Of a stretch of 64,000 nt of DNA, positions 1-64,000 are shown one piece after another. Within the stretch, counting starts at the first letter, position 1, and every line of letters starts with the position of its first letter. The DNA is from Paenibacillus woosongensis (GTDB lineage: Bacteria; Bacillota; Bacilli; Paenibacillales; Paenibacillaceae): the NCBI RefSeq assembly GCF_009725165.1, contig NZ_WNZW01000002.1, forward strand, positions 558,001 to 622,000, in the 5' to 3' direction. The position numbers were made by a program, and so were the translations under genes. The notes beneath the pieces are model-generated. The model searched no databases and was not told where the DNA came from. It saw nothing but the letters and a program-made list of their open reading frames with translations.

Positions 1-437
1 CCCCCTGCCAAATTGAAGCGGCCTGCCAGCAGATTCGCAGCATGGAGCGCCCGCTTCCGAGATTCCGCGTTTCCCGTCACTTTGTAATTCGCTACGCTGG
101 TTGGCAGCCACATAAATCCAACGTCATGATGCAGACCGTAAAATTCTTGAAAGCACCGATCCAGCTTGGCTTCGGAGATTTGTCCGATCTCCTTGTACTT
201 CTCGTTGCCGGTTTCGTGGTGCATAAGCCACAGCATGCCTCCCCAGAAACCGTTGGTCCACCAGCAAATGCCGTCTGTGTCATCGCCCGAAGGATTATGG
301 GCGCTCCGATCGTCGTGCACACCGTTAATCGTCGTATAAGGAATCTTGTTTCGCGAACGCTCGCTGACCACGTCCATTTTCTGTGTCAGTTTCCTAATGA
401 CGCCATCCAGCCATTGCCGTTCCGTATCATTCAACAT
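1..437 (-). CDS. GH88-family unsaturated glycuronyl hydrolase, C-terminus beyond window
   Basis: The leftward reading frame stays open from an ATG at 437 to the window edge, so only the first ~145 residues are present. They include DDTDGICWWTNGFWGG and LPTSVANYKVTGN, typical of the alpha/alpha-barrel of GH88 enzymes. That family hydrates the 4,5-unsaturated uronic acid left at oligosaccharide ends by polysaccharide lyases and releases it in the cytoplasm. No signal peptide is visible. An in-frame ATG at 461 would add eight residues, but GH88 proteins usually begin close to the WLDxVI segment seen here, and AAAGGCAGGG precedes the ATG at 437. The gene follows the GH4 gene by about 150 bases on the same strand and is probably co-transcribed. 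Exact substrate (pectic or glycosaminoglycan-like) is inferred from the pectin context only. Confidence 0.82.
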   Translation of the reverse strand, partial: MLNDTERQWLDGVIRKLTQKMDVVSERSRNKIPYTTINGVHDDRSAHNPSGDDTDGICWWTNGFWGGMLWLMHHETGNEKYKEIGQISEAKLDRCFQEFYGLHHDVGFMWLPTSVANYKVTGNAESRKRALHAANLLAGRFNLAG

Positions 438-590
438 GGGATTGTCCCTGCCTTTCGTCATGGACTCGTTTCTAAACGGTATCCGTTTTCAACAACTTGT
501 TCCAAGCGTACCATCGCGGCTTCATGAATTGAATGAAGTTTTTTAAGCCGCTTATGCAGGTATTTTAGAAACACGCCCATGCTTCTCACA

Positions 591-1979
591 TTACTCGTAC
601 CAATATCCCGGGATGATCTCCTTTTCCAACTCCAGCAGCTCTTTAATCATCAAATCTGCATCATGTATGGAATTTGCGAGCGGATCGGTCAGCATCGCTC
701 TTCTCAATTTCGTGAAGCTTCGTTCCACAACAGCCTCCGCCGTCAGCTCGTGCGTATCCAGCACGAGCTCCTGCATGCCCCGGATTCCCCGCGGCATCTC
801 ACCCACATGAAGGGGTTGAACACCGTTCATATCCACTTCGCATAGCAATTCAAGGAATGCGTCGTCATTCATGTTCGTTACGGCCCCGTTATTGAGCGTA
901 TTAATAAAGAACCGCTTGCCCAAATTGCCCACCATATTTTCGATAATATCCGTGGCGTGGTCGGGCCCGAATGATGTCATGTAGTCGGCAATAGGACGTT
1001 TACCGGAAAGGAAATCATCCACTTGCCCCCACATCTCCTCATGGCGTTGATACCGGTCTTCCGTTTCCCAAATCGATAAAGGCGGAATGGTGTCTTCCGT
1101 CTTGCCCAGTCCCTGCCAATAGCGGACGTATTCCTTCGTGTGGGCCGTACATGTTGGAATATACCCGAAAATGTTAAAGAGTTCATACGTGATGGCATCG
1201 TTATACAGCGCCTTTGCGCCTGTATCCCCGCCATCGTTTTCCGTTCCCGCCGATATTCTCATCGACTCAGCTATCTTAGGCATGACATCCTTTCCATCAT
1301 AGTCAGCCTTAAGCAGCCAGGTGAAATGATTGACGCCAGCTATGCGGAAATCAAATTTCCGGTCGATTTTCTCATTGAACTCGCTAATATCCTCAATGAT
1401 GCCTGCCCGAATGGCATAGTAAGCTTTCTTATGCGGCATATGGTGGCTGTCGCAAAGGGCGAAGGTTTTCAGCTGCGGCGCATATCGGCTTAAAGCGATG
1501 CCATGGACGGCAGATGGATTGATATAATTAATGACCCACGCATCGGGACAAAGCTCCTCGATGTCTTTAGCGCAATCCATTATGACTGGCAGTTCTCTCA
1601 TGGCTCTGAAGATCCCGCCTGGGCCGATCGTATCCCCGGAGCACATTCGAATTCCGTATTTTAAAGCAACCTGGCAATCGATGCCGCGATATTTTACAGT
1701 ATCCTTAGCAAAGCTGAGGACGACGAAATCAGCGCCCTTCAGTACCTCTCTCCGATTCGTCGAGCCCTCCACTTTAAGGGACACTTTGTTCTCCTTGGCA
1801 ACCATTTCAGCAAGCCTGACCATCTTGGACAGCCTTTCTTCATCCGTATCTACCAAAGCAAGTGTTCCTTGATTCAAGTATTTAGAGTCGACCATCTGCC
1901 AAATCGATTGACGGCCGAAGAATAAACTTCCCGCCCCGATAACAACAATCTTCGGATGTGATACTTTAGAATCTATCAT
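591..1979 (-). CDS. GH4-family NAD-dependent glycosidase, probable alpha-galacturonidase
   Basis: A 462-residue protein with the GH4 Rossmann start GAGS (residues 15-18), NYINPSA (151-157), a metal-site region CDSHH (176-180) and GVNHF (215-219). GH4 enzymes use NAD+ and a divalent metal in an oxidation-elimination mechanism. The CDSHH segment replaces the CHSV of melibiases (MelA) and the CHEV of phospho-alpha-glucosidases, so this is not an ordinary alpha-galactosidase. Next to GH88, GH28 and GH105 genes, an LplD-like alpha-galacturonidase is the best guess (inference). The start ATG has AAGGAGGG eight bases upstream. It is divergent from the AraC gene at 2144, which probably controls it. 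A TATAAT at 2009-2014 on this strand may be its -10 box. Confidence 0.85.
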   Translation of the reverse strand: MIDSKVSHPKIVVIGAGSLFFGRQSIWQMVDSKYLNQGTLALVDTDEERLSKMVRLAEMVAKENKVSLKVEGSTNRREVLKGADFVVLSFAKDTVKYRGIDCQVALKYGIRMCSGDTIGPGGIFRAMRELPVIMDCAKDIEELCPDAWVINYINPSAVHGIALSRYAPQLKTFALCDSHHMPHKKAYYAIRAGIIEDISEFNEKIDRKFDFRIAGVNHFTWLLKADYDGKDVMPKIAESMRISAGTENDGGDTGAKALYNDAITYELFNIFGYIPTCTAHTKEYVRYWQGLGKTEDTIPPLSIWETEDRYQRHEEMWGQVDDFLSGKRPIADYMTSFGPDHATDIIENMVGNLGKRFFINTLNNGAVTNMNDDAFLELLCEVDMNGVQPLHVGEMPRGIRGMQELVLDTHELTAEAVVERSFTKLRRAMLTDPLANSIHDADLMIKELLELEKEIIPGYWYE

Positions 1980-2143
1980 GACAAACCCTCCTTATGGGTA
2001 ATGACCCCATTATAGGAGACTGATTTCGAAAGTAGAATATGAGATAGTTTTACGTTTATGTCAAATAGTATGATTATTTATGAGCGGCACTTCAATGCTA
2101 TAATATGATCATTTGAAATATGTCTTATGGTAGAGGGATGATA

Positions 2144-2995
2144 ATGAATACGAAAATGAAGGACATGGGAATTCTCAATGAGTTGTCGGAATTGATCTCG
2201 CTGCGAATGAAGTCTGTTTTTGAGCTTACCCATGACGGGAAGTGGGTCGAGCATAAGGCACATATCGACTACGATCTTTGGTTCATACAATCCGGAAACG
2301 TTACGATTCGTATCGATGGAATCGAACATCAGGCCAGGGCGGGAGATGTGGTCTTTTTTTATCCGGGAATTCCTTATATGGCTTCTACTACCGATCAGGG
2401 GTGCCGGTTTATTTACGTGCATTTCGACTTCGAAATTGGCAAGCAGCAGCGAATTCTGAGCGACTTTCCGCTCTCGGGCATTATACCGGAAGAGCTGATT
2501 CGGGAGGAAACCATCTTGTTCGGCAAAGCCTTTATGCAATCGAATCAGTTAGACAGCATGCCGGGGAACCGTCTATATTTAAAAGCTTGTCTAACGGCTG
2601 TCATCGCCAAAATCATTGAACTCTATGGACAAGAACGGTATACCGGCACATTTCTGAATGGGAGAAAGCCGAGAACAGCCGAGCGGAATTTGGACGTGCT
2701 GCAGCCGGTATTCGGTTATATTCACAGCCACCTGCACAAATCGATTAAAATGAGTGAGCTCGCCCAGCTTGTCGGCATATCCGAAAAATACTTCATCACT
2801 TATTTCAAAAAGACATTGGGCATTACCCCGGGACAATATATTTACCAAATTAAGATGAACCGGGCGAGAGACTATCTAAACTTAAAGAAATATACGATTC
2901 AGGAAATCGCCAGCCTCCTCGGCTACCCCGATCCGTTTACGTTTTCGAAGGCTTTTAAAAAGTACTATAACGTTCCCCCATCCAAATTTGATTAA
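2144..2995 (+). CDS. AraC-family transcriptional regulator (cupin + HTH)
   Basis: About 283 residues. The N-terminal half is an AraC-type cupin sensing domain (DLWFIQSGNVTIRIDG, then GDVVFFYPGIPY). The last ~100 residues form the double helix-turn-helix domain (MSELAQLVGISEKYFITYFK, then IQEIASLLGYPDPFTFSKAF). ATGs at 2120, 2138 and 2144 share the frame. I chose 2144 because AGAGGG lies six bases upstream, whereas 2120 lies only about 15 bases after a TATAAT (2099-2104). It is divergent from the GH4-GH88 unit and is probably its uronide-responsive regulator (inference). A hairpin follows the stop immediately. Confidence 0.9.
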   Translation: MNTKMKDMGILNELSELISLRMKSVFELTHDGKWVEHKAHIDYDLWFIQSGNVTIRIDGIEHQARAGDVVFFYPGIPYMASTTDQGCRFIYVHFDFEIGKQQRILSDFPLSGIIPEELIREETILFGKAFMQSNQLDSMPGNRLYLKACLTAVIAKIIELYGQERYTGTFLNGRKPRTAERNLDVLQPVFGYIHSHLHKSIKMSELAQLVGISEKYFITYFKKTLGITPGQYIYQIKMNRARDYLNLKKYTIQEIASLLGYPDPFTFSKAFKKYYNVPPSKFD

Positions 2996-2996
2996 A

Positions 2997-3034
2997 AAAG
3001 CTGTCAGAGGACATACATGTCTTCTGACAGCTTT
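2997..3034. terminator. Bidirectional rho-independent terminator
   Basis: A 12-bp stem (AAAGCTGTCAGA / TCTGACAGCTTT) lies between the convergent AraC gene and the GH43 gene. Read leftward it is followed by six T residues, so it terminates the GH43 operon best. The rightward side has only three T residues. Confidence 0.85.
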
Positions 3035-3061
3035 GCTGCATTTCAGAGCCTTTTCGGCGGT

Positions 3062-4645
3062 CTATTCATCCCGGCCTTCATACCGGAAATAATGAAAATC
3101 GGCATAACTGCCTTTAAACTGATTCATGTCGTGGACGGCGATGCCGATGAAATTACCGGTAAATCCGCCGGACAGGAAGCTGATATTCTGCGGCTGGCCA
3201 ACCGGCTGCCATTCTGCTGCTCCTTCCCCGCGATAAAAATACTGACCGTTGACTCCAGATACTTCCACGGCCAAATGAACAGGCCCTTCCTTTAAATCGA
3301 TCATGACAGGCTCAAGGGTAAATTCATCCCGCTCGCAGCGCAGCAGTCTCAGAACCCTGCCTCGTCCTTCTTCATGGCTCACATAGGCATACCAATAATT
3401 GTCCTCATTCAGATACAGCATCAATCCCGCCATTTGCAGATACAGAGTTGGCTCATGATCCAATGCCGTCTCGGCACGAAAGGACTTATCCGTCTGCCGG
3501 ATGGCCACGATATGGTGGCTGAACAAGCTCTGAGCAGATTCACCTGCATAAATTCGCAAGCGGCCCGAGCGCTCGGAAAGCGAACACCAGCTTTCATCAG
3601 CCATCATGCGAAGCGTGTTCCAGCGTGGATGCAGTTTAGGACCGTTGAAATCATCCACAAATTCTGCCCGAATCCCGCCCTTGATGACTGCTCCTTTAGG
3701 CAGCGGCACTTCCATTTGCGGCGTGTTGCCGCCGCTAGTTAACCGAAGCCATCCTTCCTCATCCCAATACACCCTCTGTAGAGCGGTCTCTCTCCCGAGG
3801 ATCGCATACTGGCCTTCCAGCGGACGGGTGCACAGGTGAGCCATGTACCACTCGCCTTCAGGCGTCTCAACCAGGCTGCCGTGGCCGGCGCATTGCAGCT
3901 CTGCTTCAGGCTTCCCGCTAGAGGTCAGCATCGGATTAAGCGGATCGACCTCGTACGGCCCGAGCAGCTCCTTGGATCGTGCTACGGTCACCGCATGGCC
4001 GCTGCCTGTGCCTCCTTCCGCAGTAATGAGGTAGTAATAGCCGTTACGCTTATAAATATGCGGGGCCTCCGTCTTTTTCAGCGGGGTGCAGTCAAACAGC
4101 TTCTGCGGTGCTCCAATCAGCTTCCGCTGCTTCGGATCGTACTCTTGAATGACGATGCCGCTCGATTTATTGCCTTCAGTAATGCGGTAATCCCATAGGG
4201 CGTTTAACAGCCACTTGCGGCCGTCTTCGTCATGGTACAGGGATGGATCGAAGCCGCTGCTGTTCAGATAAACCGGCTCCGACCAAGGCCCATGGATGGA
4301 GGGAGCGGTAATTAAATAGTTATGGCAATCCTTAAAAGGACGCTTGGTGCTCTTAACATCCGTATACATGAGATAGAACAAACCATCATAATAGCTGAGC
4401 TGCGGCGCCCAGATGCTGCAATTCTTCGGATTTCCCTGCAGCTGGACCTGATTCGTCAAAATATCCGTGCAATGCTCCCATTCCGCCAGGTTGGCCGACT
4501 CGTACACTCTGACGCCTGGCAGCCATTCAAACGAGGAAACGGCAATATAATAAGTGTCTCCGGCCCGTACAATGCAGGGATCCGGGTTAAAGCCCGGCAG
4601 TACCGGGTTGCGGATTACTCCTGTGTTTCTGTTATCCGAAATCAA
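3062..4645 (-). CDS. GH43 beta-xylosidase / alpha-L-arabinofuranosidase
   Basis: A 527-residue, five-bladed beta-propeller GH43 enzyme. The three expected acidic residues are visible: Asp22 in GFNPDPCIV (base), Asp133 in SGFDPSLYHDEDG (pKa modulator) and Glu193 in KKTEAPHIYKR (acid). Residues ~330-525 form the C-terminal beta-sandwich found in XynB-type subfamilies. There is no signal peptide, so it acts in the cytoplasm on imported oligosaccharides. The start is TTG at 4645 with GGAGGGG nine bases upstream. It is the last gene of the leftward operon permease-binding protein-GH105-GH28-GH43. Xylosidase and arabinofuranosidase activity cannot be told apart by sequence alone. The pectic-arabinan setting favours arabinofuranosidase. 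Confidence 0.88.
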   Translation of the reverse strand: MISDNRNTGVIRNPVLPGFNPDPCIVRAGDTYYIAVSSFEWLPGVRVYESANLAEWEHCTDILTNQVQLQGNPKNCSIWAPQLSYYDGLFYLMYTDVKSTKRPFKDCHNYLITAPSIHGPWSEPVYLNSSGFDPSLYHDEDGRKWLLNALWDYRITEGNKSSGIVIQEYDPKQRKLIGAPQKLFDCTPLKKTEAPHIYKRNGYYYLITAEGGTGSGHAVTVARSKELLGPYEVDPLNPMLTSSGKPEAELQCAGHGSLVETPEGEWYMAHLCTRPLEGQYAILGRETALQRVYWDEEGWLRLTSGGNTPQMEVPLPKGAVIKGGIRAEFVDDFNGPKLHPRWNTLRMMADESWCSLSERSGRLRIYAGESAQSLFSHHIVAIRQTDKSFRAETALDHEPTLYLQMAGLMLYLNEDNYWYAYVSHEEGRGRVLRLLRCERDEFTLEPVMIDLKEGPVHLAVEVSGVNGQYFYRGEGAAEWQPVGQPQNISFLSGGFTGNFIGIAVHDMNQFKGSYADFHYFRYEGRDE

Positions 4646-4726
4646 GATGGCTCCCCTCCATAAACCTATTTTGATTTAACATCCATGGCCCGATCTCATA
4701 AATCTTCATCAAAGCCTTACTTCAGG

Positions 4727-6094
4727 TCAATCTCCGGTTCCTCCCAAGCTCTCCTCGGGAGGCAACGTGACCTGCTCCAGCAGCTGCCCTGCTTGCTTCG
4801 TATTCCGGGATTCGCAATTAACCACAGTGACCCGTTCGCCATTTTCGACATAAAAGGCCGGCCCTACATGGTTCTCCACGGTTACGTTCCGGAAGCGGAT
4901 ATCTCGTACGTTGCCGAGGAAGAAGCCCCGGTTGCTCATATCCTTAATGCCCGCCATCATCGCCGGCTGTCCGGGCGTAGCGTTCTCAGCCATCGAAATA
5001 TCGATCTGATCAAAGGTCACTTCCGCAACATACTGCTCAGCCAGTCCATACAGGAACCCGGCGGCGGCATGCACCCTTCGGGCGGTAATGTTGGCGAAAT
5101 GGATCCGGCGAAAGCGCGGCGTCTCCTCCGTAACCGGATATGGATGCTTGTCCCATACGTATTTGTCTTTGCCTCGCGGCCCGCAAAAATAATACAGGTT
5201 CAGGATGAATGGGCAAATGACGTCCTCCATAACGATATTGCTTACCCGAATATCCTCAACGATCCCACCCCGTCCGCGCCTGGATTTCAAGCGAATACCG
5301 CGATCGGTTTGCTTGAACACGCAATTCGAAATGACGACATTCCGCACGCCGCCGCTCATTTCGCTGCCAATGACAACACCTCCGTGTCCGTGAATCATCG
5401 TACAGTTGGTAATCGCGATATTCTCGCAAAGAACCCGGGCCTCCGTATCCTCGGTCCCTGCTTTAATGGCGATGCAGTCGTCTCCCACGTCAATTTGGCA
5501 GTTGCTGATGCGAACGTTCGTGCAGGATTCCGGGTCGATGCCGTCCGTGTTCGGCGAGTCTGCGGGATTGAAGATCGACAGATTATCGATCGTCACATCC
5601 TGGCAGCGAACTGGATGAACCGTCCAGCTCGGCGAATTCGCGAGTGACACATCCCGCAGCGTTACCCGGCGGCAGCCGTCGAAGCTGATCAGCTTTGGGC
5701 GGGGATACGCAAGCTCCCCGCGGCGGTTCCTATGCTTGTCCCACCAGGCCTGCCCGTTTCCCTCCAGCCTGCCCGAGCCAGTTACGGACACATTCTCTAG
5801 ATCCTGGCCGAAAATGCATGAGGCGTATACCTCCTGCTTCACGCCCTCCCAGCAGGAGGTCACAACCGGATAGTCATCCGGGTGATCACTGAAAGACAGT
5901 GTAGCTCCCGGACTGATATGAAGCTCAATGTTGCTCTTCATGATAATCGCTCCAGTGCGGTAACAGCCCGGCGGTACGCATACCTTGCCGCCTCCCGCCT
6001 CTTCCGCAGCGGCGATGGCAGCCGCAATCGCTGCCGTCGACAGCTTGGAGCTATTTTTGCGCGCACCATAATCATCTATGTTAAAAACAAGCAT
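4727..6094 (-). CDS. GH28 polygalacturonase (intracellular, probably exo-acting)
   Basis: A 455-residue right-handed beta-helix enzyme with all four GH28 signatures in order: NTDGID, GDDCIAIK, GHGG and RLKS. These supply the catalytic aspartates, the His of GHG and the substrate-binding Arg/Lys. GH28 enzymes hydrolyse alpha-1,4-galacturonosyl bonds. The protein begins MLVFNIDDYGA without a signal peptide, so it probably trims imported oligogalacturonides. The frame extends 47 codons upstream into the end of the GH105 gene, but the ATG at 6094 with AAGGAGA upstream, 22 bases after the GH105 stop, is clearly the start. It sits in the operon between GH105 and GH43. Confidence 0.9.
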   Translation of the reverse strand: MLVFNIDDYGARKNSSKLSTAAIAAAIAAAEEAGGGKVCVPPGCYRTGAIIMKSNIELHISPGATLSFSDHPDDYPVVTSCWEGVKQEVYASCIFGQDLENVSVTGSGRLEGNGQAWWDKHRNRRGELAYPRPKLISFDGCRRVTLRDVSLANSPSWTVHPVRCQDVTIDNLSIFNPADSPNTDGIDPESCTNVRISNCQIDVGDDCIAIKAGTEDTEARVLCENIAITNCTMIHGHGGVVIGSEMSGGVRNVVISNCVFKQTDRGIRLKSRRGRGGIVEDIRVSNIVMEDVICPFILNLYYFCGPRGKDKYVWDKHPYPVTEETPRFRRIHFANITARRVHAAAGFLYGLAEQYVAEVTFDQIDISMAENATPGQPAMMAGIKDMSNRGFFLGNVRDIRFRNVTVENHVGPAFYVENGERVTVVNCESRNTKQAGQLLEQVTLPPEESLGGTGD

Positions 6095-6116
6095 GTCCTC
6101 TGTCTCCTTCGTCAGA

Positions 6117-7253
6117 TTATCGATGCGCCGCGCGCCTTTCAACCTCCAAATACTCGTATTCTGTACAAGCCAGCAGGAAGGCGCCAAGCCCCTTCTGATC
6201 ATTCGTAATGATCGGCTCACTGATGTAATACGCATAAGTTCCGTCGCGGCGGTCTTCTCCGCCCAAGCCGGCTACCTGGCAGGTCTTGTTCAAATTGACC
6301 CAGCCTTCCTTTGTCTCCAGCACGAATTCTGCAATCAGGCCAGCGTAGGCATGATCCAGCGAACTGATCCATTCGGAGCCAAGCAGTCCGAGACGGAGGC
6401 CTTTAGCTATGGCATACGTGATCATGCTGGAGGCGGAAGCCTCCAAATAATTTCCTTTGCGGCCCCCGGCATCGACGACTTGATACCAGACGCCGGAATC
6501 GGCATCCTGATAGTTCCTTAGCGCGCTTAACGTATCGTTCAGAATCCGCCTTAGCTCATTGAAGTCGCCGTGCTCCGGCGGCAGCAGTTCAAGGACGTCA
6601 ACGAGCGCCATCACAAACCAGCCGAGTGACCTTCCCCAGAAATTCGGCGACTGCCCTGTCTGCGGGTTACACCAAGGCTGCACGCGCTGCTCGTCCCAGG
6701 CGTGATAGAGGAGTCCCGTTTTTTCGTCCTTCGTATGCCTTTCGCAAAGGATGAATTGCCTGGTTACATCGGCGAGATCGCCCTCCTGCTCGAAGTTCAG
6801 CAGATATTCCAAATAAAAAGGGGCTCCCATATACAAACCGTCCAGCCAAATCTGGTAAGGATAAATCCGCTTATGCCAAAAAGCCCCTTCCGACGTGCGC
6901 GGATGCGTCTTCAACTGCTCCCGGAGCAATGCCGCAGCGCGTGCGTATTTCTCTTCGCCAGTCTCCTTATGCAGTACGAACAGCAGCTTGCCGTTATTCA
7001 GGTGGTCGATGTTATGCTCATCCTGCCGGTAGCCCTTCACCGAGCCGTCCTCCTGAATGAAGTAATCCATATTATCGCGAATATACCCGAAATATTTCTC
7101 GTCCCCAGTCATCTTCCACAACCGTTCGAATCCCTTTAGGATCACCCCGTAATCATAGGACCATTTCCCGTTATAGCCCTGGCCCTCATACAGCTTCGGC
7201 GTACGTTCCATGATGGAATCCGCGGTTCGTATCGCCCAATGCATCTTTGCCAT
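6117..7253 (-). CDS. GH105 unsaturated rhamnogalacturonyl hydrolase
   Basis: A 378-residue alpha/alpha-barrel enzyme of the YteR/YesR family. It carries DEHNIDHLNNGK, the catalytic-Asp segment IWLDGLYMGAP, and NFWGRSLGWFVMAL. The family releases the unsaturated galacturonate left at the end of rhamnogalacturonan-I fragments by lyases, in the cytoplasm. The frame is open to 7334, but the extension runs through a strong hairpin (7284-7314). ATG 7253 has AGGAGG nine bases upstream, so I use that start. Downstream GH28 follows after 22 bases. Upstream is the binding lipoprotein of the same operon. Confidence 0.9.
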   Translation of the reverse strand: MAKMHWAIRTADSIMERTPKLYEGQGYNGKWSYDYGVILKGFERLWKMTGDEKYFGYIRDNMDYFIQEDGSVKGYRQDEHNIDHLNNGKLLFVLHKETGEEKYARAAALLREQLKTHPRTSEGAFWHKRIYPYQIWLDGLYMGAPFYLEYLLNFEQEGDLADVTRQFILCERHTKDEKTGLLYHAWDEQRVQPWCNPQTGQSPNFWGRSLGWFVMALVDVLELLPPEHGDFNELRRILNDTLSALRNYQDADSGVWYQVVDAGGRKGNYLEASASSMITYAIAKGLRLGLLGSEWISSLDHAYAGLIAEFVLETKEGWVNLNKTCQVAGLGGEDRRDGTYAYYISEPIITNDQKGLGAFLLACTEYEYLEVERRAAHR

Positions 7254-7283
7254 GCCGATCATCCTCCTGTTGGAAAATAGACC

Positions 7284-7314
7284 GTTCCGCCGCAGCAGCA
7301 GCTGCGGACGGAAC
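7284..7314 (-). promoter_or_regulatory. Intra-operon hairpin after the sugar-binding protein gene
   Basis: A 13-bp stem with one bulge (GTTCCGCCGCAGC / GCTGCGGACGGAAC, four-base loop) lies between the binding-protein stop and the GH105 start and has no T tail. Such hairpins often protect the 3' end of binding-protein mRNA and so raise its level over downstream genes (inference). Confidence 0.55.
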
Positions 7315-7354
7315 AGCCAAAGCTTAGGGCGCATATGCCCGTAAGGCGAACCGT

Positions 7355-8869
7355 TTACTTGCCATACACTGCTTTATATGCAGCTTCGTATTCGGCGATG
7401 ATTTTATCGCCTCCTGCTTTTCTCCAGTTTTGCACGGCCTGCTGGAATCCGTTCAGATCGGTTTTGCCGAGAATATATTTGTACGTAGCGTCCGTAATCA
7501 TCTTCTGCAGCTCGGAGCCTTGTTCGGAATTCGTCGGCGATTCCAGGGAATACAGTGGATTAAGCACCGCAAAGCTCTCATTCTCCTCGATCAGACGGTT
7601 GGCCTCTTTTCTCAACGGATCCGAGTCATGAATTTCAAAGCCGCTCTCCTTCGGGCGGGAGCCCGCAAACGGCTGCACCTCCTGCTGCCACAGGCTCGTA
7701 TCCTTAATGGTTACCGCTTTGTTCTCATCGATTGTATAATGGACGTCCTCAAGGCCATATGTCATCAGCGTGTATACTTCCTCCGACATCAAATCGTTCA
7801 CGAATTTCAGCACACGCTTCAGCTCCTCTTCATCCTTCACCTCCGATTTAGGGAAGGCGAGCAGGCCTCCGACGCCGTTGGACGTCGACCAGATGGCTCT
7901 GTCGCTTTCATTGCCGGTAGACGTAATGCCGTTAATCATCACGAGCTCCATATCGTCCTGAATGCCCTTGGCCAAATTGAGCAGGTTTTTGCTGTCGAAG
8001 AGGGCCCCTACGTAAATCCCCGCTTTGCCTTGCGCGAAGTTCTGCTGCTGATCGGTCTTCGCCGTAACGGCAAAATCCTGATTGATATACCCGTTGTCGT
8101 ATAGCTCCTTCATATAATCCATCGCTTTGATATAGCCTTCCGACTCAAATTCAGGCGTGACTTGCCCGTCCTCGCTTACGCTCCAGACGCTGGGCGTGCC
8201 GAAATAGGAGCTGAGCGTCTTGAACGCGCCGAAGACGAGATCGCTGCGGTCCATAAATCCAGTCGTATCCTTGACGCCGTTACCATCCGGATCCTGCTCC
8301 GTAAATGCTTTGGCTACCTGCATCAGCTCATCCGTCGTGTTCGGCACCGGCAGCCCGAGCTTGTCCAGCCAGTCCTTCCGGACGATAACCCCATTCCTCG
8401 CCACCTGCTTCTGCAGCGGTACGCCATACAGCTTGCCCTCGATAGAGGCCGATCTGCGCATATCCTGCGAAATGGCCGCCAGGTTGGGGTATTCGTCCAG
8501 GTAAGGAGCGACATCCCAGAATACGCCGGCTTTCAAAGCGTTGCGAACCGATGAGTTGTCCAGTATCGTCAGGGTGACGATATCCGCCAGAGAGCCCGAA
8601 GCGAGCGATGTGTTGAGGCGTTCCTCTTTGGAGGCATCCGGAATCCACGAAAATTTGATGTCCGTATTCGTTGCCTCTTCAATTTTGCTTAACACGGTAT
8701 CTGTCGGCGGCGATGGCGTCTGCAAAATATTCAGCCAGCTAATCGATGCCTTTCCGTCGGCGCTGGCGCCGCTGGAAGGATTGGCGCCTGATTTTGTTCC
8801 CCCGCATGCGCTAAGCAGCAGGCTGCAGCACAGCGTAAGCGCTGCCAATTTTGCGATTTTCCGTTTCAT
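7355..8869 (-). CDS. LplA-like extracellular sugar-binding lipoprotein
   Basis: A 504-residue family 1 solute-binding protein. The signal peptide (MKRKIAKLAALTLCCSLL) ends in the lipobox LSAC with lipidated Cys22, followed by a Gly/Ser-rich linker. It would capture an oligosaccharide outside the membrane for the permeases at 8954 and 10263. The length and the pairing with LplB/LplC-type permeases resemble the Lpl importers of Bacillus and Paenibacillus, linked to rhamnogalacturonan or other complex oligosaccharides. AAAGGGG precedes the ATG. The neighbouring GH105, GH28 and GH43 genes suggest a pectic oligosaccharide ligand. No ATPase gene is present. A shared MsmX-type ATPase elsewhere is the usual solution for such systems. 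Confidence 0.9.
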   Translation of the reverse strand: MKRKIAKLAALTLCCSLLLSACGGTKSGANPSSGASADGKASISWLNILQTPSPPTDTVLSKIEEATNTDIKFSWIPDASKEERLNTSLASGSLADIVTLTILDNSSVRNALKAGVFWDVAPYLDEYPNLAAISQDMRRSASIEGKLYGVPLQKQVARNGVIVRKDWLDKLGLPVPNTTDELMQVAKAFTEQDPDGNGVKDTTGFMDRSDLVFGAFKTLSSYFGTPSVWSVSEDGQVTPEFESEGYIKAMDYMKELYDNGYINQDFAVTAKTDQQQNFAQGKAGIYVGALFDSKNLLNLAKGIQDDMELVMINGITSTGNESDRAIWSTSNGVGGLLAFPKSEVKDEEELKRVLKFVNDLMSEEVYTLMTYGLEDVHYTIDENKAVTIKDTSLWQQEVQPFAGSRPKESGFEIHDSDPLRKEANRLIEENESFAVLNPLYSLESPTNSEQGSELQKMITDATYKYILGKTDLNGFQQAVQNWRKAGGDKIIAEYEAAYKAVYGK

Positions 8870-8953
8870 GTGCTTTTCCCCTTTTTCATTGTTTTTTGTA
8901 AGTTTGATTTATCTTCCTCTTCCCAAGCGGAAGCAAGAATTCACATAAAACTG

Positions 8954-9934
8954 TCAATAGACCCCGTCTTCACCGAACTTCTTGGCCAGTCTATTCGCAA
9001 AGATGACCAATATTAATCCGACGACGCCCTTGAACAGGCCTACTGTCGTGCTGAAGCTGAGCTGTCCGTTCTTCAAGCCTGCCGTGAAAATATACGTATC
9101 AAAAATTTCCCCGATCTCCCGGTTCAACGAGTTGAGGAGCAAATACATATGCTCGAAGCCAAGCTCAAGCGTATTGCCGATTTTGAGGATCAGCAAGGTA
9201 ATGATCACCGGGCGGATCGCAGGCAGCGTAACATGCCATATTTTTCGCAACCGGCTGGCGCCGTCCATTTCGGCCGCTTCATACAGCTGTGGATCTACAA
9301 CGGTAATCGCCGCTAAATATATGATGGTGGACCATCCGGCTTCTTTCCATATGATCTGCAGGATGTACATGGGACGAAGCCATTCCGTGGATGTCAGAAA
9401 GCTGATTTTGCTTCCCCCGAAGGCGGCGATGATCTCATTGACGACGCCCCCGTCTACATTGAGGAATACATATGTGATCGAAACGATGATGACCCAGGAC
9501 ATGAAGTGGGGGATATATACCATCGTCTGAATCGAGTTTCTGAACATTTTATGCCTGACTTCATTTAGCATTAGTGCAAGAATAATGGGAATCGGAAAGA
9601 ACATGGCCAATTCGAGCGCAAACAGAATCAGCGTATTGCGCAGCAGCATCGCAAAGGTCGGTTCGGTAAACAAACGTACAAAATGCTTGAACCCGACCCA
9701 AGGACTTCCCTGGATGCCCAAATACGGCTGATAATCCTGAAAGGATATGATCAGGCCTCCCATCGGAAAATACTTAAAAATGACAAAGTACACGAATCCG
9801 GGGAGAATCATCAAATACAACAGTTTATTCCTGCTTAGGCTTTTAAAATGACGAAGCATTTCAATTCTCCTGGACCCGGTTCCCTTATGCGGTTTGCCTT
9901 GTAACGGAATTGCTGAGGAATCTGCTTCTTTCAC
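8954..9934 (-). CDS. LplB-like ABC sugar permease
   Basis: About 326 residues with six predicted membrane segments starting at KLLYLMILPGFVYFVIF. The EAA loop (EAAEMDGASRLRKIWHVTLP) contacts the ATPase. It is the first gene of the leftward operon and lies 84 bases upstream of the binding-protein gene. The frame is open from 10012. I prefer GTG at 9934 because AAGGAGG lies ten bases upstream. An ATG at 9859 with AGGAGA seven bases upstream is a good alternative (301 residues). The partner permease is inverted and lies across the intergenic region. Confidence 0.87.
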   Translation of the reverse strand: MKEADSSAIPLQGKPHKGTGSRRIEMLRHFKSLSRNKLLYLMILPGFVYFVIFKYFPMGGLIISFQDYQPYLGIQGSPWVGFKHFVRLFTEPTFAMLLRNTLILFALELAMFFPIPIILALMLNEVRHKMFRNSIQTMVYIPHFMSWVIIVSITYVFLNVDGGVVNEIIAAFGGSKISFLTSTEWLRPMYILQIIWKEAGWSTIIYLAAITVVDPQLYEAAEMDGASRLRKIWHVTLPAIRPVIITLLILKIGNTLELGFEHMYLLLNSLNREIGEIFDTYIFTAGLKNGQLSFSTTVGLFKGVVGLILVIFANRLAKKFGEDGVY

Positions 9935-10262
9935 CGGCTGTCGACCTCCTTGATCAGTTAACATGTGTTCGAGCCAAGCATATCCGGTAATCGTCATTCC
10001 GTATATAATCATTAGCTATCGCAGACTCCCGAAATCCCATTAGCACCAGGCAAATTGTAGCTTCGGATCAGGATTCATGATCGGGATACCTCCCGGATTG
10101 TAGCTGATGATCATGAGTGGAGATCAGGATTATTGCCTTGATCCAGCCTGAAGTTCCATGCCTGGATCCCGCCGTTAAAGTCATAGGACATGATTATATA
10201 CGGAATATTTACAGCTTGTTATGGTGGATATAAGACTACTATCAAGGAGGATTCATACTGCT
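9935..10262. other. Divergent intergenic region between the two permease genes
   Basis: About 330 bases without a convincing gene. It must hold the promoters of the leftward operon and of the rightward permease gene. It contains related short phrases (GATCAGGATTCATGATC at ~10067, GATCAGGATTATTG at ~10125) and the inverted repeat CGGGATACCTCCCG, which could be regulator sites. No clear sigma-A promoter could be fixed by eye. Confidence 0.5.
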
Positions 10263-11147
10263 ATGTCCAAATCTGCATTTAAGAAGCCATCGCTGGGAAG
10301 CCGGATTTTCAACTTTGTGAACTATGCGCTCCTGCTTCTGTTCGCGCTTGCCTGCCTCCTGCCGTTCGTGAATGTTGTGGCAAGCTCCTTTGCCTCGACG
10401 CAGGAAATCGTGTCAAAGAAATTCGTCCTGTTCCCGACGACCTTCTCGCTTGACGCTTACCGGTTCATCTTCTCAACGCCGACCATCTTTAAAGGCCTCG
10501 GCGTATCGATTGGCACTACGCTGGCAGGCACGGCCGTCAGTATGACACTGACGGCCCTGATGGCATACGGATTATCCCGCAAATATTTATCAGGGAGGAT
10601 TGTCATTAACTTTATTATCGTTTTCTCGATGCTGTTCAGCGGCGGAATGATTCCGACCTTCCTCGTCGTCAAATCGGCGGGTTTGATCGATTCGTACTGG
10701 TCGCTGATCATTCCGACGGCGATCAACGCCTTCAACCTGATCATTATGAGGAACTTCTTTCAGGCTCTGCCGGAAAGCCTCGAAGAGTCGGCTAAGATCG
10801 ATGGCGCCAACGACTTCCGTATCTTGTGGAGAATCATGCTGCCGCTAGCCCTGCCTTCGATCGCAACACTTTCGTTGTTCTACGGCGTCAACTACTGGAA
10901 CACATATATGAATGCAATTCTGTACCTTAACGATTCCGAGAAATGGCCGCTGCAGGTGCTGCTGCGCCAAATCGTCATCGTGTCCAGCGGAATGGAGGGC
11001 GATAATTCCTCCGTGGACATCGTTCCTCCTGCACAAACGATCAAAATGGCAGTTATCGTCGTCGCTACCGTTCCGATGCTGATCGCCTATCCGTTCGTAC
11101 AGAAGCACTTCACGAAAGGCGCACTGCTCGGAGCGGTCAAAGGCTAG
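10263..11147 (+). CDS. LplC-like ABC sugar permease
   Basis: A 294-residue CUT1 permease of the MalG/LplC kind with six membrane segments and the EAA loop EESAKIDGANDFRILWRIML. It ends KGALLGAVKG, the KG-rich tail common in LplC proteins. The ATG at 10263 has AAGGAGG twelve bases upstream. An in-frame ATG at 10221 lacks a ribosome site. It should form a heterodimer with the LplB-like permease, yet it is read in the opposite direction from it, so the transporter operon has been split by an inversion or built from two units. It is convergent with the membrane regulator gene downstream. Confidence 0.9.
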   Translation: MSKSAFKKPSLGSRIFNFVNYALLLLFALACLLPFVNVVASSFASTQEIVSKKFVLFPTTFSLDAYRFIFSTPTIFKGLGVSIGTTLAGTAVSMTLTALMAYGLSRKYLSGRIVINFIIVFSMLFSGGMIPTFLVVKSAGLIDSYWSLIIPTAINAFNLIIMRNFFQALPESLEESAKIDGANDFRILWRIMLPLALPSIATLSLFYGVNYWNTYMNAILYLNDSEKWPLQVLLRQIVIVSSGMEGDNSSVDIVPPAQTIKMAVIVVATVPMLIAYPFVQKHFTKGALLGAVKG

Positions 11148-11180
11148 GCCAATATATTCTATGAGCGGTCGCCTCAAATC

Positions 11181-11227
11181 AAAGAAGTTCTGGATCACGC
11201 ATGAATCATGCGAAGCCAGAACTTCTT
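11181..11227. terminator. Bidirectional terminator-like hairpin
   Basis: A 13-bp inverted repeat (AAAGAAGTTCTGG / CCAGAACTTCTTC) encloses a smaller one around GCATGAATCATGC. It lies between the convergent permease and regulator genes. The T content of the distal arm gives a weak tail in either direction. Confidence 0.7.
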
Positions 11228-11249
11228 CTTGTGTTTAGCGCCCTGCGGC

Positions 11250-13493
11250 TCAGCGCTCCAATTTCATCTTGCGGTAGGCTCCCGGCGTGACATGCTCCTT
11301 CTTGCGGAAAGAACGGATGAAGTTTTGCGAGTTTTGATAGCATAGCTTCTCCGCCATATCCTTGACCGTCATATCCGTATCCACCAGCCACTTCTTGGCG
11401 ATTTCCAGCCGGTAATGCATCAGATATTCGCTAAAGGTAGTTCCGTACTCCTTGCGGAATATGCTGCTTAAATAATTGGGGCTGTAATGAAGACGCTCGC
11501 TGATCGCCTCCAGCGACAGCTCCTGATCGTATTCAGAGCGGATGATCGCGGCGATCTTATCCGCAATCGAGCGGAATTGCTGGTTCGTCTTCTCTTTGAC
11601 GCTTCTGACCATCGGGTAGATGACCTCGTGCACAAGCATGCGCTCGATCTCCTCGGGATTCCTTGTATCCAGCAGCCGGTGGTATAGGTTAGCGTTGCTT
11701 GGCGTAAGCAGCACCTCCACACCGATAAGCTGCTCGAGCTGAATGAGATTGTTAACGAAGCGGATCAGCGTCACTTCAAGATTCATCGGATTCAAGCTAT
11801 GCTTCATCATATCCGCCAGCAGCGGATATAAGGAGCGGGCCACCTCCTGCTCGTCTCCAAGGCGAATGGAGTCAAACAGCCGCGCCTCCAGCTCCGTCGG
11901 ATAATGCAGCAGAATCGGCCCGGATATCCCCGTGGAGATGTCCTCGTAAAAGATAATTGACTCCTTGCCGAGATTCAGCCGCTGATAAAGTGCCTCCAGG
12001 CTCATCTCGCAAGCCTCCCTGCTTCTCAGCGCATCCTCATAGGGCACGCTGATTCCTATGCTGACGGAGGTGCTTAAATACTCCCGGGCAGACCTGATGA
12101 TTCTCTTGGCATGCTGCAGAATCTGCTTGCGCAGGTCTGAGGCGTCCTCCTTTTCAAAGAGAAGCACCGTGGCCTGCGTCCGCTCATTAAGTACGACGGG
12201 CAGCATTCTTCCCAGTTCGGGAACGATCTCCTGCACAAGATTGTTTACGGCCAGCAGCAGCACGTCCTTGCTAGGCGGCTGCCCCTCGCCATAGCTGTCC
12301 AGCTGGATGAGCATCGTGACGAAAAGCGTGCTGTCTGTTACCGGATATCCGAATCGTTCCAGCCCTTTCTCCGCTTCCTCCCGGGTTAACCGGTTCTGAA
12401 GGAGATTGAGCACGAACTGCGTCTCCAGCTTGGGCTTCTCCAGCTCGATCAGATGCTCCAGACTCTCCTTCTCGGATACAATGGAATCGATCGAGCGGAT
12501 GATCCAGTCCACCTCGTCCCTCAGCATTGGCTCCGGGCTCATGGCTAAGCTGCTTTGGATCTTCCGGAAGGGCCGCGTCAGATACACCGACAGCACGTAC
12601 GCCAGCATAACCATCAGCAGCGTGATCACGATCCCCATAATGATGAGACCGTAGCGCGTGGCAGCCAGCGCCTTGCTCACTTCCTTCTGATCGAGCAGGG
12701 TCACATAGGTCCAATTGTTATAATCGGATTTGGCGTATAAGGCCATGATAGAGCTGCCCGCCCTGCCTTCAATCGTCGCTTTGCCCGTCTGTGTCCCGCT
12801 TTCAGCCTGCTCGCTAATGAGCCGGAGCTGCTGCGGGGACAGCATTTCGGATGCCGTCTCGGCGGCGTATAGCAGTTCTCCCTCTTTATTCAATATATAA
12901 ACGGAAGTATCCGGCTTCGTCTGCAGCGTATGATTCAGCGTCTGCAGGGATATGTCCGACAGCGCGACCGCCTGCTTGTCTTTGGAGGACACGGGCAGCG
13001 TGTGCACAAAGCGGATGCCGTCATCCGTTTTAACCCAGTACAGTCCCCTGCTCGCTTTATCGATGTACTGCTCGTACAACTCCTCCCTATCCTCGCTCGA
13101 CAGCTGGGACAGCGAGCCATTCGAAATTCTCCAATTCTGCTTCAGGCTGATTAAGGAATATTGAACCCCCTCCAGCCCCATTGTGGCGATATAGTTCAGC
13201 TGGGTATTCAGTTCCCGGTACGCTTCGAAATCCCGTTCCGTCAGCGGACTGTTGATCACTTCGTGAAAGGATTTCGTCGTACTGTAAGTATAGAATGCAT
13301 ATTCAATCGTCTGGATTTTCTGTTCCAATGTATTGCGGATTTGCGTGATCAAGCTTTGGCGGCTCTCCCCGACGCGCTCGGCGACCGAGCGTGTGGTTGA
13401 CATATAAATGTAGCTCCCAAAGCCGACCACGAGTCCGATGCTTAAGACAAGGATAGAAATGAACACGTTGTAGAACGTCTTGCTCTTTCTCAT
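11250..13493 (-). CDS. Membrane-spanning AraC-family regulator (Cache-like sensor, HTH_18)
   Basis: A 747-residue one-component receptor. A first membrane helix (residues ~7-31) is followed by an extracellular Cache-like sensing domain, then a second helix (~285-309). A long cytoplasmic linker follows, and the C-terminal ~105 residues are an AraC DNA-binding domain (LSLEAISERLHYSPNYLSSI, then TVKDMAEKLCYQNSQNFIRS). There is no kinase or receiver domain, so ligand sensing is coupled to DNA binding in one protein. This design is frequent beside Lpl-type sugar importers. ATG 13493 has AAGGAGAG seven bases upstream and is preferred over 13511. It probably senses an external pectic sugar and activates the 2-10 kb operon (inference). 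Confidence 0.88.
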   Translation of the reverse strand: MRKSKTFYNVFISILVLSIGLVVGFGSYIYMSTTRSVAERVGESRQSLITQIRNTLEQKIQTIEYAFYTYSTTKSFHEVINSPLTERDFEAYRELNTQLNYIATMGLEGVQYSLISLKQNWRISNGSLSQLSSEDREELYEQYIDKASRGLYWVKTDDGIRFVHTLPVSSKDKQAVALSDISLQTLNHTLQTKPDTSVYILNKEGELLYAAETASEMLSPQQLRLISEQAESGTQTGKATIEGRAGSSIMALYAKSDYNNWTYVTLLDQKEVSKALAATRYGLIIMGIVITLLMVMLAYVLSVYLTRPFRKIQSSLAMSPEPMLRDEVDWIIRSIDSIVSEKESLEHLIELEKPKLETQFVLNLLQNRLTREEAEKGLERFGYPVTDSTLFVTMLIQLDSYGEGQPPSKDVLLLAVNNLVQEIVPELGRMLPVVLNERTQATVLLFEKEDASDLRKQILQHAKRIIRSAREYLSTSVSIGISVPYEDALRSREACEMSLEALYQRLNLGKESIIFYEDISTGISGPILLHYPTELEARLFDSIRLGDEQEVARSLYPLLADMMKHSLNPMNLEVTLIRFVNNLIQLEQLIGVEVLLTPSNANLYHRLLDTRNPEEIERMLVHEVIYPMVRSVKEKTNQQFRSIADKIAAIIRSEYDQELSLEAISERLHYSPNYLSSIFRKEYGTTFSEYLMHYRLEIAKKWLVDTDMTVKDMAEKLCYQNSQNFIRSFRKKEHVTPGAYRKMKLER

Positions 13494-13555
13494 TGCTCTC
13501 TCCTTAGGCAAAAATATGATTGAATCTGATTTGCCGATTATTCAGATAGATACTA

Positions 13556-13569
13556 TTATAGCGCTTACA
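13556..13569 (-). promoter_or_regulatory. Candidate CcpA (cre) site overlapping a -10 box
   Basis: On the minus strand the sequence is TGTAAGCGCTATAA, which matches TGWAARCGYTWWCW at 13 of 14 positions. It overlaps TATAAT (13555-13560), about 60 bases upstream of the membrane regulator start. This would allow carbon catabolite repression of the regulator. Based on consensus matching by eye. Confidence 0.4.
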
Positions 13570-13768
13570 TTGTTTTCGGGACATAGGGATTTCTATCGAT
13601 CCGGCACTTACTCCGGGCCATTGCCAGCAGAGTGCGGTGATGGAGGGAAGCAGCGGACTTTCCTAATTGGGCGGTATCTACTACAATAGAACTAGACATG
13701 TTTAAATAACATAATCATTAATCGCATAACATATGTATAAATAAAAATGATGGAGGCTGTATTATCAA

Positions 13769-14671
13769 ATGAAGCTAAATCTTACGGCACAATCGCTGCC
13801 TGTATATGAAGCATTATCCAGCGCAGTCCGGCTGAACATCATGAACCTGCTGGCTGAGCGGCCGATGAATATTAAGGAGCTTGCTGAAGCCCTCGGGTTA
13901 AGCAGCGCCATCATGACGATGCACGTACGCAAGCTTGAAGGCGCGGGGCTGGTTTCCAGCGAAATGGCTCCCGGGCGGAACGGTTTGCAGAAAATTTGCT
14001 CGCTTGCCGTCGACAGCATCGAAATCGTCATCCCCCGTAAGAAGAAAGACGAATTAAAATGCCACCGTACGGAAATTCCGGTTGGACATTACTCGGACTT
14101 CATGATCGAGCCGACATGCGGCCTCGCTACGGTTGATCATATTATCGGCAGCTTTGATGACCCAAGGCATTTCTGGGATCAGGAACGGATCAATGCCGGC
14201 GTGCTCTGGTTCGGCAAAGGCTTTATCGAATATAAAATCCCGAATTTCCTGCTGTCGAGCCAACGGCCGGAAGAGCTGGTCATTACGATGGAAATTGCCT
14301 CCGAAGCGCCGGATACGAACAATAACTGGCCTTCCGACATTACCTTCACCTTAAACGGAGTCAATCTGGGCTACTGGACAAGCCCCGGCGATTATGGCGA
14401 CAGCCGCGGCAAATATACGCCGAGCTGGTGGCATAACAAAACGAATCAATACGGCCTGCTAAAAAAACTGCGCATTACCCGTGAGGGTACGTTCATGGAC
14501 GGCCTCAAATTGTCCGATATTACTTTGGATGATGTCGGTATTCTGGGCAAGCAGTGGACCTTCAAATTATCCGTGGAGGACGACGCCTTCCACGTCGGAG
14601 GCCTTACTTTATTCGGCAAAGGTTTCGGCAACTACAACGATCATTTACTGTTCGAGCTCTATTACAGCTGA
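13769..14671 (+). CDS. ArsR-type HTH regulator with large C-terminal sensing domain
   Basis: A 300-residue protein. Residues ~10-75 form an ArsR-like winged helix (ALSSAVRLNIMNLLAERPMN, then LAEALGLSSAIMTMHVRKLE). Typical ArsR proteins are ~100 residues. Here about 200 residues follow, rich in beta strands and aromatics (VLWFGKGFIEYKIPNF, LNGVNLGYWTSPGDYGD), resembling a jelly-roll carbohydrate-binding fold. A CHRTE Cys-His occurs at ~91, but the Cys pair of metal-sensing ArsR proteins is absent, so sugar sensing is more likely than metal sensing (inference). GGAGG lies 12 bases before ATG. It is convergent with the GH51 unit and is the best candidate regulator of the GH51 promoter palindrome at 16575-16592. 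Confidence 0.8.
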   Translation: MKLNLTAQSLPVYEALSSAVRLNIMNLLAERPMNIKELAEALGLSSAIMTMHVRKLEGAGLVSSEMAPGRNGLQKICSLAVDSIEIVIPRKKKDELKCHRTEIPVGHYSDFMIEPTCGLATVDHIIGSFDDPRHFWDQERINAGVLWFGKGFIEYKIPNFLLSSQRPEELVITMEIASEAPDTNNNWPSDITFTLNGVNLGYWTSPGDYGDSRGKYTPSWWHNKTNQYGLLKKLRITREGTFMDGLKLSDITLDDVGILGKQWTFKLSVEDDAFHVGGLTLFGKGFGNYNDHLLFELYYS

Positions 14672-14710
14672 TATACAGAAAATTTCTAAAACGACGTCTG
14701 CCGCAAACCA

Positions 14711-14753
14711 ATGACAAAAGAAGCCTGAAATATCTTCAGGCTTCTTTTGTCAT
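14711..14753. terminator. Bidirectional rho-independent terminator
   Basis: A near-perfect inverted repeat (AAAAGAAGCCTGAA / TTCAGGCTTCTTTT) extends to ATGAC/GTCAT at the outer ends, between the convergent ArsR-type gene and the GH51 unit. T-rich distal arms on both strands make it bidirectional. Confidence 0.88.
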
Positions 14754-14756
14754 TTA

Positions 14757-15044
14757 TTATAAATACATTGTTTCCTCATGATAGGCTCCCCACCGGCTTT
14801 GACCCGGCAAGGCGCATTCCCGCTCCTTCAGCTTGGCTACAACGGGAATGATACAGCCGCAGACAAGGCAGGTCGTTCCGTCCTGCAGCTTGGGGCAGGA
14901 GCGGCACAGCTCCAGCCGCTGCTCATAAATTTCATCCGGAACGCAGCGTTCCGGTGCAAAAGCGGAGGAGGCCAGAATGCGCTGAATCTGCTCCCCCGTT
15001 ACTTTATACTCCTCCCGGCAGCCTTTACAGGATGACGTCGCCAT
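14757..15044 (-). CDS. Small Cys-rich protein, DUF6171-like
   Basis: A 95-residue protein with eight cysteines arranged as SCKGC (N-terminal), RCV, CRSCP, CLVCGC and ERECALP, suggesting one or two zinc sites. It resembles the DUF6171 family of Paenibacillus-type bacteria, whose function is unknown. No signal peptide or membrane segment is present. The ATG is five bases after the GH51 stop, so it is translated from the same message, and the bidirectional terminator follows at once. The link to arabinan metabolism is positional only. It could be a rubredoxin-like or ribosome-associated zinc protein. Confidence 0.72.
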   Translation of the reverse strand: MATSSCKGCREEYKVTGEQIQRILASSAFAPERCVPDEIYEQRLELCRSCPKLQDGTTCLVCGCIIPVVAKLKERECALPGQSRWGAYHEETMYL

Positions 15045-15049
15045 ATCGC

Positions 15050-16546
15050 TTAAGCCTTAGGAGTCAATGCCAGCACGGCAACGGACATCGGCGGCAGCTC
15101 GGCTGTCACCACTCCGCCCTCTACCGTAAAGCTATGGAATGCCTGCGGTGCTACCGTATCCGGGGCTGCGAACGTATTGTGAGCGTCTATCGTATCCCCC
15201 GTCAGCACCGTTCCCGTTACCTCAAAGGATTGCCCGCCCCAGCCCCGTACATCTACCGGAACAACCGCCTTCTCGGCATGGTTCGTGTTGCAAAGGCTGA
15301 TATGAACCACTCCGTTGGCATTGATCGAGGCCGAGCCAGTCACGGCCGGAATCTCCCGTCCGTCGTAGCTGTATGCTCCGCCATCCACCTCCAGCTCGAT
15401 CCGTTCAGCATCCTGGTGAACCTTGAACATATCAAACACATGATATGTAGGCGTGAGCACCATTTTCTCCCCTTCAGTCAGGATTACCGACTGGAGCACG
15501 TTCACTGTCTGGGCGATATTTGCCATGTGAACGCGTTCGTTATGTTTATGGAAAATATTGAACGTCAAACCGGCTACCAGCGCATCACGAATCGTATTTT
15601 GCTGATACAGGAAGCCTGGATTCGTACCCGGCTCAACGTTGTACCAGGTTCCCCATTCGTCGACGATCAGCCCTACGCGCTTCTCAGGATCATATTTATC
15701 CATGATGACGCTATGCTTCGTAATGAGTTCATCCATCCGCAGCGCCTTCTCCAGTGTCTTGAACCACTCGCTCGTCTCAAAGCCCGTAGCTGGTCCTTTA
15801 TCTTCCCAGGTATCCCCAGGCACCGTATAGTAGTGCAGCGTGAGTGAGTCCATGAACCGCGAAGCTTCCCGCATCAGAACCTCTGTCCAGTTATAATCGT
15901 CTACGTTTGGCCCGCAGGCGATCCGGTGGATTTTATTATCGTCATAGTTACGGACGTATGTCTGATAACGGCGATAGAGATCCGCGTAGTATTCCGGACG
16001 CATATTTCCGCCGCAGCCCCAGTTCTCGTTGCCGACGCCGAAGTACGTTACCTTCCAAGGCTCCTGGCGGCCGTTGGCCTGACGCAGTTCGGACATTGGC
16101 GATACGCCGCCAAAAGTCAAATACTCCACCCATTCGGACATCTCCTGGACGGTGCCGCTTCCCACATTTCCGTTGATATAAGGCTCGCATCCGAGCATAT
16201 CGCACAGCATCATGAACTCATGAGTACCGAAATGGTTGTTCTCGACCACACCGCCCCAGTGCGTGTTGACCATTCTTTTGCGTTCTTTTCTAGGGCCGAT
16301 GCCGTCCTTCCAGTGATATTCATCGGCAAAACAGCCGCCCGGCCAGCGGAGCACCGGAATGTTAATCTGCTTAAGCGCTTGCACGACATCGTTTCTAATA
16401 CCGTTCGTATTCGGAATCGGGGAATCCTCGCCCACCCAAATCCCTTCATAGATGCAACGGCCTAAATGCTCGGAGAAATGGCCATAAATATTACGGTTAA
16501 TAGTGCCTCTACGGAGGTCGACATTCAGAATTGCCCGGTTTGCCAT
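15050..16546 (-). CDS. abfA: GH51 alpha-L-arabinofuranosidase
   Basis: A 498-residue intracellular enzyme of the AbfA type. The acid/base Glu174 lies in [10 protein letters not shown] and the nucleophile Glu297 in [10 protein letters not shown]. The N-terminal [20 protein letters not shown] segment is characteristic of GH51. It removes terminal alpha-L-arabinofuranosyl residues from arabino-oligosaccharides imported from arabinan or arabinoxylan. Length and lack of signal peptide agree with the family. AAAGGCGG precedes ATG 16546. It is transcribed from a strong sigma-A promoter at 16603-16632 with a perfect palindrome just downstream, so a repressor probably controls it. The DUF6171-like gene is co-transcribed. 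Confidence 0.95.
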
Positions 16547-16574
16547 GGAAACAACCGCCTTTCAATTAATGATT

Positions 16575-16592
16575 GTATTAATCAATTAATAC
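16575..16592. promoter_or_regulatory. Perfect palindromic operator candidate at the GH51 promoter
   Basis: GTATTAATCAATTAATAC is an 18-bp sequence with 8-bp perfectly inverted arms. It lies roughly at +4 to +21 relative to the start expected from the promoter at 16603-16632, a position suited to repression. A second ATTAATGATT phrase follows at 16565-16574. The ArsR-type protein at 13769 is the obvious candidate ligand (inference). Confidence 0.7.
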
Positions 16593-16602
16593 TTACACAA
16601 AC

Positions 16603-16632
16603 ATTATAGGCATGTTCTGATTCGTTCGTCAA
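16603..16632 (-). promoter_or_regulatory. Sigma-A promoter of GH51
   Basis: On the minus strand TTGACG (16627-16632) and TATAAT (16603-16608) are separated by 18 bases, a near-consensus vegetative promoter about 55 bases upstream of the GH51 start codon. Confidence 0.8.
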
Positions 16633-16639
16633 CCGGTTG

Positions 16640-17280
16640 TGTATATCAAAATCGGCAGACGGGCCCGCTCGCGCTGTATCCACCTGAACTAACTGGATTT
16701 CATGCATTTAGTACACCGGTACACGGCCCCTAATAAAAGTGTAGTCCTGTCCCCTTAAATTTTACTGGTTTATGAGCCAAGTGGTGAGGGTCAGATAACT
16801 GAATGTATTTCATGCAGTTAGTTCATTGGTTTTGGCCGTGTTAGCGGGAACTAACTGCATAACCTACATTTAGTTTTAGGCTATTTCGACAATTTAGCTT
16901 CACTCAGGTAAACTAAGTGCATGTTTTGCACTTAGCGAATGCTTTTCTTAATAAAAGAGCTTATCTAACTGTATAAAATACATCTGGCTTTTACAGACAA
17001 CGGCCCAATTTGTGAGGATTTATTTGGCGGTATGTGCCATGGTTGGGGCAGACCTCATATTTAAGGGGCCGAGCCATTTACACATAGCAATGCCGCCTTC
17101 CACCTTCCCAGCCCTTAATTTTGATTCTAATCCAGTTAATTGGTCATCCCGCGCCCCGCCCGCGTCAGACTCCCCTAATTTAAGTCCAGCAAACAAGCTA
17201 AGCTAGTTTAGTCAGCAAATACTAAACGGCTCAAAATGGCTAGTTATCCGTTACCTCCGTTAATGTCCTTCTCACCATAT
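16640..17280. repeat. Gene-free stretch with degenerate imperfect-palindrome repeats
   Basis: No credible gene occurs between the GH51 promoter and the GH127 terminator. A loose motif recurs at least four times: GAACTAACTGGATTTCATGC (~16687), TAACTGAATGTATTTCATGC (~16797), GAACTAACTGCATAACCTAC (~16850) and CTAACTGTATAAAATACATC (~16965), usually closed by an inverted (C)ATTTAGT or CAGTTAGTT. A hairpin TAAGTGCATGTTTTGCACTTA lies near 16914. This looks like a dispersed intergenic repeat family rather than an operator array. Confidence 0.55.
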
Positions 17281-17330
17281 AAAAAAAGCGATTTTAGGGC
17301 CGGGCTGATCTCAGCTCCCTAAAATCGCTT
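17281..17330 (-). terminator. Rho-independent terminator of the GH127 gene
   Basis: A 14-bp perfect stem (AAGCGATTTTAGGG / CCCTAAAATCGCTT) is followed on the minus strand by seven T residues. It starts about ten bases after the GH127 stop codon. Confidence 0.93.
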
Positions 17331-17339
17331 AAAGCTTAA

Positions 17340-19634
17340 CTATTCATCTTCGATCGGTCTCATCGTCCGAAGCACGCCATATATTCCGTTCAAATCGCCT
17401 TCGGGAACGAACTTGAATTCTATCTCCCGCTGTCCCTGAACAAGCTCGGACGGGATCGGATACTGCTTCGTGAAAAATTCCCGTTTGCGCTCTAGCGGCG
17501 TTCTCTCTTTGGCCAGCAGCGTACCGTTAGCGTAAATATTCATGACCCGGTTATGGTTGATGGAGAAATACGTGACCTGGAGCAGGTTGCCGGCTTTCGG
17601 ATCAACGGCAAGCTTATAGCTGAACCATCCGCCCCCCGCATGCGCTAGCCGTCCGTTGAGGCCGTCCCATGCGCCGCCAAAGGTCTCCTCTCCCTTAATC
17701 CCATGCTCCAGCTCGTATTGATCGTTACCGACCTGCACGCTGTCGATGGTCGCTTCTTTGATCAGCTGCTCCCGGCGGCCCCGCTCTAAATGCTGCTTCA
17801 ATTCGTCCGAATCTGCAGCTACGATGTTCCAGTAGATGCCGTATCGTTCGCGGTGCTGCCTGTAATGCGGCGTAAATACAAGGCGCTCGTCTTCATCCGT
17901 GTTCCGCAGCTCGAATGCGAGCTCATCACCCCGCCTTACCAGATGGTGCTCGATATCGACCAGCCACTGCTCCGGCGACGTCCCCTGAGGAATAATGAAG
18001 TCCTTCACGAGCATTTTGCGGGTTGGCACGCTCACCATGATCCCGGTTGCCGCCTGCGTCATATCCTCCGTACCCAGCCCTGCGCTCAGTACGACAGGAC
18101 CGTACTGGAAGCCGACAACATTCTCGTTGTCCGGTAGTCTGGAGACAAGGATCTTCATAGGCAGCGTCAGCGTCAGCACGTCGCCATGGCTCCACTCCCG
18201 GTCGATGACGATATACTGCTGCTCAGAATTCCACTGCACCGCTAACCCATTCAGCTTCACCTCCATTTGGCCCGATACCCAATACGGAATCCGCAAACGC
18301 AAATCCAGCCGCTTCCTGCGGCCATTCTCGATCTCAAAGGCGAACGAAACCTCCTCAGACTCCGGGAGTTCCGCATGCTGGATCAGTCTGATCCCTTGCT
18401 CGGCCCAATCCAGCGCAGAGCTGAAATATTGATTGACATACAGCGTGCTTCCGCTATGAAAATAAATGCTGTCGTTCAGCTTCGTGAAGCTCTCCATCCC
18501 CGTGCCCGTACAGCACCAGAAATGCTCGAAGGGAGAGCTGTATATTTTGAAATATCCGGTCGCCATCGGCTGAAAATACATCGTCATTCCCGTCTCTGGA
18601 TTTTGCGAGGACAAAATCGCATTCACATAGTTTCGCTCGTAGAAATCGCTGTATTTCACATCGCCTGTCAGCTTGAACAGCTCGCGCGTCAGCTTGAGCA
18701 TGTTATAGCTGTTGCAGGTCTCGCAGGTAACATCGGAACGCTTGCTGTTCAGAATGTCCGGCTCGCTGAAGTGCTCGCACTCGCTGTTGCCGCCGGTTAT
18801 ATAGCTGTGATGATACACCACCATGTCCCAGAAATTCCGAGCAGCCTCCAGGTAGAAGCGCTCGCTTTCGCCCAGAACGAGATACCGTTTCAACGCACCG
18901 AGAAACTTCGGAATCGTCGTATTGGCATGCTTACCGCGCAGAATGTCCCGTCCCTGCTGGATCGCTTCGAATAGCGGAAGCTCGTCAAATTTATGGGCTG
19001 CCTCCAGATGCCTCTTTTCACCGGAAATTGTATAGAGATCGTATAAACAATCGTTCATGCCCCCGTATTCTACGGCAAGCACAGTAGCCTGGAGTTCTTC
19101 GGTCCAGCGGGACGTTCGCGAGGCCACCCAGTCCCCCAGCCTGACTACCGTATCGTAAGCGATCCTTGAACCGGTAGCGCGATATCCAGCGATCAGTCCA
19201 GCGATGATTTTATGCATCGTATACCAGGGAACCCAGGCGGGCTGCCGCTGCTCGATATTGTCGATCAACTGCTCGGGGAACGCCGACAAGTAGCCGCTCT
19301 CGAATTGACATTCCGCTAGTTCAGCCATCATATAATCCAGCTTCCGCTGGAGGGCCGGGTCCTTCGTATTCTCGTAGGCTTGCGAGCAGGCCGTCAGAAA
19401 ATGGCCCAGCGTATGGCCGCGAATCTCGGTGTCTTCCCAGCCAGGATATATCTTCGCCTTCGGCTGCAGGCCCCGGTTCTCACGGAAGCCGGCCAGCAGC
19501 CGGTCTACGTCATAGCTGTGCAAATATTGCAGCTCTTTTGCGAAGGCATTAGCATGATAGTCCCCAGTCAATACAACCTGCTCCAAACGAAAATCCTGCA
19601 GTGCACTGCTCCGTACGATGGTCTTCATCTTCAT
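17340..19634 (-). CDS. GH127 beta-L-arabinofuranosidase
   Basis: A 764-residue protein of the former DUF1680 family. The Zn-site motif is visible: Glu305 and Cys307 in TCETCNSYNMLKL, and Cys374-Cys375 in HFWCCTGTGMESF. In characterised members two of these cysteines and the Glu bind zinc and one Cys is the nucleophile. GGNSECEHFSEPD (282-294) carries further conserved acids. The (alpha/alpha)6 barrel covers ~10-430, then beta-sandwich domains, and the last ~130 residues form an extra beta domain. It should release beta-linked L-arabinofuranose, for example from extensin-type or RG-II side chains. No signal peptide is present, so it is cytoplasmic. AGAGGG precedes the ATG. It is monocistronic and divergent from the AraC gene at 19878. 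GH146 is a possible alternative family. Confidence 0.9.
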   Translation of the reverse strand: MKMKTIVRSSALQDFRLEQVVLTGDYHANAFAKELQYLHSYDVDRLLAGFRENRGLQPKAKIYPGWEDTEIRGHTLGHFLTACSQAYENTKDPALQRKLDYMMAELAECQFESGYLSAFPEQLIDNIEQRQPAWVPWYTMHKIIAGLIAGYRATGSRIAYDTVVRLGDWVASRTSRWTEELQATVLAVEYGGMNDCLYDLYTISGEKRHLEAAHKFDELPLFEAIQQGRDILRGKHANTTIPKFLGALKRYLVLGESERFYLEAARNFWDMVVYHHSYITGGNSECEHFSEPDILNSKRSDVTCETCNSYNMLKLTRELFKLTGDVKYSDFYERNYVNAILSSQNPETGMTMYFQPMATGYFKIYSSPFEHFWCCTGTGMESFTKLNDSIYFHSGSTLYVNQYFSSALDWAEQGIRLIQHAELPESEEVSFAFEIENGRRKRLDLRLRIPYWVSGQMEVKLNGLAVQWNSEQQYIVIDREWSHGDVLTLTLPMKILVSRLPDNENVVGFQYGPVVLSAGLGTEDMTQAATGIMVSVPTRKMLVKDFIIPQGTSPEQWLVDIEHHLVRRGDELAFELRNTDEDERLVFTPHYRQHRERYGIYWNIVAADSDELKQHLERGRREQLIKEATIDSVQVGNDQYELEHGIKGEETFGGAWDGLNGRLAHAGGGWFSYKLAVDPKAGNLLQVTYFSINHNRVMNIYANGTLLAKERTPLERKREFFTKQYPIPSELVQGQREIEFKFVPEGDLNGIYGVLRTMRPIEDE

Positions 19635-19663
19635 CTTTCAACCCTCTTTCACCTCAAAATAAC

Positions 19664-19682
19664 CGCTAATTTCAGATTAGCG
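19664..19682. promoter_or_regulatory. Inverted-repeat operator candidate upstream of GH127
   Basis: CGCTAAT-TTCAG-ATTAGCG has perfect 7-bp arms and a 5-bp spacer, 30-48 bases upstream of the GH127 start and therefore in its leader or promoter. It could bind the divergently encoded AraC regulator, or fold as a small RNA hairpin. Confidence 0.45.
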
Positions 19683-19877
19683 ATTGAGGATGGGCTGGAA
19701 AATAGCGAAACGTTCGAATCCGTGTAAAAAGGTCAGGTTTTTATTTTTGCTGTAGGAATACTCCATGAGAAATGATATCGTTAAAATAGTTGATTATCAT
19801 CATCTAATCATTCAAATTCGCTTGGCAACAGCTGACGTTAAGTGTTAAAAGGTCAGAAATAGAGGAGGAACTCCCGC

Positions 19878-20723
19878 ATGAATGGCTATCTGTTTCATGT
19901 AGATCAACCGCTGCATATGACGATGACAGGCAAGTTCGCTTCCCCTTCGCCGGATTGGATACATTTGAGCAGGGTACTGATGGATTATGAATTGTTCGTG
20001 CAGACAAAGGGAGTGTTATATATCGCGGATGAGAAGGAGCAGTACGTGCTGGAGGGGGGCGACTTCCTGCTGATGCCACCCCGCGCCAGGCAGTATGGAT
20101 ACCGGGCTTCAGATTGCAGCTTCTATTGGCTGCATTTTATTCCATCTGGCGGTGGAGCCGACGTCCAGGTCATGGATACGGCCCAGCATGTACACCAGGC
20201 CGGAAGCATCGTTATTCCCCGCAAAGGAACACTGCGCAGCGCAGATAAAATGATCGTCCTGATGAAACAACTGCAGGATGCCGTCCGCAACTACCGCGAA
20301 CAGACGCTGAGCAACTACATGACGACGACAATTCTCTGCGAGCTGTACAACCTGTTGTTCCGCCCGAATCGCAAAATAAAGCAGCATCAGCTCTATAACG
20401 ACATCGTTGATTATATTCAGTGGCATCGTTACGAGCCGCTTAAAGTATCGCAAATCGCCGATCACTTCGGATACAATGTGAAATATTTGTCACACCTGTT
20501 CTCTAGCATCGCAGGGGTGTCATTGAAGCAATTTATTTTACAGCAAAAAATCGCAGCCGCCTCCTTCCTGCTTACGGACACGAATCAAACGATCAACGAA
20601 ATTGCGATGCAGCTCAGCTATCACGACAGCCATCACTTTATGAAATCCTTTAAGCAAATGACAGGCCTAACCCCGACGGAATACCGGAATGCGTACGCGA
20701 ACCGGCTGTTGTTTTATGAGTGA
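19878..20723 (+). CDS. AraC-family regulator next to GH127
   Basis: A 281-residue regulator. The N-terminal cupin (ELFVQTKGVLYIAD, then GGDFLLMPPRARQYGYR) senses the inducer. Residues ~180-280 are the AraC DNA-binding domain (LKVSQIADHFGYNVKYLSHL, then INEIAMQLSYHDSHHFMKSF). GAGGAGGA precedes the ATG. It is divergent from GH127 across 243 bases, so it most likely activates that gene in response to an arabinose-containing sugar (inference). A strong terminator follows. Confidence 0.9.
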   Translation: MNGYLFHVDQPLHMTMTGKFASPSPDWIHLSRVLMDYELFVQTKGVLYIADEKEQYVLEGGDFLLMPPRARQYGYRASDCSFYWLHFIPSGGGADVQVMDTAQHVHQAGSIVIPRKGTLRSADKMIVLMKQLQDAVRNYREQTLSNYMTTTILCELYNLLFRPNRKIKQHQLYNDIVDYIQWHRYEPLKVSQIADHFGYNVKYLSHLFSSIAGVSLKQFILQQKIAAASFLLTDTNQTINEIAMQLSYHDSHHFMKSFKQMTGLTPTEYRNAYANRLLFYE

Positions 20724-20733
20724 GGGATAAGAC

Positions 20734-20770
20734 AAAGCCGGCTAGCAGAATCTCTGCTTAGCCGGCTTTT
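20734..20770. terminator. Rho-independent terminator after the AraC gene
   Basis: A long stem (AAAGCCGGCTAGCAGA / TCTGCTTAGCCGGCTTTT, one mismatch) ends in four T residues on the plus strand and three on the minus strand. It separates the AraC gene from the convergent quorum-sensing pair and can serve both. Confidence 0.88.
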
Positions 20771-20796
20771 ATGTAGCTACTAACTTTTGAATTAGC

Positions 20797-20913
20797 TCAG
20801 TATCCACCGCCGTGCTCTAAGCCTTTCACGGTATTCGTATGGCCTAAACTGCCTCCTACAAGGCCAGACCCTAAAGAAATAACGATAACCAGTGCCAAAA
20901 TCCATTTACGCAT
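20797..20913 (-). CDS. 38-residue exported pro-peptide, probable quorum-sensing signal
   Basis: A 38-codon frame starts MRKW, has a hydrophobic stretch (residues ~4-20, WILALVIVISLGSGLVG) and ends in a short polar tail, VKGLEHGGGY. This is the layout of Phr/AimP-type pro-peptides: a Sec signal sequence, then a C-terminal segment released outside the cell and matured to a 5-10 residue signal. Its ATG overlaps the last codons and stop of the TPR regulator (ATGCGTAA), so it is translationally coupled, and GAAGGGGTG lies upstream. The Gly/His-rich tail recalls the mature peptide of an Alo system of Paenibacillus polymyxa (from memory). The exact mature sequence is not known. A type I toxin is a weaker alternative. 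Confidence 0.75.
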   Translation of the reverse strand: MRKWILALVIVISLGSGLVGGSLGHTNTVKGLEHGGGY

Positions 20914-22273
20914 CTTTTATCACCCCTTCCAGTAAAGTTTCATATTCCTTTAATTGTCCTTCTGTTGCAAATGATCTATAGCGTTCAAATAAAGGAATTA
21001 GCTTCATAAAATAGTTATAATTTTTGAGGGATATAGCAATTTTTAGCGTAATTAATATTTTCGATATCCCTTCCTCAAATTCCTTTTTTCTCAAATAATA
21101 TACAGATAAATGATAGAATAATCTTAAGTATCGATCCTTACTTACCTCTAACCTATAGTAATTATCAGCTCTATCGTATAATCCCGTATCAATGTTAAAT
21201 TGTTCGAGTATATCATCTATAAAAAAATTATGAATATTTGATGCCTCAACAATAACCCTTAGGCTAGGCAATATCTCGGGTGGATGCTTCTTTACCGATT
21301 CAATATATTCCGGAATGATAGATTGATCACCAAGTAATACCTTTAGATTATAAGTGTTCAATTTGGCAAACAACTTGAATTTCTCAACCTCTTCCTTTCC
21401 AGATTCATTCAATCCAACAAACCAGCTTAAATCTGCATAACCTGCTATGTATTCAGGTATCTCTTCGTATCTTCGTTGAAATTGTAATGCAATACCTTTT
21501 AGCACGTAACCTTGACCATAATATACAACTAAGTTTCGTTCAGCTCTAAACTGAAATGCTTTACCTTGAAGATATGCTCTCTCATAATTTTTATAAACCA
21601 TTTTAGCGAGATTTCTGAGCTCATCAGAATATATTTCGGTTTGCACCCATTTTTGCAAAGTTAAATAGGCATTGGCTAAATGTAATAACCCGTCCAATTG
21701 ATAATCCTCAGGCAAACGATACAAGTAAAGCTCAAATCGCGTAGCCGCAATCAGATTAGCTTCTGCGTCATCCCCCAAAGATAACCGAAACAACCTGTAA
21801 TGGCTGATGGCAAGCCGTTCGGAATGCTGATACTTCTCACTCTCAATCACAACATTGTAAAATAAGCGGGATTCCTCACGCAGCCCTTTCTCGTAAAGCT
21901 CCTCGCCAATTTCGAAAATCATGGGAATGTAGCTCAAATTTTCTACGATGCGATCAAGCACCTCTTGAATGCATTCGGTCTGTCCCACTTCGGCGCACCG
22001 GAGCAGAAAGGCCTTTACCCTTCTGCGGTTCGGTTGATCCGAATCCACGCATTCATTGACGTATAACGGATAAAAGTGCCCTTCCGGCTGTTCCAGGGCT
22101 TCCGTCATTAAATCCAATTGCCGAATGGCAATGGGTTTGGGAGGGTTTCCGTTGAGAATGGCGCTGAGTGTCCCGCGATTAATTCCCGAGCGGCTGGCAA
22201 ACCTGCTCAAAGAGTAGCCTCTGCGCTCAAGCTCCTGTTCTATGATAGAACGGATCGTGGGTTCATTCGTCAC
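20906..22273 (-). CDS. XRE-TPR quorum-sensing regulator (RRNPP / Alo-type)
   Basis: A 455-residue protein. Residues ~5-60 form an XRE helix-turn-helix (YSLSRFASRSGINRGTLSAI). The rest is all-helical with degenerate tetratricopeptide repeats (for example GLLHLANAYLTLQKW and FYHLSVYYLRKKEFEEG). This matches the RRNPP receptors (Rap, PlcR, AimR and the AimR-like Alo regulators of Paenibacillus), which bind a re-imported peptide through the TPR superhelix. The start is GTG at 22273 with AAGGAGG upstream. The gene is clearly AT-richer than its neighbours, suggesting horizontal origin. The 38-codon peptide gene overlaps its 3' end. No phage genes are nearby, so this is not an arbitrium module of a visible prophage. 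Targets are unknown. Confidence 0.85.
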   Translation of the reverse strand: MTNEPTIRSIIEQELERRGYSLSRFASRSGINRGTLSAILNGNPPKPIAIRQLDLMTEALEQPEGHFYPLYVNECVDSDQPNRRRVKAFLLRCAEVGQTECIQEVLDRIVENLSYIPMIFEIGEELYEKGLREESRLFYNVVIESEKYQHSERLAISHYRLFRLSLGDDAEANLIAATRFELYLYRLPEDYQLDGLLHLANAYLTLQKWVQTEIYSDELRNLAKMVYKNYERAYLQGKAFQFRAERNLVVYYGQGYVLKGIALQFQRRYEEIPEYIAGYADLSWFVGLNESGKEEVEKFKLFAKLNTYNLKVLLGDQSIIPEYIESVKKHPPEILPSLRVIVEASNIHNFFIDDILEQFNIDTGLYDRADNYYRLEVSKDRYLRLFYHLSVYYLRKKEFEEGISKILITLKIAISLKNYNYFMKLIPLFERYRSFATEGQLKEYETLLEGVIKDA

Positions 22274-22352
22274 TCTGGCTCCTCCTTCCTATGCATCAGC
22301 GTAAAATTCCAAAATATTTAGCTAAGTGATTTAATCTCCTATATTTTTACAC

Positions 22353-22381
22353 ATTATACGAAAATATGAACTGGTGGTCAA
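22353..22381 (-). promoter_or_regulatory. Sigma-A promoter of the quorum-sensing operon
   Basis: Minus-strand TTGACC (22376-22381), a 17-bp spacer and a consensus TATAAT (22353-22358) form a strong vegetative promoter. The leader to the GTG start is about 73 bases. Confidence 0.88.
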
Positions 22382-22430
22382 TTAATTTTTTTATTTGTTT
22401 CATATTTTATTGAAATTCCCCTAAATTGAA

Positions 22431-22479
22431 AAAAGGCTGTCCCGGCAATCATCTGCCTGATCATTGCCGGAACAGCCTT
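22431..22479 (-). terminator. Rho-independent terminator of the amidohydrolase-MFS operon
   Basis: A 17-bp stem with one mismatch (AAGGCTGTCCCGGCAAT / ATTGCCGGAACAGCCTT) is followed on the minus strand by six T residues, about 30 bases after the stop at 22510. Confidence 0.92.
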
Positions 22480-22509
22480 ATATGTTGTTGTGGTTACGCT
22501 CTCTGCCTT

Positions 22510-23694
22510 TTACTCCAGACCGTAATATCCGCACACGACTTCGCCCACGGACTTGGCGGCGACGAGCAGCGCATCTTCGTCGATATCGAACTTCGGATGG
22601 TGGTTGAAATAGACCTCGTCCGTATTTTTAGGCTTACAGCCAATGTAGAAGAAGCAGCCCGGGATTTTCTCCAGATAATAAGCAAAGTCTTCCGATCCTG
22701 ACAGCATATCCGCCTCCGAAACAGCTGTCAGATAATCGCCTATGCCCCGGTTTAGATACTTGACTACATTGGCGGTAATTTCAGGATCATTATAGAGCGG
22801 AGGATAATCCGCCGTATAAATCAGTTCGGCCGTTATGCCGAACATGGCCTCGATCCCCTTCACGATCCGGTGAACTTCCTTGTCGATTAGCTGCTGTGTT
22901 TCTTTGGTCATATAACGGACATCGCCTTCCAGTACAACCGAATCCTTAATAACATTAAAGCTCCCTTTGCCGTCAAAAGAGCCAATCGTGACCACACCGG
23001 TCTCGAACGGGTTTAACCGGCGACTCACAATCGTCTGAACAGCAGTCACAAAATAACTTGCTGCGACAATAGCGTCATTCGCCAAATGCGGAGAAGATCC
23101 GTGCCCCCCTTTGCCATGAATAATCAGTTTGAAGTAGCTTCTTCCCGCCATCGCATAACCGCTGCGATAACTTACTGTTCCGGCTGGCGAGGTTGGAAAC
23201 AAGTGTATCCCGAAAATTTGATCCACATCGTCCAGCAGTCCCGATTCAACAATCGACTTGGCTCCTCCTGGAGGAGTCTCTTCCGCATGCTGGTGAATAA
23301 TCTTGATCGTTCCCGGGATATCCTTCTTCAACTGAATCAGACAATCGGCGAGCACCAGCAAATAAGCGGTATGACCGTCATGGCCGCAGGCATGCATCAC
23401 ACCCGGATTCTTGGAAGCAAACGGCAGCCCCGTCTGTTCCGGAATCGGCAGAGCATCGAAGTCGGCGCGAAGCGCAATCGTCTTGCCGGGCTTCCCCCCG
23501 CGAATCGTTACGATCATTCCGTACCCTTCCCATCCCTTCTGAACCTCCACATCTTTGCCTTGATAAAAGTCGGCAATATATTGCGATGTCTCTTTTTCAT
23601 GAAAAGACAGCTCAGGATGCGCATGCAAATGTCTCCGTATTTCAATCATTTCTGCCTTTCGGGCTTCAAGCATGCTTAGTAACTGTTTTCGCAC
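22510..23694 (-). CDS. M20D amidohydrolase (N-acyl-amino-acid / hippurate hydrolase type)
   Basis: A 394-residue M20D metalloprotein. HACGHDGHTA supplies the conserved Cys/His metal ligands, HQHAEETPPGG the catalytic Glu and further ligands, and GKGGHGSSPH the dimerisation-domain His. HHPKFDIDEDAL is the C-terminal metal ligand region. The frame opens with GTG at 23712. GTG 23694 is preferred because GGGGGG lies six bases upstream and the start then aligns exactly with the paralogue at 25150. Members cleave N-acylated amino acids and small peptide conjugates. The substrate is not predictable. It is the last gene of a three-gene unit with an MFS carrier in the middle. Confidence 0.9.
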   Translation of the reverse strand: MRKQLLSMLEARKAEMIEIRRHLHAHPELSFHEKETSQYIADFYQGKDVEVQKGWEGYGMIVTIRGGKPGKTIALRADFDALPIPEQTGLPFASKNPGVMHACGHDGHTAYLLVLADCLIQLKKDIPGTIKIIHQHAEETPPGGAKSIVESGLLDDVDQIFGIHLFPTSPAGTVSYRSGYAMAGRSYFKLIIHGKGGHGSSPHLANDAIVAASYFVTAVQTIVSRRLNPFETGVVTIGSFDGKGSFNVIKDSVVLEGDVRYMTKETQQLIDKEVHRIVKGIEAMFGITAELIYTADYPPLYNDPEITANVVKYLNRGIGDYLTAVSEADMLSGSEDFAYYLEKIPGCFFYIGCKPKNTDEVYFNHHPKFDIDEDALLVAAKSVGEVVCGYYGLE

Positions 23695-23739
23695 ATATTT
23701 CCCCCCGTTCACTTATTTCAACCTGGATGATTCCATAAG

Positions 23740-25149
23740 TTAAGCTTTTTGAAGTTTAGGGATTCTCCGTTTTTCAGCCTTCCTGTCGCTAGGAACCATA
23801 AATAGGATCGCGAGTATGGACAGCACACAGAAAGCGACATTGACCAGCAAACCTGTGGAGGCGGCCAGTTCTACGTTGCCCGAAGCTGCGATTGTTCCGT
23901 ATACGGCTGCTGAACTCGCCACACCGAAGGAACCGCCCAGGGAGCTGGCCATCTTATAGATACCCGATGCAACCCCAACCTTGTCGGAAGGCGCATTGGT
24001 TACGGCTGTGTCGGTCGAAGGCGTAGCATACATGCCAAGGCCGATTCCAAACAGCATGAAACCGACAAATACCACGATGGAATAGAGGAAGCCCTGAATA
24101 AAGGTACAGGCGGCCAATGCAATTCCGATCCCCGTAATCACGGTGCCAACCAGCATCGGTTTGCGGGCGCCAATTTTCTGCATAATCTTCTCCCCAACCC
24201 GAATCATCGCAAGCACGCTGACCAAATATCCAAGGGATAACATCCCCGTTGCAAAAGACGTAAAACCTCGGCCCACCTGAATATAAGTATTCGTAACAAC
24301 AAGCGTACCGGCAACCGCATTCAACAGGAAATTGGAAATCGTTGCACCGGAATACGCTCTATTCTTGAATAGGGAGAAATCGATAAAGCCTGTCCCCGCT
24401 TTATGCGTTTCTACTCTAAAGAAAATAATGACAAACAGCAGGAAGCAAACCATTAAGGATATTGTAATCATGCTAGTCCATCCGAACGAAGCACCCTGCG
24501 TAATAAGCAAATTCAGAGAGACCATGGCCACGACGAAGGCCAGCAGGCCACTGGTGTCGAATTTGGAGCTGACGCCTTGTTCGACCTTGCTTTCAGGAGT
24601 CCCCTTAATGAGAAAAATCCCAAGCACCGCAATAACAATCGAGAAAATGAAAATCCAGCGCCATCCCATATAAGTAGCTATTGCTCCCCCGGCAAACGAG
24701 CATACGCCCGATCCGCCCCAAGAGCCGATCGACCAATAGCTTAGCGCCCGCTGACGCTCTGCACCGTCATAGTAGGTTTTAACTAGAGCCATCGTCGCTG
24801 GCATGATACATGCCCCAGACAGCCCTTGAACAATGCGCCCAATAATCAGCAGAACAGACCCTTGCGCAAGTACAAGACATAAAGAGCCAACAATGCTAAG
24901 CAGCATCCCGATATAAGTCAGCTTCATGCGTCCATACTTGTCCGCCAATCCTCCGGCAACGACGATAAAAATTCCGGAGAACAATGCGGTCAAACTGATC
25001 GCAATGTTGATAATATCAAGGGAAATCCCCAGATCGGCCTGTACAGCAGGCACAATATTCACCATCGATTGAGCAAACAGCCAAAATGTAATTACCCCGA
25101 ATACAATTCCCAGGATTAACTTGTTTGTGCCATGGTATGGAGTGTCCAT
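23740..25149 (-). CDS. MFS transporter, DHA2-like (about 14 membrane segments)
   Basis: A 469-residue major-facilitator carrier. The motif GGLADKYGRMKL follows the second helix, and PATMALVKTYYDGAERQRAL and GSWGGSGVCSFAGGAIA mark the drug/H+ antiporter-2-like fold. Its ATG directly abuts the TAA of the upstream amidohydrolase (TAAATG), so the two are translationally coupled. AGAGGA lies ten bases upstream. Placed between two amidohydrolases, it more probably carries their acyl-amino-acid substrate or product than a drug (inference). The direction of transport is not evident. Confidence 0.9.
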   Translation of the reverse strand: MDTPYHGTNKLILGIVFGVITFWLFAQSMVNIVPAVQADLGISLDIINIAISLTALFSGIFIVVAGGLADKYGRMKLTYIGMLLSIVGSLCLVLAQGSVLLIIGRIVQGLSGACIMPATMALVKTYYDGAERQRALSYWSIGSWGGSGVCSFAGGAIATYMGWRWIFIFSIVIAVLGIFLIKGTPESKVEQGVSSKFDTSGLLAFVVAMVSLNLLITQGASFGWTSMITISLMVCFLLFVIIFFRVETHKAGTGFIDFSLFKNRAYSGATISNFLLNAVAGTLVVTNTYIQVGRGFTSFATGMLSLGYLVSVLAMIRVGEKIMQKIGARKPMLVGTVITGIGIALAACTFIQGFLYSIVVFVGFMLFGIGLGMYATPSTDTAVTNAPSDKVGVASGIYKMASSLGGSFGVASSAAVYGTIAASGNVELAASTGLLVNVAFCVLSILAILFMVPSDRKAEKRRIPKLQKA

Positions 25150-26337
25150 TTATTTGTCTTCCTCTCTTAGGTAGTCTATAACTACAGCGCCCATCGCTTC
25201 GGCGGCAATAAGCATACAGTCCTCGTTAATATCGAATTTAGGATGGTGATGCGGATAATATTTGCCATCCGCCGGCATCGCCCCTACATAGAAAAACACG
25301 CTCGGACGTTCTTTGGCATAATATGCGAAGTCCTCCGACGGCGGCTGCGGCTCACAGCGTTCAACGCCCGTCACTCCAGGTATCGCACTGCTTTTTAACG
25401 ACGCCGCTACAAATTCCGTCAACGCTGGATCATTGTAAAGCACCGGATAATCATTCAGGTAATCCAGTTCATACGTAATTCCAAACGTTTCCTGCAATCC
25501 CTCCAGCTTACGGCGAATTTCCCGTTCAACCAGTTCTCTGGTTTCTTCCGTTATCACCCGAACATCGCCTTCCAGCTCAACGGAATCTTTAATGACGTTA
25601 AAGCTCCCCTTGCCGTCGAAGGAGCCGATCGTAACCGAGGCTACATCAAACGGATTCAATCGGCGGCTTATAATCGTCTGTACAGCCTGAACAAAATAGC
25701 TGCCGGCAACGATCGCATCATTGGCTAGGTGAGGCGAGGATCCGTGTCCGCCTTTGCCTTTTATTTTTACTTTGAAGTAAGCTCGTCCGGTTTGTATATT
25801 CCCTTCGCGATAATAGATTTTGCCCGACTCCATCGTAGACATGACATGGATGCCGAACACATGATCGACGCCATCCAGGCAGCCATCCTTGATCATTTGA
25901 ACAGCTCCGCCTGGAGGTTTCTCTTCCGCATGCTGATGCAGAATAACCACCTTCCCCCAAAGCCGATCCTTCATTTCGATCAAAGTTTCGCCCAGAATCA
26001 GCATGTAGGCGGTATGTCCATCATGGCCGCAGGCATGCATAACTCCCGGGTTCTCCGAGGCGAACGGAAGGCCTGTCTCCTCCATAATCGGAAGCGCATC
26101 AAAATCAGCGCGAATAGCTACGGTCTTCCCAGGCTTCCCGCTATCGATTGTAACGACGACGCCATTTCCACCTACATTGTTACGCACATCACAATCCTTA
26201 TCGGCATAAAAATCAGCGATATACTTAGCTGTATTCTCTTCGTGAAAAGACAGTTCAGGATGGGCATGCAAATAACGCCTGATCTCGATGATCCGCCCTT
26301 CCTTTTCGCGCAATCTTTGAAACAGTTGCTCCTTCAA
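25150..26337 (-). CDS. M20D amidohydrolase, paralogue of the gene at 22510
   Basis: A 395-residue protein, closely similar along its whole length to the 22510 enzyme: the same HACGHDGHTA, HQHAEEKPPGG, GKGGHGSSPH and HHPKFDINED blocks. The start is TTG 26337 with AAGGAGG eight bases upstream. It is the first gene of the unit amidohydrolase-MFS-amidohydrolase, so the pair arose by duplication around or before capture of the carrier. Main differences lie in the C-terminal third (CEPQPPSEDFAYY here against SGSEDFAYY in the other), which may alter specificity. Confidence 0.9.
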   Translation of the reverse strand: MKEQLFQRLREKEGRIIEIRRYLHAHPELSFHEENTAKYIADFYADKDCDVRNNVGGNGVVVTIDSGKPGKTVAIRADFDALPIMEETGLPFASENPGVMHACGHDGHTAYMLILGETLIEMKDRLWGKVVILHQHAEEKPPGGAVQMIKDGCLDGVDHVFGIHVMSTMESGKIYYREGNIQTGRAYFKVKIKGKGGHGSSPHLANDAIVAGSYFVQAVQTIISRRLNPFDVASVTIGSFDGKGSFNVIKDSVELEGDVRVITEETRELVEREIRRKLEGLQETFGITYELDYLNDYPVLYNDPALTEFVAASLKSSAIPGVTGVERCEPQPPSEDFAYYAKERPSVFFYVGAMPADGKYYPHHHPKFDINEDCMLIAAEAMGAVVIDYLREEDK

Positions 26338-26431
26338 TTTAAATGCCTCCTTAATTCACCTTGTCAGGAAGTGTAGACATGTTTATATTTCCTGATTGTT
26401 GTTATATTCATACACATACCGTATAACGACA

Positions 26432-26461
26432 AACAGAGCCTTCCCCGGCGGGAAGACTCTG
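26432..26461 (-). terminator. Terminator-like hairpin after RNase J gene
   Basis: ACAGAGCCTTCCC / GGGAAGACTCTGT form a stem with one mismatch and a CGGC loop. On the minus strand only three T residues follow. It sits about 15 bases after the RNase J stop. Confidence 0.65.
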
Positions 26462-26475
26462 TGTATGAAATAAAG

Positions 26476-28200
26476 TTATACTTCTAGAATAGAAGGCATG
26501 ATATGTGGAGCGCGGCCTACTTCCTTCATGAAAAATCTGCGCATGATCCGGTGCGTCGACCGAACCCAGTCAGAGCGATTATACGCCTGGCGCTCTCCCT
26601 GCTTTGACAGGTTCCGCTTGAGCGACATTTCCGCACGCCGCAGCAGCGGACGGGCATCCTGCATGTAGACGAAGCCGCGGGTCACGATATCGGGTCCCGC
26701 AAGAATTTGCCCCGTCTCGGCGTCAATGGTCATAACAACGATGACGATGCCCTCTCTAGCCAATTCGCCCCGCTCTTCCACGAGCTCGTCCTCATAGGTT
26801 CTCATCTCTCCGTTGCTAATAAAGACGTCACCCGACGGAATAGACCGGCCTTTCTTGGCGCGGTTGCGATAGACGGACAGCGTATCTCCCACATTCATTA
26901 CGAAGATGCGGTCTTCCGGCAGCCCCGTCTGCATTGCCAGCTTGCGATGAGCGAGCAGCATGCGGTATTCCCCGTGAATCGGAATAAAATACTTCGGGCG
27001 GATCATGCTGAGCATAAGCTTTAAATCCTCCCGGTTGCCGTGGCCCGAAGTATGAATATCGATAATGGAGCCGTAAATAACATTGGCACCTGCCCGCATG
27101 AGCATATCAATGCTGCGGTTAATATTCTGCTCATTGCCCGGGATTGGCGAAGAGGAGAAAATAACCGAATCCCCCGGGTAAATCTGTACGGAGCGGTGCG
27201 CCCCGGAAGCGATCCGGCTCAGCGCGGCGTTAGGTTCGCCCTGGCTGCCTGTACAAACGATTAATACCCGGTTATCCTCATAACGGTCAATATGCTTCAC
27301 GTCGATAAGCATGCCGTCGGGCACGCGGATATATCCGAGCTCCTGCCCGATTGTAAATACCTTCTCCATGCTGCGGCCAATAACGGCGATTTTGCGGTCG
27401 CACTGCATCGCGGCCTCCACCACCTGCTGCAGGCGGTGCACGTTGGAAGCAAACGTTGCGAACAAGATGCGTCCCTCGCATTGCTTGAACGATTCAAGAA
27501 TCGCATTGCCAACTTTGCGCTCTGATGGAGTAAAGCCTTCCCGTTCGCTATTCGTGCTGTCAGCCAGCAGCGCCAGAACGCCCTCGCTCCCGACGCTCGC
27601 CATCTTGGACAGATCGGCAGGCTTGTCCTCCGGCGTAAAATCAAATTTGAAATCCCCGGTATGTACGACCGGGCCGTACGGCGTGTCAACAACGACCCCG
27701 AAGGCGTCGGGAATGCTGTGCGTCGTTCTGAAGAAATGAACGGCGAGATGCTGGAACGCATACCTGTCAGTCTCATGGAACACATGCAGCTCGGCTTGCC
27801 CGAGCAGACGGTATTCCTCCAGCTTGGCCCGAACGAGGCCAATCGTCAGCGGACCGCCGTAAATCGGGATTTGCAGCTGCCGGAGCAGAAACGGTATGGC
27901 TCCAATATGATCCTCATGACCATGTGTAATAAACAGGCCTTTGATTTTGTGCTTGTTCGCAACCAGATAACTCATGTCAGGAATGATATAATCAATTCCA
28001 GATAGGCGCGAGTCGGGGAACTTCAAACCCGCATCAATAATAATGAGTTCATTTTTGTATTCCACGGCGTACATATTTTTACCGATCTCACCAAGGCCGC
28101 CTAGCGCGAAAATTCGAACCGGCGGGGGAGACGATTTAGGACGGCGCTGTGCCTTCGCTGTCTTTGCAGTCTTCGCGGTTTTGCTAGCTTCTTCATTCAT
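26476..28200 (-). CDS. rnj: Ribonuclease J
   Basis: A 574-residue metallo-beta-lactamase / beta-CASP nuclease. The core starts at VRIFALGGLGEIGKN (residue 28). HGHEDH (93-98) binds the two zinc ions, THSIPDAFG and HTGDFKFDFTP follow, and IHTSGHGNREDLKLML and IPIHGEYRML are in the beta-CASP part. The C-terminal domain ends with PHIMPSILEV. It acts in mRNA decay and rRNA maturation as a 5' exonuclease and endonuclease. The sequence reads closer to J1 than J2 of Bacillus, but has an extra ~27-residue basic N-terminus with the repeat KTAKTAKTAK and a PPP tract. AGAGGAA precedes the ATG. It may be a second J-type paralogue. Confidence 0.93.
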   Translation of the reverse strand: MNEEASKTAKTAKTAKAQRRPKSSPPPVRIFALGGLGEIGKNMYAVEYKNELIIIDAGLKFPDSRLSGIDYIIPDMSYLVANKHKIKGLFITHGHEDHIGAIPFLLRQLQIPIYGGPLTIGLVRAKLEEYRLLGQAELHVFHETDRYAFQHLAVHFFRTTHSIPDAFGVVVDTPYGPVVHTGDFKFDFTPEDKPADLSKMASVGSEGVLALLADSTNSEREGFTPSERKVGNAILESFKQCEGRILFATFASNVHRLQQVVEAAMQCDRKIAVIGRSMEKVFTIGQELGYIRVPDGMLIDVKHIDRYEDNRVLIVCTGSQGEPNAALSRIASGAHRSVQIYPGDSVIFSSSPIPGNEQNINRSIDMLMRAGANVIYGSIIDIHTSGHGNREDLKLMLSMIRPKYFIPIHGEYRMLLAHRKLAMQTGLPEDRIFVMNVGDTLSVYRNRAKKGRSIPSGDVFISNGEMRTYEDELVEERGELAREGIVIVVMTIDAETGQILAGPDIVTRGFVYMQDARPLLRRAEMSLKRNLSKQGERQAYNRSDWVRSTHRIMRRFFMKEVGRAPHIMPSILEV

Positions 28201-28294
28201 TATGTGCTTAATTCCTCTCTTGCAAAATACCGGTCACCAGAAGGGCCGGACTTTTTATGATAGTATTGTATGGCTCTCTATGTTTCGATGCTCT

Positions 28295-28483
28295 CTATAA
28301 CTTTTCACCATGCTTCAACCGTTCAATCAGATCAAACAGATCGCTCCTCTTGACCCTCCAATGTCTGCCGATTTTAAAAGCCGGAATGACTCCCTCGTTC
28401 ACCATCTTATAGGTTGTAACTTCACTAAGCTGCAAATAATTCGCAACCTGAGCTATCGTCATGATCTCGATTTCCGAATCCAT
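28295..28483 (-). CDS. Excisionase-like MerR/HTH_17 DNA-binding protein
   Basis: A 62-residue protein. IMTIAQVANYLQLSEVTTYKMVNEG forms the winged helix, and IPAFKIGRHWRVKRSDLFDL completes the excisionase-family HTH_17 signature. The frame opens at 28522, but GAGGAGAT lies seven bases before ATG 28483, so that start is used. There is no integrase or attachment site nearby, hence it is an orphan regulator rather than a working phage excisionase. Such genes are common as housekeeping-like regulators in Bacillales. Function unknown. Confidence 0.82.
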   Translation of the reverse strand: MDSEIEIMTIAQVANYLQLSEVTTYKMVNEGVIPAFKIGRHWRVKRSDLFDLIERLKHGEKL

Positions 28484-28563
28484 AGAAATAATCTCCTCTA
28501 TAGAACATTGGTTTGTATTCAATTATACTCAATTATACTCATAATAACTAATTATTTTTCCAA

Positions 28564-28606
28564 AACGCAAAGCTGGCGCAGTTCAATCCTGCGCCAGCTT
28601 TGCGTT
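28564..28606. terminator. Rho-independent terminator of the GH2 operon
   Basis: A perfect 18-bp stem (AACGCAAAGCTGGCGCAG / CTGCGCCAGCTTTGCGTT) with a seven-base loop. On the minus strand it is followed by TTTTGG and an AT-rich stretch. It lies 35 bases after the GH2 stop. Confidence 0.9.
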
Positions 28607-28640
28607 CAACCGCTTTATTCCATTGGTTTAACCTGATATA

Positions 28641-30431
28641 TCAGTTCCGGCCCGCACCCGTAATGATTTGCCTAATTTGCTCCAGCGGGGCCTTGGGCTG
28701 CCTATTGTACGTCAGAAGCCCGTTGATCTCCTGCTCTACGTCCGTAAGCTGTGTATAACAGAATCCTTGTACGACCGGGGAGGCGTACATCGGATCGACG
28801 ACGTCCTTCAGCCGCTGTAAATAATCCTCTTCATTATCCGCGCCGGAATACCCCCAGCCTTCCCACTCGCTCGCCTTGAAGGCAATTCCGCCGAACTCCG
28901 TCACGAGGATGGGCTGGCCGGCATAAGCTGCTCCGCCGACGAAGATACGGCGATTCGCGGGCATGGCTTCTATTGTGGATTCTATTGTTTCGTATCGGGC
29001 CTCCAGCACTTCGCGGCGGCTCTCATAATCGTGAATGGTCACGAGATCCGTTGTCATATGCTCCCATCCGTCGTTATATACGACAGGACGTGTCTGATCG
29101 AGCGATTTCGTCAAATGGTACATGGCCAGACCGTGCTGCTGCTGCTTGGCATCAATCTGCACGTTCGGAACTCCCCAGCTCTCATTTAGCGGCACCCATG
29201 TCACAATGCAGGGGTGATTGTAATCCCGCTGAATCACCTCCTGCCACTCGCTGGTAAACTGCCGCACGTAATTTTCAGAGTAGGCGTAAGCATTCGCGGC
29301 CTCACCCCAGACGAGCATGCCGATCCGGTCACACCAGTACAGGAAGCGCGGATCCTCCATCTTCTGATGCTTGCGCACGCCGTTGAAGCCCATCTCTTTG
29401 GCCAGCTCCACATCCCGCTTCAAATCCTCATCACTCGGAGCCGTAAGGATACCCTCCTCAAAATATCCCTGATCAAGCACGAGCCGCTGATAATACGGAC
29501 GGTTGTTCAGGCACAGGCGTCCATTTTCAATAGATACCTTGCGCATCCCGAAGTAGCTGTCCACCTCATCCAGCAAACGGCCATCGCCGACCAGCTTGAA
29601 GGAAATATCGTACAGGTTCGGATGCTCCGGAGACCACAGGCGGCCCAGTCCATGCTCGGCAAAATCATGGAGATGGATGCTGCGGTGCTCCTCCGGGCGA
29701 AGCACCCGGTATCGGTCGGCAGCAACCCGCTCTCCTTGAAAAGACACCGTTACTTCAAGCTCCAGGTCTTTGATGCCGCCCTGCACGCCTTCCACGAAAG
29801 TATGCAGCCGAATTTCATTCCGGTCGATATCGGGAGTCATGGCTACCCGCTTTAGATAGGCCTGATCCACCGGCTCGAGCCACACCGTCTGCCAAATTCC
29901 CGTGGTCCGCGTATAGAAAATGCTCGCCGAATTTTCCAGCCAGTATTGCTTGCCCCGCGGCAGGGTAATGTCCCGGCTGAAATCTTCTGCGCGGACCGTG
30001 ATTGTCTGGCCTTCCGGAACAAGCAAATCCGTGATATCGGCCTGAAACGGCGTGTGCCCGCCTTCATGGATAGCGGCCAGCTGCCCGTTAATCCATACTT
30101 TGGCCAGGTAATCGACCGCGCCGAAATGAAGCACGATCCGCTTTCCGTTCCACGCCTCCGGCAGATCGAAGCTTTTGCGGTACCATACCACATCGTGGAA
30201 CTCCGGGTTGCCGATGCCGCTCAGCTTGCTCTGAAATACAAAGGGAACTGCAATCGAATGCGGGTATGGAGCCGGGTCAGCATTCCCGTACCATTTCTCC
30301 TTCTCCCCGATTCGGTCATCATCGAAGGCGAACTCCCACTCCCCGTTCAAATTGAGCCAATCCGCACGAACAAATTGCGGTCTTGGATATTCCTCTCGCG
30401 GAATCGATTTATTGTTCTGGATGTTAGTCAC
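28641..30431 (-). CDS. GH2-family glycosidase
   Basis: A 596-residue enzyme with the order N-terminal sugar-binding jelly roll (~20-185), immunoglobulin-like domain (~190-295) and TIM barrel (~300-590). The acid/base Glu417 lies in TWVPLNESWG and the nucleophile Glu512 in ILVTEFGG. No signal peptide. It is shorter than LacZ (about 1000 residues), as in the beta-glucuronidase / compact beta-galactosidase branch. Substrate is not decided by sequence. The operon's GH43 and arabinan genes elsewhere suggest a beta-galactoside or alpha-L-arabinopyranoside from pectin side chains. The start is GTG 30431 with AGGAGG nine bases upstream. It is the last gene of an eight-gene operon. Confidence 0.9.
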   Translation of the reverse strand: MTNIQNNKSIPREEYPRPQFVRADWLNLNGEWEFAFDDDRIGEKEKWYGNADPAPYPHSIAVPFVFQSKLSGIGNPEFHDVVWYRKSFDLPEAWNGKRIVLHFGAVDYLAKVWINGQLAAIHEGGHTPFQADITDLLVPEGQTITVRAEDFSRDITLPRGKQYWLENSASIFYTRTTGIWQTVWLEPVDQAYLKRVAMTPDIDRNEIRLHTFVEGVQGGIKDLELEVTVSFQGERVAADRYRVLRPEEHRSIHLHDFAEHGLGRLWSPEHPNLYDISFKLVGDGRLLDEVDSYFGMRKVSIENGRLCLNNRPYYQRLVLDQGYFEEGILTAPSDEDLKRDVELAKEMGFNGVRKHQKMEDPRFLYWCDRIGMLVWGEAANAYAYSENYVRQFTSEWQEVIQRDYNHPCIVTWVPLNESWGVPNVQIDAKQQQHGLAMYHLTKSLDQTRPVVYNDGWEHMTTDLVTIHDYESRREVLEARYETIESTIEAMPANRRIFVGGAAYAGQPILVTEFGGIAFKASEWEGWGYSGADNEEDYLQRLKDVVDPMYASPVVQGFCYTQLTDVEQEINGLLTYNRQPKAPLEQIRQIITGAGRN

Positions 30432-30472
30432 TGATCTTTACCTCCTGTTTGTGTCAAGTCATATTCATCGCA

Positions 30473-32107
30473 TTACGCCTGGCCGCCGCTAGAATGCTCC
30501 GGCTCTTTGCGAAACTCGCTGCGGTAATCCTTCGGGGAGAGCTTCGCCTCCCGTTTGAACACGCGGTAAAAATGGCGCAAATTCGGAAACCCGGTTTCCT
30601 CGGCAATCGCCGCGATTTTATCATCGCTGTCCATCAGCCGCCGCTTGGCCTCTTCTATGCGAATCGCTGTCAGCCGCTCCACGAAGGTGGTACCGGTGCG
30701 CTGCTTGAACAGCGAGCTGAAATAAGCCGGGTTCAGATGCACCTGCCCCGCCACCTCGTTCAAAGTAATCTGCTTATGGAAATTGGATTCGAGGTACTGC
30801 AGCGCCTGCTCCACTGGGTCGTGGCAGATTTCCAGCCTGGAATCGGCGATGCAGCGGGACAGGGCCGCCAGGAGCGTCCGGCATTCCATGATGAACTCTT
30901 CGCTCGACGTAATCGAGCATATATCGAATATGAGGCTGCGAATATCCCGCTCGCCCAGCCATGCCTCGGTTAAATTCAGCTTCTCGGCCGATTCATAGAA
31001 ATGAATCAGAAGCTTGCATATTTTCTGGTAGACAAGCTCGGGGCTCCTCGCTTGCCGGCACAACTTGGCGATCTCTGCTTCCGCCCGGCTGGCCGCTTCT
31101 TCTGCCCGCCCTTCCAGAACGGCGCGCTCCATCGCTCCCCAGGATTCGGGATCGACCTCAAGGCATAAATCATGATCCCGGCGGATCGTATCATATTGCA
31201 GCACCTTGTCGCCGCCGACGATCAGCCGGTAAAGCAGGCTGATTTCAGCATCACGGTAAGAATTCGAGATGGAATCGACCCCTTCAGCGACCCGGCCGAC
31301 GCCGATCGTTACGGTGAGATTCGATAAAGAGGTGATCTGCCTGCGGATCGACTCGGCCAGCTCGATCAAGCCGCGTCTGTCCTTGCTGCTCAAATTGACA
31401 ATGGCTGCGACCTCAGAATCAGAAAGCACGAGACTATAGCCTTTCATCATCCGCTTGTTGACTATTTCCTGCACGAATTGACGGATATAGAGCTGGAACA
31501 GCGAGGGATCGGCTTTGAAATACCGTTCTGAGCCTATCGAACCCTTATCGAGCTTGATCAGAAAGCAGCAATAATAAGGCTGATCAAAATCAACGCCAAT
31601 TTTACGCAGCAGATCCACATGATGCTGCTGCACCATGCCGCGCATTAACCCCGCAATAACAGACTCGCTTACATGGCGGCGGATAAGCTCGTTCTCCTCT
31701 TGATCAAATTTCGGAGCCGCTGCCTTCCCCCGTTTTGCCGTCTCTTCCTTCAGCTTGCCGAGAATCCGTCCGAGCTCGCTTCGCTCCACCGGCTTCATTA
31801 AATAATCCTTGGCGCCATATCTCATCGATTGAAGCGCGTAAGTAAAATCTTCGTAGCCGCTGACCACGACGCATTCCGTTTGCGGAAACCGCTCCTTCAC
31901 GACGCGCTGCAAGGCGATGCCATCCATCCGCGGCATGCGGATATCGGTTAAAATGACATCGGGATGCAGCACCTCCGCGCGGTCCAGGGCCTCATATCCG
32001 TCCGATGCATCGCCGACGACCTCCCATTCCGGATCCAAGGACGTAATCATGGCCCGCAGCCCCTTGCGAAATATCTTCTCATCATCGACGATCAGAATTT
32101 TTGGCAT
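30473..32107 (-). CDS. Response regulator, receiver + AraC HTH (YesN type)
   Basis: A 544-residue protein. The receiver domain (1-120) has the acidic pocket VDDE, phospho-acceptor Asp55 in LTDIRMPRMDG and Lys in YLMKPVE. A middle region of unknown fold follows, and the C-terminal ~100 residues form the AraC DNA-binding domain (ITLNEVAGQVHLNPAYFSSL, then IAAIAEETGFPNLRHFYRVF). AAGGAGG lies seven bases before the ATG. The kinase gene ends 21 bases upstream on the same strand, so the pair is co-expressed. It probably activates its own sugar operon through the promoter region upstream of 40302 (inference). Confidence 0.93.
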   Translation of the reverse strand: MPKILIVDDEKIFRKGLRAMITSLDPEWEVVGDASDGYEALDRAEVLHPDVILTDIRMPRMDGIALQRVVKERFPQTECVVVSGYEDFTYALQSMRYGAKDYLMKPVERSELGRILGKLKEETAKRGKAAAPKFDQEENELIRRHVSESVIAGLMRGMVQQHHVDLLRKIGVDFDQPYYCCFLIKLDKGSIGSERYFKADPSLFQLYIRQFVQEIVNKRMMKGYSLVLSDSEVAAIVNLSSKDRRGLIELAESIRRQITSLSNLTVTIGVGRVAEGVDSISNSYRDAEISLLYRLIVGGDKVLQYDTIRRDHDLCLEVDPESWGAMERAVLEGRAEEAASRAEAEIAKLCRQARSPELVYQKICKLLIHFYESAEKLNLTEAWLGERDIRSLIFDICSITSSEEFIMECRTLLAALSRCIADSRLEICHDPVEQALQYLESNFHKQITLNEVAGQVHLNPAYFSSLFKQRTGTTFVERLTAIRIEEAKRRLMDSDDKIAAIAEETGFPNLRHFYRVFKREAKLSPKDYRSEFRKEPEHSSGGQA

Positions 32108-32128
32108 AAGATCTCCTCCTTGGTTAAG

Positions 32129-33964
32129 TCATGATGTGGAGTGGAACACAACCGGTTTGCGATCCTCCTCACGGGTCGGCATATGCTTAGCGGGAACCGT
32201 CAAGGTGACGCGTACCCCGCGGTAAGGCATGCTATCGATCGAAAGGCCATATCTCTCGCCGTAACTAAGCACAAGGCGCCGATGCACATTAAGAAGTCCG
32301 TTGCCCGTGGCTCCGCCAAGATTTCGAGAATAGGCCAGCTTGTGCCGAATCTGCTCAAGCTGCGCGGTAGTTAGACCGATTCCGTCGTCCTCCACGGTTA
32401 GCCGCAGCAGGCCGCCCTGAATGCCCCCGGTCAGGGAGATCCGTCCCTCGCCTACACCCTTGTCAAGTCCATGCTTAAAGGAATTTTCGACGATCGGCTG
32501 GATCATGAGGGGAATGGCTTCACAGTCCATCGCCGCCTCCTCGATATCCAGAGTGAAATGCAGCCGCTCATCGTAACGCAGTTTCTGAATCGCCATATAC
32601 CGGCGGATATGCTCGATCTCATCCTTGAGAACGACCCCTGACTGGTGGGCATTCAAGGAATACCTCAGTATGCGGCTCAGATTGTTTGTCATCGTCGTAA
32701 TTTCCTTGCTGCCTTCCAGCTCTGCGTACATACTGATCGATCCAAGCGTATTGTACAGAAAATGAGGATTGATCTTGCTCTGCAGCGCAGCAATTTGCGC
32801 GTCCTTCTCCCGAATCTCGGTTTCATAGAGCAAATAGCCGAGCTCGCTTAGGCGGGAGACCATTTTATTAAAAGCGCTGCCTAGCTGGCCTACCTCATCC
32901 CACTGATTCACGGGAAACGCTACTTCAAGCTGGCCCTTCTCCACCTTTTTCATCAGGCGGCTCAGTTTGCGGATGGGGAGCGTAATCCGGTACGCCGTAA
33001 ATACGGAGAACAGCATCGCCGAACCGACGCAGATGATCCCCATAATCGTGATGGAATTGCGAACCTGCAAGCTGTCCTGCATCAATTCCGAAACAGGAAC
33101 TGCCCCGACGGTGGTCCACTGCGTCAGTTCAGACGTAGCATAAGAGACTAGCATCCGTTCACCGCCCGATTCCAGATGGGTCACACCTTCTCCGCGGAAC
33201 GAAGCCGCGGCTCCGTCAGCTCCTGGAATGACAGAGCCTTTGCGAATGACGAGATCGCCCTTGGCATTCGTAATATATAGAGATTCTCTTTGCCCAAGCT
33301 GTACCTGTGCCAAAATTTTCTCCACTATTGCCGGATCGACGTCAAGCACGATGTAGCCGAGCGTCCGCCCGCTGTCGAAGCTGCGCAGCTCCCTCACAAT
33401 GGAGAACACCTCGTAGATCGAACCACTCGTCGGCTTAAGCTCGTGCGTCGTCAGAAAGATCGGCTCTCCAAAATGGCCCTGAGCCTCCTTCAGCCACTCG
33501 GCATCTTCATCCAGCTTATAGCTTGTGACATACTGGCTTTCCGGCATGACGACGTATGACGCCCCCTTGGAGCCATAGAGCGACACGCCCATAATATCGA
33601 TTCGTCCATTCAGGAACACCTTGGACACGAAATTGTTCAGCAGACTGATTTCTTCCAGGCTTAAGGATGCCCCCGGCTTTCTTTCCGAGGCCAAATAATC
33701 GAGGATATCCTGGTACTGGTAGGGCATCAGCGAGAGCCGGTTCAACTCCTCCATATAAGTGTCGATGTTGAGCGTGATCTGCTTCATCGTCTGCAGTTGA
33801 GACTCGCCGACATTCGCTTCCATCGTTCCCCGAAAGCTAGTGAACGCATAGACGCCAAGCGCCCCGAGCGGGATTACGATCAGAACGGAGTTAATGAGGA
33901 TTAATTTCTGCGCCAGCTTCAAATTTCTGAGCCATTGTATTCCTCGTCGCAATTTCGTCATCAT
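32129..33964 (-). CDS. Sensor histidine kinase (YesM type)
   Basis: A 611-residue membrane kinase. It has membrane helix 1 (~20-42), an extracellular Cache-like domain (~45-300), helix 2 (~303-325) and HAMP (~325-378). The His_kinase domain carries the phospho-acceptor His401 in INPHFLYNTLGS, and the HATPase carries DDGIGL and GNGLLNVHRRL. This is the LytS/YesM class usual for sugar operons. GAGGGA precedes the ATG. The gene starts ten bases after the stop of a binding-lipoprotein gene, suggesting that the lipoprotein helps present the ligand to it. Confidence 0.93.
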   Translation of the reverse strand: MMTKLRRGIQWLRNLKLAQKLILINSVLIVIPLGALGVYAFTSFRGTMEANVGESQLQTMKQITLNIDTYMEELNRLSLMPYQYQDILDYLASERKPGASLSLEEISLLNNFVSKVFLNGRIDIMGVSLYGSKGASYVVMPESQYVTSYKLDEDAEWLKEAQGHFGEPIFLTTHELKPTSGSIYEVFSIVRELRSFDSGRTLGYIVLDVDPAIVEKILAQVQLGQRESLYITNAKGDLVIRKGSVIPGADGAAASFRGEGVTHLESGGERMLVSYATSELTQWTTVGAVPVSELMQDSLQVRNSITIMGIICVGSAMLFSVFTAYRITLPIRKLSRLMKKVEKGQLEVAFPVNQWDEVGQLGSAFNKMVSRLSELGYLLYETEIREKDAQIAALQSKINPHFLYNTLGSISMYAELEGSKEITTMTNNLSRILRYSLNAHQSGVVLKDEIEHIRRYMAIQKLRYDERLHFTLDIEEAAMDCEAIPLMIQPIVENSFKHGLDKGVGEGRISLTGGIQGGLLRLTVEDDGIGLTTAQLEQIRHKLAYSRNLGGATGNGLLNVHRRLVLSYGERYGLSIDSMPYRGVRVTLTVPAKHMPTREEDRKPVVFHSTS

Positions 33965-33973
33965 AGCTGTCCC

Positions 33974-35287
33974 TCACTTGCGCAAATCCGCATTGATTTT
34001 CTTCACAGCCGCGTCCAGTGCTTCCTCCGGCGTCTGATAACCATAAATCATTCTTTCGAACTCATTAATGATCCGTTCATTAATGCTCCATTGTTTGGCG
34101 TTTCTCGGCCAGTAAGCGACGTAGTTGGCCGTAGCGGCATAATCGCTCCGGTATTCGAGCTGGTTGAATACCTCTGAACTTGTAAGCTCGGTCATGCTGG
34201 GAACATGCCCGGCCTTCGCCCACATATCCCCATGGCTCACGATCCAGCTCGCGAAGGTCAGTATCGCCTCCCTTTTCTCCTCCGTCATCCCCCGCTTCTT
34301 GGGTATGGACAGATTGTGGGAGTCGCCCCAGACTGCGGGACGATCATACAATGTGGGCATGGGGACAACCCCGAAATGAAGTCCCGTCGCCTTCTCGAAG
34401 GCGCCTGTTCCCCACATCCCCGTAATCAGTACCGCTGCTTTGCCGTCATAGAACAACTGGAAAGCATCGTTGATGTTGGGCGGGATCAGCTTATCCTTAT
34501 ATAGGCTGTTCACGAAGCTAAGCGCTTCCAATGAAGCGGTATTGTTGAATGTGGCCTCCATGCCATCTTCGCTGTAGAACTGTCCGGCGTCCATCATTTG
34601 GTTGTAGAGGCTCCACCATAGCCAAACAGAATCAATTCGCGTGCTGGGCTGAGCCAGCGGAGCGATATCGGGCGGAACCGTCCGCCGAATTTGCTCCAGG
34701 AAGCTCTTGAACCCATCCGCTCCCTTCGGGATAACAGGCCTTCCCGCCTCATCCAGTACGCCGGCCTTGGACAGCCAGTCCTTGTTGTAGTACATCACCA
34801 GGGCATGTGTGTCGAGCGGTATCCCGTAGTATTCTTCTTCATATAATACCGAACGGAGTATATTCGGATTAAAGCGTTTCCAATCGATGCCGATGTTTTT
34901 GGCCTCCGCTGTCAGCTTCTCCACGTAACCGTTCTGAACGAACTGGGGCATGATCGTCGAATGGACGATAGCCACGTCTGGTGCATTACCTGACAATACG
35001 GCTGTTTTCAGGCGAGAATAATAATCGTCTAGACGCGAATTTTTCTGGACAACCTGGATTTCCGGGTGTTCCTCGTTGAACTGCTCCACCATCTCGGTCA
35101 TGAATTGGTTATCCCCGCCGCTAAAGGGGGTCCAGTATTCCAGGCGCACGACATGAGGCGGTTTCGAAATCTGTGCTGCTCCCGAGTTCTGTCCCGTGCA
35201 TCCGGGCAGCAGGAGCAAAAATGCGGCTAATGACATGAATCCGATCGTCGCTCTGCTGCGGTATTGATTCCAGCGATGTCTCTTCAT
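33974..35287 (-). CDS. Sugar-binding lipoprotein coupled to the two-component system
   Basis: A 437-residue family 1 solute-binding protein. The signal peptide ends with the lipobox LLPGC (Cys29). EYWTPFSGGDNQFMTEMVEQ and the MWGTGAFEK region are typical of this fold. The frame opens at 35308, but AGGAGA lies eight bases before ATG 35287. The operon already has a binding protein at 39001, similar in its WxPFSGAD start, so this second copy next to the kinase may be a sensing component, like AraP in the AraPST system of Geobacillus (knowledge by analogy), rather than a transport component. Both roles are possible. Confidence 0.88.
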   Translation of the reverse strand: MKRHRWNQYRSRATIGFMSLAAFLLLLPGCTGQNSGAAQISKPPHVVRLEYWTPFSGGDNQFMTEMVEQFNEEHPEIQVVQKNSRLDDYYSRLKTAVLSGNAPDVAIVHSTIMPQFVQNGYVEKLTAEAKNIGIDWKRFNPNILRSVLYEEEYYGIPLDTHALVMYYNKDWLSKAGVLDEAGRPVIPKGADGFKSFLEQIRRTVPPDIAPLAQPSTRIDSVWLWWSLYNQMMDAGQFYSEDGMEATFNNTASLEALSFVNSLYKDKLIPPNINDAFQLFYDGKAAVLITGMWGTGAFEKATGLHFGVVPMPTLYDRPAVWGDSHNLSIPKKRGMTEEKREAILTFASWIVSHGDMWAKAGHVPSMTELTSSEVFNQLEYRSDYAATANYVAYWPRNAKQWSINERIINEFERMIYGYQTPEEALDAAVKKINADLRK

Positions 35288-35321
35288 ATTCTCGTCTCCT
35301 AACGACACAGAAAGTTACAAT

Positions 35322-37127
35322 CTAGTCAGCGATAATATCCATATAATCAAGGCTCAGGTCTCCTGAAGCCCCTTTAATCATAATTTCATTATCACCTCTC
35401 TGCAGCTTTCCTTCAAACACAACTTCTGTAAAAACATTGCGTCCCGTTGCGGGAACAGCCAGCCTTGCACCTTTGTTTCCATTGATCTTCAGCTCAAAGC
35501 TTCTTTCCTCGTCGCCCGGGTTGGAAACACCGAGAATTAAGCGATATTCGCCCGCTTTAGGGACATGTACCGACCGGAATACCGCTGAGGAGTCTGCCTC
35601 ATTCGTCAGCTTCATTACGCCTTCGCCGGAGGCCGACAGATCGGCGCCTACTGTCTCTTCAAGAGCAGAGGATGCCGTCTCCGCCTCATATCTTGGTATT
35701 TCTATCGCTTGAATTCCGCCGAGAATGTCGGTCGAAGCACCGTCTTCACCCATCCGCAGATCCAGCTCGCCGCCTCCCGTTCCCAGCCGAACGCGCCCGT
35801 AAGCATAACCAGCCTCATTCTGCGCAGTAGCTGGCAATTGTATTGATCCCGCTTTGGTGTCATTCACCCACACCTCAAGCGTTCGGGTGGCGCCCGTCTC
35901 ATTCATATAGTGGACTAACAACGGCATCTCCGCTGGAACGGCTGCCGTAAATTTTCCGAAGCTGAGGCGGTCTCCGTCTCTATGGGCATGCTTGGCCATA
36001 TAAACGCCCGACCCCGATGGCAGCGGAATCGCCGTCTCCAAGGACAGCGGCTTTCCGAACTCCGGCAGCCCCTGCTCGTTCCATGTAATGCGCTGCGCCC
36101 GGGCTTTGCGGTTGTTCCAGCCGTCGGTAGGACTGGTCGTGCCGTGATAGACAATCCAATCCTCCGTGCCGTCCGGAGATTTAACGAAGGAATTATGCCC
36201 GGGGCCATACACGCCGGCTTCCTCGTCCATCGTCATGAGCGGCCCGGCCGCTCTCTCCCAATCCTCCGGCTGAAGCGGGTCGCCGCCCTCCTTGAGCGCC
36301 AGCAGGCCAAGGCTGTAGAACGGCGTCCAGCTCCCTGCCCCGGAATAGACGATAAATACGCGGCCATCCCGGTATAGAATTGCTTGGCCTTCCTGAATAT
36401 ATGGCGGTCCGCCAGCCATTTCCCATTCCTGGTCCGGCGAAGACAACATTACCCTCGGTCCGCTGATCGTCAAAGGATCGCTCATCGGAGCAATATAGGT
36501 GTTCTGCCGGATGTTTACGTCTCCTTCCCAGCCGGACCAGACGAAATACAGCTGCCCTTCATGCTCCATCGCCAGGCCGTCGATCGCCCATTTATGCGTC
36601 TCGTCCGTAATTTGCCCTTTGAACTCGTACTCGCCAAGCGGGTCGTTACCGGCCGCTTCCAGCGCGTACATCCGGTGATTCTCGTTCTGTCCGTCATCCG
36701 CCGCGAAATAGATATACCATTTACCGCGAATATATTGAATTTCCGGAGCCCAAAGGTTGGCTGAGTACATCGTATCAATCGGCGGGTACCAGACCACCTT
36801 CTTCTCGGCCTGCTTGAAATCAATCGTCCGGGATTTCATAACCATGATGTCTGTTCCATGATGAGTGAACGTCATGTAGTAATATCCGTCTTTGTATACA
36901 ACGCTCGGATCGGGGGTATCCATATCGATCAACGGATTTTTGAATGTGCCTCCATGGCCGTTGTATTGCCCGTCAGCTTTGCTGCTATCCGTCTGTCTCA
37001 TCGTAATCACTCCTACTATAACGATGACGGCGATGCCTAAGAGCAAGGCTGCCGCATACATCAGCCTGCGTTTGCGCAATATTCGCCTGTCTCTCACAAG
37101 CCTCACCTCATGACTAGCTTTGATCAT
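35322..37127 (-). CDS. Membrane-anchored GH43 enzyme with C-terminal CBM-like domains
   Basis: About 601 residues. A basic cytoplasmic head is followed by one membrane helix (YAAALLLGIAVIVIVGVITM) and no lipobox, so the enzyme is tethered outside the cell. The GH43 propeller shows MDTPDPSVVYKDGYYY (base Asp), WAIDGLAMEHEGQLYF (modulator Asp) and WEMAGGPPYIQEG (acid Glu). The last ~200 residues hold two beta-sandwich parts, the final one CBM35/CBM6-like (EAETASSALEETVGAD, LSLDYMDIIAD). It probably clips arabino-oligosaccharides at the cell surface before import. Start uncertain: ATG 37127 lacks a clear ribosome site, while GTG 37097 has GAGGT seven bases upstream. Either start keeps the anchor. 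Confidence 0.87.
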   Translation of the reverse strand: MIKASHEVRLVRDRRILRKRRLMYAAALLLGIAVIVIVGVITMRQTDSSKADGQYNGHGGTFKNPLIDMDTPDPSVVYKDGYYYMTFTHHGTDIMVMKSRTIDFKQAEKKVVWYPPIDTMYSANLWAPEIQYIRGKWYIYFAADDGQNENHRMYALEAAGNDPLGEYEFKGQITDETHKWAIDGLAMEHEGQLYFVWSGWEGDVNIRQNTYIAPMSDPLTISGPRVMLSSPDQEWEMAGGPPYIQEGQAILYRDGRVFIVYSGAGSWTPFYSLGLLALKEGGDPLQPEDWERAAGPLMTMDEEAGVYGPGHNSFVKSPDGTEDWIVYHGTTSPTDGWNNRKARAQRITWNEQGLPEFGKPLSLETAIPLPSGSGVYMAKHAHRDGDRLSFGKFTAAVPAEMPLLVHYMNETGATRTLEVWVNDTKAGSIQLPATAQNEAGYAYGRVRLGTGGGELDLRMGEDGASTDILGGIQAIEIPRYEAETASSALEETVGADLSASGEGVMKLTNEADSSAVFRSVHVPKAGEYRLILGVSNPGDEERSFELKINGNKGARLAVPATGRNVFTEVVFEGKLQRGDNEIMIKGASGDLSLDYMDIIAD

Positions 37128-37149
37128 GCTATTAATATTGTTGATTTGA

Positions 37150-37989
37150 TCACTTGATTGCAGATTGCGTAATGGCCTTAACAAAGGAACGCTGACCGAT
37201 AATGAAAATCACGACCACCGGAATGGCCGCTGCTGCCGTCATTGCCATCAGCTTGCCGTAGGATTGGGTATAGCTGCCCTGGGCCATCATAGCGATCCCT
37301 GCCGTAATGGTGCGCATCTCCGGTGAAGTAGTAGCATAAAGCGGCCATACGAAATCATTGTAAATTCCCATAAATGTAAAAATAAGCAGCGTAACCATAA
37401 TCGATACCGAGGACGGCAGCATGATGCTGGTATACAGCTTCCATTTGTTCGCCCCGTCGATCCGGGCGGCTTCCTCTATGTCCTTCGGGAAGGAAATAAA
37501 GAACTGATACAATAAAAACACACTGAAAGCTCCCGCGGTATAAGGAAGGATAAGCGCAGCGTACGTATTGATCAGCCCAAGCGCGTTAAATTCCATATAC
37601 ATCGGCAAAAACGTCAGCACGCCAGGAATCATCAGCGAAGCGATGAACATCGACAGCAGCGTTCTGCGCAGCGGCAGGTCCTTCAACCTGGCCAAGGCGA
37701 ACGCCGCCATGGAAGCGATGAGCAGAACGATCGCTGTTCCCGCGATGCCTACCATCAGCGAGTTCGTAATCCATTGCAGGATCGGAACGTTCATCAATTC
37801 TCCGCTAAACCCTTTAATATAGTTGTCGAAAGTCGGCTTCAGCGGAATGAAGTTCATTTTGCCGGACAACGCTTCAAAATCGTTCTTAAAGGACGTCGAT
37901 ATCATCCATACGAGCGGCAGCAGGAAAACGACGGCAACCACCGAAGCGAGAAGAACAAGCAGCAGCGTTTTGATCCGTTTCATGCTCAT
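37150..37989 (-). CDS. ABC sugar permease, MalG type
   Basis: A 279-residue CUT1 permease with six membrane segments and the EAA loop EEAARIDGANKWKLYTSIML. Its ATG overlaps the stop of the upstream permease by four bases (ATGA), and GGGGGAAG lies upstream, so the two are made in equal amounts. An in-frame ATG six bases downstream is possible. It forms a heterodimeric channel with the MalF-type permease. No ATPase is encoded in the operon. Confidence 0.93.
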   Translation of the reverse strand: MSMKRIKTLLLVLLASVVAVVFLLPLVWMISTSFKNDFEALSGKMNFIPLKPTFDNYIKGFSGELMNVPILQWITNSLMVGIAGTAIVLLIASMAAFALARLKDLPLRRTLLSMFIASLMIPGVLTFLPMYMEFNALGLINTYAALILPYTAGAFSVFLLYQFFISFPKDIEEAARIDGANKWKLYTSIMLPSSVSIMVTLLIFTFMGIYNDFVWPLYATTSPEMRTITAGIAMMAQGSYTQSYGKLMAMTAAAAIPVVVIFIIGQRSFVKAITQSAIK

Positions 37990-38885
37990 GACTCTTCCCC
38001 CTTATTTCCGTAAGTCAGTTTAAATTGCACAACCGATATGATCATGATAAGCAGCGCCATCAAAATCGCCATCGCCGAGGCGGAGCCGATCTCCTTGCGG
38101 ATGAACGCCTGATCGAGTACGTTGATAAGCAGCACCTTCGTGCTGTCCCCCGGGCCCCCGCGGGTAAGCAGAAACGGCTGGGCGAAGACGTTAAACGAAG
38201 CGATCGTGGATGTGATCATTACGAACAGCATGACCGGTTTGATGGATGGAAGCGTAATGTGGATAAATTTATCCCAGGCATTCGCTCCGTCCAGCGAGGC
38301 GGCCTCGTAGAAATCTTCCGGCACCTGATTCAGAGCATTGATGAAAATAATCATGTTGAAGCCGATCGTCCACCACAAGGTCGTCGTAATGAGTGACACC
38401 CAGGCCCACGGCTGGTCGGTCAGCCAGGGAATAGCCGGGATGTTCAGCTTCATCAGCAGACTGTTCAGAAATCCGGAATTCGTGTCGAAAATCATCAGCC
38501 AGATCACGGACATGACCGATGCGGATAACGCATACGGTAAAAAGTAGAACGTGCGGAACATGCCGCGGATTTTACTTGGGAGATGCTGGATGAGCATCGC
38601 AAGCGCGAGCCCGACCACAATCAGCAGCGGCACGGAATAGATGACGAACTGGATCGTGTTCCACAGCCCGTTAAAGAACAGACTGTTCAAATAGGTGCCC
38701 GGCGTAAAAATCGTTATATAATGCTTTAAACCTACAAAATCATGATCTGGCGATAGAAGCTCAAAGTTATGCAGGCTGATATACACGCCGTAAAGTATTG
38801 GAAACAATAAGAAAGCGGCAAAACAAATGAAATAAGGCAGCACGAACAAAGATGACGTTAATTTGGAGTGCCAGCTTTTCACCAT
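37986..38885 (-). CDS. ABC sugar permease, MalF type
   Basis: A 299-residue CUT1 permease (SLFVLPYFICFAAFLLFPILYG start of helix 1) with the EAA loop YEAASLDGANAWDKFIHITL. The frame opens at 38921, but GGGAGGGAT precedes ATG 38885 and that start gives the usual length. It follows the binding-protein gene by ~115 bases, with a hairpin between. Together with the MalG-type permease and the binding lipoprotein at 39001 it forms an oligosaccharide importer. Confidence 0.93.
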   Translation of the reverse strand: MVKSWHSKLTSSLFVLPYFICFAAFLLFPILYGVYISLHNFELLSPDHDFVGLKHYITIFTPGTYLNSLFFNGLWNTIQFVIYSVPLLIVVGLALAMLIQHLPSKIRGMFRTFYFLPYALSASVMSVIWLMIFDTNSGFLNSLLMKLNIPAIPWLTDQPWAWVSLITTTLWWTIGFNMIIFINALNQVPEDFYEAASLDGANAWDKFIHITLPSIKPVMLFVMITSTIASFNVFAQPFLLTRGGPGDSTKVLLINVLDQAFIRKEIGSASAMAILMALLIMIISVVQFKLTYGNKGEES

Positions 38886-38934
38886 AGATTTATCCCTCCC
38901 GCCCTGGGGGCTTTGCTTCATTGCCTGGAAAACC

Positions 38935-38978
38935 GAAGGAGACGAGAGAGCAGCTGCCGCCTATTTCCCGTCTCCTTC
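38935..38978 (-). promoter_or_regulatory. Intra-operon hairpin between binding-protein and permease genes
   Basis: A perfect 10-bp inverted repeat (GAAGGAGACG / CGTCTCCTTC) with a 24-base loop region and no T tail lies directly after the binding-protein gene. It probably stabilises the upstream message or partly attenuates the downstream genes. Confidence 0.55.
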
Positions 38979-39000
38979 AGCATTCAATTACTTCGGGCCG

Positions 39001-40302
39001 TTAATTTTTCATCGCCTGCCGCGATTTCGCGACAGCATCGTCCATTGCTTTTTGCGGATCCTTCTTGCCTAACAGCGCGTTGTTCAGCTCGCCCCAAATC
39101 GGCTCGGAGATCGTTCCCCAGTTGAGTACGTTTGGTGCGAATTGCACATCCGCGAAGCCGGCAGCAATGCTGCTCTGAATCTCCAGCTGCTTGAACTCCT
39201 CGCTCTCGATCATTTTCTTCGAGGCCAGCGCTTGACCGGACTCCGCCCATTCCATCGAGTGCTCCGCCATGTATTTCAGGAAATCGCCGATACCGGCCAG
39301 CTTAGCTTCGTCAGTCATTGCCTTTGGAATTACGAAGCCATGGGAGCCGGCAAAGGCGGCACGTTTCTCTTTACCGATTTGCGGAATCGGAGCCACGCCA
39401 TAATTTAAGCCTGCTTCATCGAACTGCGACTTCATCCAAGGGCCGTTGAATTGAATCGCGTTCTTGCCTTGCAGGAACAACGTATTCTCTCCGTCCTGCT
39501 GAACATTGCCCGGGGAATAACCTTGATCGACCAGGCTGCGCATCCAGGATACCATTTCTACCGCTTCAGGAGAGTTGTAGGCTACATCGCTGCCATCCCA
39601 GAGCTCGCCCCCATTTTGCCAGACCAAGGATGGGAAAATAAACTGCTGCGGCCACAACGTTGGAAGCACGTAACCATAAACGCCTTTGTCCTTATCGGTC
39701 AATTTGGCAACAGCATCCTCAAACTCAGCACGGTTGGTCGGCGGATCGCTTACACCTGCTTGCTCGAACAAATCTTTGTTGTAGTACATGACAACCGGAT
39801 GGATATCAAGCGGAATGGAATACCATTTGCCGTCGATCGTTGAATATTCGACCGGAGCTTCGGCGTAATCGTCTTTGCTGATTCCGGATGCCGAAGCGAT
39901 ATCATCCAGCGGCTGTAATTGATCTTTGTTTACATACGTCGGCACATTATCCACGTGCATGATCATCAGGTCCGGACGCTCTTTGGATGTGCTGAGCGCA
40001 ACGTCAAGCTGCTTGTAGTACTCTCCGTTCGGCTGAATGACGAAATTGACCTTGTATTGATCTTGGGAAGAATTATATTTGTCTACAATCTTCTTCATGA
40101 ACGGGCCATCCGCACCGGAAAATGGGCTCCAGAACAAAATACTGGTCGTCTCCTGCTTCTTCCCGCCGGAAGACTCCCCGCCGCCGTTCACCGCAGCAGA
40201 GTTGCCTCCGCCGCTCGAATCCTTGCCGCCGCAAGCCGCCAGCCCGATGACCAGAAATAGTGACAATAGCAGTGCAGCCGGTTTTCTAAAATTTTTCCCC
40301 AT
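39001..40302 (-). CDS. ABC sugar-binding lipoprotein, first gene of the operon
   Basis: A 433-residue family 1 solute-binding protein. The signal peptide ends in the lipobox LAAC (Cys24), followed by a Gly/Ser-rich linker. SILFWSPFSGADGPFMKKIV starts the mature fold. GGGGG lies 11 bases before the ATG. It is the transport-dedicated binding protein for the permeases at 37150-38885. It heads an operon that continues through GH43, the second binding protein, kinase, regulator and GH2. The ligand is probably an arabinose- or galactose-containing oligosaccharide (inference from enzymes). Confidence 0.93.
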   Translation of the reverse strand: MGKNFRKPAALLLSLFLVIGLAACGGKDSSGGGNSAAVNGGGESSGGKKQETTSILFWSPFSGADGPFMKKIVDKYNSSQDQYKVNFVIQPNGEYYKQLDVALSTSKERPDLMIMHVDNVPTYVNKDQLQPLDDIASASGISKDDYAEAPVEYSTIDGKWYSIPLDIHPVVMYYNKDLFEQAGVSDPPTNRAEFEDAVAKLTDKDKGVYGYVLPTLWPQQFIFPSLVWQNGGELWDGSDVAYNSPEAVEMVSWMRSLVDQGYSPGNVQQDGENTLFLQGKNAIQFNGPWMKSQFDEAGLNYGVAPIPQIGKEKRAAFAGSHGFVIPKAMTDEAKLAGIGDFLKYMAEHSMEWAESGQALASKKMIESEEFKQLEIQSSIAAGFADVQFAPNVLNWGTISEPIWGELNNALLGKKDPQKAMDDAVAKSRQAMKN

Positions 40303-41015
40303 CTTCTTTTTAACCCCCTAAATGTCTTAGTTGCCTGTTTCTTTGCGATGCCTTGTAGTGGTGCTCCTGGTGCTTGGTGATCTTGATGCGAAAGTTCAAT
40401 CTCTTGCTTGATCTCATCTTATCGGGGATCGAAATCCAAAAACATGTCATATCTTTAGGTCGTAGGGTCAATTTTTTGGGGGATGAAAAAACGCCTCTAA
40501 ATCTCAATAGTTTATTGATCTAGTAGCGCTTTCTATATTAGTTATTGAATTAAGGCACAATTCTATAGCACAATACACGCCATTATGAGGATCATCAGTA
40601 AACTTAACAGTACTAGCGAACATCAACTGTACACAATGGCTGCTTATGCTAAGAGCAACAAAAGACACGCATTTAGATGCTTACGGACACACGATCCGTT
40701 ATTTCGATAAAATGGACCTCATTGGCATATGTAATGGACTCAGAAGGCGTTATTGCCTCAAAAATCAGTCTTAAATCTCCTGAAACAGAGAATAGCGGCC
40801 TCTAGGTCCGTAAAGAGTCGGAAAAGGTCATTTTCGTGTAAATAAGGGATTTACGGTCCGCTAGTAAACACGAACTAACTCAAGCGGGCTAGGATTACGA
40901 TTTCGCAGCATATGCAAAATGGCCCAGCAGCCCGTTAACGGGACCCTCAGGACACTGTGCTTAATGCAATCCAGGCTTTTCCCTAGAAGAACATATAACT
41001 GAACAGGCAAACTAA
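40303..41015. other. Gene-free stretch: operon promoter region and degenerate repeats
   Basis: No credible gene. The part near 40303-40560 must carry the promoter of the sugar operon. A weak cre-like core AGCGCTTTCT lies at 40525-40534 (11 of 14 on consensus). Between ~40675 and 40900 are phrases such as CGATCCGTTATTTCGATAAA, TAGGTCCGTAAAGAGTC and ATTTACGGTCCGC, which look like decayed copies of an intergenic repeat built on GGTCCGTTATTT-type units. GAACTAACT near 40870 matches the repeat seen at 16.7-17.0 kb. Confidence 0.5.
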
Positions 41016-41019
41016 AACA

Positions 41020-41039
41020 GGCCACCCCAAAGGGTGGCC
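41020..41039 (-). terminator. Rho-independent terminator of the yqe cluster
   Basis: A perfect 8-bp GC-rich stem (GGCCACCC / GGGTGGCC) with a CAAA loop. On the minus strand TGTTTTAG follows. It lies about 60 bases after the yqeM stop. Confidence 0.85.
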
Positions 41040-41100
41040 CGTGACCTGTATATCAACTATTAATGATGCTACAGCTATGAGCTGTTAACGCTTCATTCCA

Positions 41101-41874
41101 CTACTTCACGGCAACATAGAATAAGCGGGCAGCATCATCAACCGCCTCAACCCATTCGAAGTCTGCATAGATCGCAACCTCCCGGAAGCCGCAGCGAAGC
41201 AATTCGCTCTTCATCCATGCCGGGTCGTAGGCCCGCTGAATATGCGTCTCTTCAAACCGGCGGTACATATCGGGCCCGCTGCCTTCTTCCCGGGCAAAAA
41301 TGGATAAATAATGCTGTATTTCATCCCTTGCCGCATCGCGTTCGCAGGTCCATATGTATGATACCGATCGCTCATCGCAAACAAAGGGCTGTTCTTCGTC
41401 ATACCGCTTCAGCGTATTGGGATGATGAACGTCAAACAGGAAAGTTCCTCCTGGCTTCAGCCCGTTATACGTTCTTTGGAATGTGCGAACGATATCGTCT
41501 TCCTCCAGCAAATAATTAAGACAATCACAGAAGGAAATGACGGAGTCTACCGGATCCGGAACCTCCCAGTCTCTCATATCCTGCTGTACCCAGCGGACGC
41601 TGCCTTCGCGGAACAGCCGTACGCCCTGTGTGCTTCGTTCCATTTTGCGCCGGGCTACGGCAAGCATGTCCGCGGACAGGTCAATCCCCGTTACTTCGAA
41701 GCCGGAATTGACCAAAGGAATCGTGATGCTTCCCGTGCCGCAGCCAAGCTCAACGACCGTCCGCGGCATCCCGTGCCGCTCCCAAGCGGTTCGCGCAAAA
41801 CGGAGCCAATCCGGATAAGGCATATCTTCCATTAATTCGTCGTATACATAGGCAAATTTACGATAAGCTGCCAT
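41101..41874 (-). CDS. yqeM: SAM-dependent methyltransferase YqeM
   Basis: A 257-residue class I methyltransferase. VVELGCGTGSITIPLV is the SAM-binding motif I, GIDLSADMLAVARRKM carries the acidic end of strand 2, and VDSVISFCDCLNYLL follows. ATG 41874 has AGGTGA five bases upstream. The longer frame to 41928 is not needed. It ends the yqeG-yqeM cluster in the same order as in Bacillus subtilis, where the substrate of YqeM is not established. A terminator follows. Confidence 0.88.
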   Translation of the reverse strand: MAAYRKFAYVYDELMEDMPYPDWLRFARTAWERHGMPRTVVELGCGTGSITIPLVNSGFEVTGIDLSADMLAVARRKMERSTQGVRLFREGSVRWVQQDMRDWEVPDPVDSVISFCDCLNYLLEEDDIVRTFQRTYNGLKPGGTFLFDVHHPNTLKRYDEEQPFVCDERSVSYIWTCERDAARDEIQHYLSIFAREEGSGPDMYRRFEETHIQRAYDPAWMKSELLRCGFREVAIYADFEWVEAVDDAARLFYVAVK

Positions 41875-42018
41875 GCTGTCACCTGACTTTCTGCAATCCA
41901 ATCCATCGCTGCTCCATGTTCCATACATGCCAGCGATTATCTTACCGGTCTATTCATTCCGTGCACCCGCACGCTTCACATTACTCATTCTATTCCCCAG
42001 GATAAATTCCTGGGGCAT

Positions 42019-42951
42019 TTAACCATTCGTCGAATCCGGGCCCTGAGCACCCGGCTCACGAGCTTCCCCAGCACCCGGTTCCACCAGATACGTCCAGTTC
42101 TCCTTCTGCGTAACCTTGCCTTCCTTCATCAGTTTGCCGAGCGCCCGCTTGAATGCCGATTTGCTGATGCCGAACCGCTGCTTGATTAGATCGGGCGCTG
42201 TCGAATCCGAGTAAGGCATGCCTCCGCCGGGACGCTCCTGAAGGTACTCCAGAATGCGTTCCGAATCCTCTTTGCGTCCGATCTCTTTGCGTTGAGCCAT
42301 CGACAGGTTAACCCGCCCGTCCTCGCGGATATGGGTAATGCGCACCTTGACGCGCTCCCCAAGCCGGAGCAGCCGGCTCCGCTCGGAGGAGTGGATCATG
42401 CCGATTGCGCCGAAGCCAAGCACGCCGCCGTCAACGACAACAAAAGTGCCCATTTGCAGTGGCTTGTACACAATAGCTTCAGCCCACTCGTTTTTCCAAG
42501 ACGTAGGTGCGTGAAAGGTCTTCGGCGCCAAATCCTGTTCACCGGCAAGTTTGGCCTTCAAGCGGCCCTGCTTGTCATGCTCCATAATCACGTAGACGCT
42601 GTCGCCGACCTGGGGATGGAGCTCCCGCAGCTCGGGCAGCTCGCGAATCGGCAGCAGGAGCTGGCGCCCCAGCCCCATTTCCAGGAAGCAGCCAAGACGG
42701 GGATGTACGTCCGCTACCTCGAGGAGAGCAAGCTCGCCCAGCGTCAAGTATGGCTTCTTCATCGTTGCGGCAAGACGGTCCTCTGTATCATAGAACAGGA
42801 ATACCTCCACCGTCTCCCCCGGCTTCACTTCACGAGTCAGCTCGGAATAGTGCAGCAGGACGTCCTGCATGCCATTGGTCAGAAAATAGCCGTATGGCGA
42901 AACCTCGCGGTCGATCGGAAGCGATACGATAGTGCCAGCAATCAGGCTCAT
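42019..42951 (-). CDS. cvfB: S1-domain RNA-binding protein CvfB
   Basis: A 310-residue protein with several S1-like OB domains (GTIVSLPIDREVSPYGYFLT at the start, GQLGERVKVRITHIREDGRV-like segment at ~210-235) and a C-terminal winged helix (LIKQRFGISKSAFKRALGKL). It matches CvfB (YitL in Bacillus), an RNA-binding virulence/translation-associated factor in staphylococci. The start ATG overlaps the rsfS stop by four bases (ATGA) with GGAGACC upstream. In B. subtilis the homologue lies elsewhere, so its insertion between rsfS and yqeM is a Paenibacillus-type arrangement. Confidence 0.88.
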   Translation of the reverse strand: MSLIAGTIVSLPIDREVSPYGYFLTNGMQDVLLHYSELTREVKPGETVEVFLFYDTEDRLAATMKKPYLTLGELALLEVADVHPRLGCFLEMGLGRQLLLPIRELPELRELHPQVGDSVYVIMEHDKQGRLKAKLAGEQDLAPKTFHAPTSWKNEWAEAIVYKPLQMGTFVVVDGGVLGFGAIGMIHSSERSRLLRLGERVKVRITHIREDGRVNLSMAQRKEIGRKEDSERILEYLQERPGGGMPYSDSTAPDLIKQRFGISKSAFKRALGKLMKEGKVTQKENWTYLVEPGAGEAREPGAQGPDSTNG

Positions 42952-43295
42952 ACGGTCTCCACGACTTTGGCGTCGGACCAAAGCCGCTCGATATTGTAAA
43001 ATTCGCGTTCATCCCGGTGGAAGATATGCACGATCACGTCTCCCAGATCCATCAGCACCCAGCGGGCCGAATCCATACCTTCGATGCCCCGGATATTCAC
43101 GCCGGCTTGCTGAGCCTTATTACGAACCTCCGTCGCGATGGATTGAACCTGAACATCCGAGTTTCCGTGACAAATGACAAAATAGTCGGCGATGAGCGAA
43201 ATTCCCTGCAAGTCCAGCGCCACGATGTCCATTGCTTTTTTCTCATCCACGGCCTTAATGGCCAGGTCTAACAATTGTTTAGGTGAAATCGGCAT
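42948..43295 (-). CDS. rsfS: Ribosome silencing factor RsfS
   Basis: A 115-residue RsfS/YqeL/Iojap protein with DIVALDLQGISLIADYFVIC, RGIEGMDSARWVLMDLGDVI and HIFHRDEREFYNIERLW. It binds L14 of the large ribosomal subunit and blocks subunit joining. AGGAGG lies nine bases before the ATG. It follows yqeK by 33 bases and overlaps cvfB. Confidence 0.96.
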   Translation of the reverse strand: MPISPKQLLDLAIKAVDEKKAMDIVALDLQGISLIADYFVICHGNSDVQVQSIATEVRNKAQQAGVNIRGIEGMDSARWVLMDLGDVIVHIFHRDEREFYNIERLWSDAKVVETV

Positions 43296-43328
43296 TCATA
43301 CGAACCTCCTGAATCGTTATTGTATAGT

Positions 43329-43904
43329 TTACTTGCTTCTTATTTGCAGAATCAAATCATTACGCGCCAATACAGTCGTTGGAAAAATGCGCTTTTGCTT
43401 CTCGATCAGGAAGGATATCGTCGAATCCAGTCCAGCGACAAGCGCTTCCTCCAAGCTATGCTCGGCCAGCTCGCGAATCCGGTCTACGCCGGGAAAGTCC
43501 CGCCCTGGCTCGATATAATCGGCCAGGCAAATGATTTTGTCCAGCTTGGTCATGCCGACGCGCCCCGACGTATGATACCGGATCGCCTCGATCACGCCTG
43601 TATCCTCTACCCCGTAATCCTGTTGGGCGACATAAGCTCCGACCTCGGCATGCAGCAGCTGTTTATCGTAATCGAGCAGCTCCATATTGAGCTCATGATC
43701 GCGAATGACTGCCTCCTGCTGCTCGATCGGCCAATACTTGGCCACGTCATGCAGCAAGGCGGCTAAATCGGCCCTCTGCGGATCTTCGCCGTACCGGTGC
43801 GCAAGCGCGACCGCGGATTCCATGACGCCTAGCGTGTGCCCCCATCGCCGCTCGGGCATTTGGCCGGAAACGATGTCCATTAATTCCTCACGGGTGTAAT
43901 CCAT
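43329..43904 (-). CDS. yqeK: HD-domain hydrolase YqeK (diadenosine tetraphosphatase type)
   Basis: A 191-residue HD protein. Metal ligands are His23 (WGHTLGVMES), His52-Asp53 (ALLHDVAKYW) and Asp in LADYIEPGRDFPG. Characterised YqeK proteins cleave Ap4A symmetrically. AAGGAGCGG precedes the ATG. The gene overlaps the end of nadD by 17 bases, so the two are translationally coupled. Confidence 0.95.
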   Translation of the reverse strand: MDYTREELMDIVSGQMPERRWGHTLGVMESAVALAHRYGEDPQRADLAALLHDVAKYWPIEQQEAVIRDHELNMELLDYDKQLLHAEVGAYVAQQDYGVEDTGVIEAIRYHTSGRVGMTKLDKIICLADYIEPGRDFPGVDRIRELAEHSLEEALVAGLDSTISFLIEKQKRIFPTTVLARNDLILQIRSK

Positions 43905-44481
43905 ACAAACCGCTCCTTGTCATATAATCATGGACAGAGTCCGGTACCATATACCGTATGGAATGGCCCGCAGCTATCCTGCTCCTTATCATGCTGGACG
44001 ATATGTCGACCAGAGGCATTTCCGCCAAATGGACAGCATCCTGGATGAACGGAGGCAAGGCGTCAAGCTCAAGGAAGCTCCCCGGACGCTGAAGGCCGAT
44101 AAATCTTAGCATTTGCGCCAACTCCTCAATGCCTTCCCATTTTGGAAGGTAGTTGACCATATCTGCGCCAATGATGAAATAGAATTCTATGTCGGGATAC
44201 ATTTGCCGCAGCTCCTTGACCGTCTCGACGGTATAGGATACGCCTCCCCGGCGCAGCTCGATATCCAGCGGCTTGAACGCCGGATTGCTGCGGATCGCCT
44301 CCTCCACCATGGCCAGGCGCTGTTCCCCGCTGACACCGGATTGGTGCTTGTGGGGAGGCGTATGCGAAGGCATGAACCAAACTTCATCGAGCTTGAACTG
44401 TTCGCGGGCTCTTTCCGCGGCCAGCAGATGGCCGTGATGAATCGGATCGAATGCTCCTCCCATAATGCCGACTTTTGACAT
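43888..44481 (-). CDS. nadD: Nicotinate-nucleotide adenylyltransferase NadD
   Basis: A 197-residue nucleotidyltransferase. GIMGGAFDPIHHGHL (5-19) holds the HxGH motif, and DISSSMIRSRIAAG the (S/T)xxxxR motif that binds the ATP phosphates. It makes deamido-NAD from nicotinate mononucleotide and ATP. Located between yhbY and yqeK as in Bacillus. Confidence 0.96.
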   Translation of the reverse strand: MSKVGIMGGAFDPIHHGHLLAAERAREQFKLDEVWFMPSHTPPHKHQSGVSGEQRLAMVEEAIRSNPAFKPLDIELRRGGVSYTVETVKELRQMYPDIEFYFIIGADMVNYLPKWEGIEELAQMLRFIGLQRPGSFLELDALPPFIQDAVHLAEMPLVDISSSMIRSRIAAGHSIRYMVPDSVHDYMTRSGLYGLHP

Positions 44482-44502
44482 CCCTATCCCTCCCGGCCCG
44501 GT

Positions 44503-44793
44503 TTAAGGCAGCTCGATTTGTTTATAATCCCGCGATTCCTTATACAGGACGATTGTTCTGCCGATAAGCTGCACCAGCTCTGCGCCGGCTCCCTCGGCCA
44601 GTTCGGAAGCGATCTCCTGCGGATCGTCCAGGTTGTTGTTCAGAATCGACACCTTGATTAATTCACGGCGCTCCAGCGCTTCTGAAATGTGCCGAATCAC
44701 CTGTTCATTGGTTCCGCCCTTCCCGACCTGGAAGATCGGCTGCAGGTGATGCGCCAGGCTGCGCAAGTAACGTTTTTGTTTTCCTGTAAGCAT
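44503..44793 (-). CDS. yhbY: RNA-binding protein YhbY (YqeI), CRM domain
   Basis: A 96-residue CRM-domain protein. MLTGKQKRYLRSLAHHLQPI starts it and GKGG forms the RNA-binding loop. The end LYKESRDYKQIELP matches the Bacillus protein. ATG 44793 with AAGGGG 11 bases upstream gives the family length. The open frame to 44802 adds only three residues. Involved in large-subunit assembly. Confidence 0.94.
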   Translation of the reverse strand: MLTGKQKRYLRSLAHHLQPIFQVGKGGTNEQVIRHISEALERRELIKVSILNNNLDDPQEIASELAEGAGAELVQLIGRTIVLYKESRDYKQIELP

Positions 44794-44879
44794 GTAATAC
44801 AAAACCCCTTAACATTCAAATGTACTGCTTGTGGTATAGCTCCTTTTCAGGCTGTAATGCAATCTATAGTTTAGAAGAT

Positions 44880-45749
44880 TTATGCCTGCAAACTGCTCAG
44901 GACAGCGGCGCGCATCGCTTCGACCGGCGCTGGGCGGCGTGTCCAATATTCGAAGGCATAAGCGCCCTGATATACGAACATGCCGAGCCCATTATGAATG
45001 CGGCAGCCGATGGACTCCGCCCGAACCAGCAGCTCGGTCTTCAGCGGATTATAGATCAGATCGCTAACGACCATATGGGGAGACAGAAGCTCCGCCGGAA
45101 TCGGCAGTTCGCCGATGTTAGGATACATCCCAACGGACGTCGTATTAATGACAATATCAATTTGGTTCTCTTGGAGAATCCGATCCAGCTCCCCTACGCC
45201 GCAGGCGCTGATGGGTCCCAAATGTGCCCATTCGTCTGCAAGCTCCTGGGCTTTGGCTGCCGTCCGGTTAGCGATCACAACGCTCCCCGGCTTCTCCTGC
45301 AGCAGCGCATACACGATGCCGCGCGCCGCTCCGCCGCAGCCGATGACCAGCACATGCTTGCCGGACAAATCAGGAACGGCCTCTTCCTTGAGAGACCGAA
45401 TATAGCCTATTCCATCCGTGTTGTAGCCGGTCAGAAGCCCGCCCTCATTCAGGATGGTATTGACGGCTCCTATTTGCTTCGCTGCCTCATCTATCACGTC
45501 TACATATTTCATGACGTCCACTTTATGAGGCACGGTTATGTTGACTCCGCGATAGCCAAGAGCGACGATCCCCTTTATGGCATCCTTTAACTGCTCCTGC
45601 CTGACATGCAGCGGCACGTAGGTACCCGCAAGGCCCGCAGCCGCAAGCGCTGCACTATGCATCGCCGGCGACTTCGTCTGGGAGATTGGATCCCCCATTA
45701 CGCCAAACAGCAATGGCAAGCCATGATTCCCCTGTAATTGATTACCCAT
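44880..45749 (-). CDS. aroE: Shikimate dehydrogenase AroE
   Basis: A 289-residue enzyme. LFGVMGDPISQTKSPAMHSA and NITVPHKVDVMKY (with the catalytic Lys) bind shikimate, NTDGIGYIRSL carries the catalytic Asp, and HVLVIGCGGAARGIVYALLQ binds NADP. It reduces 3-dehydroshikimate to shikimate. GGAGG lies upstream of the ATG. In cluster order yqeH-aroE-yhbY, as in Bacillus. Confidence 0.96.
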   Translation of the reverse strand: MGNQLQGNHGLPLLFGVMGDPISQTKSPAMHSAALAAAGLAGTYVPLHVRQEQLKDAIKGIVALGYRGVNITVPHKVDVMKYVDVIDEAAKQIGAVNTILNEGGLLTGYNTDGIGYIRSLKEEAVPDLSGKHVLVIGCGGAARGIVYALLQEKPGSVVIANRTAAKAQELADEWAHLGPISACGVGELDRILQENQIDIVINTTSVGMYPNIGELPIPAELLSPHMVVSDLIYNPLKTELLVRAESIGCRIHNGLGMFVYQGAYAFEYWTRRPAPVEAMRAAVLSSLQA

Positions 45750-45800
45750 TTTCGTTCCTGAGCCTCCCTCTCCATCATCATACCGCGAAACGCAGCTTCG

Positions 45801-46928
45801 TCAGATTAACGAAGGGCGAACCATAACTTTAATCCCCTTCGGCACATGGGCAGCAACGACGGAACCATTCTCGCCGTTAATTTTGATCCAGCCCAATCCT
45901 GAAATGAAGACGTCCATACGGCTGCCTCTTGGAATGCGGAATTCATGCCGCGTGAAGTCCGGCAGCTTCTGCAGGCTCTCGCGGGAAGGAGGGGACAAGA
46001 GCTCTCCGCCATGCACCTCGAACAGCTCGTCCGCTTTCTCCAGCTTCGTCCGATGAATCGGAACCCGTCCGCTGATGAAGCACGTGAACGATTGCCGTTC
46101 CCCTTGAATAAAGTCAAAACGGCCGAACCCGCCGAAGAACAGTGTCTGCCCTTCGTTGAGCTGGTACACGGCCGGCTTAATAGGCTTGTCCGGCAAAATG
46201 GCGCCCAAATCCTCCGGGCTGACCAATTCGCTGTAACGGGACGGGTACACGATTCCCGGAGTATCGATGATGGCGCGGCCGTCATCCAATGGAATATGAA
46301 CCATGTCTAGCGTTGTTCCCGGATAACGGGAAACCGTCAGCTCCTGATCCAAATCGCTGTAATCGCGAATTAGCCGGTTGATCAGCGTAGATTTGCCCAC
46401 ATTGGTCGCGCCGACGACGTACACGTCGCGTTTGCCGCGATGCTCGGCCACGGCATCCAGCAGGCGGTCGAAACCGCTGCTCTGCTTCGCGCTGCACAGG
46501 ACGATGTCCTCGACTTTCAGCCCGGCTTCCTTCGCTTCCTTCTGCACCCAATTGCGGACTTTATTCCAATTGGTTACCTTGGGCAGCAAGTCGGTTTTAT
46601 TGACCGCCAGCAATACGGGATTGTTGCCGATGAACCGCTGCAGACCCGATATAATGCTCCCCTGGAAATCAAAAATGTCTACGATATGGATGACCAGCGC
46701 CTCTTTGCCGCCAATCTGGCTCAGCAATCTTAGAAACTCATCCTGCTCGACAGTAATCGAAGACGATTCATTATAGTTCTTAATCCGAAAACAGCGCTGG
46801 CAAATAATGATCTCCTTCTCTATAGCCTGCGCCGGCACGTACCCCGGTTGATCCTTATGCTCGCTCTGCAGCTTAATGCCGCAGCCGCCGCAGCGTCCGG
46901 CGTTCCGTTCGCCATGTTCCTCTCTCAC
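45801..46928 (-). CDS. yqeH: Ribosome biogenesis GTPase YqeH
   Basis: A 375-residue circularly permuted GTPase. The N-terminal zinc finger uses Cys13, Cys16, Cys43 and Cys46. G4 (AVNKTDLLP) comes before G1 (GATNVGKSTLI) and G3 (IIDTPG), which is the hallmark of the family. It is needed for 30S subunit assembly. The start GTG overlaps the yqeG stop by four bases (GTGA), with GGAGGAAAAT upstream. Confidence 0.96.
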   Translation of the reverse strand: MREEHGERNAGRCGGCGIKLQSEHKDQPGYVPAQAIEKEIIICQRCFRIKNYNESSSITVEQDEFLRLLSQIGGKEALVIHIVDIFDFQGSIISGLQRFIGNNPVLLAVNKTDLLPKVTNWNKVRNWVQKEAKEAGLKVEDIVLCSAKQSSGFDRLLDAVAEHRGKRDVYVVGATNVGKSTLINRLIRDYSDLDQELTVSRYPGTTLDMVHIPLDDGRAIIDTPGIVYPSRYSELVSPEDLGAILPDKPIKPAVYQLNEGQTLFFGGFGRFDFIQGERQSFTCFISGRVPIHRTKLEKADELFEVHGGELLSPPSRESLQKLPDFTRHEFRIPRGSRMDVFISGLGWIKINGENGSVVAAHVPKGIKVMVRPSLI

Positions 46929-47449
46929 TTATTTTCCTCCTCCAGCCATAATCCGCTCTTATGAAGCCTACGCTTGACGATTCGTTCCAGCCGGCGGTTA
47001 AACCTGGTCCCAAAGCCTTCATCGGCAACGGCAATCGGCAGCACCAGTACAGTAAATAGCCCCAAACGGTTTCCGCCGTACACATCGGTCATCAGTTGGT
47101 CCCCGACCACGATGGTATTCTTGGGGGCCAGTCCCATTATGCTGAGCGCTCTATGGAAGGCAGAGCCGAGCGGCTTCCTCGCCGCATGCACAAATTCGAT
47201 ATTTAAAGGGGTAGCGAATTTCGACACCCTGTCCAGATTATTGTTTGACACAATGACAAGTTTAAACCCGAATTTCTTTACTTTTTCAAACCATTCGACG
47301 AGTTCAGGCGTAGCTAACGGCGCCTTTGCCCCGACTAGGGTATTGTCCAAGTCCGTAATGATTCCCCGGTACCCTTGCGCATAAAGGCTTTCCAAGTCGA
47401 TATCAAATACGCTGTTCACTCTCAGCTTCGGCAAAAATCTCTCAAACAA
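46925..47449 (-). CDS. yqeG: HAD-family phosphatase YqeG
   Basis: A 174-residue HAD IIIA phosphatase. GIITDLDNTLVGAK is motif I (nucleophile Asp), VIVSNNNLDRVSKF motif II and VVGDQLMTDVYGGNRLG motif III/IV. The start is TTG 47449 with GAGGTGA upstream. It is the first gene of the cluster. The physiological substrate is not known. Related proteins act on phosphatidylglycerophosphate or nucleotides. Confidence 0.93.
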   Translation of the reverse strand: MFERFLPKLRVNSVFDIDLESLYAQGYRGIITDLDNTLVGAKAPLATPELVEWFEKVKKFGFKLVIVSNNNLDRVSKFATPLNIEFVHAARKPLGSAFHRALSIMGLAPKNTIVVGDQLMTDVYGGNRLGLFTVLVLPIAVADEGFGTRFNRRLERIVKRRLHKSGLWLEEENK

Positions 47450-47582
47450 ATACGTTCACCTCGGTTTCATACGACAAACTATACCACAATCTTACCGCGA
47501 CTTCCTTATATTTTAAAAAAGAAAACGCCCCCGTTGCAAGCGCACCGAGGACATTTGGGAAATTGAATCCCGTCTCTGTTTG

Positions 47583-49829
47583 TTATGCGGAATTGTTTCT
47601 CCCTTTAACCGCCTTGCTCAGCTTGCGCGAGAGCTCCTTCACTTCCAGCAAGTGCTCCGGCAGCACGGTATCCGGGCTATAGTTCGCTTTCTCAAAGCTG
47701 ATCAATAAAGGGTGAAGCAGCTGTGCCAGCTCCGGCTGATCCAGCTCCCAGCGGACAATGGATTCCCGCATCGTTTCATGCTCTTCCCGGTACAGCCCCT
47801 GCCGCCGCAAACGCCGGACCACTCGGAGCACCTCAAAGGATATTTTCTCTGCCAAAGTCAGGCTGCGTCCAAGCCTTATTCTTACTAACGCCAAATATAA
47901 CTCGGATCGGAACATATACATGAGCGATGAAACGAGTGTAGTCAACGAGATTCCGAATACCCAGCGCAGCACCTTTGGATCCATGCCATCGAGCAAATTG
48001 GACATCTCCTCGCTGCTTGCGTCATCCTCCGCCAAATCCTCGCTCCACGTATCTACGCTTTCCTCTTCCGGGGTCAGCAGCGTTGTATCGAAGCCGGGAG
48101 TTGCTTCAAACGGGATCCAGCCATATTCTTCCCCGAAGTACAGCTCAGCCCAGGAATGAGCGTCTGAATTGCTTACACTGTAGCCGGTCTCCATTTCCGG
48201 GAAGCGCTGCATCATTTCCATGGTGGGCATGCTCCCCGGTGCATAGCCTTTGACCCATCTCGCCGGAATTTGCAGTGATCGGGCCATCATCACCATAGAC
48301 GTCGAGTAATAATCGCAATAACCCTGCTTGATTTCGAACAGGAAGCTGTCGACGAAGTCCTCGCTTTGCTTCCTGGTCAGATCGGGCTTGTTCGTATATT
48401 CATAATTTTGCCGGAGGTACGCTTGCAGCAGTTCCATTTTCTCATAGGGTGTAGCGCCCTCTGCCGTAACTTCCTCTGCCAGCTCACGTACCCTCTGCGG
48501 AAAATTAGCCGGAATCTGCAAATATTGGCCGTTCACGTTCCGGGACGAATAAAGCGCGTCATAGCTTGCCTGCCTTAGTTCCTCCACCGGAATGACCGGG
48601 ATCTCCGCAGTCACCTTATACCGCTTCGGATAAGCATAACCGGGATCAGCTCCGCTAAACCCGCTCCAACGCAGCTCCGCCTCCTTGCCGGCCCAATGCA
48701 TCCGGGGCCGGGCTTCCGGTTCCTCATCCAGTACTTCCACGCTGCTGATTGCGTAACCCCCGAATAACACTGGATAATCTTTATCCGTCTGCATCGTAAC
48801 AATTTGCTCCACCTTACGGGTCTCTATCCGGCCCGCATCGCGATTAACAAGAGGTTGGCTGTTGTCGCCGCCACCTGCATAGAAATGCGTGTCCCGCCCT
48901 TCTTTGTCCAGATCAGCCCAGCCGGCGCCGGTGTATATCCGGCGGGTCTCTCCCCGCCAATACGAACGGACATCGGAAATCACATTCATGACCGGGCTGT
49001 AGCTGAATTCGAAGCCGTCTCCCAGTCGGGTGTCGTCTCGGCTATAGCCCGACAATACTTCCTCCGGGTAATTCGGCGACGGAATAATGCTCGTTTCGCT
49101 GGACGGTACGGCACCCGGACCGGGCGCCTGTACAGCGGCGCCTCTTTTCTTCCAGGCCGTGTACGGGTCGGTCAAAATAGGCGAAACCGCAGGCATGCTT
49201 ACCCCGATCAAAAGTACCGAAGCGAAAATAACGACGATGTTCAGCGTAATTTTCAGCGGTTCTTTGCGCAGCTTCACCCATCCTTGCGGGTATTTAAGCT
49301 GAAATTTGCGGAAATGCAGGCATACTAGCCATCCCAGACCAGCGAACACTAGCCAAGCGACATTTCCCCACAAATAATAGGAAGTAAAGGAATCCAATAT
49401 GGTCAAGGCAAGCAAATTGCAGCTTAAGAACATGATGACCTTGGCGCGATCTGTCAGCAAACGGATCAGCAAATCGAACAATCCCCAAGCGGCTAGGGCA
49501 AACCAGATATAAGGGGACGAGTGCGCTAGCAGTTGGCGAGCCTGATCCGGAAAGACCGGGCCGCTCGGATAATAAATATAAATGCCCAAAATGATTCGGA
49601 GTATCACAATAAGTGCAAAAGATTTCAACGTCCAGTTAAGCCATGGGCGAGAATGCAGCAATGCTTCACATAAAGCGACGGCAAAGAGCGTTGCTGTAAC
49701 GAGAGCCGTCGTCTCCTGATACCAAATCGGTTCTGTATAATCGATCCACTGCATGCCGATAATCATCATCCAGACAATGACAAAGAGCCTATACCATGCC
49801 GGCTCGGGGGATTTTACCGCATTGTTCAT
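47583..49829 (-). CDS. Membrane transglutaminase-like protein (TgpA type)
   Basis: A 748-residue protein. About six membrane helices fill residues ~10-220. An extracellular part with the transglutaminase core follows: catalytic Cys in EIKQGYCDYYSTSMV, His in SNSDAHSWAELYF and Asp in GWIPFEATPGF. One more helix lies near 620-640 and a cytoplasmic tail follows. The ATG overlaps the DUF58 stop by four bases. MoxR-DUF58-TgpA is a widely conserved trio. The protein target of these proteins is unknown in Firmicutes, and involvement in envelope function is inferred. Confidence 0.92.
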   Translation of the reverse strand: MNNAVKSPEPAWYRLFVIVWMMIIGMQWIDYTEPIWYQETTALVTATLFAVALCEALLHSRPWLNWTLKSFALIVILRIILGIYIYYPSGPVFPDQARQLLAHSSPYIWFALAAWGLFDLLIRLLTDRAKVIMFLSCNLLALTILDSFTSYYLWGNVAWLVFAGLGWLVCLHFRKFQLKYPQGWVKLRKEPLKITLNIVVIFASVLLIGVSMPAVSPILTDPYTAWKKRGAAVQAPGPGAVPSSETSIIPSPNYPEEVLSGYSRDDTRLGDGFEFSYSPVMNVISDVRSYWRGETRRIYTGAGWADLDKEGRDTHFYAGGGDNSQPLVNRDAGRIETRKVEQIVTMQTDKDYPVLFGGYAISSVEVLDEEPEARPRMHWAGKEAELRWSGFSGADPGYAYPKRYKVTAEIPVIPVEELRQASYDALYSSRNVNGQYLQIPANFPQRVRELAEEVTAEGATPYEKMELLQAYLRQNYEYTNKPDLTRKQSEDFVDSFLFEIKQGYCDYYSTSMVMMARSLQIPARWVKGYAPGSMPTMEMMQRFPEMETGYSVSNSDAHSWAELYFGEEYGWIPFEATPGFDTTLLTPEEESVDTWSEDLAEDDASSEEMSNLLDGMDPKVLRWVFGISLTTLVSSLMYMFRSELYLALVRIRLGRSLTLAEKISFEVLRVVRRLRRQGLYREEHETMRESIVRWELDQPELAQLLHPLLISFEKANYSPDTVLPEHLLEVKELSRKLSKAVKGRNNSA

Positions 49830-51076
49830 GTAAGTCCCCCTCCCATCGCGGAGGGAAGTTCCTGCAGAGAGGAGACTTGGATTCCCCGGATTTCCCGGTG
49901 ATGAAGAGCCGTTTGCCAGGAAGAACGCGCTCCTCCCCCTTGTCCTGGGACGGACACCTGAATATGATAGGGCGTCATCCGTCTCATTTTGGCCCAGCCA
50001 AAGACACTGGCCGCCGTTTTATCCGCCAGCGGACTAATCCAAATGAAGAAAGAGCTCTCCGGGAAAAAGTCCCGGATCTCGTCCAGGCGTTCTTGGTGGC
50101 TCCCGCTTCCGTCCGCATTGATATCGACTAGATGCTGGATCATTTGCTGACGCTCGATATATCCTTCGGCTGGGGCAAATCTGCGAAGCTCCTGACCTAG
50201 CGTACAAAGTCCCATGCTGATCCTTTCCCGCAAACCGTATTCGAGCAAAGATGCGCAGACGGACACTGCCAGTTCAAACTGCTGCGAAGTCTTATAGCTG
50301 CTTGCATTTGCATCCAGGACCAGGATGGTCTTCGGAAGAGATTCATGCTCGAATTCCTTGGATTTCCAAGTTCCCGTCTTCGCCGTTGCGCCCCAGTGTA
50401 TTCTGGAAATCCGGTCCCCGTAGACATAATCGCGAACCCCGTTGATTTGCGTCGTCTCGCGGCGGGAATTGGATACGGCCGTCTCCGGTCCGGGAAGCCT
50501 CGAATTCCGGCTATATAACTGCCAATGGGGAATGAACACCGTTCTTGGAAGCACGCGGAATTGGGCAGCGGCCTGAAAAGTCCCCTTATGCTCCATAAGA
50601 CCAAAAATATCCTCGGACTTGCATTCTGTACCTGCAAATTCATATTGTCCCCGTTCCAGCGGCGGCGTATTATATACGAGCTCGGCCTCGCCGCGGTTTT
50701 GGGGAATAACGCTATCCTCAAACGCCCACGAATCGCCATTATGGCGCTTCATGACCTCTCGGACGATGATATACGGCAGCGGCAGCAATCTGGGGAGCTG
50801 AAGCTGCAGCCTAATTTGAGCCTGGTCCCCGGCCTGGAGCAAAAATTGCTCTCCATGTACGGACAGCATCGTCCGGTGGCCCTTAATCTGGCGGATTCCC
50901 CACAGACTGCTGAGAAGCCAGTAGCATACGAGCAAGGTAACCATCGCAAAGAGCATAAATGAAGTTTTGCCGCCCTGAAATAACAAATAGAGCAGACAAA
51001 TCAGCCATAAGGAGGCGACTCTCCAAAATTTCAACGAGCGTACGCCTGATTTCCATGTATTCAGCAGGGCTCGCAT
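49826..51076 (-). CDS. DUF58 / vWA-like membrane protein
   Basis: A 416-residue protein with two N-terminal membrane helices (WRVASLWLICLLYLLFQ, and SFMLFAMVTLLVCYWLL). The DUF58 signature DRISRIHWGATAKTGTWKSK is near residue 215, followed by a von Willebrand A-like fold (TILVLDANAS). It starts four bases after the moxR-like stop and overlaps the transglutaminase gene, so the three are co-translated. Such proteins are thought to be substrates or adaptors of the MoxR ATPase. Confidence 0.9.
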   Translation of the reverse strand: MRALLNTWKSGVRSLKFWRVASLWLICLLYLLFQGGKTSFMLFAMVTLLVCYWLLSSLWGIRQIKGHRTMLSVHGEQFLLQAGDQAQIRLQLQLPRLLPLPYIIVREVMKRHNGDSWAFEDSVIPQNRGEAELVYNTPPLERGQYEFAGTECKSEDIFGLMEHKGTFQAAAQFRVLPRTVFIPHWQLYSRNSRLPGPETAVSNSRRETTQINGVRDYVYGDRISRIHWGATAKTGTWKSKEFEHESLPKTILVLDANASSYKTSQQFELAVSVCASLLEYGLRERISMGLCTLGQELRRFAPAEGYIERQQMIQHLVDINADGSGSHQERLDEIRDFFPESSFFIWISPLADKTAASVFGWAKMRRMTPYHIQVSVPGQGGGARSSWQTALHHREIRGIQVSSLQELPSAMGGGLT

Positions 51077-51080
51077 CTTC

Positions 51081-52037
51081 TCAACCTACCGAAGAGATGG
51101 GCACTTGCGCCTGTTTAATGATTTGCTGAAGCACCTGCTGTGCGCTCATGCTGCCAAGCCGGGCTTCCGGGCGAAGCAGAATTCGGTGGCCAAGCACATA
51201 AGACGCAAGCGTCTTGATATCGTCGGGAATCACGTAGTCCCGCTCCTGAAGAAAGGCGTACGCTTTTACCGCCATAACGAAAGCAAGCGAAGCCCGAGGA
51301 CTTGCCCCAAGAAGGACAGACTCATGCTCTCGGGTACGGCGGACGATGCCGAGCAAGTAATCGCCCAGAGCATCACTCAAATAAACGTCGCGGATCTCTT
51401 CTTGGATCTTGGCAATTTCGTCCATCGTAGTCACGGCCTGAAGCTGATCGGCAGGCTGGCCCTTGGCATGAAACAGCAGCATGGTTTTCTCTGTTGCCGC
51501 ATCAGGGTAGCCCATCGCTATTTTCATCATGAAACGATCCAGCTGAGCTTCCGGCAGCATATAGGTACCCTCAAAATCGATCGGGTTCTGCGTAGCGCAA
51601 AGCATGAAAGGATGCGGCAGTTCATATGTATGGCCATCGGCCGTCACACTGCGTTCCTCCATAACTTCCAGCAGGGCCGACTGGGTCTTCGTCGTCGCGC
51701 GGTTAATCTCGTCGGCAAGCAGAATATTCGTCATGACCGGACCCGGCCGAAATACGAAGCGTTCTTCATGCGGATGAAAAACCGATACGCCAGTTATATC
51801 GCTCGGCAAAATGTCGGGATTGCATTGGATGCGGCGGTATTCTCCGCTCATGGACTTGGCCATAGCTTTGATGAGCTGGGTTTTTCCCGTTCCGGGCACA
51901 TCCTCGATCAATACGTGACCTCCGGCAAGGAGAGCAGTGAGAAGAAGGGTGATCTCAAATTCTTTTCCCAATATGCAGGATTCCAGGTTTGCTCGGACAG
52001 CAGACATCGTTTGTATCGATTGCTCTCTTACGGGCAT
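51081..52037 (-). CDS. MoxR-family AAA+ ATPase
   Basis: A 318-residue AAA+ ATPase: Walker A DVPGTGKTQLIKAMA, Walker B NILLADEINRATTKTQSALL, sensor 1 FMLCATQNPIDFEGTY. TTG 52040 and ATG 52037 are adjacent. GAGGAGGG favours the ATG at a spacing of ten bases. It is the first gene of the MoxR-DUF58-transglutaminase operon and probably acts as a chaperone for the DUF58 protein (family knowledge). Confidence 0.94.
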   Translation of the reverse strand: MPVREQSIQTMSAVRANLESCILGKEFEITLLLTALLAGGHVLIEDVPGTGKTQLIKAMAKSMSGEYRRIQCNPDILPSDITGVSVFHPHEERFVFRPGPVMTNILLADEINRATTKTQSALLEVMEERSVTADGHTYELPHPFMLCATQNPIDFEGTYMLPEAQLDRFMMKIAMGYPDAATEKTMLLFHAKGQPADQLQAVTTMDEIAKIQEEIRDVYLSDALGDYLLGIVRRTREHESVLLGASPRASLAFVMAVKAYAFLQERDYVIPDDIKTLASYVLGHRILLRPEARLGSMSAQQVLQQIIKQAQVPISSVG

Positions 52038-52120
52038 CAAATATTCCCTCCTCAGACATCATTCGTCACACTTATACTTATTGTACATGAAGCAGGGAGG
52101 GGAAGTACACATGCATAATA

Positions 52121-52156
52121 AATCCCCGCAAAGCGTTACACGCTCTAACGGGGATT
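52121..52156 (-). terminator. Terminator-like hairpin after spoVAE
   Basis: Stem AATCCCCG / CGGGGATT encloses a second stem AGCGT / ACGCT. On the minus strand it is followed by TATTATG. It lies ten bases after the spoVAE stop. Confidence 0.7.
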
Positions 52157-52165
52157 CATACTCGC

Positions 52166-52516
52166 TTATCCTCTTGGCCGAACGACAAGGGCAGCCAGGA
52201 AGGAGAAAATAATCGCCGCTGAAATGCCGGCGCTGGTTACTTCAAAGATGCCGGTGATGACGCCGATCCAGCCATCCTTCTGCAGCTCTGTTAATGCGCC
52301 GTGTACCAGCGAGTTGCCAAAGCTTGTAATTGGCACCGAGGCGCCAGCCCCTGCGAATTTAATCAGCGGATCATACCAGCCGAACGCATCCATCACGGCG
52401 CCGATTACGACAAGCGTGCTCATCGTGTGAGCCGGAGTCAGCTTTATGACGTCAAACATCAACTGTCCGACGACGCAGAACAACCCACCAACGATAAAAG
52501 CCCACAGAAAAATCAT
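52166..52516 (-). CDS. spoVAE: Stage V sporulation protein AE (SpoVAE/SpoVAEb)
   Basis: A 116-residue membrane protein very similar to Bacillus SpoVAEb: MIFLWAFIVGGLFCVVGQL, LTPAHTMSTLVVIGAVMDAF, GAGASVPITSFGNSLVHGAL and GIFEVTSAGISAAI. It belongs to the SpoVA channel that moves dipicolinic acid into the forespore and out at germination. GGAGGATGG precedes the ATG. Unlike the usual spoVAC-spoVAD-spoVAE order, no spoVAC or spoVAD accompanies it, so it is a solitary or extra copy. Confidence 0.93.
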   Translation of the reverse strand: MIFLWAFIVGGLFCVVGQLMFDVIKLTPAHTMSTLVVIGAVMDAFGWYDPLIKFAGAGASVPITSFGNSLVHGALTELQKDGWIGVITGIFEVTSAGISAAIIFSFLAALVVRPRG

Positions 52517-52664
52517 TGCCCACCATCCTCCATTTCCAAAACTACCGCATAAGCGATGCAGGGTATGCTCTCATGCTTTGCCAAATATTATTTACCGCTT
52601 CGCCGCTTGTTATGTTTGGTAAATCATCCATAATGGCAGCTGCCGCGAGATCTATGCATAAAAA

Positions 52665-52705
52665 AAGCGCATCTCCTAAGCTGTTTCGCCAAGGAGACTG
52701 CGCTT
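52665..52705 (-). terminator. Rho-independent terminator upstream of spoVAE
   Basis: Stem GAAGCGCAGTCTCCT / AGGAGATGCGCTTTT (one mismatch) has seven T residues on the minus strand. It ends whatever is transcribed leftward from ~52.9 kb, supporting the tiny gene at 52751-52834 as a real transcription unit. Confidence 0.85.
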
Positions 52706-52750
52706 CTGCCGTTCTTTTCTTATGACGCATGTTGACCCGTCTTATCTTGT

Positions 52751-52834
52751 CTACAAATATTGAAGCACGATAACGAGCAAAATGAACAACAAACAGATCA
52801 GCAGCCAGTCCCTCGAATACCGTTCCATCGCCAT
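52751..52834 (-). CDS. 27-residue single-pass membrane peptide
   Basis: A short frame starts MAMERYSRDW and continues as a hydrophobic helix (LLICLLFILLVIVLQYL) to the stop. AGGGAGG lies eight bases before the ATG and a good terminator follows, so it appears expressed. The FxLLFILLVIV-type helix recalls very small sporulation or membrane peptides (YjcZ/SscA-like) of Bacillales, but the Gly/Tyr-rich part of those is absent. Function unknown. Confidence 0.5.
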   Translation of the reverse strand: MAMERYSRDWLLICLLFILLVIVLQYL

Positions 52835-52959
52835 TGTCATTGCCTCCCTATGACTCCCAGCATGCTCTTCTGCAATTATATGCAAGATCTTGGTTTGACG
52901 TGAATGGACAATCCGGAAAAGCTGGTTCATACTAAAATAGATGGAAGGAGAGACATTTC

Positions 52960-54033
52960 ATGAATGAAGAAACACGTTCATTATTCAAGCAATTAACCGA
53001 GTTTCCAGCAGCTCCGGGCTTCGAAAGAGATCTTCGGGCACTGCTAAAAGAGAAGCTGTCGGCATATACGGAAGAATTTGTGCAGGACCGCCTGGGCAGC
53101 CTGTTCGGCGTCATCCGCGGCGATGAGCAAGGCCCTAAAGTAATGGTTGCCGGGCATATGGACGAAGTAGGCTTCATGGTTACGGGAATTACGGAAACGG
53201 GCATGGTCACGTTCCAGCCGCTCGGCGGCTGGTGGAGCCAGGCAGTATTGGCCCAGCGCCTGCAGATTATTACGCCGGAAAGGACCATTATCGGCGTCGT
53301 CGGCTCTACGCCGCCGCATTTGCTTGACGATGCGGCCCGCAGCAAGCCCGTGGATATTAAGGCGATGTATCTGGACGTCGGAGCGGATGACCGCGCCGAA
53401 GCGGAAGCCTTCGGTATTCGCCCCGGGCAGCAGATTGTACCGATTTGCGAATTTACTCCGCTGGCCAACCCCAAGAAAATTATGGCCAAGGCCTGGGACA
53501 ACCGCTACGGCGTCGGGCTTGCCATCGAGCTGATGCAGGCGGTGCATGGCAGGCAGCTCCCGAACACACTGTATTGCGGAGCGAACGTTCAGGAAGAGCT
53601 TGGCCTGCGGGGCGCAAGAACGGCAGCGAACCTGATTCAGCCGGATATCTTCTTCGCCCTGGATGCCAGTGCCGCCAACGATATGGCCGGAGACAAACGG
53701 GCGTTCGGCAGGCTCGGCGAAGGAACCTTGCTGCGGATTTACGATCCGAGCATGCTGACACACCGCGGCCTCCTGGAATACGTGCAGGATACGGCCGATA
53801 CGCATCGCATCAAGTATCAATACTTTGTCTCTCCGGGAGGAACTGACGCAGGCCAAGTCCATTTAAGCGGCATCGGCGTTCCGTCGGCTGTCATCGGCAT
53901 ATGCTCCCGTTATATTCATACATCCTCTTCGATTATCCACACCGATGATTATGCAGCGGCTAAGGAGCTGCTGATCAAGCTCGTCGAAGGGCTGGACCGC
54001 ACTACGTTGAACACGATTCTCGAGAATAGCTGA
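52960..54033 (+). CDS. M42-family metallo-aminopeptidase
   Basis: A 357-residue peptidase with the M42 metal-site order [33 protein letters not shown] (catalytic Glu pair), [11 protein letters not shown] and the C-terminal ligand [12 protein letters not shown]. Such proteins form large tetrahedral complexes and remove N-terminal residues from peptides. Some were once called endoglucanases (FrvX/YtoP group). GGAAGGAGAG precedes the ATG. It is monocistronic, ended by a bidirectional terminator. Confidence 0.93.
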
Positions 54034-54045
54034 CGATAAATGTTT

Positions 54046-54071
54046 AAGGCGCCTGCTCATGCAGGCGCCTT
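54046..54071. terminator. Bidirectional terminator between M42 and GH42 genes
   Basis: A perfect 11-bp stem (AAGGCGCCTGC / GCAGGCGCCTT) with a TCAT loop lies between convergent genes. T-rich tails are short on both strands (TTTCGC right, AAACA complement left). Confidence 0.85.
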
Positions 54072-54094
54072 TCGCAGTGTTATCCTATAATATT

Positions 54095-56128
54095 TTACTT
54101 CAGCGCGCTCTCCAGAATCATGACGCCGCGGCCAGGCACCGTAACCGAGCCTTTAACCGTCTCGTTCGTAAGAAGATCCTTCTGCTCTCCGTCGCCGATC
54201 CGCACCTCTGCCGGAGCAGCATTATGGTTAAGCAGGAACAGATAGGCGTTGCCGTTCTTCACGCGCCGGGCCGATTCCACGCCCTCTCCCGCGGACACTA
54301 GCGGCTCGATCCCTTTCTCTGCGCATAGATTGGCTAAGAAGCCTTTCAGGAAGGAAGCATCGGGACTGCTGGCTACATAATAGGCTTGACCGGAGCCAAA
54401 CCGATTTCTTGTGATAACCGGCATGCCCTGGTAGAAATCATCGCCATACTCAGCCAGAACTTCCGCTCCTTCGGAATGGATCAAATCGCAGAGCAGACCG
54501 CAGTCATATTCGCCCTGCAGCTCTCCCCATGGCTGCTTCATGACGATTCTGTTCTTCTGATCCGGGAACAGCGCATCGATCTCCTCAGCCCAGATACCGA
54601 GCAGGGAGCGGAGCTCTCCCGGATATCCTCCCAGCGTGACAATGTCATTCTCATTGACGATTCCGCTAAAGAAGGTTGTCACAAACGTGCCGCCGCCAGC
54701 TGTGAATTCCTCCGATTTCTTAGCAAAACCCGGTTTTACCATATACATTACCGGAGCGATGACGATATCGTATTTGCTGAAGTCCTCCTCCACACTCACC
54801 ATGTCTGCCTCGATGTTCATTTGGAAGAGGGCATCGTAAAATTTATGCACTTCATTCACATAGTTCAAGGCGACCGTCGGCCCGCTCGACAATTCGATGG
54901 CCCAGCGGTTCTCCCAGTCGTAAACGATGGCAATTCTCGCCTGCGTTCTCGCGTCGATCAGCTTGTCGGACAACTGCTGCAATTCGCGACCAAGCTCGGC
55001 GCACTCCCGGAATACACGCGTATGCTCATGCCCGACATGTTCGATGACGGCGCCATGGTATTTCTCGCAAGCCCCGATTGAGCGCCGCAATTGGAAGAAC
55101 ATGACCGTATCCGCGCCTCTGGCAACGGCCTGATAGCTCCATAGACGCATAACGCCCGGCCGTTTCAGAGAGTTGTAAGCCTGCCAGTTCTGCTGGCTCG
55201 GCGTCTGCTCCATGAGCATGAACGGCTGGCCGCTTCTAAGCCCGCGCATTAAATCATGGCTCATTGCCGTAAAGCTGACCGGCGTGTCCAGGGAAGGATA
55301 GTTGTCCCAGGAAACGACGTCCATTTCTTTGCCCCATTTGAAGTAATCCAGCTCAGGGTAAGTCCCCATCAGGTTAGTCGTGATCGGTATATTCGGCGTA
55401 TGCTGCCTGATTTCATCATGCTCCAGCTTGTAGCATTCCAGCAAGCTGTCCGACATGAATCTGCGGTAATCGAGGGAAATTCCCTGGAAGTTCGTGCGGT
55501 TGCCGTTCCACTCTTCGCTCAGCTCGCTCGGCTGTACGATTTCATCCCATTCATAGAACGTGTGTCCCCAGAATCTCGTATTCCAGGCCTTGTTCACGTT
55601 CTCGATTGTGCCGTAACGCTTCTTAAGCCATACGCGGAAAGCTTTGGCACAGTTGTCGCAATAGCAGTAGCCGCCGTATTCGTTCGAAACGTGCCAGATC
55701 AGCAGTGCGGGATGGTCCTTATACCGCTCGGCCAGCTTTCCGGCAATACGGGCGGAATATTTGCGGTAAGTCGGGCTGTTAGGACAGGAATTGTGCCGCC
55801 CGCCGAATTTGCGTTTTCTGCCTTGTACATCCACCCGCGTTACGTCAGGATATTTCTTGGCCATCCAGGCCGGGTGAGCCGCCGTGCTTGTTCCCAGGCA
55901 AACATACACTCCATTGTTATATAAACGATCTATCGTGGCATCCAGGGCCGAAAAATCATAGGTCTCTTCATCGGGCTGAAGAACAGCCCAGGCAAAAACG
56001 TTTATCGTCGCCACATCGATGCCCGCCAGCTTGAACATGCGATCATCCTCGCTCCAAACCTCTGGTCCCCATTGCTCCGGGTTATAGTCGCCTCCATACC
56101 AAATCTTCGGCAGCTTATCATTAATCAA
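54095..56128 (-). CDS. GH42 beta-galactosidase
   Basis: A 677-residue cytoplasmic enzyme. The TIM barrel contains the acid/base Glu150 in WHVSNEYGGYC and the nucleophile Glu307 in FMLMEQTPSQQ. The zinc cluster Cys of HNSCPNS and CYCDNCAKAF is present. A trimerisation domain (~390-600) and C-terminal beta domain follow. It hydrolyses beta-galactosides, probably galacto-oligosaccharides from pectic arabinogalactan. TTG 56128 is preferred because AAAGG lies at a proper distance. The ATG at 56140 would lie directly on the ribosome site. It is divergent from the AraC gene at 56255, its likely regulator. Confidence 0.94.
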   Translation of the reverse strand: MINDKLPKIWYGGDYNPEQWGPEVWSEDDRMFKLAGIDVATINVFAWAVLQPDEETYDFSALDATIDRLYNNGVYVCLGTSTAAHPAWMAKKYPDVTRVDVQGRKRKFGGRHNSCPNSPTYRKYSARIAGKLAERYKDHPALLIWHVSNEYGGYCYCDNCAKAFRVWLKKRYGTIENVNKAWNTRFWGHTFYEWDEIVQPSELSEEWNGNRTNFQGISLDYRRFMSDSLLECYKLEHDEIRQHTPNIPITTNLMGTYPELDYFKWGKEMDVVSWDNYPSLDTPVSFTAMSHDLMRGLRSGQPFMLMEQTPSQQNWQAYNSLKRPGVMRLWSYQAVARGADTVMFFQLRRSIGACEKYHGAVIEHVGHEHTRVFRECAELGRELQQLSDKLIDARTQARIAIVYDWENRWAIELSSGPTVALNYVNEVHKFYDALFQMNIEADMVSVEEDFSKYDIVIAPVMYMVKPGFAKKSEEFTAGGGTFVTTFFSGIVNENDIVTLGGYPGELRSLLGIWAEEIDALFPDQKNRIVMKQPWGELQGEYDCGLLCDLIHSEGAEVLAEYGDDFYQGMPVITRNRFGSGQAYYVASSPDASFLKGFLANLCAEKGIEPLVSAGEGVESARRVKNGNAYLFLLNHNAAPAEVRIGDGEQKDLLTNETVKGSVTVPGRGVMILESALK

Positions 56129-56254
56129 TGCGATACACATCCTTTAATGAAATATAATTATATTATCATTGTAATTGCTTAATTTACTGCTATATATATA
56201 ATAATATTGATTGAGGATATAATAATATGGAACTCTATCAGGCAGGTGATTCTG

Positions 56255-57091
56255 ATGATCGCAAAAGCGATGCGCCGCTTCGTATTCTCACCGTCCGGCG
56301 CCTCTGGGCTGCCGGTTAGCGTAGAGAGCATCGGCTATAATCCTGAGCAGGAGCCCATCTCCCGCCCGGAAGGGTATCCTAAATATCACTGGATTCAAAC
56401 CGAAGAAGGCGAGGGGATCCTGCATTTTGCCAATGAAACGGTCAGGCTGACCGAAGGAACAGGCGTGCTATTGCCCCCTGGACTGCCCCATCGTTACGAA
56501 GCTAATCCCGCCGGAATATGGCGCACTTATTATTTGACTTTCGGAGGCGAGGCTGCCGCGCACATTCTGGCATCCTTTGGCGTGCTGACTTCATCGCTGT
56601 ACCGCCTGGACACCGACTCTCCGTTTGTTCCTTTGCTGAGCCACATGCTGGCCAGACTCGACACGGACACCGATATGTTCGGGCTCGAGACGTCCACGGA
56701 TGCCTACCGCTTTCTTGGCCTGCTTAGCAAATACGGCCAAGTCAGCCAGATGTCCGCCTCCCGGAACATCGAAAGGCTGATTCCCGTATTGAAATGGATG
56801 GAGCAGAATTTTAATGACAGCGATGTCGGTCTTGATGATCTCGCCGAAACCGCCCAAATGTCGGGACGGCAGCTGAGCAAGCTGTTTCAGCGGGCCTTCA
56901 GCCTGTCCCCGTACGCCTACTTCGTGCAGATGCGCATACATAAGGCGAAGGAACTGCTGGCCGGCCGCTCCGATTTAACGGTGGCGGCGATAGCGGAGCA
57001 TACCGGGTTTCGCGACCCAAGCCATTTCGTTGCGACGTTCCGCAGAAATACTGGCATGACCCCGCAGCAGTTCCGCAAAGTATATTCATAA
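56255..57091 (+). CDS. AraC-family regulator next to GH42
   Basis: A 278-residue regulator. The cupin part (WIQTEEGEGILHFANETVRL, then GTGVLLPPGLPHRYEA) is followed by a linker and the AraC DNA-binding domain (VGLDDLAETAQMSGRQLSKL, then TVAAIAEHTGFRDPSHFVAT). The frame opens at 56207. ATG 56255 has AGGTGAT five bases upstream. It is divergent from the beta-galactosidase gene with ~125 AT-rich bases between, so it probably activates it in response to a galactoside (inference). Confidence 0.9.
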   Translation: MIAKAMRRFVFSPSGASGLPVSVESIGYNPEQEPISRPEGYPKYHWIQTEEGEGILHFANETVRLTEGTGVLLPPGLPHRYEANPAGIWRTYYLTFGGEAAAHILASFGVLTSSLYRLDTDSPFVPLLSHMLARLDTDTDMFGLETSTDAYRFLGLLSKYGQVSQMSASRNIERLIPVLKWMEQNFNDSDVGLDDLAETAQMSGRQLSKLFQRAFSLSPYAYFVQMRIHKAKELLAGRSDLTVAAIAEHTGFRDPSHFVATFRRNTGMTPQQFRKVYS

Positions 57092-57138
57092 TAACTTTTA
57101 GCTAGAATAACAAGTCAAACTGGGGCTAGAAGACGAAA

Positions 57139-57172
57139 TGCCCAGAAGACGGAGGCATCCATCTTCTGGGCA
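57139..57172. terminator. Hairpin between AraC gene and surface-protein gene
   Basis: An 11-bp perfect stem (TGCCCAGAAGA / TCTTCTGGGCA) with flanking AGACGA/GTCTTG partial pairing lies between convergent genes. There is no T tail, so terminator strength is uncertain. Confidence 0.5.
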
Positions 57173-57312
57173 GTCTTGCAAATTCATTTAGGATCATCTG
57201 ATTTATTTTTACTTGATGGATTTTTTGATTAACAGTTTGCCTTGCGCACATTTTGTACGATTTTCCTACAGTAAGAACAATGGCGCTTTCCATAAACGGT
57301 ATTTGAATAAGG

Positions 57313-60300
57313 TTAATTCAACTTGTCTAAAAGACGAATAATGAGCGTAACAGCCTCCTCGCGCGAAGCTGGATCAGCAGGAGCGAATCGGCTTTCTCCC
57401 TTGCCCGACACGATTCCAGCCGCAGCAAACGCATGAATTGCATCCGCAGCCCAACTAGATTCAATATCAGTGAATGGAGACAACTCTACCGGGACATAGT
57501 TCGTCAATCGAGCAAGAACAGCTACCATTTCCTCGCGAGTAACTTGCTGATTAGGGCGGAATGTACCGTCGCTATATCCCGAAATGATGCCCAACTCCTT
57601 CAATGCCGCAATCTCTTTCGCCGCCCAATGCTGCCGTATATCCGAGAAAAACGCATTGCCTGCGGATGTCGGTCCAAATGCTTTAGCAACCATCATTGCA
57701 AACTCTGCTCTGGTAATACTGGCATTGGGTCTGAACGTACCATCCTCAAAACCCAATACAAAGCCCATGCGAGCTGCCCGCCCAATTGCTGATGCGCTCC
57801 ATGCTGACGGGGACACGTCTTGGAAGCGCGCAGCGGGCGCATTTTGCCCATGTTTAATCATTGCCCGGAGGACAGCTAGATCAACTTTATCGTTGAACAC
57901 AGGCTTTGCTGGCGTCGGCTGAGCTGGCTCTGTTGGGCCGGGTTCAGGTTCAGTTGGATCTGATTCCGCTGGAGCAGATTGTAGCGGTTCCGTTGGAGCA
58001 GCAGACCCTGCCGGCTCCGTTGGACGTGATGTGTTCCCATTCCCTGCGTTCCCACTCCCCGTATTGCCGCTGCTGCTGGGTGTCGTTATCTTCACCCTTA
58101 CCATAACGTTCTCGTTCTCATATGTCGCAGTAATGACCGATATGCCTTCAGCTACGGCTGATACTACGCCAGCTTTATTGACCGTCGCTACGGACTCGTT
58201 GCTTGTGGTGTAGCTTGCGAATGCGGTTATGTCCGCTTGTGTTTTGTCGGAGTAATTGGCTTTTACGCTCAATGCTTGCGTAGTTCCAATCTTTAGCGAA
58301 ACGGTCTCTGGCGCTATCGTCAAACTTTCCAATGTTACTGGCTCTGGCTCTGGACCTGGCTCCAGTACTAATTTTACCGCCACGCCTACCATTGCGCTCT
58401 CGCCTTCATATGTCGCCGTAATCACCGATATGCCTTCGGCTACGGCTGACACAACGCCAGCTTCATTGACCATCGCCACGGACTCGTTGCTTGTGCTGTA
58501 GCTTGCGAATGCAGTTACATCTGCTTGCGTTTCGTCCGAATAGTTAGCTGTTACGCTCAACGCTTGCGTACTTCCACCCCCTAACGAAACGGAATCTGGC
58601 GCTATCGTCAAATTCTCCAATGTTACCGGCTCCGCCTTGTGTAAGCGCAGCTCTGCCATATTGCCATACCATGTACCGGAGTTATATATCCGAATGTAAC
58701 GGTACGGTGCACTCTCGCTGATAGAAAGTGTTTGCCATTCCATGGTTGAGGCCGCTGGAACCGTTAAATTTGTCCATGTCATATTATCGTTTGAACCCTG
58801 GACTATCGTTCCTTTTATTCTCGTATAATACTGATCCTGCCTGGCCAGCAATTCAACCGTGGATAGCTGAACAGCATGGCCTTCTTTGAAGTCAAAAATG
58901 ATATAGCTGCCGCTGCCTGAACTGCTGCCTGCACGGAAATCCGAATTCGTGCTTGCATTACTATCAAACAAATTGTTTACTTGCTTCAGTGTGTCCGCTG
59001 CTGTTCTGCCTGCTGTAGAATCGATTAATTCACTAATGCTTGTCACATTCTCAATGACATGCGTCTCGTCGACAAGGATTAATGTAGAGAAATCCGTTGT
59101 GGACGTAATTTGGAAACCGTCGCTTCCATCCTGCAGCTTATAGTTAATGGTGAAGTTGACCAGCCCTGTTGACACTCCTTCCTCTATGACTGCAGCTGCT
59201 ATAAAGTTCACATCGTCCTCTGTGCTGACCACTGCCTCCTGCCCTTGAATCATGACTCGAACATCGTTGATGGCTTCTTTCGCCTGAATCGACAATTTAA
59301 CGGTATCCCCCGAAACAATTCTGTTTCGTATGGCTTGCTCCGAGCTGATCGAAACCGATTCAAGCTTGCTAACAGATGTAACAGAACCATAAAACTTAAC
59401 TTCAGCCATATTACCGAACCAGGCGCTGGAATTGTATAGACGAATATATCTGTAAGGGCCTGGATCCGTAATCTTCAATTGCTGCCACTCTTCCATGGAG
59501 GACGCTGCGCTGCTTATTGTCGTCCACGTTACATTATCGTTAGAGCCTTGCACTACCGTACCTCGTATTCTCGTATAGTACTGATCCTGCCTGGCAAGAA
59601 GATCTACGCTGCTAAGCTCAACCCTGTTCCCTTCTTTAAAATCGAAGGAAATATAGCCTCCTGCTCCGCCCCCATTAAAGCGATAGTCAGAGAAGGTGGT
59701 AATGTCGTTGTCAAATAAGTAGCCTGTCTGCTTCAAAGTGTCCGCTGCGGATCTGCCCGTAGTAGAGTCGATAAGACAAGCCATTTCCAGTACATCGCCG
59801 ATCAAATTCGACTCGTCTGCAAGAAACAGCTTGGAGCCATCGGTAGTAAAATATGCCGTGTCTCCCGCTGTTCCATCATAGGTTAAGTAATCGATGGAGA
59901 ATGCGATCGTCCCGGTTTCCGCCTCATCTCCCATTGCTGCAACGGCGGTAAAACTCATATGATCCGTGGTCTGAACATCCGCTTCCTGCCCCTGAATCAC
60001 AACTCGGACATCACTGATTTCTTCTTTCGCTTCAAACGTTAGCTTGACGCTATCGCCTTTTACAATTCTGCCTTTCATACTTTGGTCTGAGCCAATGGAA
60101 ATAGATTCTAACCTGTTGCTAGCCTCATGGCGCTGCCCGAAAATTCTAAACTCGCTTAACTCCAGCATGTTGGAAATCTTCCCGTGCAAAACATCCGGCT
60201 GCGGATCAATCATTTGGATTTTGAACAATCGAAATTGCGAATTTTGATATTCATCTGCCACCTCGATCATTGACATTTCACTAGTAAATTCCGTTTGCCC

Positions 60301-62882
60301 TGGTGTAATTCTTGTCCAGTTAACTCCATCATTAGAGGCATAAACCGTCGTTCCAGCCATTCGATCGTCAAAATTCATCCTGCCTTCAAAACCAAAAGCT
60401 TCTGCGGAAACCTTATAGTCGGAACCAAAATCTACAATATGATAAAGATCCGGCGCCAACGAGTAGACAGGAAACGAATTATCATTGTCATCCACGAGAA
60501 GAGAGATAGAGTCTCCAAAGGTAGAGTTGACAATATGGCTATAATCCATGCTGCCATCCTTCAACAGCGGAGTAAGCCATTGAAGATTTTCGGCCGCTGC
60601 CTTCAAGGACTTCAACTGCTCTACAAATTGTTCATCATTAGCAGTCTCCAGCAGTTTTTCCGTCTCGGATAATACCTGATTATAATAGTTAAGCGATGCT
60701 GTCTCATAGAGCGTATTCGGATCATACAGAGAGCGGACCGCCTCGACTGCAGCAGCTCGATCGACAGCTACCGCTATCGTTACCTTCTTGGTCTCCAGGG
60801 TAGTTCCATCTGATGCTTCTACTACAAAAGAATAGATCCCTGATTGCAGCGGCTGCCATAAAAATTCTCCAGTATCTGCATTTAATGAAGCTCCGTTCGG
60901 AAGTTCAGCTATGTTATACGTCAAAACATCTGAAGAACTGAAATCCGTCGCAGAGAAGTCCAACTGCAATGGCGCACCGACAAATACATCGATGGCTAAA
61001 TCCGACTTCCCAGTATTAAAAACGGGCGGAGTCAGCTGTTCCCCTGCCTTGACATTGAAGTGATCCATTCCCACTGTCGTGCCTTCGCCTTTGACATTCA
61101 TGTAAACCAAGCTGAAATCTCCATGCAGTTGGCCATATGAAACATTATTGATCCCCATATCAAAAGTTATATATCTCCACTCATTGCGTGTATCTGGCAA
61201 GGTTAACGTATGATACGGCTCAGCATCGAAGCCAGTGCTCAGCTCCAATACGGCCGGACCGTTGCTGCGAAACTTCACCCCGACAAGGCTTGAAGTGCTG
61301 CGATTTCCAAAAGCAAGATTATGAACCGCAATTTTGCTTCCCTCGGATGCCGGATTGAATTCCACATATGAAACTCCTTCATCCACCGCAGCCCGTGTGG
61401 TCTGATCAAAAGCAGTATACCTTTCTTCAAGCTCTACAAATGCTGCATGCTGCTCTTTAGGAAGATATAGCGTTCCTTCCACCTCGGCTTCCTGCGGAAT
61501 ATAAAGCCAGAAGTCGCCTCCGCCGTCCACGCTTTCCCAAGCCTGTGTAAAGTTGCCCTGATAGTAGTAATTGGATGGACTCCGCTTCACAAATGCTTCA
61601 TAAAAATACGGCGCCTCTTCCGCCACATCCATATCCCTGACATACTTGTAGTAGTAATACATATCCCAGAACAGAGCCGTATTTGTTCTGCCCTTGTATA
61701 AATCGGAAATTTTATAATAGATGCCTTTAACCTCTCCATCAGGAAATATCGAATGCGCCACAGGTGTCCACGGCGTGTCATACCCAAGCATAAACTGCCA
61801 AAAGTAATCGGCTGCCTTCAGCACGCGATCATCTAAAAATTCATAGTAGCCTACGGCATGATCTTCCTCGGATGCTACACCTTCTGTCGGATCTACTTTC
61901 GTTCCCTGAGCATAAAACATTCGGGCCAAAATCGCTGCATTCGTTAAATCACCTGCACCATGAGCCTGATCCCGTCCCATCTCCACATGCTGGACTCGCC
62001 GTGAATCCAATACATCTCCAGTTGCCTCATTGGTTTCTACTAAACGGAATAAACGCTTAATCGATCCGTTGAAGCCTTGGTTAAGAGCCGTTTTATTGAC
62101 AGTAGCCCACTCTACAGCTTCATTGTATCTTTCTCTATTGTCTGTAAAAATATAGCCTGCCATTGCACCGAGAAGCGATATAGATGCTGATTCATAAAAT
62201 GGTTGTTATCGTGCTGAAAGGTTTCAATCACCGGGTTAATTAGATGATTGGTAAAATTGGCGGTATCCTCTTCTGTCCATGCCAGCGATACATCTTGGTA
62301 ACTGGCAGATCTTAAAATTTCTGCTGCAGTAACCATTCGATTCAGCGGAATACCGGTATGGATATGAGCATCATTAAAATACGCATACTGATCCGGATCC
62401 ATCTGAGACCAAATACGAATGATGTCCATTGCATTTTTACGATAAACTTCTTCACCCGTAACAACATACATCAGCGTTTGTGTATAAGCTTTCAATCCAT
62501 CCTGGATAAACTTTGAATTGATGCCCTGGCTATTGAACGCATAGGATGCCGGCTTCGCAGGATCGCTAGAGCTGGCATGGCTTGAAGTCACCGACTTTGA
62601 AGCCGCAGAGGATACGGTCATAGCCTGGTAATAGGAATACCACGGCTCCTTCTTCGCTAATACCTGCGTTCTCATGTTTTCCAGGACAGATTTAGTTACA
62701 CCGACGCCAGGATGAGTAAAGCCATTACTCTCACTTTCTATAATTTCAACCTCATAACCACTGCCAGACGAAGCCGAAACGGATGCCGGTGTTATTATAG
62801 CGCTAGAAGCAAGCATTAGTGCGGCAAGGGAAGCCGAGAGAAAGCGCTTCCAAACCACCTTGAAATTAAGCGTTCTTTTCAT
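57313..62882 (-). pseudogene. Giant SLH-anchored alginate-lyase-like surface protein, broken by a -1 frameshift
   Basis: Two leftward frames make one gene of ~1,880 codons. The first (start ATG 62882, GGAGGTG upstream) has a signal peptide and the first half of an alginate-lyase-superfamily domain (HTGIPLNRMVTAAEILR, HDNNHFMNQ). The second, out of frame, continues exactly where that ends (ASISLLGAMAGYIFTD). One base is missing near 62187, within three codons of the NNH active-site motif. Then follow a putative Ig/cadherin-like domain, a discoidin-like domain, two copies of a beta-domain plus discoidin-like module, two bacterial Ig-like (Big_2) repeats, a Pro/Thr/Glu linker and three SLH domains (57316-~57830) for S-layer anchoring. 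The lyase would act on a uronic-acid polysaccharide at the cell surface. A sequencing error is possible. Confidence 0.85.
62839..62852 (-). promoter_or_regulatory. Candidate CcpA (cre) site in the 5' coding region
   Basis: Minus-strand TGGAAGCGCTTTCT matches TGWAARCGYTWWCW at 13 of 14 positions, 30-43 bases inside the surface-protein gene. CcpA sites within the start of a coding region can act as roadblocks. This match could be chance. Confidence 0.35.
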
Positions 62883-63199
62883 ACTGCACCTCCATATAAC
62901 TTTAACTAGTCCAATCCTCAACAACCTATCCTCTCAAAAAATCCAGCCCTTTGCAGGAATTGAAGAGACAACTTTTCGTTTTCATGCTTAAGCTTGAACT
63001 GGCCTCCTTCCTTATATTTTTACATAGCTTCCAATTCCCCGTTTCATAATGTCTATAGCTGTTGTTTGCTCGTTCTAAGATTAACATCGCCTTATGTGAT
63101 GATGAATGAAGTTTTTAAAGACTTATATGCAGGTTATTTAAGCTGCATCGCAATAACAAGGTTCGACCCTTTCGCCCTTAGAACTTTTTTGCAGCACAA
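62883..63199. other. Intergenic region upstream of the surface-protein gene
   Basis: About 320 AT-rich bases with no credible gene. It should hold the promoter of the SLH protein, and a rightward frame here has no ribosome site and runs antisense into the VanX-like gene. No clear -35/-10 pair could be fixed. Confidence 0.4.
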
Positions 63200-63201
63200 A
63201 A

Positions 63202-63233
63202 AAAGCGGCAGCTTATATAGCCCCGCCCGCTTT
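63202..63233 (-). terminator. Rho-independent terminator of the VanX-like gene
   Basis: Stem AAAGCGG / CCGCTTT with additional inner pairing is followed on the minus strand by seven or more T residues. It lies ~40 bases after the stop at 63273. Confidence 0.8.
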
Positions 63234-63272
63234 AAATTAAACTATCTAGCAAAAAAAGACAGCTGCCAACTG

Positions 63273-64000
63273 CTATTCCACATCAAAATCAAAATACTTC
63301 TTTGGATAGGGCTCGTAGTTCAATGTATAATGCCACCATTCCTTGTTGTACGGTTTGAAACCGGCAGCCATCATCATTTCTTTGAGCAGCAATCGGTTCT
63401 TAGCCTGTGCTTCAGTCAAGCCTGCTGCATCATGTGCTGAAATCTCGCCCAGAAAATCATGTATACCGCCCATGTCAAGCGGCTCTCCCGTTACTTGATC
63501 AGCCAAGGTTAAATCTACAGTACTTCCGCGTGAATGGCCTGACCGCTGCGAAAGGTAGCCAAGCTTGAACACATTTTTCTTGTCAATGTCTGGATAGAAC
63601 TCCTCCTTCATCTTGACATCCTGCTCATCTGCTGCCCATTTCTTGAAATGCTCCACCGCCTTTTGCGGACGATAGGCATCATAAATGAGCAAGGAATAGC
63701 CCAGCGGCTCCAACTCTTGTTCTGCTTTTTTTAGCGCCTTTGCTGCTTGTACGCTTAAAATAGCAAACGGCGCATGATAGCCGTCGATTTGTTCTCCAAC
63801 AAAGTTGTATTCACTATAATAGCGAATGTCATAGAAAGCATGCTCGAGCACCTCGTCTGCATAAACAAACCCTTCAGGCAGCTCTCGCTTCTTCGCAATC
63901 CCGACAATCGGCTGATCCCCTGCTTGATCCGCCTCAGCTTCTAGCTGAGCTTCTTCCCCTTCCTGCGCGGAATTCTGCCCCATCTCCGCTTGATCGCTCT
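63273..64000 (-). CDS. VanX-like D-alanyl-D-alanine dipeptidase, N-terminus beyond window
   Basis: At least 241 residues of an M15D peptidase. Zinc ligands lie in SQRSGHSRGSTVDLTL (His and Asp) and KEWWHYTLN (catalytic Glu-type region and His), and SLLIYDAYRPQKAVEHF is the conserved Arg segment. The family cleaves D-Ala-D-Ala. An ATG occurs at 63983 without a ribosome site, and the frame stays open to the edge with an acidic Gln/Glu-rich linker, so the true start, probably with a signal peptide or lipobox, lies outside. No vanH, vanA or vanRS genes accompany it in the window, so a role in peptidoglycan recycling is likelier than glycopeptide resistance. Confidence 0.87.
   Translation of the reverse strand, partial: SDQAEMGQNSAQEGEEAQLEAEADQAGDQPIVGIAKKRELPEGFVYADEVLEHAFYDIRYYSEYNFVGEQIDGYHAPFAILSVQAAKALKKAEQELEPLGYSLLIYDAYRPQKAVEHFKKWAADEQDVKMKEEFYPDIDKKNVFKLGYLSQRSGHSRGSTVDLTLADQVTGEPLDMGGIHDFLGEISAHDAAGLTEAQAKNRLLLKEMMMAAGFKPYNKEWWHYTLNYEPYPKKYFDFDVE

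Follow-up and report, generated by a model that had tools for sequence, protein, structure and literature searches.

Does the window, the whole 64,000-nucleotide stretch of Paenibacillus woosongensis DNA analysed here, carry a peptide signalling pair, and which parts of that pair stay with the locus while others change between relatives? A sequence-only reading had described a helix-turn-helix (HTH) and TPR regulator of 455 codons overlapping, out of frame, a 38-codon exported frame, and our analysis confirms this arrangement, on the minus strand. In the light of the evidence set out below, the locus is very probably an Alo (AloR–AloP) cell–cell signalling pair with a modular receptor, proposed mechanism included. 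The genes and signals concerned are as follows.

20906..22273, minus strand: aloR, XRE-type HTH and TPR transcription regulator, 455 aa, GTG start (ORF list, translation)
20797..20913, minus strand: aloP, exported pro-peptide gene, 38 aa, ATG inside the end of aloR
20800..20817, minus strand: predicted mature signal EHGGGY, last six aloP codons (position analogy to SHGRGG of AloP13)
22353..22381, minus strand: sigma-A type promoter, TTGACC-17 nt-TATAAT, 11 of 12 consensus positions matched (conserved in the clade)
19878..20723, plus strand: convergent AraC-family regulator, neighbour of aloRP in all five window-clade species

Gene pair and family membership

The two genes overlap by 8 nt in different frames. 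AloP, with the sequence MRKWILALVIVISLGSGLVGGSLGHTNTVKGLEHGGGY, has a short basic start followed by a hydrophobic core and the tail VKGLEHGGGY. The pair had also been described as AT-rich; the AT-richness is real but confined to the sensor half of the receptor, with a GC content of 0.322 in codons 191–455 against 0.495 in codons 1–190.

An AlphaFold model of AloR (alignment of the window protein and 47 homologues, pLDDT 92.2) places the HTH helices within residues 7–59, followed by 20 further helices in a TPR superhelix. By this model, the receptor has the HTH plus TPR superhelix of RRNPP/RRNPPA proteins, with HTH profile matches that lie below the Pfam cut-off. The best structural matches of the model include RapI and NprR (both Z 17) and AimR (Z 15), but TPR proteins unrelated to RRNPP receptors reach equal scores in this comparison; the modelled fold is compatible with RRNPP. 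A search of the AloR sequence against solved structures gave no match at E 0.1.

Sequence, layout, promoter and peptide tail support assignment of the locus to the Alo-type RRNPP pairs, as had been proposed from the sequence alone. The receptor is 45–49% identical to the Alo13 group over nearly its whole length. Two loci, L046 (P. brasilensis) and L053, were taken as Alo13 orthologues because their peptides end in SHGRGG; L046 also has 14 residues, NGSQITVSSHGRGG, in common with the synthetic pro-peptide used in PMC7425212, and the start of its receptor, ENATTIRS, agrees with a primer printed in that paper. Window AloR is 46–47% identical to these two (46.5% to L046, with query residues 1–454 matched), which, with L046 standing in for AloR13, lies within the homology rule of RRNPP_detector as quoted in PMC10075063 (at least 30% identity and at least 80% mutual coverage). 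The exported frame directly downstream, at 38 aa with an 8-nt overlap, falls in the 32–50 aa range of Alo peptides, and the host belongs to the Paenibacillaceae, in a genus that includes P. bouchesdurhonensis and P. fonticola. An AloR-like gene is present in 40 of 40 genomes of the genus (E 1e-20) and in 47 of 299 genomes of the class, the 47 falling in three families; these counts fit the Paenibacillaceae distribution of Alo reported by Voichek et al. 2020 (PMC7425212).

The search for Alo paralogues that the sequence-only reading had suggested returned at least four aloR genes in the genome, the window gene being one, each with its own overlapping exported peptide. Their tails are EHGGGY (window), LDNGIGS (L002), IHGLGG (L003) and SALHGT (L004). 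A quickly built tree of 105 receptors, with SH-aLRT as its one support measure, places the window in a 13-row clade (100), nested in a 27-row set that holds the Alo13 group (98).

The window pair resembles Alo13 of P. polymyxa ATCC 842 (PMC7425212) in having an HTH–TPR receptor followed by an overlapping exported peptide, in the tail pattern xHGxGx and in the promoter TTGACC-17-TATAAT; a further likeness is an NPPKPI stretch after the HTH, common to the window clade and L045. It differs in the hexapeptide itself (EHGGGY, not SHGRGG) and in lacking a downstream spo0E-like gene, the next gene being the convergent AraC regulator. At L045:5001-6422 and downstream (P. ottowii), the signal stands twice, as near-copies, at the end of the peptide (LFGHGNGNYSTYGHGNGH), as in the duplicated Phr peptides of Bacillus.

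Window AloR has only distant relatives on mobile elements: identity stays below 60% in each of 2 phage and 36 plasmid records, and the best of 21 viral contigs with AloR relatives reaches 40%. Three of the 36 plasmid records are labelled Brevibacterium (CP062263 and CP062264) or Arthrobacter (one), the remaining 33 Paenibacillus or Brevibacillus. By these labels the restriction of Alo to Paenibacillaceae is not strict; the three labels may be wrong, or alo genes may have spread. We rejected a prophage origin of the window pair, since the locus lies in chromosomal DNA that keeps synteny: at least two related chromosomes are collinear with it over 19.5 kb, and the flanking genes in that stretch encode RNase J, M20, MFS and AraC proteins.

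The peptide gene

Short frames are common in the window, and aloP might be one that happens to lie at the end of a regulator gene. We give this reading next to no weight, and regard it as refuted, as far as sequence allows, by the conservation, selection and survey data that follow. A hydrophobic peptide frame stands at the aloP position in all 14 orthologous loci of the genus (L005–L018, of which L005 is from the same species as the window), so that the absence of the small frame from relatives that keep the regulator, named beforehand as evidence against the pair, was not encountered. These frames start with ATG, GTG or TTG and overlap aloR by 8 or 38 nt; in the clade whose tails read ENGVGG (L010–L017), six of the eight start with GTG or TTG, and the overlap is 38 nt rather than 8. 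Among four species (the window, L006, L007 and L008), codons 14–38 of aloP give a pS of 0.78, a pN of 0.27 and a pN/pS of 0.35, and in this substitution pattern aloP shows itself to be under purifying selection.

The same layout recurs across the family. Our survey took in 101 AloR loci, drawn from named genomes and from viral contigs; they are not independent and include some near-copies. Of these, 96 were judgeable, and in 86 of the 96 an exported frame preceded by an SD lies no more than 60 nt from the end of the receptor gene. Among 377 other genes of these loci, only six have such a frame at their end, and at least three of those six are AloR genes that escaped the filter. The dipeptide HG lies within the last nine residues in 66 of the 86 AloP-like frames, and five of the 10 loci without a frame (L047, L049, L066, L131 and L133) hold a candidate under looser rules.

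Some loci depart from the single-peptide plan. In the viral contigs L125, L132 and L134, whose receptors group in a viral-contig clade of the receptor tree, two peptide frames lie behind AloR, one at −38 and the other at about +107 to +115 nt; their tails include YDQHGGA and ATHGGA. In the control set, the gene at L116:2130-3012 ends over a peptide with a repeated tail, NHGANS...NHGANS.

A conserved peptide could also be something other than a signal. An orphan HTH–TPR regulator beside a small membrane peptide that is not secreted (for example, a tiny toxin or a membrane anchor) would agree with the hydrophobic N-terminal stretch of the 38-residue frame, and with the only NCBIfam match of AloP, the AimP-family profile, staying below its cut-off (E 0.0026). 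Against it, fragments of 9 of the 14 predicted AloP peptides of P. polymyxa were detected in the culture medium and SHGRGG is active (PMC7425212), and the tail co-diverges with the sensor domain of the receptor, as described below. We hold a membrane peptide to be very improbable. For AloP13, the mature peptide SHGRGG is proven and acts on transcription, an effect shown for AloP13 only (PMC7425212). By analogy of position, the mature peptide of the window pair is probably close to EHGGGY.

Promoter, candidate operator and terminator

22341..22367, minus strand: candidate operator, inverted repeat ATATTTT-N13-AAAATAT over the −10 box (clade alignment)
20734..20769, strand not assigned: terminator-like hairpin between aloP and the convergent AraC gene

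A promoter scan of the window found 8 sites where 6.1 were expected, which is not above chance. The promoter call is supported instead by conservation across the clade: TATAAT is present in 13 of 13 clade loci, window included, and TTGACC in 12 of 13. The sigma-A promoter noted earlier therefore stands as a conserved TTGACC-17-TATAAT, but not on the scan alone. The stretch TATAATGTGTAAAAATAT is conserved in 11 of the 13 loci, with one change each in L009 and L038, and the sequence around it is not alignable between the two subclades. TTGAC-type promoters recur before many aloR genes family-wide and may bear on the cross-regulation reported for AloP13. A long common promoter sequence, TTGACC[AG]CTGTAAAATTTAGGATTAAAAT, precedes several aloR genes (for example, those of L081, L085, L086, L091 and L101) and could be a common operator behind that cross-regulation.

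The inverted repeat over the −10 box of aloR suggests autoregulation by AloR. Its right arm is found in 12 of 13 clade loci and its exact left arm in 5 of 13; across the family, promoters lean only slightly towards inverted repeats centred on the −10 box (mean percentile 0.72 for 99 promoters, 41 of them at 0.8 or above). Given that weak tendency and the five exact left arms, we offer the operator as a suggestion only. The exact repeat occurs once in the 5.68-Mb genome and the promoter 31-mer, allowing up to three mismatches, also occurs once, so that no regulon beyond autoregulation can be proposed.

Of the terminator proposed after the pair, the stable hairpin is borne out: the 81-nt stretch that contains it folds at −30 kcal/mol (z −4.8). 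It is, however, common to aloP and the convergent AraC gene, has a weak T-run on the aloRP strand and, at 20769..20734, is not among the calls of a consensus terminator scan of the window.

Divergence at the locus

We compared the window with G037, from a sister species, and G036, from the same species; the comparison genomes number about one per species. Identity to each changes sharply within aloRP.

21704..22273, minus strand: fixed module of aloR, codons 1–190 (HTH and first TPR helices), 93.7% nucleotide identity to G037
20909..21703, minus strand: putative exchangeable sensor module of aloR, codons 191–455, AT-rich, 71.1% nucleotide identity to G037
20701..21700, either strand: most divergent 1-kb window against G037, 292 differences, with a median of 40 over 828 windows
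20729..22527, either strand: near-identical tract against G036, 2 differences in 1,799 bp (4.5% in the rest)

Against G037, 45,044 of the 64,000 bp could be aligned, at 93.8% identity; aloP stands at 64.2% and the aligned rest, outside aloRP, at 94.4%. The breakpoint falls at aloR codon 191 (maximum chi-square 131, 0 of 200 permutations), near the start of helix 189–205 of the model, and the divergent stretch ends between about 20700 and about 20750, around the hairpin. Taken gene by gene, the surroundings are 91–97% identical, with the exception of an MFS transporter at 83.5%. A second divergent stretch, at 23501–24700, lies in this MFS gene between the two M20 peptidase genes, with up to 184 differences per kb.

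Synonymous divergence follows the same boundary. Against G037, pS is 0.195 in aloR codons 1–170, 0.23 in the GH127 gene, 0.26 in AraC and 0.29 in M20a, and 0.72 in aloR codons 200–455; in the diverged part, synonymous sites are thus close to saturation. The C-half also has the higher pN/pS ratio, 0.25 against 0.09 for the N-half, but faster amino-acid change alone is insufficient, because pS itself rises from 0.195 to 0.72 within one gene. Our alignments thus show that the C-terminal sensor half of AloR (codons 191–455) and the pheromone gene co-vary, with the DNA-binding half and the flanks staying as they are.

Comparison with G036 gives the opposite extreme at the same place. All 64,000 bp align, at 95.6% identity, and the near-identical tract, where about 81 differences would be expected at the outside rate, is the lowest among 1,246 windows of 1.7 kb. 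It begins immediately beyond the AraC stop codon and extends 18 bp into the M20 gene, a pattern that points to recent allele exchange. Both extremes, divergence from G037 and near-identity to G036, lie at aloRP and would be explained by recombination that exchanges alleles.

In a tree of the N-halves, the window pairs with G037 (95/91). The C-half tree holds the five window-clade species together (100/100), in no resolved order among themselves, and because it keeps the clade together, exchange would have taken place among alleles of one lineage. Donors of the cassette were sought with an 854-bp query in 394 family genomes, two candidates being scored per genome: 10 genomes matched, none was a near donor, and the best match outside the species was G004 at 75%. 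The genome's own paralogues, which are in the 105-receptor tree and not in the C-half tree, were considered as donors and are not supported, given that the C-half tree keeps the clade together.

Tails and sensor halves diverge together

In the window clade, with five different tails, the ratio of C-half to N-half pN is 1.9–10.2 in all 10 pairs. In the sister clade, where all eight tails are ENGVGG, it is 0.9–1.9 in 27 of 28 pairs and 4.2 in one. The pS excess in the window clade is clear only in the closer pairs (window–L006 and L007–L008); in distant pairs (L007–L009 and L008–L009) the N-half pS is already as high as the C-half pS, so that the pS argument rests mainly on window–G037 and L007–L008.

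The paralogues give further comparisons within the same genomes. At L003, the tail IHGLGG is unchanged in three genomes and no significant breakpoint appears (21 and 35 of 200 permutations). At L004, the tail has changed in G037 and a breakpoint lies at codon 328 (0 of 200); G036 has the old tail and a weak breakpoint signal (9 of 200). At L002, the C-part has diverged from that of G037, whose receptor is shorter, and a peptide frame was looked for in this G037 counterpart and not found.

We extended the comparison to 187 receptor pairs of the family, not independent of one another, with N-halves at least 85% identical, taking the last six residues as the tail. Median identity of the sensor halves is 87% for pairs with the same tail (n=27) and 58% for pairs with different tails (n=160), with median C/N divergence of 1.55 and 5.5, respectively. 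Restricted to disjoint pairs, 15 same-tail and 24 different-tail, the two groups still differ (p 4.6e-5). Exceptions exist on both sides: 5 of the 15 same-tail pairs have a C/N ratio above 2, one of them 6.7, and 6 of the 24 different-tail pairs have a ratio below 3. In two of these six, L100/L102 and L103/L109, the HG motif lies inside the peptide, and the signal there may be elsewhere than in the last six residues.

Flanks were checked in 12 hand-picked pairs out of the 187. The sensor half dips in identity in all 10 different-tail pairs, some of them with flanks that are only partly alignable; between P. amylolyticus L092 and Paenibacillus sp. LS1 L101, for example, identity is 96% upstream, 97% in the N-half, 65% in the C-half and 97% downstream. 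Such matching flanks mean that these pairs are alleles of one locus. Of the same-tail pairs, L046/L053 shows no dip (77% upstream, 90% N-half, 91% sensor half, 92% aloP region and 94% downstream) and L081/L089 a slight one, from 78 to 73%. At the Alo13 locus, forms with different tails are 88–96% identical in the N-half and 37–58% in the sensor half; the two SHGRGG forms stand at 97% and 90%. That tails and sensor domains diverge together lends indirect support to the proposal that the last residues of AloP are the signal.

An explanation with no recombination is that the sensor half and aloP evolve faster in place, through relaxed or diversifying selection or at a mutation hotspot. The higher pN/pS of the C-half against G037, a C-half tree that keeps the clade together and the lack of a near donor in the 394 family genomes (two candidates each) would all suit it. 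Selection on amino acids, however, would not lift pS from 0.195 to 0.72 in one gene, the single-tail sister clade shows no comparable excess in the same domain, and a tract as close to G036 as 2 differences in 1,799 bp calls for recent exchange. We consider evolution in place unlikely, and infer that a sensor-plus-pheromone cassette is exchanged by homologous recombination.

Neighbourhood and output

The convergent AraC gene is 85–98% identical in amino acids across L005–L009 and was not seen next to aloRP in L010 or L018, the two further loci tested. It is followed by a GH127 gene, likewise in the other window-clade species. A tuning role in plant-polymer degradation had been envisaged for the pair, and we found no functional link to it beyond this convergent AraC/GH127 neighbourhood, kept in the nearest species. 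A link to arabinan use was considered and set aside: the AraC gene is convergent, and it was found to adjoin aloRP in L005–L009 but not in L010 or L018.

Alo13 acts on an adjoining spo0E-like gene (PMC7425212). Four Spo0E-like genes were located in the genome; one lies beside paralogue L002 and none beside the window pair. With the Pfam model, a Spo0E-like frame is found downstream in L046, L048 and the genome's own L002; an earlier motif scan of 19 loci, too strict to detect these three, had found none. Upstream, aloR directly follows the RNase J gene in seven of the eight named sister-clade loci, and a single frame separates them in the eighth (L039); the RNase J gene of the window is found three genes upstream of aloR.

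Related systems and proposed mechanism

Arbitrium, the AimR–AimP system of Bacillus phages, likewise has a receptor with an HTH and nine degenerate TPRs, and a 2025 structural phylogeny places AloR and AimR in one clan (PMC12700828). The window pair differs in being chromosomal, not phage-borne, and in having no sequence match to AimR. Rap–Phr of Bacillus also pairs a receptor with a C-terminal signal; Rap, unlike AloR, has no HTH. Specificity shifts in Rap–Phr have been tied to phr duplication and to transfer of rap–phr systems, with already diverged alleles spreading horizontally (PMC5199041). The unit that appears to be exchanged at Alo is a different one, the sensor half of the receptor with its pheromone.

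In the ComQXPA and agr pherotype loci, the sensor part and the signal vary together and create communication groups, a co-variation like that of the Alo window clade. Their sensors are membrane histidine kinases that read modified peptides, not cytoplasmic DNA-binding receptors. For Alo, we found no description of cassette exchange in the open-access literature, which was available mostly below full-text level (including PMC10075063, PMC9765709 and PMC12700828).

The sequence shows aloRP to be a two-gene unit behind a single promoter. In the mechanism that we propose, the AloP pro-peptide would be secreted and cut to about EHGGGY, as suggested by AloP13 and the RRNPP families. By the same analogy, the EHGGGY-type peptide would be re-imported by an oligopeptide permease and bound in the TPR groove of AloR, changing its DNA binding; the co-divergence of tail and sensor half bears on groove binding only indirectly. 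AloR may act on its own promoter through the inverted repeat over the −10 box, and strains with different alleles would fall into separate groups, each hearing its own members and not the rest.

Implications

The window pair itself is one more Alo system, and the cassette pattern matters more. We think it probable that AloR across the Paenibacillaceae has two modules: a DNA-binding half, conserved and attached to one locus and its regulon, and a sensor/pheromone cassette swapped by homologous recombination anchored in the flanking conserved sequence. Each swap would rewire one output to a new private signal in a single step, and many Alo loci would have their own sets of pherotypes. If sensor and pheromone do swap together while the DNA-binding half stays fixed, Alo loci would be kin-discrimination loci. 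The natural alleles, with N-halves 97–99% and sensor halves 50–72% identical, would then be ready-made chimeras for locating the residues that read the peptide, and Alo alleles as a whole would form a natural domain-swap series for mapping pheromone specificity.
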